A DNA stretch of 43,691 bases from Xenococcaceae cyanobacterium MO_167.B27. GTDB lineage: Bacteria; Cyanobacteriota; Cyanobacteriia; Cyanobacteriales; Xenococcaceae. The position numbers were made by a program, and so were the translations under genes. The notes below the pieces were generated by a model that saw only the letters and a program-made list of their open reading frames with translations, was not told where the DNA came from and made no database searches. The stretch lies in assembly GCA_030065935.1 (NCBI GenBank), contig JASJCP010000054.1, positions 1 through 43,691 on the forward strand, read 5' to 3'. Shown here piece by piece: positions 1 to 43,691 of this stretch; position 1 is the stretch's first letter; each line of letters starts with the position of its first letter.

Positions 1-175
1 TTATTACAAAATCGCTCTATTTTGGGTTCAATACCTAGATATATTAAGTCTCCTCCCGGGGGAATAGGTAAAGCAGTAATAGGGAATACTGTTCCACCTG
101 AGGCGAAAAATGTGTAAATAATTTTGCCTAGGTACTTATCTGATTCGGTTCGATGGGAATCTTAACATCTTCAGG
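1..175. repeat. Dispersed non-coding repeat
   Basis: No gene is visible before 267. Positions 20-62 match the reverse complement of 34837-34879 over 43 nt with one mismatch (position 24). Positions 109-135 (GTAAATAATTTTGCCTAGGT and following bases) closely resemble 37925-37950. The element contains TACCTAG near 33-39 and CTAGGTA near 129-135, so it has complementary arms about 95 nt apart. It looks like a dispersed repeat family of this genome. No function can be assigned from the sequence, and the left edge lies outside the window. Confidence 0.65.
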
Positions 176-266
176 GAAATATATCGTTAAAGAGCAATTA
201 CAGTAGCTTCCGCGCGATTGTGAAATGCTTGTACAGTTTAAGAGTAGCGAATGCACTGCGTACAGC

Positions 267-518
267 ATGGATTTCACACAATTAAGCAGATTATTAGCCA
301 ACTCTACCTATCACGAACTTGGACTACGAGCCAAGGAATATCTACAATATCAAAACGCTGGTGGCGAAGAACAACATTTAGCTGAAGTCACCATGTACAA
401 ATGTATGGTTAGTCTTTTGAAAGACTTGGGCATGGAACAGAAGCAAGCGGAAAAATATTGTGATAACCTTGATAATTTAACCGAACTAGCTCAATACATT
501 AGCTCTATCTTGGGATGA
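267..518 (+). CDS. Hypothetical protein, 83 residues
   Basis: I do not recognise this family. The predicted product is 83 residues, soluble and probably all-helical, with no signal peptide or membrane segment. It has a conserved-looking core (LRAKEYLQYQNAGGEEQHLAE) followed by a helix rich in Lys, Met and Cys. An upstream in-frame ATG at 225 would add 14 residues of poor composition. I prefer ATG 267 because the helical segment MDFTQLSRLLANS begins there. The gene stands alone, upstream of a convergent DUF1990 gene. It is probably a real small cyanobacterial gene, but its function is unknown. Confidence 0.6.
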   Translation: MDFTQLSRLLANSTYHELGLRAKEYLQYQNAGGEEQHLAEVTMYKCMVSLLKDLGMEQKQAEKYCDNLDNLTELAQYISSILG

Positions 519-555
519 GAGACAATATCTAAAATAATGTACTTTCACTCTCTGA

Positions 556-1146
556 CTACACAGCCCTTTTCATTGCCTGAAGTGAACCAGCACCAAAGCG
601 TTTTTGCAGTCTGCGTACATACCAAGGGAAGATTCGTGTTAACCATTGATTAGGTCGAGAAAAAGCCCACAGGTCGTACCAAACTGTGTCATTAGAGCGA
701 CACCATTCCACTACAAAACGTTCTTCCCCACACAATCCGTGGTCTGGCAATGTTCCGTAAGCAAAGCCAAATCTTTCAGTCGAACCATTTTCTTCAAAGA
801 CGTAGATAATTCGACAGGGGTTAAGGGACCAAATACCTAGTTGTTGAACCATAATTCCTACTGTTGACCCCACCTCAATTGGTGTCTCTCTCCACAGAAG
901 TTCAACCCAGTCGAGTCCAAACATCTCCCAGTTTCTTAAGGCTATCTTGGCAAGCTTAAATATCTTCGCGCCTGACCCCAGCAACACTCGATTATGGTCA
1001 ATGGTGTAACGACTAGACAGATTCTTATCAGAATTATCCCCAAGATGACGGGAAGCTCCCACATCGGGACAAGAAAAAGGTTGTTGACTTTGTTGCTTTA
1101 AATAATGCTCTATTTCTTGGTTGGTCGGTCTGGAGTAGGAATACAC
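556..1146 (-). CDS. DUF1990 (UPF0548) family protein
   Basis: The 196-residue product matches the DUF1990/UPF0548 family. Supporting motifs are a central W-rich segment (LRNWEMFGLDWVELLW), the segment NPCRIIYVFEE, the signature RFGFAYGTLPDHGLCGEERF, and a C-terminal AFSRPNQWLTRI. Family members are small soluble proteins of unknown biochemical function, common in actinobacteria and cyanobacteria. The start is a GTG at 1146 with no obvious ribosome binding site, so the N-terminus is uncertain. No operon partner is visible: the flanking genes read towards it on the left and away from it on the right. Confidence 0.75.
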   Translation of the reverse strand: MYSYSRPTNQEIEHYLKQQSQQPFSCPDVGASRHLGDNSDKNLSSRYTIDHNRVLLGSGAKIFKLAKIALRNWEMFGLDWVELLWRETPIEVGSTVGIMVQQLGIWSLNPCRIIYVFEENGSTERFGFAYGTLPDHGLCGEERFVVEWCRSNDTVWYDLWAFSRPNQWLTRIFPWYVRRLQKRFGAGSLQAMKRAV

Positions 1147-1222
1147 AACATTATTAGAACTCTTCTGTTAATAATGGTATAAGACCCAGATAGCAAATGC
1201 TTTGTTGATAGATGTTTAAAGG

Positions 1223-1240
1223 AAGCGTGCGCCCACGCTT
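1223..1240. other. Short perfect palindrome
   Basis: AAGCGTG-CGCC-CACGCTT is a perfect 7-bp stem with a 4-nt loop just upstream of the hydrolase start at 1249. It could be a fragment of a dispersed palindromic repeat or a hairpin in the hydrolase leader. It has no T-tract, so it is unlikely to be a terminator for the plus strand. Confidence 0.5.
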
Positions 1241-1248
1241 GTCGAAAA

Positions 1249-2136
1249 ATGTTTCCTGATTTTTTGCCCCAAGAGGTTTATTTCCTAAGAAATAGAGACT
1301 CGATCTCTATTGCTCGAAGTATTCAACGCCATCCGATATTGACCAATCTATCTCAAAAAGCGATCGCTACTGCTTGTATCGAGTCGGGAACTGGCGATTT
1401 ACCCATTTTATTGCTACACGGATTTGATAGCTCTTTATTAGAATTTCGGCGTTTGATTCCCGAACTGGCAGCAAAGCAGGAAACTTGGGCAGTAGATCTC
1501 CTCGGCTCTGGTTTTACCGAACGCTCTTTGGATATTTCCTACAATCCTAATACGATTAAAGAACATCTTTATTGTTTTTGGCGCACTTTAATCAAACGTC
1601 CAGTTATTCTGGTAGGGGCATCTATGGGTGGTGCAGCAGCTATTGATTTTACTTATACTCATCCAGAAGCGGTAGCCAAGCTAGTTCTGATTAATTCAGT
1701 AGGTTATAGCGGTAGTTTTCCCATCGGTCAGCTATTACCCGACCCAATAATAGAATTTGGAGTGGAATTTTGGCGACAGCGACGAATTCAAGGTCTATTC
1801 TGGGGTAAAAGTCTGGGTTTACTAGATTTTCAAACAGAAGATGTCATTCGCTGTGCTGCTTTGCCTTCACTGATGCCTGGTTGGGATAGGGCGATTAAGG
1901 ATTTTACTCGTAGTGGTGGTTATTATCATCTTAGAGAACGCATTCCCAGAATTGATAAACCAACTCTTATTTTGTGGGGAGAGCGAGATGATGTCTTGGG
2001 AACGAAAGCTGCTTATCAATTTAAGAATGCGATCGCCAACTCTCAATTAGTTTGGTTGTCAGGGTTAGGTCATTCACCACAAGGGGAACAGCCTGAATTA
2101 GTAGCAATGCAGATTCTTAAATTTATTAATGGTTGA
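1249..2136 (+). CDS. Alpha/beta hydrolase fold protein
   Basis: This is a 295-residue protein of the alpha/beta hydrolase superfamily. The oxyanion strand is LLLHGFDSSLLEFRRL. The nucleophile elbow is GASMGG, with Ser near residue 126. An acidic residue lies in WGERDDVLG near 247-248, and the catalytic His is near 275 in LGHSPQGEQPE. These form the expected Ser-Asp-His triad. No signal peptide is evident, so it is probably cytoplasmic. The substrate cannot be inferred; related cyanobacterial proteins are annotated only as hydrolases. It is monocistronic and converges with galE across a hairpin-rich gap. Confidence 0.85.
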   Translation: MFPDFLPQEVYFLRNRDSISIARSIQRHPILTNLSQKAIATACIESGTGDLPILLLHGFDSSLLEFRRLIPELAAKQETWAVDLLGSGFTERSLDISYNPNTIKEHLYCFWRTLIKRPVILVGASMGGAAAIDFTYTHPEAVAKLVLINSVGYSGSFPIGQLLPDPIIEFGVEFWRQRRIQGLFWGKSLGLLDFQTEDVIRCAALPSLMPGWDRAIKDFTRSGGYYHLRERIPRIDKPTLILWGERDDVLGTKAAYQFKNAIANSQLVWLSGLGHSPQGEQPELVAMQILKFING

Positions 2137-2207
2137 GGGAACATAAATCTTTTTCTCTCAAAATCTCTAACTCTTGACCCTCTAAACTGGGAATGGATTG
2201 ATGATAT

Positions 2208-2337
2208 TACCTCAATGATTTAGATGAGGTACTGATGACAACAGCCTTATTACTGCTAACCAATTAACTTACTGTTGACTTATAGTTGTGAGGAAAGTGT
2301 TTCGCGCTTATATTATAATGCGCTTTATATTTCCTCA
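2208..2337. terminator. Convergent-gene hairpins, likely bidirectional terminator region
   Basis: Between the hydrolase stop and the galE stop there are two inverted repeats. TACCTCA (2208-2214) pairs with TGAGGTA (2225-2231). TGAGGAAA (2289-2296) pairs with TTTCCTCA (2330-2337), and the latter encloses a GCGC/GCGC inner stem around TTATATTATAAT. Position between two converging genes suggests transcription termination in both directions. There is no classic GC-rich stem with a U-tract, so the call is moderate. Confidence 0.45.
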
Positions 2338-2341
2338 TCGT

Positions 2342-3343
2342 TTATCCTTTATGATGCTGTTGATGCCATCTCCAAGCATCTTCTATAATTTTCCCTAAAT
2401 CAGCATACTGAGGATTCCAACCTAAAATTCGACGAGCTTTAGCACTACTACCTACTAAAATCGGTGCATCCCCAGGACGGCGATCGCTCTCTAACGCCCG
2501 AATGGGTAATCCTGTGACTTGACGAGCCGTTTCAATAACTTCTTTAACAGAGAAGCCATTACCATTGCCCAGGTTAAATACTTCTGAACTTCCTCCAGCT
2601 AAAAGGTATTCTAGCCCCAAAACATGAGCAGTAGCAAGGTCATTAACATGAATATAATCTCTAATGGCTGTGCCATCAGGGGTATCATAATCAGTGCCAA
2701 ATATGTACAAAGATTCTCTTTTGCCCAAAGCTGTAAGTAATGCAAGAGGGATCAAATGGGTTTCAGGGTTATGATCTTCTCCTAGTTTGCCACTGGGGTC
2801 TGCACCAGAAGCATTAAAGTAACGAAAAGCTACAGATTTTAACCCAAAAGCCTGATCAAAATCTCTTAAAATGGTTTCTACCATATCCTTACTAGCAGCA
2901 TAGGGGCTAAGGGGGTTATGGGGATGTTCTTCTGTCATGGGTATTTGCTGTGGCATTCCATATACTGCACAGGTAGAAGAAAAGACAAATTTATTAATAC
3001 CTGCTGCTAACATTGCTTCTAGTAAGTTAAGGGTACTAGAAACATTATTAAGGTAGTATTTTCCTGGTTCTTCGACTGATTCTCCTACGGCAATATATGC
3101 TGCAAAGTGCATCACCGCAGCAATATTATGAGTAGCAAATAGCTTATCTAGTAAAGGGCGATCGCTTGTATCTCCAATTACTAGCTCTACCTTGACCACA
3201 TTGTCAATTATTTCCCGATGTCCATAAGACAAATTGTCTAAAATTACTACCCCGTAACCAGCCTGTTTAAGAGTATAGGCGGTATGAGAACCTATATAGC
3301 CGGCCCCTCCTGTAACCAGAATTGTGGGTTTTACTGATGACAC
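2342..3343 (-). CDS. galE: UDP-glucose 4-epimerase
   Basis: GalE interconverts UDP-glucose and UDP-galactose in the cytoplasm and supplies galactosyl units for lipids and polysaccharides. The N-terminal Rossmann motif GGAGYIGSHTA binds NAD. The short-chain dehydrogenase pair YxxxK appears as YAASK, preceded by the serine-rich segment FVFSSTCAVYG. Further epimerase hallmarks are RYFNASGADPSG and RDYIHVNDLA. I place the start at GTG 3343 because AAGGAG lies about 6 nt upstream on that strand, giving 333 residues, the usual length. A TTG at 3388 would only add 15 unlikely residues. It follows solanesyl diphosphate synthase on the same strand. Confidence 0.93.
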   Translation of the reverse strand: MSSVKPTILVTGGAGYIGSHTAYTLKQAGYGVVILDNLSYGHREIIDNVVKVELVIGDTSDRPLLDKLFATHNIAAVMHFAAYIAVGESVEEPGKYYLNNVSSTLNLLEAMLAAGINKFVFSSTCAVYGMPQQIPMTEEHPHNPLSPYAASKDMVETILRDFDQAFGLKSVAFRYFNASGADPSGKLGEDHNPETHLIPLALLTALGKRESLYIFGTDYDTPDGTAIRDYIHVNDLATAHVLGLEYLLAGGSSEVFNLGNGNGFSVKEVIETARQVTGLPIRALESDRRPGDAPILVGSSAKARRILGWNPQYADLGKIIEDAWRWHQQHHKG

Positions 3344-3435
3344 GCTCCACTCCTTCTCAACACCAATGAGAGTTATTTGACCATTCAAGTTTAAGTTAAT
3401 ATTGTTTTAGTGACTACAATGACCGAGAATTGAGT

Positions 3436-4407
3436 TTAGTACAGACGACTTAAAACATAATCAGTCAAGTCTCTTAAGGCTCTAGTTGAATCAGAAGCTT
3501 CCAGACAATCAAGACATTTTAATGCTTGCTCACTGTGGTAATTAGCTAATTCTCTAGCTTTTTTAATACCATTACTATTATTGATATTGGTTAAAGCTTC
3601 TTGTAAGTCTCCTTCTTCACTAAATTTCCTGTCAATTAATACTTCTAAATAGGGTTTTTCTTCCATTCCATAAAGAACGGGGGCTGTTAAGTTACCACTA
3701 GCCAAATCAGAACCTGCTGGTTTTCCTAACACTTGAGTTGAACCAGTAAAGTCTAAGATATCATCGACAATTTGGAATGCTAAACCCAAATGACGACCAT
3801 ATTCATAGAGGCTGTTCACTATTTCTCGCTCTGCATCACTGAGTATCGCTGCTGCTTTGACACTATTGGCAATTAAAGAAGCAGTTTTGTAATAACTTTT
3901 TTCTAAATAAGTCTCTATAGATAAATCTGTATCAAAACGATTTAATCCTTGTAAAATTTCTCCTTCGGCAAAATCTCTAATTACTTCTGAGAGTAACTTT
4001 ACTACTTCTAGGTTGTCTAAATTTGCCAAATACCAAGAGGATTGAGCAAACAAAAAATCTCCTGCTAGGACAGCAATGCGGTTGTCAAATAAACTATTTA
4101 CTGTGGGAACATTACGACGCAAATCTGCTTCATCTACTACATCATCATGTACCAAACTTGCAGTATGAATCATCTCTGTAATTTCTGCGAGACGACGATG
4201 ACGGGGTGTAATATCTTGTCCTATCATAGTTGCTCGCGAAACTAGCAAGACAATGGCTGGTCTAAGTCTTTTTCCTCCTGCATCAAACAGGTGTTCCGCT
4301 GCTGCTCCAAGAATAGGATGGCGCGCTCCTATCAGTTTTTTGAGATTATCTGTTAGTATCTGAAGATCGTTTTCAACGGGAGTTAATAGAGAAGTAGTAG
4401 ATATCAT
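3436..4407 (-). CDS. sds: Solanesyl diphosphate synthase (all-trans polyprenyl synthase)
   Basis: This trans-polyprenyl diphosphate synthase builds the long isoprenoid side chain used for plastoquinone. The 323-residue protein carries GGKRLRP near residues 44-50, the first aspartate-rich motif DDVVDEAD (88-95) and the second motif DDILDFTG in the C-terminal half. The residues before the first motif (MIHTASLVH) are small, as in long-chain synthases. ATG 4407 gives a full-length protein. The order amidase, murI, then this gene on one strand is commonly seen in cyanobacteria, which supports the plastoquinone-type assignment over a short-chain GGPP synthase. Confidence 0.9.
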   Translation of the reverse strand: MISTTSLLTPVENDLQILTDNLKKLIGARHPILGAAAEHLFDAGGKRLRPAIVLLVSRATMIGQDITPRHRRLAEITEMIHTASLVHDDVVDEADLRRNVPTVNSLFDNRIAVLAGDFLFAQSSWYLANLDNLEVVKLLSEVIRDFAEGEILQGLNRFDTDLSIETYLEKSYYKTASLIANSVKAAAILSDAEREIVNSLYEYGRHLGLAFQIVDDILDFTGSTQVLGKPAGSDLASGNLTAPVLYGMEEKPYLEVLIDRKFSEEGDLQEALTNINNSNGIKKARELANYHSEQALKCLDCLEASDSTRALRDLTDYVLSRLY

Positions 4408-4584
4408 TGTTAAGCCACGTTTGGCAATTATTAATGTATTTAAGAAAGTTTACATATTATTGTACTTATTTTAAGGGAAGCTAACCTGAGAACCAACTTT
4501 TTGTCAGAAAAAACCCTAAAAATTATTGCCAAAAAAGCTTTGATCTGACTACTAATATTTGAATTTTTATGGTATTATTGCTAG

Positions 4585-4776
4585 TAAGGATTAAGAAAAT
4601 TAAATACTTAGCGGTGTGGTAACTCTGAATCCTACTAGCTCAAACTGAGTTGCGATCATAACTATTAGGTTTAAACAATAGTTTATTCTTTGATAGTTGT
4701 TACCAGTAGTAAGTAGTTGAGTTGAGTCACCGCGCCGGTACGAGGCGTTTAGTTCAAAAGAAAAAAGCAACCTTTT
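4585..4776 (+). ncRNA. ssaA: Candidate 6S RNA
   Basis: The 650-nt gap upstream of solanesyl diphosphate synthase contains a rod-like fold. GCGGTG (4611-4616) pairs with CACCGC (4728-4733). After a small internal loop AACTC (4621-4625) pairs with GAGTT (4719-4723), then CTACT (4632-4636) with AGTAG (4712-4716). A large open centre follows, capped by AACTATT (4660-4666) with AATAGTT (4677-4683). Closing stem, central bubble and terminal hairpin, at roughly 190 nt, is 6S RNA architecture, which mimics an open promoter and binds RNA polymerase. CGCC-GGCG (4732-4746) could be a 3' hairpin before the T-run near 4773. TATTAT at 4573 is a plausible -10. Ends are approximate, and the identity rests on shape only. 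Confidence 0.5.
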
Positions 4777-5059
4777 TTGTGTGAGGGGAAAGGCAAATAC
4801 CGAGTTGTGTGTTTGTAATACATAGCTTGACTTGACTGTTCATTCATAAAATCGAATCTGCAATATAAATCTCACAGGATGGTTCAGCACATCAGTGCAG
4901 AGGGATTGTGGTGTAAAAGCAATCTATTTTGTTAAAGATTTGATATTACAGATAATCTTCGATTATTTATGGCTGATTAGTTTTATTGTTCACAACTGTA
5001 ATTTCCTAGTAGTCCATCTTAACATTTGCTGCCATACCATGAAATACGGAGATTTACCG

Positions 5060-5194
5060 ATGTTTATTCCTGTGCTTGCTGCTATCTACCTAATGGCTGT
5101 ATATGCACTTCTGAAAGTAGCTGAAAATCAGAGCAAATTGAAATCTGTATCCTCCAATACAAAGGATAATCAACAGGTAGAAGCTAGAAGTTAA
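5060..5194 (+). CDS. Small single-span membrane peptide, 44 residues
   Basis: ATG 5060 opens a 44-residue reading frame with one hydrophobic segment (MFIPVLAAIYLMAVYALLKV) followed by a short polar tail rich in Ser, Lys and Asn. GGAG lies about 8 nt upstream (5048-5051), which favours this start over the in-frame ATG at 5039 or the much earlier one at 4895. Size and layout resemble the small accessory subunits of photosynthetic membrane complexes, but the sequence matches none that I recognise, including PsbX, PsaM, PetN and Psb30. It converges with murI, whose stop is only 7 nt away. Confidence 0.45.
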   Translation: MFIPVLAAIYLMAVYALLKVAENQSKLKSVSSNTKDNQQVEARS

Positions 5195-5201
5195 TAGTTA
5201 A

Positions 5202-6047
5202 CTAGTTATCTAGAGGCTGTGGGTTGAGAGTTATCGAAAAATTAGATGGCTCTCTCAGATAAATTTTCTCCACTGGAGGAACACAGCCCAGCCATTGCTG
5301 AGATAGTCTAGCAAACTTCCGAGGAGAACCACTCACACAAAAGCGAGTGGGTAAAGCTCGTCCATTATTTTTTAGTCCCATTAATTCTAGTTCTTGTTCT
5401 GCTGCGATCGCAATATACTCGGCGGGATCGACTATATTCACAGAAGTAGGCAAAATAGAATGAAATACAGCTTCTAAATGTCGATAGTGGGTGCAGCCAT
5501 AGATCAAACTATCTATTTTACGGTCTAATAAAGGCTGGAGATAGCTTTGAGCAACTTGTTTAGTATAGGGAGTATAAATTTGATTACTCTCAATCAGCAT
5601 AACAAATTCAGGACATCCCACTTGCCAGACTTTGGCAGTGGGATCAATTTCTTGAATTGCTTGACGATAAGCGTTACTAGATGCGGTAGCAGGAGTAGCA
5701 ATCACTCCGATTCTTTTGCCTTGCTGTACTGCTGCTCTTGCTCCTGGTAAAATTAACCCTAATATGGGGATATCATATTCTTGTCTTACAGTTTCTAGAG
5801 CTAAAGCGGAACTAGTGTTACAAGCCATGATAATCATTTTCACACCTTGCCGAGACATCCAATCCAGTATTTCCCGAACCAATCCTAAAATTTCTTCTGA
5901 AGACCTTGTACCATAGGGAAGTCGTGCAGTATCAGCAAAGTAAAGCACTGATTCATTGGGCATTCGGTGATAAATTTGTCTGAGAACAGTTAATCCCCCG
6001 ACACCACTATCAAATAAGCCAATACGTAAATTCGGGTTTCCTACCAT
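5202..6047 (-). CDS. murI: Glutamate racemase
   Basis: MurI converts L-glutamate to D-glutamate for peptidoglycan in the cytoplasm. The 281-residue protein begins with IGLFDSGVGGLTVL, whose Asp13 is an expected conserved residue. The two catalytic cysteines are in MACNTSSA (Cys76) and IYGCTHYRH (Cys185). Other family segments are ADTARLPYG and LGLILPGARAA. ATG 6047 gives a normal length. It lies about 100 nt downstream of the AMIN-domain amidase on the same strand, so these two cell-wall genes are probably co-transcribed. Confidence 0.95.
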   Translation of the reverse strand: MVGNPNLRIGLFDSGVGGLTVLRQIYHRMPNESVLYFADTARLPYGTRSSEEILGLVREILDWMSRQGVKMIIMACNTSSALALETVRQEYDIPILGLILPGARAAVQQGKRIGVIATPATASSNAYRQAIQEIDPTAKVWQVGCPEFVMLIESNQIYTPYTKQVAQSYLQPLLDRKIDSLIYGCTHYRHLEAVFHSILPTSVNIVDPAEYIAIAAEQELELMGLKNNGRALPTRFCVSGSPRKFARLSQQWLGCVPPVEKIYLREPSNFSITLNPQPLDN

Positions 6048-6146
6048 TTATAAGAATAAGATATTGAGATAGAGTTTTTGCTAATAGTTCAGATATAGAT
6101 ATTAAGAATCAGATTAACTTAAAAATCTGGATTTAGGGAGAGCTAC

Positions 6147-8087
6147 TCAGAGTTTTTTTTCCTTGATATACTGTACGATACCTCTGGCAATAGCTTTTGC
6201 TATCTGACGACGGTGGTTAGGGTTTTTGAGTCGAACCGAATCTTCAGCACCAGTCAAAAATCCCACTTCTACCAATACAGCAGGCATTGTTGAATGTCTT
6301 AAGACAAAAAATCTAGCCCGACGAACATTGCGGTTGCGAATAGGGACACTGTTGAGAATATTCCAGTGAATCACCTCAGCCAAACGGCGACCATTTTGAT
6401 AGTAGTAAGTCTCTAAACCATTAACATCAGGACGAGAAAGATTAATGGCATTAGCGTGAATACTGACGAATAAATCTGCATCAATTTTATTAGCTAGATC
6501 GGTTCTACCTTGAAGACTGACAAAGTAGTCTCTATCTCTAGTCATTCTGACTTCTACACCTTGCTTGCGTAACTCTTCTGCTACATCTAAAGAAATTGGT
6601 AAAATAATATCTTTTTCTCTGACACCACCGATCCCAATAGTTCCTGGGTCTTGTCCTCCATGTCCAGGGTCAATAATTACTAATGGTTTATTTTGAGCAG
6701 GGGTAGGGGGTGGAACAGTAATAGGAGATAGTGTAGTTGCTTGACGATTACTTTGGATGGGTAAGGAAATCAGATTGTTGGCTTTTTGATTAATATTGCC
6801 TAAGCGAACTCCTAACCTAGTTGTTACCAAAATTAGGACTGAGGATCCGTCTTGGCGTACTGTAAGTCGAGTCACAGGACTTCCTGCTTTTAATTGGGGA
6901 CCCTGAAAAGGGTCAGCCAATTGAGCATTGTTAATTCTAATTTCATAGACACCATTTCCCAGAGCATTACTACGAGCAATCAAACTGCGATCGCTTTTAA
7001 TCAAGAGTTGAGTATCATTATTGGATAGTTCTAAGCCTTGAACAGTAGTTTGATTAGAATTTAAGGGTCTGGGTCTGGGGGTAGGTGAAGAGCTTGGTAC
7101 TGTGATAGAGTTACGATTCCGAGCGATATTAGAGGTATTTCCTCTGGGAACTAGGAGTAGTCCTCGGATGCGACTGTAAGTAGCTAACCAGTCTGGAGCA
7201 TTTTCTGTAACTTTGAGACTGATGCGAGCATCATTAGAATTAGTCTGGCTAAATTGAATTTCTTGAACCCCATATTGATTAACTGCAACAGTTTTAGAAG
7301 CTAAATCTTGAGGTAGGGTAGTATCTTCTAGGTCAAAGTTAATCTTTGAACCACTGCGACTAAAACGAATTTTCTTACTGCGATCACCATTGATATCTAT
7401 AAAAAAGCCGTGACTAGTTGCTCTAATGTAGGGAGAAGTCTGAGCAACCAAAGTCGCAGTAGAAGTATTGGTTGTAGGTGGTGGTGTTACAGTTCTGGGG
7501 GTGGTGGGTGGTGGTGTAATAGTTCTCGTCGGTGGTAGTGTTACAGTTCTGGGGGTGGTGGGTAGTGGTGTAATAGTTCTCGTCGGTGGTAGTGTTACAG
7601 TTCTGGGGGTGGTGGGTAGTGGTGTAATCTTAGGAGGGACTTTAACAGTGGGTGTCGGACTAGGAGAAGCTATTTCGGTAGTGGCTTGGGGAGTTGAGGA
7701 AATTCTCGGGGTAGGAATTTCTACAGTCCACTGAGTAGGGGATATACCACGGAACTTAACTTGTTGAGGGTCAAGGATATAACCAGGAGCTAATTCTACA
7801 ACTAAGTTCACAGTATCAGGAGTAGATTGACCAATACGGAAGCCTCGAATCGCACCATTATAAGTTTCTCTTACCGTAGTTCTATCCAAAGTTGTCCCTG
7901 GAAGTTCAATTACTAGACGAGTAGGGTTAGAAATCAACTTAGCCCTAGGCTGTACCCCTTCATCAGTGAGAAACTCTAAGCGGTTTTCTCGATTATTAAA
8001 TTCCCAAGACAACAACTTTCCTGCATAAGCAGGAGAACAGTACAGAAAAACACCCAAAATACTTGATAATAGCCAGTGTAATTTCAC
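6147..8087 (-). CDS. N-acetylmuramoyl-L-alanine amidase with AMIN domains
   Basis: This periplasmic zinc amidase cleaves the lactyl-peptide bond of peptidoglycan, probably at division. From GTG 8087 it has 646 residues. A signal peptide (KLHWLLSSILGVFLYCSPAYA) comes first. Next are an AMIN domain (about 25-110), a Pro/Thr linker with near-identical 18-residue repeats (about 155-200), and further AMIN-like beta regions. The C-terminal Amidase_3 domain runs from about 450 to 645. Zinc and catalytic motifs are IIDPGHGGQDPG, a Glu in GVREKDI, SIHANA and LVEVGFLTG. A TTG at 8120 would also be in frame, but it puts 11 polar residues before the signal peptide. It is probably an operon with murI. Confidence 0.92.
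   Translation of the reverse strand: MKLHWLLSSILGVFLYCSPAYAGKLLSWEFNNRENRLEFLTDEGVQPRAKLISNPTRLVIELPGTTLDRTTVRETYNGAIRGFRIGQSTPDTVNLVVELAPGYILDPQQVKFRGISPTQWTVEIPTPRISSTPQATTEIASPSPTPTVKVPPKITPLPTTPRTVTLPPTRTITPLPTTPRTVTLPPTRTITPPPTTPRTVTPPPTTNTSTATLVAQTSPYIRATSHGFFIDINGDRSKKIRFSRSGSKINFDLEDTTLPQDLASKTVAVNQYGVQEIQFSQTNSNDARISLKVTENAPDWLATYSRIRGLLLVPRGNTSNIARNRNSITVPSSSPTPRPRPLNSNQTTVQGLELSNNDTQLLIKSDRSLIARSNALGNGVYEIRINNAQLADPFQGPQLKAGSPVTRLTVRQDGSSVLILVTTRLGVRLGNINQKANNLISLPIQSNRQATTLSPITVPPPTPAQNKPLVIIDPGHGGQDPGTIGIGGVREKDIILPISLDVAEELRKQGVEVRMTRDRDYFVSLQGRTDLANKIDADLFVSIHANAINLSRPDVNGLETYYYQNGRRLAEVIHWNILNSVPIRNRNVRRARFFVLRHSTMPAVLVEVGFLTGAEDSVRLKNPNHRRQIAKAIARGIVQYIKEKKL
7486..7627 (-). 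repeat. 54-nt tandem repeat in the amidase linker
   Basis: The segment GTTACAGTTCTGGGGGTGGT on the plus strand recurs at 7486, 7540 and 7594, a 54-nt period. On the coding strand it encodes an 18-residue Thr/Pro unit (PRTVTLPPTRTITPLPTT) between two AMIN-type regions. Near identity at DNA level indicates recent expansion, and copy number probably varies between strains. Confidence 0.9.
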
Positions 8088-8310
8088 AGTTAGTCTTCCC
8101 TCACAGTAAAGTTTTGCCAACGACCCCTAGTTATTTTTTCGTCTAACCGCGATCGAATTCCATCATATACTTTCATACACTAATCCACAGGGACGAAAAG
8201 TCAAGTAGTTAGGTTTCTGCTAAATTTTATTACATCTCAAATCAATTGCGAAGATTAATTCGGTGAAATCCGAAGCGGATTAACCCTAAGAGTCTTCAAG
8301 GCAAATAAAA

Positions 8311-8342
8311 AATCACCCACAAAATCTTTATTGTAGGTGATC
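8311..8342 (-). terminator. Rho-independent terminator of the antiporter gene
   Basis: Reading the minus strand, ATCACCTACA and TGTGGGTGAT form a 10-bp stem (one G-U pair) around a 10-nt loop. The stem is followed directly by a T-tract (complement of 8302-8311). It sits about 25 nt past the antiporter stop codon, in the correct orientation. Confidence 0.85.
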
Positions 8343-8364
8343 TAACCAGAAATTTAAGTTTTTT

Positions 8365-9765
8365 TTATTTGTCAGTTGTTGGAGATGGGGTGGCTACTTC
8401 AGGTTCCTCGAACACTAAACGTAGTAGAGGAGGCGCAACAAAAGTAGTCAGAATTACCATCATAATAATGGCTGCTTCTGTGGATTCTGATAGCGCACCA
8501 CTTGCTGAACCTACTCCAGCAAATACCAGTCCTACTTCTCCTCTAGGAATCATTCCCACACCGATAGCTAGTTTATTAAGACTGTCTTTTCCAAACACGG
8601 TAAAGCCAGTAACTACTTTACCCAAAATAGCTACCACAATCAGGAATGTAGCAATGACCAATCCTTCACGGTTAGTGGGAACTGTAGGATTTAGAACACT
8701 GAGGTCAGTTTTTGCTCCCACACAGACAAAGAAAATTGGAACAAAAATATCAGCTACAGGAATAACTTGCTCTTCCAATTCTTGCCGTTTATCGGTTTCT
8801 GCCAAAATCAACCCAGCAGCAAAAGCTCCTAAAATAGCTTCTAACTGAATTACTGTCGCAATATAGGACAAAGCAAAGGCAAAAATTAGACCAGTCAAAA
8901 GTACTTGACCTCTAGTTTTCATCTCGTTGACCAGTCCTACAATAAACGGACTAATAAAGCGACCTAAAACAATTGAACCAATTAGGAACGCTCCTGCACT
9001 TATAATCAATACAACAATACCAGATATTTCAATCTCTCCAGTTTTGACTAAAGCAGCTACCACGGCTAACACGACGATCCCAAGAATGTCGTCTAAAACT
9101 GCCGCACCGATAATAATCTGACCTTCTTTAGAAGTTAGTTGTCCTAACTCTGCTAACACCTTAGCGGTAATACCAATACTAGTGGCGGTTAAAGCTGCAC
9201 CAGCAAAAATCGCTGGGATAGTAGGAACACCAAATAAATAAACTAAACCAGCAGTACCAGCAGCAAAAGGTACAACCACTCCCACTACTGCTACGACAGC
9301 AGCTTGAGGTCCTACACGGATTAGTTCCTTGAGGTCTGATTCTAGTCCAATTTCAAATAAAAGGATGATTACACCTAATTCTGAAAGTAAGGAGATTACT
9401 TCGCTTTGAGCAGCAAAAACTGAATTTGTAGCTTCGGGTGTTAAACCTGCGGTTTGTTGCAGAAAGCTAATAATTAGAGAATCTTCTGCGGTGCAACCTG
9501 CTTCAGGAAAAACCAGTAAGCGGAAAGCAGAAACTCCCACCAATACCCCACCTACTAATTCTCCTAAAACGGGAGGTAAATTGATACGAGCGCAAATTTC
9601 GCCTCCTAATTTGCTAGCGAAATAGATAATGACCAGGCTGAGTAAAACCCCTGCTAGAATTAGAGAACTATTTTCTGTTTCTGGTTCTGTAGCTGTCGCC
9701 AGCAAAGGAGTTAACCAGGATTTTGTCAGAATCCAATTTTCGTAAATACAAGTGATATCGGGCAT
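8365..9765 (-). CDS. CPA2-family cation/proton antiporter
   Basis: This integral membrane protein of the monovalent cation:proton antiporter-2 family probably exchanges Na+ or K+ for H+. About 12 hydrophobic segments follow an N-terminal stretch. Family signatures include INLPPVLGELVGGVLVG, the core AALTATSIGITAKVLAELGQ, AAVLDDILGIVVLAVV with paired Asp residues, and VPIFFVCVGAKTDLS. There are no C-terminal TrkA-N domains, so it resembles cyanobacterial NhaS3-type antiporters more than KefB. I prefer ATG 9765 (466 residues). ATG-like starts further upstream at 9846 would add 27 polar residues. It is transcribed divergently from the AIM24 cluster and has its own terminator. Confidence 0.88.
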   Translation of the reverse strand: MPDITCIYENWILTKSWLTPLLATATEPETENSSLILAGVLLSLVIIYFASKLGGEICARINLPPVLGELVGGVLVGVSAFRLLVFPEAGCTAEDSLIISFLQQTAGLTPEATNSVFAAQSEVISLLSELGVIILLFEIGLESDLKELIRVGPQAAVVAVVGVVVPFAAGTAGLVYLFGVPTIPAIFAGAALTATSIGITAKVLAELGQLTSKEGQIIIGAAVLDDILGIVVLAVVAALVKTGEIEISGIVVLIISAGAFLIGSIVLGRFISPFIVGLVNEMKTRGQVLLTGLIFAFALSYIATVIQLEAILGAFAAGLILAETDKRQELEEQVIPVADIFVPIFFVCVGAKTDLSVLNPTVPTNREGLVIATFLIVVAILGKVVTGFTVFGKDSLNKLAIGVGMIPRGEVGLVFAGVGSASGALSESTEAAIIMMVILTTFVAPPLLRLVFEEPEVATPSPTTDK

Positions 9766-10049
9766 ATTTTCCGCATAATAATCTTTATATTTAATGTACA
9801 AGGTTATCGTTGTCGTTTCTATTTTTCTTGTTAAAATAGTTGGCAAATCTGTGTGAGAAACCCTTTCAGGACTAATTTTATGTAATTAGTTTTGTCCAAT
9901 TACCTAGTTACAGCAGAAGACCGCAAAGATTAAGACATCTTCTATTAACTCCCTATTCCCAATCGCTACACCCTCACAAGTGTATGTTTTTAATAATTGG
10001 GTAAATTTTTACTTTGTCATACTGGAAACAAGATTTAATCGTTAAACTC

Positions 10050-10742
10050 ATGCAGTGCGATATTAGATATAAACCAGCTTTCGCAGCAATTTTTGTCAGT
10101 CTCGAACCAGGGGAAAGTATCACCGCAGAAGCAGGTGCGATGATCAGTATGGATAGTATGGTGACGATGAAGACAGAATTTTCTGGAGGGTTTTTCTCTG
10201 GGTTGATCCGGAAATTTCTGGGGGGTGAATCTTTATTTGTTAATGTTTTTAGTAACCAGACTCAACGCCCGTTACAAGTAGTATTAACTCAATCTATGGT
10301 GGGAGATATTGTGGAAATCGATCTCAATGGTAGAGGTATTTGCTTCCAGCCTGGTGCATATATTGCTCATACCCCAGGAGTTAAAATGGGAGTACGTTGG
10401 GCTGGTTTTTCCAGTTGGTTTGCTGGAGAAGGATTGTTTAAACTGAAACTAGGTGGCACAGGTAAAGTCTTTTTTGGGGCGTATGGTGGTATTACCAAAA
10501 AAACTGTCACAGGACAATTTGTAGTAGATAATAGTCATCTAGTCGCCTACGAACTAGGAATTAAGATGAGTGTGGGACTTTCTGGCAGTTTAATTAGTTC
10601 AGTCACCTCGGGAGAAGGGTTTGTAAATCGTTTGTCTGGTAATGGGGATATTTATCTTCAGTCTCGTAGTATTTCAGGTTTGGTCAATTTTATTCGCCCC
10701 CAGATTATTAAAGCTGCTAATGATTCCAGAAGAACAATGTAA
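10050..10742 (+). CDS. AIM24 / TIGR00266 family protein, copy 1
   Basis: This belongs to the AIM24 family of small beta-rich proteins. Features are the early ESITAEAGAMISMD segment, LGGESLFVNVF, a glycine-rich middle and the late TSGEGFVNRLSGNGDIYLQ. The biochemical role of bacterial members is not established. The eukaryotic namesake Aim24 is mitochondrial. No signal peptide is visible. ATG 10050 is favoured; an in-frame TTG at 10014 adds 12 residues. It is the first of three tandem paralogues on this strand, probably one transcription unit, divergent from the antiporter. Confidence 0.85.
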   Translation: MQCDIRYKPAFAAIFVSLEPGESITAEAGAMISMDSMVTMKTEFSGGFFSGLIRKFLGGESLFVNVFSNQTQRPLQVVLTQSMVGDIVEIDLNGRGICFQPGAYIAHTPGVKMGVRWAGFSSWFAGEGLFKLKLGGTGKVFFGAYGGITKKTVTGQFVVDNSHLVAYELGIKMSVGLSGSLISSVTSGEGFVNRLSGNGDIYLQSRSISGLVNFIRPQIIKAANDSRRTM

Positions 10743-10754
10743 ACAGGTGAATTT

Positions 10755-10796
10755 ATGACAGATTCAGTAAGGGATAATTTGTTTAATAGTGAGTAA
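10755..10796 (+). CDS. Possible 13-codon leader peptide ahead of AIM24 copy 2
   Basis: ATG 10755 opens a 13-codon frame (MTDSVRDNLFNSE) whose stop codon overlaps the next start as TAATG at 10794-10798. GGTG precedes it. This layout would permit translational coupling to the second AIM24 gene, but so short a frame can occur by chance. Confidence 0.2.
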   Translation: MTDSVRDNLFNSE

Positions 10797-11473
10797 TGAA
10801 GGTAAAATTATTACACCAACCTGATAGCGCGATCGCCTGTGTTACTTTAGATGCAGGAGAGGAGATCATTGCGGAAGCTGGTGCCATGATCGCGATGAAT
10901 GATTCGATCCAAGTTAATACCACTTTACGCCAGGGAAGAGGAGGCGGTATTATTGGTGGTTTAAAAAGGATGGTTGCAGGAGAATCCCTCTTTCTGAGTG
11001 TATTTCGTTCATTTAAAGATGGGGATGAAGTTTGGTTAGCACCCAAGTTAATTGGAGATTTATTAGTTTATGAAATGCAGGGACAAGACTTAATTGTACA
11101 AGCAACTTCTTATCTAGCTTGTAGTTCCCAAATAGATATCGACCTGGGTTTTCAGGGATTAAAATCAGTATTTTCTGGAGAGTCTATTTTCTGGTTAACT
11201 ATCTCTGGTTATGGAACAGCTTTACTAACTTCTTTTGGTGGTATCTATGAAATAGATGTTGATGGAGAATACATTGTTGATACAGGTCATATTGTAGCTT
11301 TTGAGGGCAGTCTTGATTTTAGTATTACTAAGGCTGGTTCTAGTTGGATTGGTGCATTTTTGGGGGGAGAAGGATTAGTTGCTAGATTTCGAGGAAGGGG
11401 TAAACTCTTCTGTCAAACTCATAATCCTGGTGCATTTGGTTCACTAATTGGTTCGATGTTACCGCCTAGATAA
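10796..11473 (+). CDS. AIM24 / TIGR00266 family protein, copy 2
   Basis: This 225-residue paralogue of the preceding gene has the same landmarks: GEEIIAEAGAMIAMND, VAGESLFLSVF, SVFSGESIFWLTISG, YIVDTGHIVAFEGSLDFSI and a late FLGGEGLVARFRGRG. The three copies share their architecture but differ considerably in sequence, so the triplication is old and the products have probably diverged in role. The start overlaps the stop of a 13-codon upstream frame. Function is unknown. Confidence 0.85.
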   Translation: MKVKLLHQPDSAIACVTLDAGEEIIAEAGAMIAMNDSIQVNTTLRQGRGGGIIGGLKRMVAGESLFLSVFRSFKDGDEVWLAPKLIGDLLVYEMQGQDLIVQATSYLACSSQIDIDLGFQGLKSVFSGESIFWLTISGYGTALLTSFGGIYEIDVDGEYIVDTGHIVAFEGSLDFSITKAGSSWIGAFLGGEGLVARFRGRGKLFCQTHNPGAFGSLIGSMLPPR

Positions 11474-11481
11474 TTAAGGGA

Positions 11482-11573
11482 ATAGCAAGTAGCAAGTAGC
11501 AAGTAGTAACTATCAATCATCAATCAAAAATTAACAATTAACAATTAACAACTAACAATGAGCAATCAACAAA
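11482..11573 (+). repeat. Heptanucleotide short tandem repeats
   Basis: Two arrays sit between AIM24 copies 2 and 3: (AGCAAGT)3 with a degenerate fourth unit, then AACAATT units drifting to AACAACT, AACAATG and AGCAATC. These are typical of the short tandemly repeated repetitive (STRR) sequences of cyanobacteria. They separate copy 3 from its upstream neighbour by about 100 nt. Confidence 0.85.
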
Positions 11574-11577
11574 TAAT

Positions 11578-12279
11578 ATGAATAATGATATTCCTTACAA
11601 AATAGAACATTCTCCTAGTTATGCTTCTTTGATATTAAATATACCAGCTAATCAAACTGTCTTAGTAGAAGCTTCCGCTATGGCTGCGATGGATTATTGT
11701 TTAAAAATGAAGTCTAAAATTAAGGGGGGATTACTCAAAGGTGTAGGGAGAATGTTGGGTGGAGAATCTTTATTTATTAATGAATTTACTGCCGAAGGAA
11801 GAGATGGAGAACTGTATATTTCTCCTGGTGTACCTGGAGATATTCAACACTATTATTTAACAGAACAATGTAACTTAATGGTGCAATCTTCTGGGTTTCT
11901 GGCTTGCAGTTATGGTATAGAATTAGATAGTAAGTTTCAGGGTTTTAAAGGTTTTTTTAGTGGGGAATCTTTGTTTTTGTTGCGAGCTATAGGAACAGGA
12001 GATTTTTGGTTTAGTTCCTATGGAGGTATTATTGAAATGGCTGTAGCAGGAGATTATATTGTTGATACTAGCTATATTGTGGCTTTTGAAGATAGTCTTG
12101 ATTATAGTGTGGAACTAATTGGGGGGCTTTCTTTTAATAATTTAAAAACTGGTATCTTTGGGGGAGAGGGTTTAGTTTGTCGCTTTGGTGGAGAGGGAAG
12201 ACTCTGGATACAAACTCGTAATATTAATCCTTTACTGAATTTTTTAAATCCTTTCCGTCCTGTTAAAAGCAGTGATTAG
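11578..12279 (+). CDS. AIM24 / TIGR00266 family protein, copy 3
   Basis: The 233-residue third paralogue carries VLVEASAMAAMDYCLKMKSK, LGGESLFINEF, GFFSGESLFLLRAIG, YIVDTSYIVAFEDSLDYSV and IFGGEGLVCRFGGEG. Relative to copies 1 and 2 the EAGAM motif is EASAM. It begins immediately after a heptanucleotide repeat tract with no clear ribosome binding site. It may be co-transcribed with the other two. Function is unknown. Confidence 0.85.
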   Translation: MNNDIPYKIEHSPSYASLILNIPANQTVLVEASAMAAMDYCLKMKSKIKGGLLKGVGRMLGGESLFINEFTAEGRDGELYISPGVPGDIQHYYLTEQCNLMVQSSGFLACSYGIELDSKFQGFKGFFSGESLFLLRAIGTGDFWFSSYGGIIEMAVAGDYIVDTSYIVAFEDSLDYSVELIGGLSFNNLKTGIFGGEGLVCRFGGEGRLWIQTRNINPLLNFLNPFRPVKSSD

Positions 12280-12339
12280 TAGGTAGTTATTATCAATGTT
12301 TGATGTTCAATTTTATTTCACCCCTTTTTGATAGGGAAA

Positions 12340-12690
12340 AATTGTCAAAGTCCCGTTAATCGTTTAGCAAGAAGACTATCTCGCAAGTACCAAAACCCCA
12401 ATAAGCGCGACAACGTGGTCTTGGGCTCCCGCTTACAAGCTCTTGAAATGAATTCAAGAGACAGCGGATCGGCTTTCCCCAATGAGCGATTGTCGCAAGA
12501 CAGGGAAAAGTGGAAAGCAGATGGTCAAAAGTCCTAAACAGAGACAATCAAATAATTACTATAAAGCTAGAGTAGCTAAAGCTAAACAACATTTAAGAGT
12601 AAGTAGACAGCGTTTTGACCATCCCTGTCCTCTAACGGAGATTCGATGAACCAAGAATCCCTTAGGCTAAAGCCGTAAGGGAGTGTCAAT
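12340..12690 (+). mobile_element. Decayed IS200/IS605-type TnpB remnant
   Basis: Only scraps of a TnpB/OrfB gene remain. NRLARRLSRK (12359-12388) and SNNYYKARVAKAKQHLRVSR (about 12548-12607) are the two halves of the TnpB helical segment that normally reads RRLSRK, a short linker, then NxxKARxKVAKLHxK. They lie in different reading frames and are separated by a palindromic insert. The C-terminal fragment from ATG 12521 stops at 12649. The right end is a hairpin (12658-12682, CCCTTA/TAAGGG) followed by GTGTCAA, as in IS605-type right ends. The rest of the element is absent, so it is immobile. Confidence 0.7.
12407..12496. repeat. 90-nt foldback element inside the TnpB remnant
   Basis: Nested inverted repeats centre on CTCTTGAA-ATGAA-TTCAAGAG (12440-12460). 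Outside these, TTGGG pairs with CCCAA, and GCGACAA (12407-12413) pairs with TTGTCGC (12490-12496). The block lies between the two conserved TnpB pieces and encodes nothing recognisable, so it looks like a small palindromic insertion that landed in the transposase gene. Confidence 0.7.
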
Positions 12691-13951
12691 TTGCACCGCT
12701 AGTTACTGGTAAATCTACTGCATAAACATCTTTTTCTTGACCCAAAGAAAAGCGAATTGAATGGGATAAACCTCTACTAGAGCGAGTTATAAAGATGAAA
12801 AGTGCGATCGCAGATAAAATAGTGGCTAAACTGAATATTCCCTGATAGCCTAAACTGGCTTCTAATAGACCTAAAATTGGACCAGCTACAGCAATTCCTA
12901 CATCGAACCCACCTAAGCAAAGTGCATAGACTCTACCTCGTTCATTTTCATAAGAGCGATCGCTGATTAAGGCTAAAATAGTGGGAATTAAAATACCTGC
13001 ACCACAACCTTCTGCTATAGCTGCTAGTAAGAGTGTGACTGAATTATCTGCATTGGCTAAGAACACCATAGAGACTATATAGAAGATGAGACTAATAGTA
13101 ATGAGAACTCCTCTACCATAGCGGTCTGCTGCTTCTCCTACAAATAAACGGACTATGAAACTGGCGATCGCAATTGTGGTATAAAACAAGCCGATATTTA
13201 AACTGAAATCTAATTCTCTGACATATAGGGGTAAGAAAGCCACCAGCGTACCAAATACTGAACCAACGAGAAACAGAACTACCGCAGGAGTTACTAAAGC
13301 TGAGTTGTGAGTTAGTTCCTGAAAGCTACGAGTAGATTCTATGAGTTTGGTTAGGCGATCTCCTACTGTCTTTCGATTCATTTTATCTCGCAAACGACTC
13401 CCTAAAAGAAGAGCCAAAATTCCACAACTTGCACAAACCAAGAACAATACCTTATAACCAAGACTTGCTTGTAAAAATCCTCCTAAAGCAGGACCAATAC
13501 TCATTCCCATAGGAACAGCCAAATTCATATAACCGATAATCTTACCCCGATGTTCTCTAGGAGCAAAATCAATCGCCAAAGCACTGTAACCGATGGTAAA
13601 AGCAGCAATACTAATACCGTGAAAAGCTCTGATTGCTGCTAATCCTGGTATAAACTGTACAAAAATATAACCGATAGGTGCTGTCCCTGCTACTGTTGAA
13701 CCAATTAAAATTACTAACTTGCGACTACGCCTATCTGCGAGTTTTCCTAACCAAGTACGAGAAGAGAGTAACCCAATAGCAAAACAACCCATAACTAAAC
13801 CTACCTGTTTGGGAGTCCCTCCCACATCTTGAATATAAGCAGGTAGGGTAGGGAGTAGAGTGGTAATACTGATCCAAAAGAGCAATCCTGTAAAAAATAA
13901 GATAGCTAGATTGCGTTGAGTTTCGGGTTTAAGACACTGTAAGACATTCAC
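12686..13951 (-). CDS. Major facilitator superfamily transporter
   Basis: This is a 421-residue MFS permease with about 12 hydrophobic segments. The loop 2-3 signature GKLADRRSRKLVI and the related GEAADRYGRGVLI after the middle loop mark its two halves. Proline-rich TM1 (TTLLPTLPAYIQDVGG) and the TM5 segment SIGPALGGFLQASLGY resemble the drug/H+ antiporter-like group of MFS proteins. The substrate is unknown. ATG 13951 is the only reasonable start. Its TGA stop lies within the GTGTCAA end of the IS remnant, so the original C-terminus may have been altered by that insertion. Confidence 0.85.
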   Translation of the reverse strand: MNVLQCLKPETQRNLAILFFTGLLFWISITTLLPTLPAYIQDVGGTPKQVGLVMGCFAIGLLSSRTWLGKLADRRSRKLVILIGSTVAGTAPIGYIFVQFIPGLAAIRAFHGISIAAFTIGYSALAIDFAPREHRGKIIGYMNLAVPMGMSIGPALGGFLQASLGYKVLFLVCASCGILALLLGSRLRDKMNRKTVGDRLTKLIESTRSFQELTHNSALVTPAVVLFLVGSVFGTLVAFLPLYVRELDFSLNIGLFYTTIAIASFIVRLFVGEAADRYGRGVLITISLIFYIVSMVFLANADNSVTLLLAAIAEGCGAGILIPTILALISDRSYENERGRVYALCLGGFDVGIAVAGPILGLLEASLGYQGIFSLATILSAIALFIFITRSSRGLSHSIRFSLGQEKDVYAVDLPVTSGAN

Positions 13952-14380
13952 CAGGAATTTTCAGTTAAGTAATTTCTCATTCATCTTAACTTTTCTTAAT
14001 CAAAATGTTTGAGAATAAGGTAGCAAAATAGCAGGTTAATAGAAATTACCTGAATCTTTTAGAGGATATCTGAAAAGTTATTTTTTTAGGTTTAAGTTCT
14101 TAGTGTTGCTCCCCAGCCCGTTCTTTTTGAAATTGGTATTAAATCTTCTCAGAAAATATACTTAAAAGTAATTTGAGTTAAACTAGTGGGAAAAACTAGA
14201 TGTTTTCTATCTCAGTAAATACACTTAAAAATGAAGTTAAAAGATCTCAAAAAGTCATCTTATCTTGATTTATTTTGGCTAATTTTTTAGGGATAATTAA
14301 CTAAAAATAGTAACCATTTAGATTATTTGAGAAATACTACTTAGAACAAAAAACAACTATATGTTATCAATATTATCCCT
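13952..14380. other. Intergenic region with a short direct repeat
   Basis: No gene is seen in these 429 nt between divergent genes. An imperfect direct repeat is present: TCTCAGAAAATATACTTAAA (14147-14166) continuing to GAGTTAAA, and TCTCAGTAAATACACTTAAA (14210-14229) continuing to GAAGTTAAA. TTTTTGAAATTGGTAT at 14124-14139 also occurs at 40722-40737. Promoters of both flanking genes must lie here, but I cannot place them with confidence. Confidence 0.5.
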
Positions 14381-16252
14381 ATGACTCCACTAGACACTGG
14401 AACACAATTTAATTTTAGTTATGCCCCTGGAATAACTGTGGAGCAAATGATCGGCTTTGAAATGGCTGGGGAATTTTGGTCACAACAATTATCTGATAAT
14501 GTGACCATTAACCTTTTTGCTGAGATTACTGATTATTTGCCTCCAGATTTTATTGGTGGTGCTTTGCCAGCAATAGAAGAGAATATTAGTTATACCACTT
14601 ATCGTAATAGTTTAGAACAAGATATTACCTCTGATATTGACAGTTTAATTAACCAGAATCAACAAAACGATATCAGTGGATTCACAGCTTATTTTGATGC
14701 TCAATACGATAGTAACGGCTATTACAAAGTTGATAATAATGAATATATGAAGATGACTAGTGCTAATGCGAAAGCATTAAACATTATTGATCCTCATGAT
14801 ACAAGCTTAGATGGCTATATCCTAATGCGAAATCTAGATGGTGTAGGTGATGGCACTTTGAATCAGGTTCGATGGAGTTACAACTATGAAAGTGATCTTA
14901 TAGATAGTAATAGCCTCGACTTTCTTAGTGTTGCTATTCACGAAGTTGGTCATGCTTTGGGCTTTGTTAGTGGATTAGATGACGCTGATTGGTTGGCTGG
15001 AAAGCCCAATCTTAATGCGAGCAATGAGGATGACTATTACAGTAGCATGATAGGGAATTTAAACAATGCTACTCCAATGGATATGTTACGCTTTTCTTCT
15101 GGAAGTATATCCGCTAGTAGTAGTTATGATAGTTGGATTGATATGTCCCTTGGTGGAAATCCTTATCTATCTTTTAATGGGGGACAAACTACTGTAGCCT
15201 ACTTTTCTACTGGACAAAATACAGAACTAGGTGGAGATGGAAATCAAGCTAGTCACTGGAAGGAACAAGAAAATGCTTTGGGGATTATGGCTCCTGTTTT
15301 AGGAGTTGGTCAAAGAAGAGAAATTAGTGAGCTAGATACACAACTTTTCGATGCCATAGGTTGGGATATTAGAACTGATAATTCTACTTCTGCTGATTTA
15401 GCAACAATTTATACTCAAGCCAAACAAATAGTAGCAGATAAAATAACTTTTACCGCCCAAACCACAGGAACAAATATTGACTCTGATGCACTTGCTCAAT
15501 GGTTACAAGATAACTCTCAAACAGAAATAATATTCCAAACAAGCGAAGATGAAGATGAAGATGAAGATGAAGATGAAGATGAAGATGAAGATGAAGATGA
15601 GAGCCAAAATATTAACCAACAATCTACAACTGAAGTTAACCCAGACATTATTACAGAAATGGTTAATCAAACTGTGAATTCACCTTATGTAGATTCAAAT
15701 GGTGATGGCATAGATGATCGTGGAGAAACATTAAACGATATGGTTGTTAATAGTGGCACTGTCTATCAATGGGGTTGGCAAGGCTACTGGTGGGGCTGGC
15801 AAGGCTACTGGTGGGGCTGGAAAGGCTACTGGCAATCTTCTGAAGACTTTAGCCAAGATGGTTTTTGGCAAAATTTCAGTTGGCAAAGTGTTGATTTGTC
15901 TGATACTTCCCTATCCAATACTGAATCTTTAGAGTCAGATATTGCTGACATCTTTGGAAAGTCAAACATTCTACAGCCTGAATTTTATGTCGCTGACATT
16001 ATAGTTGATAATTATTTAGCTAGGTTTAATAGCGATCTAACAATTGAAAACCCATCAGACAATAAAGAGCTAGACACCATGGTTGATAATCAGCCCAATG
16101 TTGACGAAATAGTTACAGAAATAATTGATAATAACGAAACACTTATTTCAGAATTCGCGACTTTAGACTTAGAACTATTAGATAGTTTACTTTCAGAAAA
16201 ACTGGAAAATATCCTTGATGTAGATGATGAACTGGTAATGCCTATCAATTAG
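14381..16252 (+). CDS. NF038122-type zinc metalloprotease with repeat-rich C-terminus
   Basis: The N-terminal ~330 residues are a zincin: HEVGHALGFVSGLD at 187-200 supplies two His ligands and the catalytic Glu, and ASHW follows downstream, as in the NF038122 metalloprotease family. The classic metzincin third His position holds Ser. The C-terminal half is low-complexity: (ED)9E at about 389-407, a calcium-site-like DSNGDGIDD near 438-446, three WGWQGYW units (464-484), then an acidic helical tail. No classical signal peptide is seen, so export, if any, would use another route. ATG 14381 is the only in-frame Met nearby. The next gene, 91 nt on, is a secreted exoprotein. Confidence 0.8.
   Translation: MTPLDTGTQFNFSYAPGITVEQMIGFEMAGEFWSQQLSDNVTINLFAEITDYLPPDFIGGALPAIEENISYTTYRNSLEQDITSDIDSLINQNQQNDISGFTAYFDAQYDSNGYYKVDNNEYMKMTSANAKALNIIDPHDTSLDGYILMRNLDGVGDGTLNQVRWSYNYESDLIDSNSLDFLSVAIHEVGHALGFVSGLDDADWLAGKPNLNASNEDDYYSSMIGNLNNATPMDMLRFSSGSISASSSYDSWIDMSLGGNPYLSFNGGQTTVAYFSTGQNTELGGDGNQASHWKEQENALGIMAPVLGVGQRREISELDTQLFDAIGWDIRTDNSTSADLATIYTQAKQIVADKITFTAQTTGTNIDSDALAQWLQDNSQTEIIFQTSEDEDEDEDEDEDEDEDEDESQNINQQSTTEVNPDIITEMVNQTVNSPYVDSNGDGIDDRGETLNDMVVNSGTVYQWGWQGYWWGWQGYWWGWKGYWQSSEDFSQDGFWQNFSWQSVDLSDTSLSNTESLESDIADIFGKSNILQPEFYVADIIVDNYLARFNSDLTIENPSDNKELDTMVDNQPNVDEIVTEIIDNNETLISEFATLDLELLDSLLSEKLENILDVDDELVMPIN
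15545..15601 (+). repeat. (GAAGAT)9 microsatellite encoding an Asp/Glu run
   Basis: Nine uninterrupted GAAGAT hexamers followed by GAG encode EDEDEDEDEDEDEDEDEDE within the metalloprotease. Changes in unit number would stay in frame, so length variation would alter the acidic spacer and not disrupt the protein. Confidence 0.97.
15770..15832 (+). repeat. 21-nt repeat encoding WGWQGYW
   Basis: Three consecutive 21-nt units encode WGWQGYW, WGWQGYW and WGWKGYW, separated by one to two synonymous or near-synonymous changes. An extra Trp-rich segment follows (WQNFSWQ). Twelve of 21 residues are Trp or Tyr. Confidence 0.97.
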
Positions 16253-16343
16253 AGATAGCGATCGCTGAATCGCAGATAAAACAGTAATTATGAACTATTA
16301 AGCCAAGACGAATTTAAACTATAAACTCTACAGGTAATGACAA

Positions 16344-19199
16344 ATGTTTAATAGATGCGATCGCATTTTTCCAAAACTCACCAATAACTTTAAATTGTGC
16401 AAATTATGGTCTTTTCCTTTGGCACTAATTTTAATTGCTGAGATAAAAGCGATCGCTGATGCCCAAATTATTCCTGATAATACCCTACCTCAAAATTCGA
16501 TTGTTGCGCCCAACGGTGACATTATTACAATTACAGGAGGAACAATCGAAGGAAATAACCTATTCCACAGTTTTGAGCAGTTTTCAATCTTTAATGGGCA
16601 AACTGCATTTTTTGATAATAGCTCAACAATTGCCAATATTATCAGTCGTGTTACTGGTAAATCTATTTCCGACATTGATGGTTTAATTAAAGCTAACGGT
16701 ACAGCAAATCTATTTTTACTCAATCCCAATGGTATTATTTTCGGTTCTAACGCTGCTTTAGATATAGGTGGCTCTTTTGTTAGTAGTACCGCTAATAGTA
16801 TCAAGTTTGCAGATGGTAGTGAATTTAGTGCCATTAATGCTCAAGAGCCACCTTTATTAACTATTAGTATTCCTATCGGCTTACAATATGGCTCAAATGC
16901 AGAAAGTATTATTGTCGAGGGTGGGGGAAATAATCTTATTATCAATCAAGATTTTTCTCTAGATCGGAGTAATCGCCCCGATGGATTAAAAGTAGCAGAT
17001 GGTCAGACTTTGGCTTTAGTTGGTAAAGATATCAAGATATCAGGGGGAAATATTACCGCAGCCGAAGGAAACATCGAATTATGGGCAGTTAATAATGGTT
17101 TAGTTTCAGTTGTAAACAGTAATGGACAGCTACAAATTGAATCAAGACAAGAACAGCTTACCTATGGCAATATTGAACTTTCTCAAGCTGCTTCTGTTGA
17201 TGCTAGTGGAAACAGTGGTGGTGGGATTCAAGTACAAGGAAAAAATATCACAGTTCAAGATGGTTCAGTAATTTTAACCGATACTCTGGGTAATGGTTCA
17301 GGGGGTAATTTAAACGTTATAGGTACAGAATCAGTTAAAGTTCAGGGAATTTCGGCTCTTAGTCCTGTTTTTAGTGGTATTTTAGCTGATGTTGCCCCAG
17401 AAGCTACGGGAAATGGGGGGAATATTGTTATTAAGACGGATAGCTTACAAATAACTGATGGTGGTCAAATTTCTAGTGGTACTTTTGGGGTTGGTAATGC
17501 AGGAACTTTAAAAGTTACAAGCCAAAACATTAAAATCAGTGGTGGCTCTGTTTTTGGTCCTAGTGGTTTATTTACTCCCGTCGCTTTGGGTGCAAGGGGT
17601 AATGGTGGTAATTTAACCATTGAAACCAGTAGTTTAGAAATTACTGATGCAGGACAGATATCCAGTGGAACATTTGGCTTTGGTGATGGGGGAGATTTAA
17701 CAATAAAAGCTGATGATATTTATATCAGTGGTGGTAATGAATTCGCTGCGAGTAGCATTGATACTACAGTCTTTAAGATACCTGGTATCCCAGAAGACAT
17801 TGCTTCTTTTTTGGGTGCTGGTGTGGGTAATGGGGGTAACTTAATTATTGAAACAGGTAGTTTGCGTGTTTCAGACGGAGCGCAGATTGCTGTTAGTACT
17901 TCTGGTACAGGACAAGCAGGAAATTTAAACATTAATGCTGAAAATGTTGAATTATTAGGCTTAAATGAATTAGGTCGTAGTGGTTTATTTGCTAGTGCGA
18001 TTGTTGATAGTGGTAATGGTGGAGATATTAATTTAACAAGCGATCGCCTTTCTATAACCAATGGAGCTACTATTAATGTGGGCAACTTTTCTAGCAGTAA
18101 TCCCAATATTCCCCCAGGGACAGGAACAGCAGGGGATATAACCATTAAGTCTAACTCAATTCAACTCGATAGTAGTAATCTAAATCTGTCTAGTAGTATT
18201 AATGCTGCTACTAATGCTGGAGGTGGTGGTAACATTATTCTCAATGCACCAGAATCAGTAAATATTCTTAATGGCAGTCAAATTACAGCAGAAACTTTAG
18301 GTAGTGGCAACGGTGGCACAATTCAAATAGAAACTAACAATTTTAATTTGAGCGATCGCTCTACCATCAGCACTAGTACAGAAAGTTTAGGAGATGCTGG
18401 CACTATCTCAATTAACAGTAACTCTTCTTACATTAATTCTCAAGGAAAAATCACTACTAGCAGTACAAGAGCAGGTCAAGCTGGTGGTATTAAATTAAAC
18501 AGCGATCGTATTATAACTAACGAGGGTTTAATTATTGCTACTTCCGAACAAACTGGTGGCGGAGATATTGAGATAACAACAGATGTTCTCCAACTGCAAA
18601 ACAATAGTTTAATTAGCACCAGCGTTTTAGATAGTAGTGCTGGTGGCGGGAATATTGCGATCTCATCTGATGTGGTTTTAGCTTCTGGTAATAGTAATAT
18701 TAGAGCCAATGCAGTCTTTGGTGATGGAGGAAACATTGACATTACTACAGAAGTAATTGTCACCTCTGTTGACAGTGATATAGATGCTAGCTCTCAATTT
18801 GGTCTTGATGGGATAATCGAAATCACCAGCCCAGAAACAGATAAACAATTTGGAATTACTCAATTACCTACAAGAATTATTAATCCGACCCAATTGATAT
18901 TAGCTACATGCCCAGTACAAAATAACAATATCATGGTACTTACAGGAAAAGGCGGATTACCATCCAATCCTTATACCTATCTCCAGGGTCAAACAGTGTG
19001 GCAAGATTTGAGAACGATTAGTACTTCTGAGGTGCAAAATACCCCTTCAGCAAATACTAACCCAGTAAAATCCACTGTAATTATCGAAGCCAATCAATGG
19101 CAAATTAATGAAAATAACCAAGTAGAGTTAGTGGCTGTTAATACTCACCAAAAACAAGGATATTTTGCCATCCCTTCTTTAGATTGCTATCCCGAATAA
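16344..19199 (+). CDS. Two-partner-secretion exoprotein (filamentous haemagglutinin N-terminal domain)
   Basis: This 951-residue TpsA-like protein is predicted to cross the outer membrane through a TpsB pore. A hydrophobic signal (WSFPLALILIAEIKAIADA) precedes the TPS domain, marked by ITGGTIEGNNLFHSFEQFSI and NLFLLNPNGIIFGSNAALDIGGSF with NPNGI near 127-131. The long middle consists of short Gly/Asn/Ser-rich beta-strand repeats (GNGGNLxIET, DGGQISSGTFG), indicating a right-handed beta helix. The C-terminus (TCPVQNNNIMVLTGKGGLP) matches the ending common in cyanobacterial members. No TpsB gene is in the window. It probably acts as a surface or released adhesin, and may share a transcript with the metalloprotease. 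Confidence 0.88.
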   Translation: MFNRCDRIFPKLTNNFKLCKLWSFPLALILIAEIKAIADAQIIPDNTLPQNSIVAPNGDIITITGGTIEGNNLFHSFEQFSIFNGQTAFFDNSSTIANIISRVTGKSISDIDGLIKANGTANLFLLNPNGIIFGSNAALDIGGSFVSSTANSIKFADGSEFSAINAQEPPLLTISIPIGLQYGSNAESIIVEGGGNNLIINQDFSLDRSNRPDGLKVADGQTLALVGKDIKISGGNITAAEGNIELWAVNNGLVSVVNSNGQLQIESRQEQLTYGNIELSQAASVDASGNSGGGIQVQGKNITVQDGSVILTDTLGNGSGGNLNVIGTESVKVQGISALSPVFSGILADVAPEATGNGGNIVIKTDSLQITDGGQISSGTFGVGNAGTLKVTSQNIKISGGSVFGPSGLFTPVALGARGNGGNLTIETSSLEITDAGQISSGTFGFGDGGDLTIKADDIYISGGNEFAASSIDTTVFKIPGIPEDIASFLGAGVGNGGNLIIETGSLRVSDGAQIAVSTSGTGQAGNLNINAENVELLGLNELGRSGLFASAIVDSGNGGDINLTSDRLSITNGATINVGNFSSSNPNIPPGTGTAGDITIKSNSIQLDSSNLNLSSSINAATNAGGGGNIILNAPESVNILNGSQITAETLGSGNGGTIQIETNNFNLSDRSTISTSTESLGDAGTISINSNSSYINSQGKITTSSTRAGQAGGIKLNSDRIITNEGLIIATSEQTGGGDIEITTDVLQLQNNSLISTSVLDSSAGGGNIAISSDVVLASGNSNIRANAVFGDGGNIDITTEVIVTSVDSDIDASSQFGLDGIIEITSPETDKQFGITQLPTRIINPTQLILATCPVQNNNIMVLTGKGGLPSNPYTYLQGQTVWQDLRTISTSEVQNTPSANTNPVKSTVIIEANQWQINENNQVELVAVNTHQKQGYFAIPSLDCYPE

Positions 19200-19251
19200 A
19201 TCGAGCCAATAGAGGATAAGTATCTGTAAAATTAATGGTTATTTCACCCAC

Positions 19252-20589
19252 TCACAAAGCTCCAGCAGCAGTCTTATCTAATACTCCACCACTGAGATGA
19301 GTGGTGATATTAATTGCTTGCAGTACAGGTTTACCTGTTTCTCCTTGAGGATAGTCAATAACTGTGACTGCGCCGTTACCTTGTTTGATGTTCCAGAAGT
19401 TATCAGCTTTTAAACCTAGTAAGTAGCAGATAATCACTTTGTTAATGGCATCATGAGCCACTACAATACCAGTATAGGGAGATTCAGAATTACTATAGGT
19501 TGTAACAATCTTATTCCAAGCTGCCACTGCTCTATCCCAAACTTGCTGTAAGTTCTCTCCTTCTGGCATTTGTACAGTTTCAGGTGCATCTTTCCACTGT
19601 TGTAATAACCCAGGAAAATCCGCTTCAATTTCTGACTCTAACTTTCCTTCCCATAAACCATGACAGATTTCGATTAATTCAGAAGTAGTTTCTAAACTCA
19701 CTCCTGAGTGATGTTCTAAAATAATCTCTGCCGTTTCTTTGGGGCGAGACATGGAACTAGATACGGCAAAATCAATAGGTACATCTTTTAAAAATTCCCC
19801 TGCTTTTCTGCCCTGTGCCTTACCATTTTCATTAAGAGGAATATCTCTAATACCCTGGAAACGAGATTCCTTATTCCATTGAGTTTCACCGTGACGCACC
19901 AGTAGCAGACGGGGTCCTTGATGGGGGTTACGAGTAGAAGGAAGGGGAACACCTAAGTGAGAAGTTTGATTGAGAGATTCGATCTGTACTCCATCACCAA
20001 AATTACCAGTAAAGTTAAGAATATTGATGCAACAGTTAGATTGTTGAATAGAATGATATCTTTCTGCTTCAATACCCACCGCAGTCATAATTAAACAGCG
20101 ATTAATCCCGTTATGCGCCGTAATTAACAGGGTTTTTCCTTGATACTGAGGTATGATTTCTTGCCAAAATTCTTTTGCTTGTTGATATAGAGATAAAACA
20201 GGATAGTGTTCTGTACCATCTCCCAAGACCATCTTAAATTGATGAGGCTGTTGCTTCCACATCCGATAGTCATCAGCATATTTTTCTGCGACATCTTGTT
20301 TGGTTTGTTTTTCCCACAAAGGTAAATCCACTTCGATGAGTTTTTCTGTGGAGTTTAACTCAGGAGGATTTTCCAGGTAGGAATGGATAATTTCTGCTGT
20401 TTGTTTGGCTCTTTTCAGGGGACTGCAATAAAAGCCATCAATTTTAATACCCTTTAAAGCTGCACCAACTTTTTGTGCATCCGCGATTCCTGGTTCGGTT
20501 AAGATTGACTCATCGCAACGACCTTGAATCATCTTCTTTGCATTATAAGTGCTTTGTCCGTGACGAACGATAATAACGCGAGTAGCCAA
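19252..20589 (-). CDS. Two-domain histidine phosphatase (phosphoglycerate mutase-like)
   Basis: Two histidine phosphatase domains are fused in 445 residues. The first has VRHGQSTYNAKKMIQGRCDE (catalytic His near residue 10). The second has LVRHGETQWNKESRFQGIRD near residue 228. Each has a late His motif (ITAHNGINR and VVAHDAINK) and the domain-1 segment YCSPLKRAKQTAEII. The family catalyses phosphoryl transfer or hydrolysis. Cyanobacterial double-domain members are annotated as phosphoglycerate mutase or phosphatase, and their substrate is not settled by sequence. The start is TTG 20589 preceded by GAGAGG. It converges with the exoprotein gene. Confidence 0.85.
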   Translation of the reverse strand: MATRVIIVRHGQSTYNAKKMIQGRCDESILTEPGIADAQKVGAALKGIKIDGFYCSPLKRAKQTAEIIHSYLENPPELNSTEKLIEVDLPLWEKQTKQDVAEKYADDYRMWKQQPHQFKMVLGDGTEHYPVLSLYQQAKEFWQEIIPQYQGKTLLITAHNGINRCLIMTAVGIEAERYHSIQQSNCCINILNFTGNFGDGVQIESLNQTSHLGVPLPSTRNPHQGPRLLLVRHGETQWNKESRFQGIRDIPLNENGKAQGRKAGEFLKDVPIDFAVSSSMSRPKETAEIILEHHSGVSLETTSELIEICHGLWEGKLESEIEADFPGLLQQWKDAPETVQMPEGENLQQVWDRAVAAWNKIVTTYSNSESPYTGIVVAHDAINKVIICYLLGLKADNFWNIKQGNGAVTVIDYPQGETGKPVLQAINITTHLSGGVLDKTAAGAL

Positions 20590-20657
20590 CCTATTAATCC
20601 TCTCAGTTCTAATATCCTCAGCTATTTTACCCTGTGTCAGCGATTAGGAACACTATT

Positions 20658-20848
20658 AAGTTGGGTTGTCACAGAATAAGATAGTCTCGCGCAAAGTCGC
20701 AAAGACGCAAAGAGAAACGGGAAGAAAAGGGTTATTTTTTTGAATGCAATGGTGAGGCTTGAGATCACATACCTATTCTCTACTAATACTAAGTTGGGTT
20801 GTCACAGAATAAGATAGTCTCGCGCAAAGTCGCAAAGACGCAAAGAGA
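20658..20848. repeat. 58-nt direct repeat, two copies
   Basis: Positions 20658-20715 and 20791-20848 are the same 58-nt sequence, beginning AAGTTGGGTTGTCACAGAAT and ending GCAAAGACGCAAAGAGA. The 75 nt between them contain no gene. The ends match, in inverted orientation, the repeat at 21218-21252. Together they frame the broken GxxExxY gene. Confidence 0.95.
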
Positions 20849-20902
20849 TTACACTGAGGGGTTAATGGTTGGGTTTTAAGAGTTAAGGAAGAGAGAGGGA
20901 GG

Positions 20903-21205
20903 AGTGTGTATGAGGTGATGATGGCTTATGAGTTAGTTATGGAAGCGAGGGTTACGGTTTGAGAGACAAAAGCCAATTCCTGTGGTTTATGAAGGTATGG
21001 ATTGGGGGGAGGGTTTTTTCGGGCAGATTTTATTGTGGAACATTTGGTTATTATTGAGTTGAAGTCTGTAGAAGTTATTGTTCCTGTTCATAAAAAACAA
21101 TTGCTTACTTATCTGCGTCTTACTAATAAACATCTGGGTTTACTGATTAATTTCAACACCGACTTAATTAAAAATGGCATTACTGGCATCCTAAATAATC
21201 TTTAA
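20903..21205 (+). pseudogene. Broken GxxExxY family gene
   Basis: The decayed frame encodes parts of a GxxExxY protein, a family related to the PD-(D/E)XK nuclease fold. The order is VYEVMMAYELVMEARV, then ERQKPIPVVYEGM, then GGFFRADFIVEHLVIIELKS, then VPVHKKQLLTYLRLTNKHLGLLINFN. The three pieces lie in different frames with a stop after VTV (near 20960) and another shift near 21005 in a G-run. The N-terminal GxxExxY signature itself is missing. Only the C-terminal 67 codons from 21002 remain open. It is non-functional as written. Confidence 0.8.
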
Positions 21206-21217
21206 ATCCCTTGGCGT

Positions 21218-21252
21218 TTCTTTCTTTGCGTCTTTGCGTCTTTGCGCGAAAC
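21218..21252. repeat. Inverted copy of the GCAAAGACGCAAAG repeat
   Basis: TTTCTTTGCGTCTTTGCGTC followed by TTTGCGCGAAAC is the reverse complement, with few differences, of the ends of the 58-nt repeats at 20683-20715 and 20816-20848. It lies 13 nt past the GxxExxY relic stop, so the relic is framed by inverted repeats. Confidence 0.9.
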
Positions 21253-21378
21253 TTACTACAAACACTTAAAAGCTGGTTTTCTGAAGCTTAAAACAGCGAT
21301 TTACAATCATGCGATCGCACTTAACCCGACAAATTCCCGATATAATCATTTAATAATAAAATTATTTGCTATCAATCA

Positions 21379-21583
21379 TGAAGTTAAAAGTTGTTATTCA
21401 TCAAGCAGAAGAAGGGGGATATTGGGCGGAAGTACCTGCAATTCCTGGTTGTGCAAAACTCAAGGTGATACTTTTGAAGAGTTTTTACAAAATATTTATG
21501 AAGCAGTAGAAGGATGTTTATCTATTGATGATGCAGATATTCAACTAGATACTAATGCTCAAATTCTAGAAATTGCTGTATGA
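21379..21583 (+). pseudogene. hicB: Frameshifted hicB-like antitoxin gene
   Basis: ATG 21379 encodes [20 protein letters not shown] followed by AIPGCAK, the start of a HicB partial RNase-H-fold antitoxin. A single-base shift near 21456-21466 (in GCAAAACTCAAGG) moves the rest, [20 protein letters not shown], into another frame, where it continues to LEIAV and stops at 21583. Read across the shift it is otherwise a complete HicB of about 68 residues. As written the product would end early with a wrong tail. Confidence 0.85.
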
Positions 21584-21687
21584 AATCTATTAGCGGAAAG
21601 AAGTTGGCAAAGTTACTTGAGAGCAAAGGTTGGGTATTGCTTAGGGTGATTGAGATGCTCTTACGCTGTGCCTATTGCCTATCTTAA
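21580..21687 (+). pseudogene. hicA: Truncated hicA-like toxin gene
   Basis: ATG 21580 overlaps the hicB stop by 4 nt (ATGA), the usual hicBA coupling in cyanobacteria. The product begins MKSISGKKLAKLLESKGWVL, the start of HicA mRNA interferase. It then diverges after LRV and stops at 21687, losing the GSHH-type region with the catalytic His. The toxin is therefore inactive. Confidence 0.8.
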
Positions 21688-21713
21688 ATATCTAATTAAT
21701 TTTGCATAACTAC

Positions 21714-23222
21714 TTAAGATTTCCCTTGTTGTAATAATTTGTGGTGAATTAATCTGACAATAGGCAAAATTATGCTTGTAATTATAGTAAGCAACCAAAG
21801 AACTTGAGATATTTGGCTTTGAAATAAGATTCCTATTTCCCCACCACTAATAGCAAGAGCGCGACGCAAATTTTCTTCTAGTAATTCACCCAATACAAAA
21901 CCGAGAATTAAAGGAATTAAAGAGTATTCTAACTTACGTAAAATATAGCCCAATAAGCCGATCGCCAGCATCGATAAAATAGATAAAATACTACCGTGGA
22001 CTGATAATACTCCCACCATAGCCATTACTGTTATTCCTGGGACTAACAACCAGTTAGGTATCAGTAGAATTGCTGCAAAAATATTCACTAAGGGTAGGTT
22101 GAGAACTAGTAACATCAAGTTCCCGATATACATTGAAGCAATTAGCCCTCCAGCAACTTCTGGTTTGTCAGCAAATAACATTGGACCTGGTTGAATGTTA
22201 TAAAGTAATAATGCTCCTAATAAAATAGTGGTAGTGCCAGACCCAGGAATTCCCAAAGTTAACATCGGCACGAAAGCACCGCCAGCAGCAGCATTATTGG
22301 CAGATTCAGGAGCAGCTAAACCCCGAATATCTCCTTTGCCAAAAGTACCTTCTTGATCGTTAATGCGTTTTTCTACAGAATAGGCTACAGCACTGGCGAT
22401 ACTAGCTCCAGTACCAGGCAAAACCCCAATAATAAAACCGATTATAGAGGAGCGCAATATAGTCCATTTGCACTTTAATATATCTCCTAATTCCAGAGCG
22501 GATTGATTGAGGGATACTGGTATATATTTACTAACATTAGCCCTTTCTAACATTATTAAGATTTCGCTGATGGCAAATAAACCGATGACAACAATTAAAA
22601 AGTCGATACCGTCATAAAGTTCTGGTTGTCGGTAAGTGTAGCGCAAGACCCCAGTACTAGAATCTACTCCCACAGTACTGATCATCATGCCTAAGATAGC
22701 AGCGATCGCAGTTTTGACGGGATTTTTACCGACTATAACCGCAAGGGTAGCAAAAGCAAAAACTATTAAACTAAAGTATTCTGCGGGTCCGAATTTAATA
22801 GCAACTTGGGCTAAAAGGGGTGCAAATAAAGTTAATCCGATCACTGCGATAGTACCACCAATAAAGGAACTAATGGCAGAAAGAGCTAACGCTTGACTAG
22901 CCATCCCTTTTTGCGCCAAAGGATAGCCGTCGAGAGTGGTCATTACTGCACTAGAGTCCCCAGGAATGTTGAGCAGTATGCTAGAAATACGCCCCCCATA
23001 TTCTGCCCCGTAATAAATGCCTGCTAGCATAATTAAGGCTGTTTCTGGGGGTAAATTCAAAGCATAGGAGATGGGTAAAAGTACTGCTACCCCGTTAATT
23101 GGACCGATACCTGGTAAAGCCCCCGCTAAAGTACCTATAAATGCCCCAACTAAAGCTACACCAAGGTTAATTGGTTGCAGCGCGACGGTGAAGCCTTGCA
23201 AGAGAAAATCAAAAATATCCAT
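21714..23222 (-). CDS. tctA: Tripartite tricarboxylate transporter, large membrane subunit TctA
   Basis: TctA is the large, roughly 12-span permease of the TTT family, which takes up carboxylates with a periplasmic binding protein. The 502-residue protein has LAGALPGIGPINGVAVLLPI, the glycine-rich PEAALIMLAGIYYGAEYGGR-type segment, RSSIIGFIIGVLPGTGASIA and PESANNAAAGGAFVPMLTLG, all diagnostic. ATG 23222 is clear. It is the last gene of tctC-tctB-tctA, separated from tctB by a 200-nt repeat-filled gap. The substrate cannot be told from sequence. Confidence 0.93.
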   Translation of the reverse strand: MDIFDFLLQGFTVALQPINLGVALVGAFIGTLAGALPGIGPINGVAVLLPISYALNLPPETALIMLAGIYYGAEYGGRISSILLNIPGDSSAVMTTLDGYPLAQKGMASQALALSAISSFIGGTIAVIGLTLFAPLLAQVAIKFGPAEYFSLIVFAFATLAVIVGKNPVKTAIAAILGMMISTVGVDSSTGVLRYTYRQPELYDGIDFLIVVIGLFAISEILIMLERANVSKYIPVSLNQSALELGDILKCKWTILRSSIIGFIIGVLPGTGASIASAVAYSVEKRINDQEGTFGKGDIRGLAAPESANNAAAGGAFVPMLTLGIPGSGTTTILLGALLLYNIQPGPMLFADKPEVAGGLIASMYIGNLMLLVLNLPLVNIFAAILLIPNWLLVPGITVMAMVGVLSVHGSILSILSMLAIGLLGYILRKLEYSLIPLILGFVLGELLEENLRRALAISGGEIGILFQSQISQVLWLLTIITSIILPIVRLIHHKLLQQGKS

Positions 23223-23272
23223 TAAGTACCAAGGGCAAAATTATTTGTACAACGAGCCCATTCTCTATCAAA

Positions 23273-23395
23273 AGGATGAGGGATGAAGGATGAGGAAGTT
23301 ATCAGTTATCAGTTATCAGTTATCATCAACCACCCCCAATTCCCTAATTCCCCAATTCCCTAATTTCCCAATTCCCTAATTCCCCATTCCCCAGT
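23273..23395. repeat. Short tandem repeat cluster between tctB and tctA
   Basis: Three kinds of unit lie side by side: GGATGAG/GGATGAA (23273-23295), TTATCAG repeated from 23299, and AATTCCCT/AATTCCCC units from 23339 to 23390. The cluster fills most of the 200-nt gap between two genes that are normally adjacent. Similar units recur at 34740-34840 and in the coding region of the olefin synthase. Confidence 0.85.
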
Positions 23396-23422
23396 CTCCC
23401 TATCTCAAATATCTAATTAAAA

Positions 23423-23851
23423 TCACCAGGAAGGTGAGGGAAGGGGTATTTGCAAGAGAAAATCAAACAAACCATAGAATATTAGCCCCGAGAAAATACC
23501 ACCCACTAAGCTTTGCGCCCAGTTAGCCCCAAATAAAAGTGCTAAAAGAGTTACAGCAGCAATTGTCGATAGGATGAAGCCCAACCAAAATAAGGTGATG
23601 GAATAGCCTACTAAAGTTGCTACAACTAAAACTGACTTTAATAAAAGCCTATTTTTGGGCCAGTGTATTGGTCGCTGTGTGGGAGAATATAGAACCAACA
23701 AGGAAAAAACTGCTAAAAGTATTGATAGCAAAAGGGGAAAAGCTTTAGGTCCCAAAGGCTCATAGGCAAATGGGACTTGAAGATTATGTGCCTCGAAACC
23801 GTAGTATAGAGCAAAGAGTAATATTATTCCTGCAAAAATGCGATCGCTCAT
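23423..23851 (-). CDS. tctB: Tripartite tricarboxylate transporter, small membrane subunit TctB
   Basis: This 142-residue protein has four hydrophobic segments and the TctB family start pattern (DRIFAGIILLFALYYGFEAHN, then LGPKAFPLLLSILLAVFSL). It pairs with TctA in the membrane. ATG 23851 overlaps the tctC stop by 4 nt, which indicates translational coupling. Low sequence conservation is normal for TctB, and the gene order supports the call. Confidence 0.88.
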   Translation of the reverse strand: MSDRIFAGIILLFALYYGFEAHNLQVPFAYEPLGPKAFPLLLSILLAVFSLLVLYSPTQRPIHWPKNRLLLKSVLVVATLVGYSITLFWLGFILSTIAAVTLLALLFGANWAQSLVGGIFSGLIFYGLFDFLLQIPLPSPSW

Positions 23852-24858
23852 GAACTTAGCCTGATTTGTTCAACTAACTCTCGAAATTCTTTAACTTGTT
23901 CTTTAACTATAGTTTCGTATTCAGAGCCGATTTTGGTGTAGGGAAACAAACCGCGCTCCGCTAATTCTTGCTTGAATTCGGGGCTTTCTGCTAGCTTAGT
24001 CATAGTGTCTGTCCACCATTGATATTCTGCTTCAGATATATTTGGGGGTACGTAATAACCTCGCCACACTGCCCAGGTAACATCGTAACCCTGTTCTTTA
24101 GCGGTAGGATATTCACTAAATTCACCAGTTAAGCGTTCATCTGCTAGTACTGCTAGAATTCTGTAGTTGCCACTTTGCATTTGTCCTTTCATCTCAGAGA
24201 TATCGCAAGGACATACTGCTGTTTGACCTCCTAAAACTGATATTAGTGCCTCACCACCACCTTCATAAGCGACAAATCGCATCTGTCTCGGATCTACTCC
24301 AGCAGCTTGGGCTAATAAGGCTGCTTTCATCCAGTCTTGAGAGCCAATTGATCCAGAAGCACCAAATACCACACTATCGGGGTCGTTTTTTAATGCTTGC
24401 ATTAAATCATCTAAATTTTGCCAGGGGGAGTCCGCTTTAACTACTACTACACCATAGTCAGCACCGAGAGCAGCTAGCCAACGCACGGCATTTTCGTCGT
24501 ATTCGCCAAATTTACCTTGAGCAAGATTGAGGGCTGAACCAGTACTCGCTGCTACAATTACATTGTTATCTTCTGGACGAGTGCCTACTATATTGTTATA
24601 GGCTACTGCTCCAATGCCTCCAGGTAGATAGGTTACTTGCATTGGCTGTTCGATTAGGTTTGATTTTTCTAGAGAATTAGCTACGAGTCGGCAAGTTAAA
24701 TCAAATCCCCCACCTGGTTTTGCTGGAGCTATACACTCTAAATTGTTTCTTGGAGTTTCTGAGGTAGTATTTGATTCTGTGGTATTACTGCATCCTGGTA
24801 AGGAGAGTCCCAATAGAGTTATAGTGAAAACCCAAGTTTTCCATCTATTTTTCAACAT
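23848..24858 (-). CDS. tctC: Tripartite tricarboxylate transporter substrate-binding protein TctC
   Basis: TctC is the periplasmic binding protein (Bug family) that delivers carboxylates to TctAB. The 336-residue precursor has a lipoprotein signal with lipobox LPGC, so Cys about 23 is likely lipidated. Family segments are CIAPAKPGGGFDLTCRLVAN, VTYLPGGIGAVAYN, VFGASGSIGSQDWMKAALLA and RFVAYEGGGEALISVLGGQ. It is the first gene of the tct operon and lies 65 nt after the olefin synthase stop on the same strand. Confidence 0.92.
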   Translation of the reverse strand: MLKNRWKTWVFTITLLGLSLPGCSNTTESNTTSETPRNNLECIAPAKPGGGFDLTCRLVANSLEKSNLIEQPMQVTYLPGGIGAVAYNNIVGTRPEDNNVIVAASTGSALNLAQGKFGEYDENAVRWLAALGADYGVVVVKADSPWQNLDDLMQALKNDPDSVVFGASGSIGSQDWMKAALLAQAAGVDPRQMRFVAYEGGGEALISVLGGQTAVCPCDISEMKGQMQSGNYRILAVLADERLTGEFSEYPTAKEQGYDVTWAVWRGYYVPPNISEAEYQWWTDTMTKLAESPEFKQELAERGLFPYTKIGSEYETIVKEQVKEFRELVEQIRLSS

Positions 24859-24923
24859 ATTTTTGGTAATTGATAAAATAACATGAGGGCTATTATATAA
24901 CAGTTTTATTAAGCTGTTGATAC

Positions 24924-27900
24924 TTAAGGAATTAACTTAGTAGTTAAGGCTACAGCACTACTAATAATTTTGGCAATACCTTGGGGTTCTTCTAAGGGTA
25001 AATTATGCCCTCCAGATAATACTACTTTTTTGGCGTTGGGCATTGCTGCTTGTTGTTCGGTTAAATCTTCGTTGCGGTTCAAGTTACTTTTGTCTCCATA
25101 GACTAGGGTTATGGGTGCTTTGATGCGTTTTAACAATCCCAAATAACGCGATCGCCCGATGCCGTTAAATCCAATACCAGCACGGGTGCGTAATAAAGGT
25201 TCCCAACGCCATCTTACTCCCCCTTCGCAGGGTTCGGTGATTCTTTCTGCTAGCATCATGGCTAATGGTTTAGAAATTGCTGGTGTTGCTTGACGTAGTC
25301 TTTCTGCTGCTGCTTTTACGTCGGGAAATACTGGATGTTCGGGAGGAGCGGCGAGATAATCTAGATGGGTTGCAAGTTGTTCTACTGCTTCTTCTTCTGC
25401 TGCTTCTGTGGGTAAGATAGTTTCAATTAGCACTAGATTTTTGATTGATTTGGGACGAACACTGGCAAAAATTGCTGCAACTACCGATCCTAGGGAATGA
25501 CCTACTAAGGTGAAGGCTCTACCTGCTAGGGCTTCTACTATTGCATCAATATCACCTAGGAAGTCCATTAAATTATACGATCCTCCTTTGCCTACGCGAT
25601 CGCTTCTTCCGTGTCCTCTCAGATCTGGTGCTATGACACGATAACCTTTTTGGGCTAGACGAATTGCTACTTCTGACCAAGCTGCACCTTGTTCTAGTAT
25701 GCCGTGAAGACATAGGACGATCGGCCCTTCTTTTGGTCCCCAAGTACACAGACACACCCGCAAACCCCTAATATTGACTAAGATTTCTTCCATCTTGTGT
25801 TCAATGTCAGAAGTTAATTCTGCTTCTTGGGGAAGTTCATAGTTAAGATTTCTGGAGATATCTCGCGCTAGATAGTTTAAGGGAGCAGGTAGGGTAATTT
25901 GTCGCCAAGCATCTGCTAGTTTGGGGTCTATTTGTTTATGAGTCAAGAAATTCGGATCGCCGATGGACATGGAGGTATTACTTACTCCATCTGTCATGCG
26001 GTTTCCTTGATAGGGTGTTAGTACCGCAGCATTAAAGGGAATTTCTAAAAACTCACAAATTTGTCTCATTACTGTTTCTGGTTGAGACACTAATTCTTCA
26101 TAGTGAACTAGTAAGACTTTATTGCTATCTATTCCTGCTGCAAAATCTAGGATATTTTGGTTACTATGACTCCAAATTGACTCTGCTAGTTGATAAGGGT
26201 CGGAATTTCCCGAGCCAATTAATTTATCCATCCGCATACGAGCGAAAGATTCAATTACTGCATAGGGATGGCGTACTAAATGGATGTATTTGGCGTTGCT
26301 AAATATTGTTTCTGCTTTGTCTAGAGTCTCTCTATTACTGGCGTAGGTAGGAGATTTATCAATTAACAAGCGATCGCCTGCTAGTTGTTGTAACATCTCG
26401 TAGGTTTCTCTAACAGAGAGGTTATTCTCGATTAAATTTTCGACTAGTTTTTGACTTTCGTGAGCATCTATTCCTTTTAATTCCATCAACGCTCGTTGCA
26501 AACCTTCCCCGAGATAGGATACATCTAATTCTTGCTGTCTTTCTCCCATTGTCTCGAATGGTAACAAGTGTAATTCGGGAGGTGAAGCAATATCGGGGTG
26601 TCCTGCTAACATGACTCTTAATAGAGTAGAACCAGAACGGGGACTTGATAAGATAAATGCTATTGGTTTAGTGATTGGGGATTGGGGATTGGGGGATTGG
26701 GGATTAGGGATTGGGGATTGGTGATTGGGGATTGGTGATTTATCGTGGGTTTTGGTGAATTCAGTAGCAAGATATTTAGCTAGACTCTGTATTTTAGGAC
26801 GTTCGTAAAATTCCCTGGGATACAGCATTAACTGTAAGTCATCTTTGAGTTGATTAATTGCTTCCATCAACATCAAGGAGTCCATTCCACGATCGAATAG
26901 ACTTTCTGTAATAGAGAGATTGTCTTTGTCTATATGTAAGATATTTGCGATCGCATTCTGTAAGTAATTTCTGAAGTAGTCTTCTCTAGCTTCTGGGGAT
27001 AGAGCGAGAATTTCTTGATAAACGTCTTTTTGTGCTGTTACTTCTAATGTTTCGGATACAGTTAATAATTCTGAGAAATAATTAGCCTGACGGATGTAAG
27101 GAAATTGTTTACTCAGTGCATCCCAGTCTATAGATAATACTCCTACTTGAGCTAGCTCTGTTGTTAATAATTCTGCTAATGTTTCTAAGCCTTGCTCTGG
27201 TTTAATTAATTCTATTCCTTGACGGTTAAAGTTTTTATTTACCGCCATTCCTGCGTTATCCCAAGCTCCCCAGTTAATACTTAAAGCTGGTAAACCAATA
27301 CTTTTACGATAAAGCGCGATCGCATCTAATGTAGCATTTGCTGCTGCATAATTTCCTTGTCCTGGTGAACCTACTAAGGAAGCGACAGAAGAGAATAAAA
27401 TGAAGAAGTCTAAATCAATATTTTTTGTACATTGATGTAAGTTCCAAGCTCCAATTACTTTAGGTTCTAATACTCTTTGAAACTTCTCCCATGTTTGATT
27501 TTGTAACAATCCATCATCGAGTATTCCTGCTGCGTGAACTATACCTTTTAGGGAAATACTATGGGATGAAATAATGTTTTCTATTGTTGCAATATCGCAG
27601 ATGTCACCCTGGACAATTTCGATGATTGTATCTTTTGCTTCTAATTGGTTAATGGTTTCTGTCCCTTTGGCTGAAGGCTGACTTCTACCGATGAGTACGA
27701 GATGTCTTGCTCCTTTTTCGACTAATAATTGAGCTACTTGTAAACCTAAAGCACCTAATCCACCTGTAATTAAATAGTAGCCATCTGATTTTATTGCTAA
27801 TGATTTACTGTTTATATAATTAACTTTTCTCAGACGAGGTAAATAAATATTGTTTTGTCGCAGTGCTAGATAATCTTCTTTTTCAAGATTATTAATTACA

Positions 27901-30900
27901 GAAAGTATTTTTTCTGCTTCTGCTGTTTCTCTGACAGTATTGAGGTCAATAATTCCCCCATAGTATTCGGGATGTTCACTAGCAATTACTTTACCTAATC
28001 CCCAGATAGAATTACTATTAACACTTGCGGATTTTGCTTTGTCGCTAATATTTTGTGTACCCCTTGTAACAAACCAAATTGGTGCATTAACCGACTGGAC
28101 AAATAAAGTCTTAATCAGATGTAAAATACTGCTGCAATTTTTTTCTTGATAGCTGGTAATGTTTTCTATTGCTAATTCTTCACAGCTAACATTATCCAAA
28201 CTCCAAAGATAGATAATTCCTTTAATTGCAGATTCTTGGGAAATGACTTTCTTAAACTCTGCTAATTGCTGATAATCAATTTGTAAGCTATTTTCGGTAA
28301 TTTTTGTTCTTGCACTTGTGGGATAAACTAAAAGATAACTTTGATTGTGTTGTTGTAATTGTTGAGCGATTTTTTCTCCTAAACCATCTCTATCAGTAAA
28401 GATAATCCATTTACCCGTTCCTGAAAATGCAGGAGTTAAAGACTTAATTTCCTTGCTGCTTTTTTCCCATGCAATTTGATAATAGTCTAATTCCCGCTTA
28501 TCTGAACTACCATTGTGATTAAATAATACTTTTTCTGAATTGCTCAGTCTTAATTGCTCATTCTTTTCAAGCCAATAACTTTGTCTTTGGAAAGGATAAG
28601 TAGGTAGCTGTATTTTATTTCTGGAATAACCTTGATCAAATCCCTTCCAGTTAATAGTTACTCCCTGACTGTATAAAGTAGCTAAACTCTTTAGTATTTG
28701 TGACCAGTCTGATTTACGGGGACGCAGACTAGGTAAGCATAGTGTTTCCCCTCTGGTATGGGGTAGGGTAGAGGACTCATTCTCTAAAATACTGCGTCCC
28801 ATTCCTAATAGTATGGGTTTTGAGCCTATTTCTAAAAATACATTATATTTTTCGGCTTTTAAGTATTCCATTCCCTGGGCAAATTTCACAGGAAAGATAA
28901 CATGATCAACCCAATATTGGGGGTTGGCGATCGCATCTTGGATGCTTTCTCCTGTCACATTAGAAACTAAATTTATTCGGGGTAAAGAATAGCTAATACT
29001 TTGAGCAACTTGTTTAAAATCTTCTAGCATTGGTTGCATCAAAGGGGAATGAAAAGCATGGGAAACGGTTAATTGTTTGCTCTTAATTCCTTTACTATCT
29101 AATTTACTAATTATTTCCCTTACTGCTACAGTATCACCAGAGATGACTATATTTTGTTCTCCGTTGATGGCTGCCACAGAAACTGTATCTTGATAAGGTT
29201 TAATTACTTCATTAATTGTTGCTTCGTCTGCTAACACTGCAAACATATCTCCATTTTGAGGTAATGCTTGCATCAATTTGCTTCTTTCGGCTATTAATTT
29301 TAAACCATCTTCTAAACTGAATACTCCAGCAACAGTAGCAGCTACATATTCTCCTAAACTATGACCCATGACAACATCTGGTTGTATTCCCCAAGATATC
29401 CACATTTGGGCGAGGGCATATTCTACAGCAAAAATGGCTGGTTGAGTATATTGTGTTTGATGTACGGATAATTCACTATTATCCGTATCGGGGTAAATAA
29501 CTTCTGTTAAATTCACCCCCAGATAGGGTTGTAATATCTCTGCACAATCATCTAAAGTTTTGCGGAATGTGGGCTGAGTTTGATATAGTTGATAACCCAT
29601 TCCTTGATGTTGTGAACCTTGTCCTGTAAAGAGAAAGGCTATCTTGTATTTATTGCCTTTATTTATTTCATTACTAAGTATCCCAGGAATTTTCTCCCCT
29701 GACATATAACTTGCGAGTTGCTCTTGTAACTGTGGGATAGACTCTGTGGTAATTGCTAAACGATGGTTAAAATGGGTGCGCCCTGTGTTAGCAGTAAAAC
29801 AGATATCTTCTATAGCTACATCAGGATGATATTGTAAATAGTTTTGATATTGTGCAACTAAATCTTGTAGTGCTGGTTTGTTTTTCGCTGATAAGGTTAA
29901 CAGATGTAATGGACGATTATTTTGCCCTATAGACTTCCTATTTCGCTTCTCTACTGATTTTGCTCCATCTCCCACAATTACATGAGCATTTGTACCACCA
30001 AACCCAAAGGAACTAATACCAGCTAATCTGGGTTTGTCTCCTGCTTTCCAGTCTGTTAATTGAGTCGGAATGGTAATGGGGGTGTTAGTTAAGTCGATGT
30101 GAGGATTTAAGTCATTAAAGTTGAGATGGGGGGGAATAGCAGAATTTTGCAGACATAAAACGGTTTTAATGAATCCTGCAATTCCCGCAGCAGCTTCTAA
30201 ATGTCCGATATTGGTTTTAACGGAAGATAAATAACATAAGTCTTGCTGTTGCTTGTCACTAGTTAATACTGCTTTGAGGGAATTAACTTCAATAGGATCT
30301 CCTAACTTTGTCCCTGTACCATGTGCTTCAATATAACCAATATCTTGGGCTGTGATTCCAGCATTGGATAAAGCCTGACGAATTACGGCTTGTTGTGCCA
30401 AACTATTAGGGGCTGTTAAACCGTTACTCTTTCCATCCTGATTAATTGCTGAACCTTTAACTACTGCTAAAATATTGTCTCCATCCCTCACCGCATCATC
30501 TAAGCGTTTGAGTATAATCACTCCACACCCTTCCCCTCTGACATAACCATCTGCATTTGCATCAAAGGTTTTACATTTTCCATCACCAGCCATCATTCCT
30601 GCTAAAGAGAAGGTTTGAGTTAATTCTGGGGATAACATCAAGTTTACCCCACCTGCGATCGCAGTCTCACATTCTCCCTGCTTCAAACTCTGACAAGCTA
30701 AATGTACTGCTACCAAAGAGGAAGAACAAGCAGTATCTACTGTTAAGGAAGGACCCCGTAGGTCTAAACTGTAGGATAAGCGATTAGCTGCGATACTATG
30801 GGCGTTACCTGTACCAGCATAAGCATCTAATTCTGTCCCGTAATGTAGTTGAAGTTGGGAGTAATCATTAGTACTTATCCCGATAAAGACTCCTGTTGCT

Positions 30901-33233
30901 GTGTTGGCTAAAGCTTCAGATGCGATCGCAGCATTTTCTAAAGCTTCCCAACTAACCTCTAAGAGTAGTCTTTGTTGAGGATCCATTCTTTGGGTTTCAC
31001 GGGGAGTAATGCCAAAAAACTGCGGATCGAACTTATCTGCGTCTGCAATAAAGCCACCGTAATCTGAACCTTTCCAGCGTGTGCTTTTACTTATAGCATC
31101 TTTGCCACCCTTTAATAGTTCCCAAAATGCTTCGGGATTTTTTGCACCAGGAAAACGACAACCCATTCCAATAATTGCTATTGGTTGATTGTTGGTGGTT
31201 AGTTGTTGGTGGTTAGTGGTTAGTTGTTGGTTGTTGGTACTGGAATTAGTTAGATATGCTGCCAGACTGGATATATTTGGGTAGTCATAAATTAGGGTGG
31301 GAGAAAGTTTAGCCTTGAGATAATCTTCCAATTCTGCTGATAATCTGACAGCTTGTACCGAATCTAATCCTAAACTAGCAAATGGTTCTTCTATATCTAT
31401 CTGTTCTGTGCTAACTCCTAATCTCTGAGCTATGTTTTCAACCAACCAAGTTTCAATATGGGATAATTGTGTACGGGTAGTTCGCGCACCACTGCTACTT
31501 GATAACTCATTACTGTTTACTGATTCTCCTACAACCTTTAAATTTCCCCCCAGAAATCCTGCCCTGCAAGCATGACGTTGTATTTTTCCACTAGAGGTTT
31601 TAGGAATGCTACCGGTTTTAATCAGTACTATGGCGTGGGGATTTAATTCGTGGTTTTGTAATACTGCTTTGCGAACAGCTTTAGTAACTGCTTCTACATC
31701 TAAGTTTCTGATATAGGTGCGTTTAACCTCTGGGGTGACAACTAATTTTTCTTCTCCGTCTATTTCTATTGCAAAAGCAGCAACCGCACCAGGGCGAATG
31801 GCATCATGGGCATAATCAACTGTTAATTCTATATCCTGGGGATAATAATTGCGCCCCCGAATAATAATTAAATCTTTGAGTCTTCCTGTAACGAATAATT
31901 CCCCATCTTGAATAAATCCTAAATCTCCCGTGCGTAAAAAATTGACATTGGGGTAGGCTTCTAATTTGGCTCTAAAAGCATATTCTGTAAGTTCTACTTT
32001 GTTCCAATATCCTTGAGCGGTACTAGCACTCTTCACCCATATTTCACCTATTTCTCCATCTTGACACTGCTTTAAAGTATCAGGGTTTACTATGGCTAAA
32101 TATTGTCCTTTAACATTATTACCACAACTAACAAGGGTTACTTGATCGCTTGGGGAAACATTAGTATTTTCTTGTGCTTGATTTTCTTCGAGACTCTGCT
32201 TATCAAAATCTCGGGAAATTGGTTCTGCTTGCTTATTTCCCCCAGTAATAATCAGAGTAGATTCCGCCATTCCATAACAAGGGTAAAAAGCTCTTGATCG
32301 AAACCCACAACTCTTAAAATACTCACTAAATCTTCTAATAGTACTTTCCCTTACTGGTTCAGCACCAGAAAAAGCTAGCTCCCAACAACTAAGATCGAGA
32401 CTGTCTCTTTGTTCTTCTGTAATTTGACTCACACACAAGTCATAGGCAAAATTGGGAGAGCCAGATATATTCCCCCGATACTTAGATATTACTTGTAACC
32501 ACCTATAAGGACGCTGTAGAAAGCTTACTGGTGGCATCATGTACATAGATGTCCCTACATAAATTGGCTGAAGAATACCGCCAATTAGACCCATATCGTG
32601 ATAGGGTGGCAACCAGGAAACTATGCTCTGTCCACGGACAATCTCAAAACAACGATTGATGGAAATAGAGTTAGCTAATAAGTTAGCCTGACTTACCATG
32701 ACTCCTTTGGGTTTTCCTGTAGAACCGCTAGTGTATTGCAGGAAAGCTAAGTTATCAGCTTTTATGAGTGGATTAAGCCAATTATTAGCTAAATTAGATG
32801 CTATAGTATCTGTAGTGATAAATTTTAGCGATTTATTTCCGCTTTCTTGAAACTTACCCTCAATTTTGTCTTGTAAGTCGAAAGTAGTAAGAGCAAATTT
32901 GGCATCCGCATCCGCAACAATGGATAGAAGTCTCTCAATAGAGCGGTTGGCGCGGGGTGGATAAGCAGGTACAGCAATTACACCTGCATATAAACAACCC
33001 AGAAAGGCGATGATAAACTTTAATCCAGGTTGATATAAGAGTAATGCTCTTTCGCCAGTAGCATTGTAGCTCTGTAAGACAGTTGCGATCGCTTTAGCTT
33101 GAGTCTCTAACTGTTGATAACTCAGATTATCAGACTCAGTTTCACCATCCTGTAAAAAAGTAAAAGCAGTTTTTTCAGGTTGTTCGGCTACTATACCTTG
33201 TAATCGGTCGATAAATGTACTGTACTTATCCAA
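24924..33233 (-). CDS. ols: Olefin synthase, type I polyketide synthase (Ols)
   Basis: This megasynthase converts a fatty acid to a terminal alkene by one elongation, ketoreduction, sulfation and decarboxylative cleavage. Domains by residue: FAAL about 1-590 (LQYTSGSTGKPKGVMVS); ACP1 about 595-665 (LGLDS, Ser 622); KS about 685-1110 (DTACSSS with Cys 834, EAHGTG, NIGH); AT about 1190-1500 (GHSLGEY, Ser near 1291); KR about 1815-2000 (GGLGALG); ACP2 about 2070-2145 (GMDSL); sulfotransferase from about 2195 (SSPRSGST); thioesterase from about 2505 (GHSLG near 2578). No DH or ER. This order and 2769 residues match the Synechococcus PCC 7002 enzyme. TTG 33233 follows AGAGGAG. Two linkers carry tandem repeats. 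Confidence 0.93.
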   Translation of the reverse strand: MDKYSTFIDRLQGIVAEQPEKTAFTFLQDGETESDNLSYQQLETQAKAIATVLQSYNATGERALLLYQPGLKFIIAFLGCLYAGVIAVPAYPPRANRSIERLLSIVADADAKFALTTFDLQDKIEGKFQESGNKSLKFITTDTIASNLANNWLNPLIKADNLAFLQYTSGSTGKPKGVMVSQANLLANSISINRCFEIVRGQSIVSWLPPYHDMGLIGGILQPIYVGTSMYMMPPVSFLQRPYRWLQVISKYRGNISGSPNFAYDLCVSQITEEQRDSLDLSCWELAFSGAEPVRESTIRRFSEYFKSCGFRSRAFYPCYGMAESTLIITGGNKQAEPISRDFDKQSLEENQAQENTNVSPSDQVTLVSCGNNVKGQYLAIVNPDTLKQCQDGEIGEIWVKSASTAQGYWNKVELTEYAFRAKLEAYPNVNFLRTGDLGFIQDGELFVTGRLKDLIIIRGRNYYPQDIELTVDYAHDAIRPGAVAAFAIEIDGEEKLVVTPEVKRTYIRNLDVEAVTKAVRKAVLQNHELNPHAIVLIKTGSIPKTSSGKIQRHACRAGFLGGNLKVVGESVNSNELSSSSGARTTRTQLSHIETWLVENIAQRLGVSTEQIDIEEPFASLGLDSVQAVRLSAELEDYLKAKLSPTLIYDYPNISSLAAYLTNSSTNNQQLTTNHQQLTTNNQPIAIIGMGCRFPGAKNPEAFWELLKGGKDAISKSTRWKGSDYGGFIADADKFDPQFFGITPRETQRMDPQQRLLLEVSWEALENAAIASEALANTATGVFIGISTNDYSQLQLHYGTELDAYAGTGNAHSIAANRLSYSLDLRGPSLTVDTACSSSLVAVHLACQSLKQGECETAIAGGVNLMLSPELTQTFSLAGMMAGDGKCKTFDANADGYVRGEGCGVIILKRLDDAVRDGDNILAVVKGSAINQDGKSNGLTAPNSLAQQAVIRQALSNAGITAQDIGYIEAHGTGTKLGDPIEVNSLKAVLTSDKQQQDLCYLSSVKTNIGHLEAAAGIAGFIKTVLCLQNSAIPPHLNFNDLNPHIDLTNTPITIPTQLTDWKAGDKPRLAGISSFGFGGTNAHVIVGDGAKSVEKRNRKSIGQNNRPLHLLTLSAKNKPALQDLVAQYQNYLQYHPDVAIEDICFTANTGRTHFNHRLAITTESIPQLQEQLASYMSGEKIPGILSNEINKGNKYKIAFLFTGQGSQHQGMGYQLYQTQPTFRKTLDDCAEILQPYLGVNLTEVIYPDTDNSELSVHQTQYTQPAIFAVEYALAQMWISWGIQPDVVMGHSLGEYVAATVAGVFSLEDGLKLIAERSKLMQALPQNGDMFAVLADEATINEVIKPYQDTVSVAAINGEQNIVISGDTVAVREIISKLDSKGIKSKQLTVSHAFHSPLMQPMLEDFKQVAQSISYSLPRINLVSNVTGESIQDAIANPQYWVDHVIFPVKFAQGMEYLKAEKYNVFLEIGSKPILLGMGRSILENESSTLPHTRGETLCLPSLRPRKSDWSQILKSLATLYSQGVTINWKGFDQGYSRNKIQLPTYPFQRQSYWLEKNEQLRLSNSEKVLFNHNGSSDKRELDYYQIAWEKSSKEIKSLTPAFSGTGKWIIFTDRDGLGEKIAQQLQQHNQSYLLVYPTSARTKITENSLQIDYQQLAEFKKVISQESAIKGIIYLWSLDNVSCEELAIENITSYQEKNCSSILHLIKTLFVQSVNAPIWFVTRGTQNISDKAKSASVNSNSIWGLGKVIASEHPEYYGGIIDLNTVRETAEAEKILSVINNLEKEDYLALRQNNIYLPRLRKVNYINSKSLAIKSDGYYLITGGLGALGLQVAQLLVEKGARHLVLIGRSQPSAKGTETINQLEAKDTIIEIVQGDICDIATIENIISSHSISLKGIVHAAGILDDGLLQNQTWEKFQRVLEPKVIGAWNLHQCTKNIDLDFFILFSSVASLVGSPGQGNYAAANATLDAIALYRKSIGLPALSINWGAWDNAGMAVNKNFNRQGIELIKPEQGLETLAELLTTELAQVGVLSIDWDALSKQFPYIRQANYFSELLTVSETLEVTAQKDVYQEILALSPEAREDYFRNYLQNAIANILHIDKDNLSITESLFDRGMDSLMLMEAINQLKDDLQLMLYPREFYERPKIQSLAKYLATEFTKTHDKSPIPNHQSPIPNPQSPNPQSPITKPIAFILSSPRSGSTLLRVMLAGHPDIASPPELHLLPFETMGERQQELDVSYLGEGLQRALMELKGIDAHESQKLVENLIENNLSVRETYEMLQQLAGDRLLIDKSPTYASNRETLDKAETIFSNAKYIHLVRHPYAVIESFARMRMDKLIGSGNSDPYQLAESIWSHSNQNILDFAAGIDSNKVLLVHYEELVSQPETVMRQICEFLEIPFNAAVLTPYQGNRMTDGVSNTSMSIGDPNFLTHKQIDPKLADAWRQITLPAPLNYLARDISRNLNYELPQEAELTSDIEHKMEEILVNIRGLRVCLCTWGPKEGPIVLCLHGILEQGAAWSEVAIRLAQKGYRVIAPDLRGHGRSDRVGKGGSYNLMDFLGDIDAIVEALAGRAFTLVGHSLGSVVAAIFASVRPKSIKNLVLIETILPTEAAEEEAVEQLATHLDYLAAPPEHPVFPDVKAAAERLRQATPAISKPLAMMLAERITEPCEGGVRWRWEPLLRTRAGIGFNGIGRSRYLGLLKRIKAPITLVYGDKSNLNRNEDLTEQQAAMPNAKKVVLSGGHNLPLEEPQGIAKIISSAVALTTKLIP
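26670..26740 (-). repeat. In-frame GATTGGG repeats in the ACP2-sulfotransferase linker
   Basis: On the plus strand this stretch is a run of GATTGGGG/GATTAGGG/GATTGGTG units. On the coding strand it encodes a Pro/Ser/Asn/Gln linker (SPIPNHQSPIPNPQSPNPQS) just before the sulfotransferase PAPS-binding loop. The same CCCAATC-type units occur between genes at 34817-34840 and, in related form, at 23339-23390. Confidence 0.92.
31186..31238 (-). repeat. In-frame repeats in the ACP1-KS linker
   Basis: GTTGTTGGTGGTTA-type units on the plus strand encode NNQQLTTNHQQLTTNNQ between ACP1 and the ketosynthase. The repeat resembles intergenic heptanucleotide tracts of this genome. It is immediately followed by PIAIIGMGCRFPG, the ketosynthase start. 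Confidence 0.9.
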
Positions 33234-33391
33234 TAGACTCCTCTGGTGTCTTTACCACTTTATTAGCTAGACTCACTTAACTAGCTTATACAAAAGTGCG
33301 ATATTTTGTTACATTTCCTCACGATCTCGTAAGTACTTCTGTTACAGAATACCCGATCGCAGTGGGAAAATTACACAGGCTATTTATAATA

Positions 33392-33721
33392 TTAATCTAG
33401 TTGCTGTAACTCTTGATGGTGGTAACGAATCCTTGAGGGGGAAATAGTAGTGACTGAAGTACTACTTTGGTGAGTGGAGTAAGATGGTTGACATTGAAAA
33501 TTACTGACTTGGTCATACTCCTGTCTTGGTATGAGGGTATGCCAGTTAATTAAATTAGGTAGTAAATCTGGATTAGTTCTGGGGAAAATTCTCTGAGTGG
33601 AAAAAGAATGATCAGTTACAGAAGATTGAGTCTGACTGGATGTGATTTCTGCATTGCTAGTGCTGACTAGAGTCCCAACAGCGATCGCAAAAGCCCAAAA
33701 CAGAGATTTTTTTGCCAGCAT
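33392..33721 (-). CDS. Hypothetical secreted protein, 109 residues
   Basis: I do not recognise this family. A clear signal peptide (MLAKKSLFWAFAIAVGTLVS, cleavage after SNA) leads a Ser/Thr/Gln-rich mature part of about 85 residues with one Cys and a His/Gln-rich end. I chose ATG 33721; a GTG at 33733 is also in frame. It lies 158 nt upstream of olefin synthase on the same strand and is divergent from the FecR-domain gene. Compositional bias makes homology hard to judge. Confidence 0.5.
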   Translation of the reverse strand: MLAKKSLFWAFAIAVGTLVSTSNAEITSSQTQSSVTDHSFSTQRIFPRTNPDLLPNLINWHTLIPRQEYDQVSNFQCQPSYSTHQSSTSVTTISPSRIRYHHQELQQLD

Positions 33722-33819
33722 AATTCTGATCACCCCAGTTATAAAATTAAATTGTTTGTTATTTGTTGATAAATTTAGATACGTCTGCCAATATTTATCT
33801 ATGCAGAGGGTTCAGAGCT

Positions 33820-34749
33820 TTGAACATCCACAAAATCTTATTTCCGATTCAACAATTAACTACAGGTCTGCTTCTTGCTAGTTTATGTTCCAGTTCAGTT
33901 TTGGCACAATCTGTACTAAACCGTGCAGAAGTCTATAAAATACGCAACCAGGTAGAAATTAATCGTCGCAATCGGTCAGTTTGGAATCGCGCTAAGTTAG
34001 GAGAAGTAATCATCCCTCAAGATGCAGTGCGGACAGGAGCTAATTCCCGTGCTGAATTGCTATTTAATGAGGGTACATTGGTCAGGACTGGTGCTGGTAC
34101 AATTTTTCGTTTCCGCCCCAATAGACGCAATTTTGAATTAGCTAGTGGTGCTGCTGTGATTATGATTCGCCCAGGACAGGGGGAGAGTAATATTATTACT
34201 CCTGAAGCGAGGGTGGTTTCTCAAGGTACAGCTTTATTCGTACAGCACGATCCTAGAAATAATGCTTCTTTAGTGGGAGTCTTAACTAATAGTCCCCAAG
34301 GTGCAGTTAAAGTTTCTAGTGCTGATGGCACAGTAACCGTTGAACTTAGCGCAGGTCAATTTATTTCTATTGTCAATGGAGTAGTCGGACTGGTGGAACA
34401 CTTCATCTTACCCATGTTTTATGAAACTGTAGAATTGGCTGCTGGTTTGGGTACAGGACAAGAACACCTAGTTGCTGCTGAGTCTCCAGAAGTTCAGGCT
34501 ACTATCAATGCAGTTCGAGAAGAGGTGATCGCGCCGTTAGTCAATCAAATAGCTTGGCTTAATGGTTTTTGTCGCTTTAATGTCAATCCCGAACAACTAT
34601 CCCCACTTCTACAATGGTTAGGGTTGGGTGTCCCTGGTGCAGAAATATCTTTGAGATTACCCCAAACGGATTTATTTGTGATTCCGATGCGTTCTTTGGC
34701 TGGTTTAGCTTGGTTAGGTAACTATTGTCAACAAAGGAATGAAGGATGA
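33820..34749 (+). CDS. FecR-domain secreted protein
   Basis: A signal-like segment (TTGLLLASLCSSSVLAQ) is followed by a FecR-type beta domain: NRAKLGEVIIPQDAVRTGAN, SRAELLFNEGTLVRTGAGT, IITPEARVVSQGTALFVQHD and VELSAGQFISI. FecR domains in cyanobacteria occur in stand-alone periplasmic or envelope proteins with no iron role shown. The C-terminal third is unassigned and contains two Cys. The first available starts are TTG codons. I prefer 33820, which puts the signal near the N-terminus, over 33763. Confidence 0.75.
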   Translation: MNIHKILFPIQQLTTGLLLASLCSSSVLAQSVLNRAEVYKIRNQVEINRRNRSVWNRAKLGEVIIPQDAVRTGANSRAELLFNEGTLVRTGAGTIFRFRPNRRNFELASGAAVIMIRPGQGESNIITPEARVVSQGTALFVQHDPRNNASLVGVLTNSPQGAVKVSSADGTVTVELSAGQFISIVNGVVGLVEHFILPMFYETVELAAGLGTGQEHLVAAESPEVQATINAVREEVIAPLVNQIAWLNGFCRFNVNPEQLSPLLQWLGLGVPGAEISLRLPQTDLFVIPMRSLAGLAWLGNYCQQRNEG

Positions 34750-34836
34750 AGGATCACGGACTCAGAAGAAAGTAATAAGTAATAAGTAATAAGTAACAAG
34801 TAACAAGTAATAACAATCAATCCCCAATCCCCAATC
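34740..34836. repeat. Short tandem repeats: GAAGGAT, AATAAGT and CCCAATC units
   Basis: The FecR gene ends in GGAATGAAGGATGAAGGAT units. These are followed by AATAAGT repeated and drifting to AACAAGT (34772-34810), then AATCCCC units (34818-34836). The tract resembles that between tctB and tctA and in the Ols linker. Confidence 0.9.
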
Positions 34837-34879
34837 CCCCCGGGAGGAGACTTAATATATCTAGGTATTGAACCTAAAA
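34837..34879. repeat. 43-nt dispersed repeat, inverted relative to 20-62
   Basis: The reverse complement of this segment is identical to positions 20-62 except for one base. It contains CCCCCGGGAGGAGACTTAAT followed by ATATCTAGGTATTGAACC. No coding role is visible. Confidence 0.95.
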
Positions 34880-35718
<839 letters not shown>

Positions 35719-35795
35719 AATCCCTTTGACCTAATTGAAGTCAAGATCGACCTATCTTAGGTTGACTAAAGCAAATATTTTGTAGCTTTTGTTAA

Positions 35796-36435
<640 letters not shown>

Positions 36436-36489
36436 CATTGTATTATAAGCATTCAACTAAGATAATAAAGAAAAAAATATCACCCCATC

Positions 36490-37095
36490 ATGTCTCTAGA
36501 TTCTTTATTTGAACAACTCAAACACCCAAATCCTAACCTGCGACAAAGAGCAGGACTAGAGATTATGGAACAACGGGATGAAACAACTATTCCCCGACTC
36601 ATGGCGAATTTAGAAGACGAAGATATGACCTATCGTCGAGCTTCAGTTAAGACTTTAGGGATGATTGGGTTTGATTCTATACCTTATCTGGTTGAGGCTT
36701 TAATAAACAACGATAATTCTACAATTCGAGCCAGTTGCGCCAAAGCTTTAGCACAGGTTGCAGTAAATTATCCTGATGAGCCTTTTCCCCAAGAAGGTCT
36801 TGATGGCTTAAAAGCAGGTATGAATGACGATAATGCAGTAGTTCATATCTCTTCGGTAATGGCTCTAGGAGCTATTGGAATTCCAGCTTTAGATATTCTC
36901 ATAGAAACTTTAGAAACTAGCGATAATTTAGCAGTACAGGTAGCAATCTTGAATGCTCTTGGTTCAATTAAAGATGAGCGATGTCAAGAAGTATTAACTA
37001 AGATGTCTAATGATGAATCTGTCGATACTTATCTTAAGGAATCTGCTACTAGTGCATTGTCTCGGTTAGAAATGGTAATTAAATACTCAAGATAA
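36490..37095 (+). CDS. cpeZ: HEAT-repeat phycoerythrin maturation protein, CpeZ-like
   Basis: The 201-residue protein consists of HEAT/PBS-lyase repeats: HPNPNLRQRAGLEIMEQRDE, DEDMTYRRASVKTLGMIGFD, NDNSTIRASCAKALAQVAVN, NDDNAVVHISSVMALGAIGI and SDNLAVQVAILNALGSIKDE. CpeZ is a HEAT-repeat factor of about this size that assists CpeB chromophorylation with the lyase CpeY in Fremyella. Its place right after cpeBA supports the call. No CpeY partner is in the window. A related HEAT-repeat protein such as IaiH is the main alternative. A perfect terminator hairpin follows. Confidence 0.75.
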   Translation: MSLDSLFEQLKHPNPNLRQRAGLEIMEQRDETTIPRLMANLEDEDMTYRRASVKTLGMIGFDSIPYLVEALINNDNSTIRASCAKALAQVAVNYPDEPFPQEGLDGLKAGMNDDNAVVHISSVMALGAIGIPALDILIETLETSDNLAVQVAILNALGSIKDERCQEVLTKMSNDESVDTYLKESATSALSRLEMVIKYSR

Positions 37096-37124
37096 TTGAT
37101 AATTAATATTTGATAATTAATAAT

Positions 37125-37150
37125 AGGATTACTACATAAGTAATCCTTTT
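37125..37150 (+). terminator. Rho-independent terminator after the cpeZ-like gene
   Basis: AGGATTACT (37125-37133) and AGTAATCCT (37139-37147) form a perfect 9-bp stem around ACATA, followed by TTT. It lies 30 nt past the stop and ends only a few nucleotides before the next reading frame begins. Confidence 0.75.
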
Positions 37151-37882
37151 GTGATAGTGAAACTATTTACAACTACTTTAACTCTGATATGCCTTAATAT
37201 TTTGACATCTGGATGGTTTTTGCAGTCTAGAGTGCTAGCTCAAGAAACCAGGAAATTAGAAGATGTGGAAATAGACCGCTTAATTGATGAAACTCAAGCT
37301 TCTGATTCTAACCAAGGTATTACCCTAGTGTGGTGGATTCCTCAAGAATTCTGGGGGGTAGCTCTTCATCAAGACCCCTCCTTACCAGATGCAAATAGAA
37401 ATGAAATATTAAATACACTAAGTCCCTATTTTATGTTGGCGGTAATTCAGGGGGAATTGTCTTCTTTTGGTGGTGCGAGATTTTATGATGAAGCTACGGT
37501 TAAACAAAATCTGACAGTTTTTTTTGAAGATGAGAGAGGAAGGACTCAAACTTTGACAGCTTTAGAGCAAATTCCTTCTGATATAGAACTTTTACAAAGG
37601 ACAATCCGACCGATGCTCAGTCAGATGATGGGGAATATGGGTCAGAATTTCCACTTTTTTACCTATGAAAATGTTGATTCTGATGGAAAACAGCAGATTT
37701 CCTCCTATGAAAATGGAATTATTCAAATTCAGCTAGCAGGGATCGGAAAAGTATCTGATAGTCAGTTTCAAATCGAGTTACCTTTAGATTCTTTATTTGT
37801 TCCTCGATTGTGTCCTAATGGCAAAGAAGCTCACGTTTCTTGGAAGTTTTGTCCTTGGGATGGTACAAGATTATCGGAGTAA
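37151..37882 (+). CDS. Unknown secreted protein with a C-terminal Cys pair
   Basis: I do not recognise the family. A signal peptide (LFTTTLTLICLNILTSGWFL, cleavage after VLA) precedes about 210 mature residues with a W-rich motif (ITLVWWIPQEFWGVAL). The end, CPNGKEAHVSWKFCPWDG, has two Cys-Pro pairs 13 residues apart, like half of a zinc ribbon. Possible starts are GTG 37151 and GTG 37157, both without a ribosome binding site and immediately after a terminator hairpin. It is a plausible envelope protein, role unknown. Confidence 0.6.
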   Translation: MIVKLFTTTLTLICLNILTSGWFLQSRVLAQETRKLEDVEIDRLIDETQASDSNQGITLVWWIPQEFWGVALHQDPSLPDANRNEILNTLSPYFMLAVIQGELSSFGGARFYDEATVKQNLTVFFEDERGRTQTLTALEQIPSDIELLQRTIRPMLSQMMGNMGQNFHFFTYENVDSDGKQQISSYENGIIQIQLAGIGKVSDSQFQIELPLDSLFVPRLCPNGKEAHVSWKFCPWDGTRLSE

Positions 37883-37914
37883 ACTATTAAGTAATAGGTA
37901 ATAATATAACTAAG

Positions 37915-38005
37915 TGGTAAATATATAAATAATTTTGTCTAGGTGCTTATGAGCCATTAGTTATTGGGACAATACCTAAAAAGCCTCAAGCTATAGAAAT
38001 AGTGA
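37915..38005. repeat. Dispersed repeat related to the window start
   Basis: ATAAATAATTTTGTCTAGGT followed by GCTTAT (37925-37950) matches positions 110-135 at 24 of about 26 bases. GACAATACCTAA (37970-37981) resembles the other arm seen at 29-38, and ATAGTGAATACTG resembles 80-92. The element is degenerate and non-coding. Confidence 0.6.
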
Positions 38006-38040
38006 ATACTGATAACTAGTTTAATTTTAATTTAGGAATA

Positions 38041-39120
38041 GTGGTGTCTGAAATAATTGCGATCGCCAAAAAATTTCTACCTCAAGAAACAATTACTAAC
38101 ATCCAAGAGTATGGCAGTGGCAATATTAATAACACTTTCTTGGTAACTACGGATTCAGCAGAAGAACCTTACTACATTTTACAACGCCTGAATACCAAAG
38201 TATTTTCTAAACCTGAATTAGTAATGGATAATATTTGTCTTGTAAGTGAGCATATTATAGGCAAATTATCCCCAAATGACTGTTGGAGAATTCCTAGAAT
38301 ATTACTAACTGAAAATAGACAACATCATTATCTAGACTCTCAAGGTTGTTTTTGGCGTGCTATGAGTTTTATTGATAATGCTCTTTGTTTAGAAACGGTA
38401 CAAAATTTAGAACAAGCTCAAGAAATCGGTTACGGTTTGGGTATGTTTCACCGTTTAATTAGTGACTTACCTGTTCATCAGTTAGGGGACACTTTGCCTG
38501 GATTTCATATTACTCCTAGCTATTTAAAAAACTATTACCAGGTACAAAAAACTGTTAGTATAGCATCTTCTGTAGAAGTAAATTATGGATTTAATTTTAT
38601 TAAAGAACGTGCTAAATCTGTAGGAGTTTTAGAAACAGCAAAAGCTCAAGGAATATTACCTATTCGTCCTATTCATGGTGACCCCAAGATTAATAACATT
38701 TTATTAGAGCGAGATAGCAAAAAGGCAGTTGCAATGATTGATTTAGATACAGTAAAACCAGGTTTAATTCATTACGATTTAGGAGATTGTCTGCGGTCTG
38801 GTTGTAATCTTTCAGGAGAAGAAACTCCCAACTGGGAACAAGTTAAGTTTGATACAGAAATAGCACGGGAAATATTGCAAGGATATCTAGCTATAGCTCA
38901 AGATTTTCTGACAGACTATGACTATCAATATTTTTATGATGGAATTCGTTTAATTGCTTTCGAGTTAGGCTTACGTTTTTTCACTGATTATCTAGCAGGA
39001 AACCTTTATTTTAAAACAGATTATCCTGAACATAATTTAATTAGAGCTTTGGTACAATTTAAACTGACCGAAAGTATTGAAAATCAACAAGCAATAATCC
39101 GTAAAATAATTTTTAGCTAA
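38041..39120 (+). CDS. Phosphotransferase resembling N-acetylhexosamine 1-kinase
   Basis: This 359-residue APH-fold kinase has an N-terminal nucleotide loop (EYGSGNINNTFLVTT), a lysine-free strand ending LQRLN, the catalytic loop PIHGDPKINNILLE (His212, Asp214) and the metal motif MIDLDTVKPGLIHYDLGD (Asp234/Asp236). LIDLDTVxPG and YDxGDxxRSG are characteristic of NahK-like sugar 1-kinases, not of aminoglycoside resistance enzymes. The substrate is probably a hexosamine or related sugar, by family inference only. Tandem GTG codons at 38041/38044 give the start. Confidence 0.8.
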   Translation: MVSEIIAIAKKFLPQETITNIQEYGSGNINNTFLVTTDSAEEPYYILQRLNTKVFSKPELVMDNICLVSEHIIGKLSPNDCWRIPRILLTENRQHHYLDSQGCFWRAMSFIDNALCLETVQNLEQAQEIGYGLGMFHRLISDLPVHQLGDTLPGFHITPSYLKNYYQVQKTVSIASSVEVNYGFNFIKERAKSVGVLETAKAQGILPIRPIHGDPKINNILLERDSKKAVAMIDLDTVKPGLIHYDLGDCLRSGCNLSGEETPNWEQVKFDTEIAREILQGYLAIAQDFLTDYDYQYFYDGIRLIAFELGLRFFTDYLAGNLYFKTDYPEHNLIRALVQFKLTESIENQQAIIRKIIFS

Positions 39121-39157
39121 GAGTTAGCAATTATCAATTATCAATTATCAAAAGCCA
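39121..39157. repeat. ATTATCA heptanucleotide repeat
   Basis: After the kinase stop, GAGTTAGCAATTATCAATTA continues as three ATTATCA units (39128-39149) directly ahead of the next gene. It is an STRR-type tract and occupies the place where that gene's ribosome binding site should be. Confidence 0.8.
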
Positions 39158-39709
39158 ATGGGTAAATTTATCTTGTTAACAGTCACAAGCCTGTTGAGTT
39201 GCCTAGCTATTCCCCAATTATCTTGGGGTCAATCCCTTCCAGATTTAGATTATCAAAATAATTTCTGTTCCTTGGAAATTTCAGATGTCACTAGTAAGTT
39301 ATTAGACAATTTGCCGAATTACGCCAATAGAGTAATCCAAAGAACCCAACACAGTCACCGAAATGCTGGAGTTAATACCTATATCATAGAAGCAGGAAAA
39401 GCAGAATTTCAACCCCTACCCCTACCCCAACTTGAATATAGTTCTAACCACAACCAAGGTGTTAGCCAAGTATTTTTTACCACTTTGGAAAGACAATATT
39501 CTAATAATCGCAAAATTGAAAGAGAAACCTATTACTGGTTATTTTTGATTCCCACAACTCAAGGTTGGAAAATGATGACACTGTTTTCTAGTTTTGGTGA
39601 TGCAGCCAAAAACAATCCTCCAACACCTCCTACTGAAAGTAGTCAAGGAATTATTGGTCAAGCAATTAACCTCTGGTTGAAGGATTGTCGTGCAGGAGCA
39701 ATCCGATAG
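39158..39709 (+). CDS. Unknown secreted protein, 183 residues
   Basis: A signal peptide (MGKFILLTVTSLLSCLAIPQ, cleavage after SWG) leads a mature domain with YQNNFCSLEISDVTSKLLDN, a Tyr/Trp-rich middle (ETYYWLFLIPTTQGWKMMTL) and a late Cys in NLWLKDCRAGAIR. The family is common in cyanobacteria as hypothetical proteins, but I cannot name a function. ATG 39158 follows a heptanucleotide repeat. It converges with the curlin-like gene, with only 2 nt between stops. Confidence 0.65.
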   Translation: MGKFILLTVTSLLSCLAIPQLSWGQSLPDLDYQNNFCSLEISDVTSKLLDNLPNYANRVIQRTQHSHRNAGVNTYIIEAGKAEFQPLPLPQLEYSSNHNQGVSQVFFTTLERQYSNNRKIERETYYWLFLIPTTQGWKMMTLFSSFGDAAKNNPPTPPTESSQGIIGQAINLWLKDCRAGAIR

Positions 39710-39711
39710 AA

Positions 39712-40131
39712 TTACTGATTTTGAGTACTAAATTGACCTATATGACCTGAATTGACATTGCGTCCCCCAATAGCTCTTTGATTGCTAAATCCATTTTGAA
39801 CCGTACTTTGTCCATTGGAAAGATTATGGCGATTACCAGATTGGTTTTGAATAATGCGTTGTTCAACATTACCAATAGAAGTGTTATTGTGTCCTCTAGC
39901 TTCGGTATTACTAATTCCATGTTGAATTGCTGATTGATTAGAATTACCACGATGTCCAAAGCGATTTTGTTCCGCGTGTTGACTTACTCCGCTAGCAGCA
40001 AAGTTATTTTTACCATTAGCACTAGCACTAGTTCTTCCTTGCTGAACAATAGCGTTTTGTCCACGAACTAAACTAGGAGTCAAAAGAAGCGCAGCAGCAG
40101 CGAAGCTAAGACATAAAATTTTGTTAGACAT
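39712..40131 (-). CDS. Secreted protein with curlin-like Gln/Asn repeats
   Basis: A signal peptide (ILCLSFAAAALLLTPSLVRG) precedes about 115 residues of imperfect repeats with the curlin-type spacing Q-x-G-x-x-N followed by G-x-x-N. Examples are AIVQQGRTSASANGKNN, AIQHGISNTEARGHNN, IIQNQSGNRHNLSNG and TVQNGFSNQRAIGGRN. Curlin repeats in CsgA build amyloid beta-strands. The composition (Gln, Asn, Gly, Ser, His) fits an amyloid-forming extracellular protein. No csgG-type export gene is in the window. It is probably a fibre or matrix component, by inference. Confidence 0.65.
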   Translation of the reverse strand: MSNKILCLSFAAAALLLTPSLVRGQNAIVQQGRTSASANGKNNFAASGVSQHAEQNRFGHRGNSNQSAIQHGISNTEARGHNNTSIGNVEQRIIQNQSGNRHNLSNGQSTVQNGFSNQRAIGGRNVNSGHIGQFSTQNQ

Positions 40132-40466
40132 AATTATTATTCTCCAATTAACTTGGGGTTGGGCATCGAACTCAAATTAGTTTTTAGAATTATTTGTATT
40201 CTAGTTTATGTCAAACTACACTTACTGATACAGTGTAAATTTTGATACCATTGCTCAAAATAAAAGTGATGAGGATTTGTTTTGAATCCCCTCTTTACTC
40301 CACTCCTGTCTTTCTGTTTTAAAAAACGACCCGTTGGCACAAGCGTTGTATAATTGATTTCAAGATGGGGCAAGCCCCTAGTAAAAAACCAGTGCCGTGA
40401 CTCTGCGGTCATGACGGTTAACTATCCCTGTTCCGAAATCTTAATTATTCATTAGAGGAAACTACC
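40132..40466 (+). promoter_or_regulatory. Upstream region of petM
   Basis: These 335 nt between divergent genes hold no supportable gene. TATAAT (40349-40354) in TTGTATAAT is a good extended -10 for petM with no convincing -35. GGGGCAAGCCCC (40366-40377) is a short hairpin in the presumed leader. GAGGAA at 40455 is the petM ribosome binding site. The promoter of the curlin-like gene should lie at the left end. Confidence 0.45.
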
Positions 40467-40580
40467 ATGAGTGCAGAAAGTATGTTATACAACGGTGCAA
40501 TTATATGTATCGTTTTAGTTCTAGTAGGACTAGCTTGGGGCTTTTTACTTCTCAAAATCCAAGGTGGAGAAGCAGAATAA
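40467..40580 (+). CDS. petM: Cytochrome b6f complex subunit 7 (PetM)
   Basis: This 37-residue single-span protein, [20 protein letters not shown] followed by [17 protein letters not shown], matches PetM. It lies in the thylakoid membrane at the edge of the cytochrome b6f dimer, which links the photosystems and respiration. ATG 40467 is preceded by GAGGAA at 8 nt. The gene stands alone, as is usual, and has its own terminator. One unusual feature is the Cys within the membrane helix (AIICIVL). Confidence 0.96.
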
Positions 40581-40591
40581 CCCAGTATCAA

Positions 40592-40620
40592 GATCGGTTG
40601 CTTTCGCGCCGATCCCTTTT
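40592..40620 (+). terminator. Rho-independent terminator of petM
   Basis: GATCGG (40592-40597) pairs with CCGATC (40609-40614) and is followed by CCTTTT. It begins 12 nt past the petM stop codon. Confidence 0.75.
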
Positions 40621-40808
40621 GTTACATCCTCCTACACGCTTAGTGCGGGAGTATAGTCCTGGAAAGGGGAATGACTCACACTCCAGACACTCCAGACGGG
40701 TCGAAATATGTGTAGCAGTAATTTTTGAAATTGGTATAAAATTAGGATTAATCCTTTCAGAATAAGTATGTCAATTTAATATTCTAATGTGCAGTTGCAG
40801 GAAGAACA

Positions 40809-42110
40809 TTGACTAAATTATTTACCAGTAGCAAATATTTTCTTCAACAAATAGCCTCATTACTACTCTATCAATCAGTTTTTCAAAACCCTGTAGGTGA
40901 AGCTTATCTCAAGCTACTACACAATCTATACATATTTAGTAGCGAAACAAAAATGGACCGACCTACAGCGATCGACTGCTTACAAGCTTATAGTAGTTGG
41001 TTTAAGACCCTAGCTATAACTAATCAATCTTGGCAAGATTATCTTATTGAGCAAATACTGACAGACGACAACCCCTTCAGCCAAAAAATTCAAACTCAAT
41101 CCCTAGATAGTCTTAACCCTTCTCTAATTAACGCAGTTAAACATGACCTCAAGATATTACAAAATCTTTATAATTGCAGTACCGAAAAAATTAGCCAGTG
41201 GGTAACAACAGCCTCTCAATATCCAGAAACAATACTATATTGGGAAACTCCATCCACCTCTAAAACTTTTTTACATCAGAGTACTGACTGGTCAAGCACA
41301 CTAAAAGAATTAGCTTCTTACTATCAGCAACATAGCACGGGTATATTTGCTAAATATTGGGCTTTTCGTTGGAAACAAGGAGAATTAATCGGAATTGCTC
41401 ATCCTGACCCCATAAAATTATCAGAAATAGTCGGTTATGATTCCCAAAAACAAGCCTTAATTAAAAACACGGAATTTCTCTTAGCAGGTTACTCCGCCCT
41501 ACACATCTTACTCTATGGTAGCCGTGGTGCAGGAAAATCCTCCTTAGTTAAAGCCTTACTCTCAGAATATGGCGATCGCGGATTAAAATTAATCGAAGTT
41601 AACAAATCTACCCTCAATAATTTACCTATCATTATCGAGCAGTTAAGAAATGTACCACAAAAATTTATTATCTTTGTCGATGACTTATCCTTTGAAGAAG
41701 ACGATGATGCTTTTAAAGCCCTCAAAGTAGTTTTAGAAGGGAACATTACCGCGAAAGCTAAAAATGTAGTTGTTTATGCTACGTCCAATCGCCGACACCT
41801 AATTAGAGAATTTTTTGCAGATCGACCCCTTCCCAAAGATAGTGATGAAATCCATAATTGGGATACAGTACAAGAAAAACTATCTTTTAGCGATCGCTTT
41901 GGTCTGACCCTCACCTTTGAACCAGCTAATCAAGCAACCTACCTAGATATAGTTAATCATTTAGCACAACAAGCAGCGATCGATCTTCCTCAAGCAGAGC
42001 TAGAATTTCGCGCCAAACAATGGTCAACTCGCCACAATGGAAGGTCTGGACGCACAGCTAAACAATTTATTGACTACTTAAAAGCAGAGCTAGAAATGAT
42101 GAAAAATTAG
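40809..42110 (+). CDS. DUF815-family AAA-type ATPase
   Basis: This 433-residue P-loop ATPase of the DUF815 family has an N-terminal helical half, then Walker A YGSRGAGKSSLVKAL (near 236-245) and Walker B KFIIFVDDLSFEEDD. The sensor region is VVVYATSNRRHLIREFFADR, followed by SFSDRFGLTLTFEP and the C-terminal GRSGRTAKQFIDYL. The family is widespread in bacteria and has no settled function. Start is TTG 40809, supported by AGGAAG 5 nt upstream. The next gene, a coiled-coil membrane protein 150 nt on, is a possible partner, by position only. Confidence 0.85.
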   Translation: MTKLFTSSKYFLQQIASLLLYQSVFQNPVGEAYLKLLHNLYIFSSETKMDRPTAIDCLQAYSSWFKTLAITNQSWQDYLIEQILTDDNPFSQKIQTQSLDSLNPSLINAVKHDLKILQNLYNCSTEKISQWVTTASQYPETILYWETPSTSKTFLHQSTDWSSTLKELASYYQQHSTGIFAKYWAFRWKQGELIGIAHPDPIKLSEIVGYDSQKQALIKNTEFLLAGYSALHILLYGSRGAGKSSLVKALLSEYGDRGLKLIEVNKSTLNNLPIIIEQLRNVPQKFIIFVDDLSFEEDDDAFKALKVVLEGNITAKAKNVVVYATSNRRHLIREFFADRPLPKDSDEIHNWDTVQEKLSFSDRFGLTLTFEPANQATYLDIVNHLAQQAAIDLPQAELEFRAKQWSTRHNGRSGRTAKQFIDYLKAELEMMKN

Positions 42111-42201
42111 TGAACAGCAGAACTTGTTAATTTTAAACTTCGATTTGGGAATTATTGATTTAGTCAGCTAATCACTAGCTAACAGTAAACATAGCAATCA
42201 T

Positions 42202-42224
42202 AAGCTCCTAGAAGAATGGAGCTT
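42202..42224. other. Hairpin between the DUF815 and coiled-coil genes
   Basis: AAGCTCC (42202-42208) and GGAGCTT (42218-42224) form a perfect 7-bp stem with a 9-nt loop. It lacks a T-tract. It may be a weak terminator or a leader structure of the following gene. Confidence 0.45.
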
Positions 42225-42261
42225 GCCTCATTACAAATTAGCTTATATCAAATCAGTAATT

Positions 42262-43691
42262 ATGGAATCATCTAAAGTTTTAAATAAAGTTCTATTAAGT
42301 TCCTTGGCTTTTGGTGTTAGTTTTGGCGTAGGAATGCTAGTTAGCAGCGAAAACAATCGTGTCAAGCAAGCTCTAGTCACTGGTGGAATAGGCGCAACTG
42401 CTAGTCTTGCAGGAACAGTAATTACTAACAAAAAAAGAGATGATATATCAGAACAAAATGATTCCGAAGACAGCAATTTAATTACAGATAAAGTTCAACA
42501 GCTTCAACAACAAGAAGAACAGTTGCAGCAATCTATAAGTCATGCAACTAATCAACTACAAGAAGTAGAAACAAGTATTAACTCACTTCAATCAGAACAG
42601 AATCAATTATTAGAAGTAGTATCAAATATCAACAATCAAAAACAAGAATTAGAAACAGAATATAGCGTTTGGCAAGAAAAAATCCAATTCTTAGACCAGC
42701 AAAAAGAAGAATTAGAAATAATTAATAGTGAAAAAAAACAACTTGAAATTGAAAGGGAAAATATACAAAATCAAGTCACAGAACTATCTCAGCAACAAGA
42801 AGAATTAAATAAAACAATTGTTTCTTTACAAGGGGAAAAAGAAGCAACAGAAAATACAATCCTATCCCAAAAACAAGAATTAGAACAAACTATATCTACT
42901 TTCAAGACTGAAAAACAGCAACTTGAAACCGAAAGAGAGAACATACAAAATCAAGTCACAGAATTATTTCAACAACAAGAAGAATTAAATCAAACTCTTG
43001 TTTCCTTACAAGCGCAAAAGACAGAACTATCTCAACAACAAGAAGAGTTAAATCAAACAATTGTTTCTTTACAAGCACAAAAAGAAGAAACAGAAAATAC
43101 AATCCTATCTCAAAAACAAGAACTAGAACAAACCCTATCCACTCTCAATACTGAAAAACAACAACTTGAAACCGAAAGAGAAAATTTACAAAATCAAGTT
43201 TCAGAACTTTCCCAACAACAAGAAGAATTAAACAAAATTATAAGGGAAGTAGAAGCAAGCACTAATAATAGTGTTGAAAGTTTAGTTGAACAAGAAACCA
43301 CTAGTGAGCCGTTTGCAGAGTTATCTTCTTTAGAAGAAGAGGATTTCTCCCTCGATACATTAGAGATGGTGGAAGAAACTATTGAAGAGCCGTTTGCAGA
43401 GTTATCTTCTTTAAAAGAAGAGGATTTCTCCCTCGATACATTAGAGATGGTGGAAGAAACTATTGAAGAGCCGTTTGCAGAGTTATCTTCTCTCGAAGAA
43501 GAGGATTTCTCCCTCGATACGTCAGAGATAGAGGAAGAATCAGAAGCAAGTACTACAGAAGCTTTCGCGGAATTACCTTCTATTGAAGAAGAGGATGATA
43601 CATCAGAGACAGTGGAGGAAACTAATAGTGAATCAGAACTTATCAATACATTAGACAGTGTTGAGGAAACTACTAGTGAGCCTTTCTCCCT
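42262..43691 (+). CDS. Membrane-anchored coiled-coil protein with acidic repeats (partial)
   Basis: The frame is open from ATG 42262 to the window end, at least 476 codons, with no stop seen. Two hydrophobic stretches (VLLSSLAFGVSFGVGMLVS and ALVTGGIGATASLAGTVI) form a hairpin anchor at about 8-57. A Gln/Glu/Leu-rich coiled coil follows, from about 75 to 335, with internally repeated segments such as LSQQQEELNQTIVSLQAQK and LETERENIQNQV. From about 345 there are three 27-residue units (EPFAELSSLEEEDFSLDT). I cannot name the family. It resembles filament or scaffold proteins only in general shape. It is partial at the right edge. Confidence 0.8.
   Translation, partial: MESSKVLNKVLLSSLAFGVSFGVGMLVSSENNRVKQALVTGGIGATASLAGTVITNKKRDDISEQNDSEDSNLITDKVQQLQQQEEQLQQSISHATNQLQEVETSINSLQSEQNQLLEVVSNINNQKQELETEYSVWQEKIQFLDQQKEELEIINSEKKQLEIERENIQNQVTELSQQQEELNKTIVSLQGEKEATENTILSQKQELEQTISTFKTEKQQLETERENIQNQVTELFQQQEELNQTLVSLQAQKTELSQQQEELNQTIVSLQAQKEETENTILSQKQELEQTLSTLNTEKQQLETERENLQNQVSELSQQQEELNKIIREVEASTNNSVESLVEQETTSEPFAELSSLEEEDFSLDTLEMVEETIEEPFAELSSLKEEDFSLDTLEMVEETIEEPFAELSSLEEEDFSLDTSEIEEESEASTTEAFAELPSIEEEDDTSETVEETNSESELINTLDSVEETTSEPFS
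43306..43548 (+). repeat. 81-nt tandem repeat, three units
   Basis: GAGCCGTTTGCAGAGTTATC begins units at 43306, 43387 and 43468, giving an exact 81-nt (27-codon) period. Units 1 and 2 are nearly identical at DNA level, and unit 3 degenerates at its 3' end. Weaker EAFAELPSIEEED and SEPFSL copies follow up to the window edge. Confidence 0.95.

Follow-up and report, generated by a model that had tools for sequence, protein, structure and literature searches.

The olefin-synthase-type gene and its heptamer arrays

The window, that is, the whole stretch of 43,691 nucleotides of Xenococcaceae cyanobacterium MO_167.B27 (the source genome) that was analysed, carries a megasynthase gene of the olefin-synthase type (Table 1). 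Its product, protein P0001, showed the Pfam domain order FAAL-ACP1-KS-AT-KR-ACP2-sulfotransferase (ST)-alpha/beta hydrolase, and the complete set FAAL-ACP-KS-AT-KR-ACP-ST-hydrolase that delimits olefin synthases (Ols) is thus present in one protein. The nearest solved chains were those of the CurM sulfotransferase (4gbm and 4gox) for the ST domain and, for the hydrolase, 3qit, labelled 'Polyketide synthase', which we take to be the CurM thioesterase. This layout is that of an olefin synthase, an enzyme that makes a terminal olefin from a fatty acid. Ols and curacin CurM have in common with P0001 the domain order and the best solved ST and hydrolase matches, whereas the point of interest in P0001 is its linkers, the catalytic domains being known here from family matches.

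Table 1. Positions of the megasynthase gene, the domains of protein P0001 and the repeat arrays of the window, and repeat units found in the ACP2-ST linker of six genomes.
Feature	Position	Strand	P0001 residues	Method	Remarks
Megasynthase ORF, olefin-synthase-type	24924..33233	minus			2769 aa (8310 nt), protein P0001
AMP-binding			15-410	Pfam	
PP-binding (first carrier)			596-661	Pfam	
Ketosynthase			683-1039	Pfam	
Acyltransferase			1200-1485	Pfam	
KR			1818-1992	Pfam	
Second carrier			2085-2165	Pfam	
Sulfotransferase			2190-2401	Pfam	
Alpha/beta hydrolase			2504-2750	Pfam	
Heptamer array coding the ACP2-ST linker	26670..26743	minus	2165-2187	Edges by eye; TRF	TRF core 26673-26740
Second heptamer array, coding the ACP1-KS linker	31184..31238	minus	666-684	TRF	AACCACC/AACAACT on coding strand
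Non-coding array	34818..34839	plus		TRF	Unit CAATCCC, the same heptamer as in the ACP2-ST array; period 7
Non-coding arrays	23274..23402	plus		TRF	GGATGAG and AGTTATC (period 7), CCCCAATT/CCCTAATT (period 8/16)
ACP2-ST repeat, source genome					AATCCCC
ACP2-ST repeat, G001					AGTTATC
ACP2-ST repeat, G003					ATTCAGC
ACP2-ST repeat, G008					CATCCCT and 77-nt element
ACP2-ST repeat, G013					GGGCGAA palindrome and CCCTAACC
ACP2-ST repeat, G048					GTAGAGACG palindrome

The linker between the second carrier and the ST domain is encoded by a tandem array with a period of 7, 9.6 copies, 88% matches and a TRF score of 106. The unit AATCCCC of the coding strand corresponds to GGGGATT on the plus strand, where the units GATTGGG, GATTAGGG and GATTGGT were found together with one 8-nt unit, GGGGGATT. 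The array region is read in frame as KSPIPNHQSPIPNPQSPNPQSPITKP (P0001 2165-2190), and the array fills nearly the whole gap from the second carrier model to the ST model. The motif GATTRGGG was present 10 times in the window (2.39 expected), and none of 200 codon-shuffled copies of the gene had a period-7 array with a score of at least 40. In the model of P0001 2060-2420 (31 sequences, mean pLDDT 81), residues 2166-2182 showed pLDDT values below 50 and no secondary structure.

The original prediction, that short tandem repeats sit in frame in the ACP2-ST linker and exactly at a domain boundary, was confirmed by the TRF array, the ORF, the codon shuffles and the gap between the ACP2 and ST models, and its flexible linker agrees with the predicted disorder. 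It described units of eight letters; the true period is 7, these units overlapping by one G, and only the unit GGGGGATT is a genuine 8-nt one. Conservation of the linker peptide across Ols proteins was looked for and not seen, this linker being, by eye, the most variable stretch of alignment A1.

The second array, in the ACP1-KS linker of the same gene, was absent from the list of the original prediction. In the non-coding gap, the complementary CCCAATC units proposed at 34818-34836 were recovered with the same period-7 unit and a slightly larger extent. The units proposed at 23339-23390 are related, but only related, to the heptamer, as the array there (23334-23402) has a period of 8/16. The AGTTATC unit of the same region is also the unit of the ACP2-ST linker of the relative G001.

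Additional repeats were observed in the window. A dispersed element of approximately 95 nt, starting with CCCCCCGGGAGGAGACTTAATATATCTAGG, is located at 34836-34930 (+), directly after the array 34818-34839, and also at 25-53 (-). Its ends can pair (GGAGACTT/AAGTCTCC), folding was no better than that of shuffled sequences (z -1.5), and no Rfam match was found in 34700-35060. The element had at least 42 further matches in the genome (86-100% identity, 40 of them over 71-95 nt) and stands directly beside arrays of the double heptamer GATTGGGG in at least five places (contigs C30, C50, C52, C67 and C86). Three octamer arrays (CGCAAAGA x3, at 20690-20713, 20823-20846 and 21223-21246, the last on the opposite strand) are placed in a stretch without ORFs of at least 150 aa. 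Repeats of 243, 63 and 81 nt, all multiples of 3, occur near the contig end (42778-43539), in a putative frame that looks coding for a Gln/Glu-rich, coiled-coil-like and then acidic protein.

Dispersal of the repeats in the source genome

The exact double unit GATTGGGG was matched 47 times, in 32 arrays, across the source genome, and the backwards control pattern 0 times. Two of the 32 arrays had at least 100 ORF residues on both sides, namely the Ols ACP2-ST array and one in a TonB-like protein; five further arrays lie within a stop-to-stop frame at 10-63 residues from its N-side end, perhaps upstream of the start codon. The family is thus a tandem heptamer with many dispersed copies, mostly non-coding, as in STRR sequences of the GGGGATT type. 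On inspection, neither the AATCCCC nor the AACCACC arrays were self-complementary, in contrast to the palindromic units of Rickettsia palindromic elements (RPE) and GTAG REPs.

When the whole 8310-nt gene was searched against its own genome, with 40 candidate places scored, 57 non-self matches were found among the matches listed, of which 37 fell at two linkers: 19 at gene nt 1995-2062 (ACP1-KS) and 18 at 6494-6569 (ACP2-ST). One example for the ACP2-ST array was 94% identity over approximately 63 nt at contig C50. The identity of the linker DNA with dispersed repeats is an observation. The other 20 of these matches (65-83% identity, in FAAL, KS-AT and linker-domain coding positions) were taken as putative FAAL/PKS paralogues. 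Together with the 32 double-unit arrays, these data support the original prediction in so far as the array is a member of a repeat family dispersed in the source genome.

The AGTTATC family had 94 exact matches in the genome, and none of the 17 array sites covered by 30 of the loci had at least 100 ORF residues on both sides. Only one of the 17 is far from both ORF ends (187 and 90 residues), directly after a carrier domain. This site is in an ORF of 269 aa (L169 1229-2038; G000:C78 ~12185), in which the carrier domain is followed by AGTTATC and related heptamers. The short stretch after them presumably resembles the start of an oxoamine synthase domain; it had no Pfam match, and the ORF is perhaps a remnant of a larger synthase. 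In the TonB-like protein (L077 958-2487; G000:C111 ~1821), the Pro-rich spacer that leads into the TonB C-terminal domain contained GATTGGGG-type arrays; as in Ols, these are translated in the C-rich orientation.

Length of the ACP2-ST linker

Linker length was determined in 31 sequences as the residue count between fixed conserved columns. The ACP2-ST linker has 37 residues in the source gene and 33-73 across the 31 genomes. Fifteen other genomes had linkers of 33-37 residues and no period-7 array there, three of them with 9-nt tandem repeats. The suggestion that STRR expansion changes the spacing was therefore not upheld for the source gene, since its linker equals in length those of 15 genomes without a heptamer array; the array makes up the linker without exceeding the commonest length.

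The accompanying expectation, a linker shorter and repeat-free in other genomes, was borne out only in part: among the five relatives searched against their own genomes, with linkers of 50-70 residues, four had other dispersed repeats at this place and the fifth a palindrome. As a general cause of long linkers, repeats are a weak explanation, as 10 of the 25 sequences without own-genome repeat evidence, most of them from genomes outside the dispersed-copy searches, also had 44-73 residues.

A change of one unit (7 nt) shifts the frame, and simple expansion would consequently do more than alter the spacing; the one 8-nt unit may represent frame compensation. Frame breaks at linkers were considered as a sign of slippage and discarded: the frame changes of G036 occur beyond the KS-linker-domain and ACP2-ST junctions and, in the stretches inspected, outside repeats. 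The orientation of the units was likewise discarded as a bias, since 18 of 23 units are open in one orientation only and stand necessarily that way in an open frame.

Repeats in the Ols genes of related genomes

The Ols genes of five relatives, G013, G008, G048, G001 (MO_234.B1) and G003 (MO_167.B52), were searched against their own genomes, with 40 candidate places scored in each; the nearest relatives compared are approximately 80% identical. Including the source genome, the ACP2-ST linker contained repeats with copies elsewhere in five of six genomes, of different families, and in the sixth (G048) a self-matching palindrome. That differing repeats occupy homologous sites is thus observed (Table 1).

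Repeat matches were found at FAAL-ACP1, KS-linker domain and ACP2-ST in G013; at ACP2-ST in G008; at ACP1-KS, KS-linker domain and AT-KR in G048, the first two matching dozens of other places; at AT-KR, a KR loop and ACP2-ST in G001; and at KS-linker domain, an AT loop (weak, 82% over 45 nt) and ACP2-ST in G003. Palindromes were present at Ols sites in G001, G048 and G013. Among the matches listed, the 28-nt ACP2-ST palindrome of G048 matched only its own reverse strand, and the KS-linker-domain palindrome of G001 only itself and an overlapping contig end; the latter is of the same GTAGAGACG type as the dispersed palindrome in the KR loop of G001. The two overlapping contig ends of G001 are 97.7% identical over 350 nt, and six of their eight differences, including all three gapped bases, are in the KS-linker-domain linker beside the GTAGAGACG palindrome; they may reflect an assembly error.

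Off the linkers, the matches in G008 (8343-8417 and 1930-2030) and G003 (115-153 and 1906-1978) fall within domains that have no inserted residues there and suggest paralogy, and the other FAAL, KS, AT and KR matches of the five genes were taken as putative paralogues. Other PKS ORFs of the relatives carried heptamer arrays at Ols-like sites, placed by eye on motifs and kept out of the statistics: KS-linker domain (L120 and L122), AT loop (L121 and L123) and after AT (L127). Two others were assigned to no such site: an additional array in L121 and, in an AT of L125, a 14-nt repeat.

Placement of repeats across Ols genes

Ols genes were obtained from 34 of 60 genomes, of which 33 gave 40 ORF pieces passing the filter (269,670 nt) and one (G039) gave none. 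TRF detected 23 period-7 arrays in 15 genomes, after one array in a leader before the start codon (G024) was dropped from the count; 18 of the 33 genomes had no period-7 array at a score of 40. Seventeen of the 23 arrays were located in four short gaps (FAAL-ACP1, ACP1-KS, KS-linker domain and ACP2-ST; 95 of 2769 residues), against 1.46 expected, and 0 of 5000 random placements reached 17. Any inter-domain gap contained 18 of the 23 (5.84 expected; 0 of 5000). Four arrays were placed in two loops, three in AT 1245-1256 and one in KR 1888, and that of G003 at 2164-2165 is one residue outside the ACP2-ST gap. Two reservations apply to these counts: the related genomes are not independent, and the KS-linker-domain gap and the two loops were defined once repeats were already known there. 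If the KS-linker-domain gap is left out, 14 of the 23 arrays fall in 73 residues. Other tandem repeats (n = 34) were less bound to these sites: nine were in short gaps, still more than the 1.93 expected, and 11 in any gap (8.60 expected), with no excess in the latter.

The shortest period was not a multiple of 3 in 29 of 34 repeats at the four gaps and two loops and in 7 of 23 elsewhere (Fisher p 5e-5), which argues for a DNA-level origin of the repeats at these sites. In 23 of 23 arrays, lag-7 identity lay above that of synonymous recodings of the peptide, of which no more than 8 in 1000 attained the value of the array, a result to be read with the caveat that TRF selection itself favours high periodicity. 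The eight ACP1-KS arrays had eight different commonest units, some of which (AACAACC, AACAATC and AACCATC) are alike and could share descent.

Four linkers of P0001 that are repeat sites are predicted to be disordered: besides 2166-2182, pLDDT values below 50 were obtained at 655-681 (ACP1-KS), 1092-1107 and 1487-1494, in a weaker model of residues 655-1510 (27 sequences, mean 76) that also shows low stretches inside KS and in which the AT loop is not below 50 (block mean 65).

Origin of the linker repeats

It is probable, in our view, that coding DNA retains dispersed repeats mainly where a linker tolerates them. The linker DNA would either have been copied from the short repeats dispersed in these cyanobacterial genomes or have grown out of similar sequence; these repeats are heptamer STRRs and, in relatives, also small palindromes. 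Such repeats would arise or land widely and, inside genes, persist mainly where an unstructured insert is tolerated, in Ols the FAAL-ACP1, ACP1-KS, KS-linker domain, AT-KR and ACP2-ST linkers and the AT and KR loops. Seven being one more than a multiple of three, a stop-free heptamer array is open in all three frames and gives the same seven-residue peptide in each. The frame of entry is therefore irrelevant, provided that the net length, in multiples of three bases, preserves the downstream frame. Entry may have occurred by copying or by local duplication, and survival would be due to tolerance rather than benefit. No insertion paired with an empty site was caught among the genomes compared.

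A wider claim is that heptamers are frame-free linker makers: giving a stop-free, mostly polar heptapeptide in any frame, they would provide a steady stock of flexible tethers, which megasynthase boundaries would take up, exchange and resize again and again, with repeat turnover as an evolutionary engine of carrier-partner spacing. We regard this extension as rather doubtful.

It is unlikely that the array is kept as a tunable or switchable linker, in which slippage alters the spacing in steps of three units or frameshifts the enzyme on and off in the style of a contingency locus. Each step of one 7-nt unit does shift the frame, ACP2-ST length is spread over 33-73 residues in 31 genomes, and the contig ends of G001 differ mainly in a linker beside a palindrome. 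However, the imperfect units (88% match) should damp slippage, the source linker is in the shortest length class, and no array is conserved at ACP2-ST, since relatives carry unrelated repeats or none. Moreover, the sole frame change seen close to this linker (G036) is downstream of it and outside any repeat. That the linker shows no frame break in the 31 sequences of the alignment is no test of switching, because only open frames had been taken into the set.

Proline-rich linkers are common in multidomain enzymes, and a Pro/Ser/Asn/Gln tether, polar and predicted to be unstructured as here, might have been selected as a peptide, the DNA repeats being a by-product of local slippage unrelated to the intergenic ones. 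This is very improbable and, for the DNA, largely refuted: the period of 7 is not a multiple of 3, lag-7 identity is above that of synonymous recodings in all 23 arrays, and the ACP2-ST array matches 18 other places in the genome among the matches listed.

A nucleic-acid role, with (GGGGATT)n forming a G-quadruplex on the template strand and tuning transcription through the long gene, is scarcely credible. In its favour, antiparallel quadruplex signals were seen by CD in KCl for (GGGGATT)4 oligonucleotides from Nostoc PCC 7120 (PMC4692102), and the G-rich strand is the template in the Ols gene. Against it, the repeats found at ACP2-ST in the relatives (AGTTATC, ATTCAGC or CATCCCT units, or palindromes) lack such G-runs, and the second array of the same gene is AACCACC/AACAACT. 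As a common reason for the arrays it was rejected, most of the relatives' units at this site not being G-rich.

Comparison with known repeats and significance

RPE are in-frame repeats of unrelated proteins, located where insertion is tolerated, and their palindrome families enter many proteins. In Ols, by contrast, a single protein family has taken up many repeat families at a small number of recurring sites.

In the available text of PMC4692102, Nostoc sp. PCC 7120 is described as having GGGGA(C/T)T heptamers in 89 arrays, 68% of them intergenic, and the heptamer oligonucleotides as forming quadruplexes. The array of the source genome matches this sequence class by its unit, and both are tandem, dispersed and mostly intergenic. 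Intragenic heptamer copies were already known, because only 68% of the PCC 7120 arrays are intergenic; in the available text they are unplaced relative to protein domains, whereas here they are in inter-domain linkers of one family, and the heptamer occupying a given site differs between species.

The GTAG/CGTC REP palindromes are another example of small dispersed repeats within genes. As their authors suggest in the available text, such insertions could be neutral if they fall in a loop or a flexible linker (PMC3733652). The Ols genes of G001 and G048 contain GTAGAGACG-type palindromes, which may belong to those REP families. In contrast, the arrays of the source genome are non-palindromic heptamers, and here recurrence at homologous sites by different families was measured. 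No literature on heptamer repeats in megasynthase linkers was found, which is weak evidence of absence, since subscription journals were thinly covered; the available text of a Pleurocapsales comparison (PMC7381351) has no mention of 'tandem repeat' or 'repeats'. Intragenic repeats in linkers and loops are thus a known kind, and what is new is that different families recur at the same few megasynthase sites.

The five linkers and two loops, in many species, constitute a natural map of insertion tolerance in the FAAL-PKS-ST-hydrolase assembly line. Linker choice is an obstacle in polyketide synthase engineering, and such a map would help it. A DNA repeat of seven bases can act as a protein linker in any reading frame. 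On the other hand, caution is advisable, as the linker peptides of cyanobacterial megasynthases may record the history of genome repeats and not protein function.
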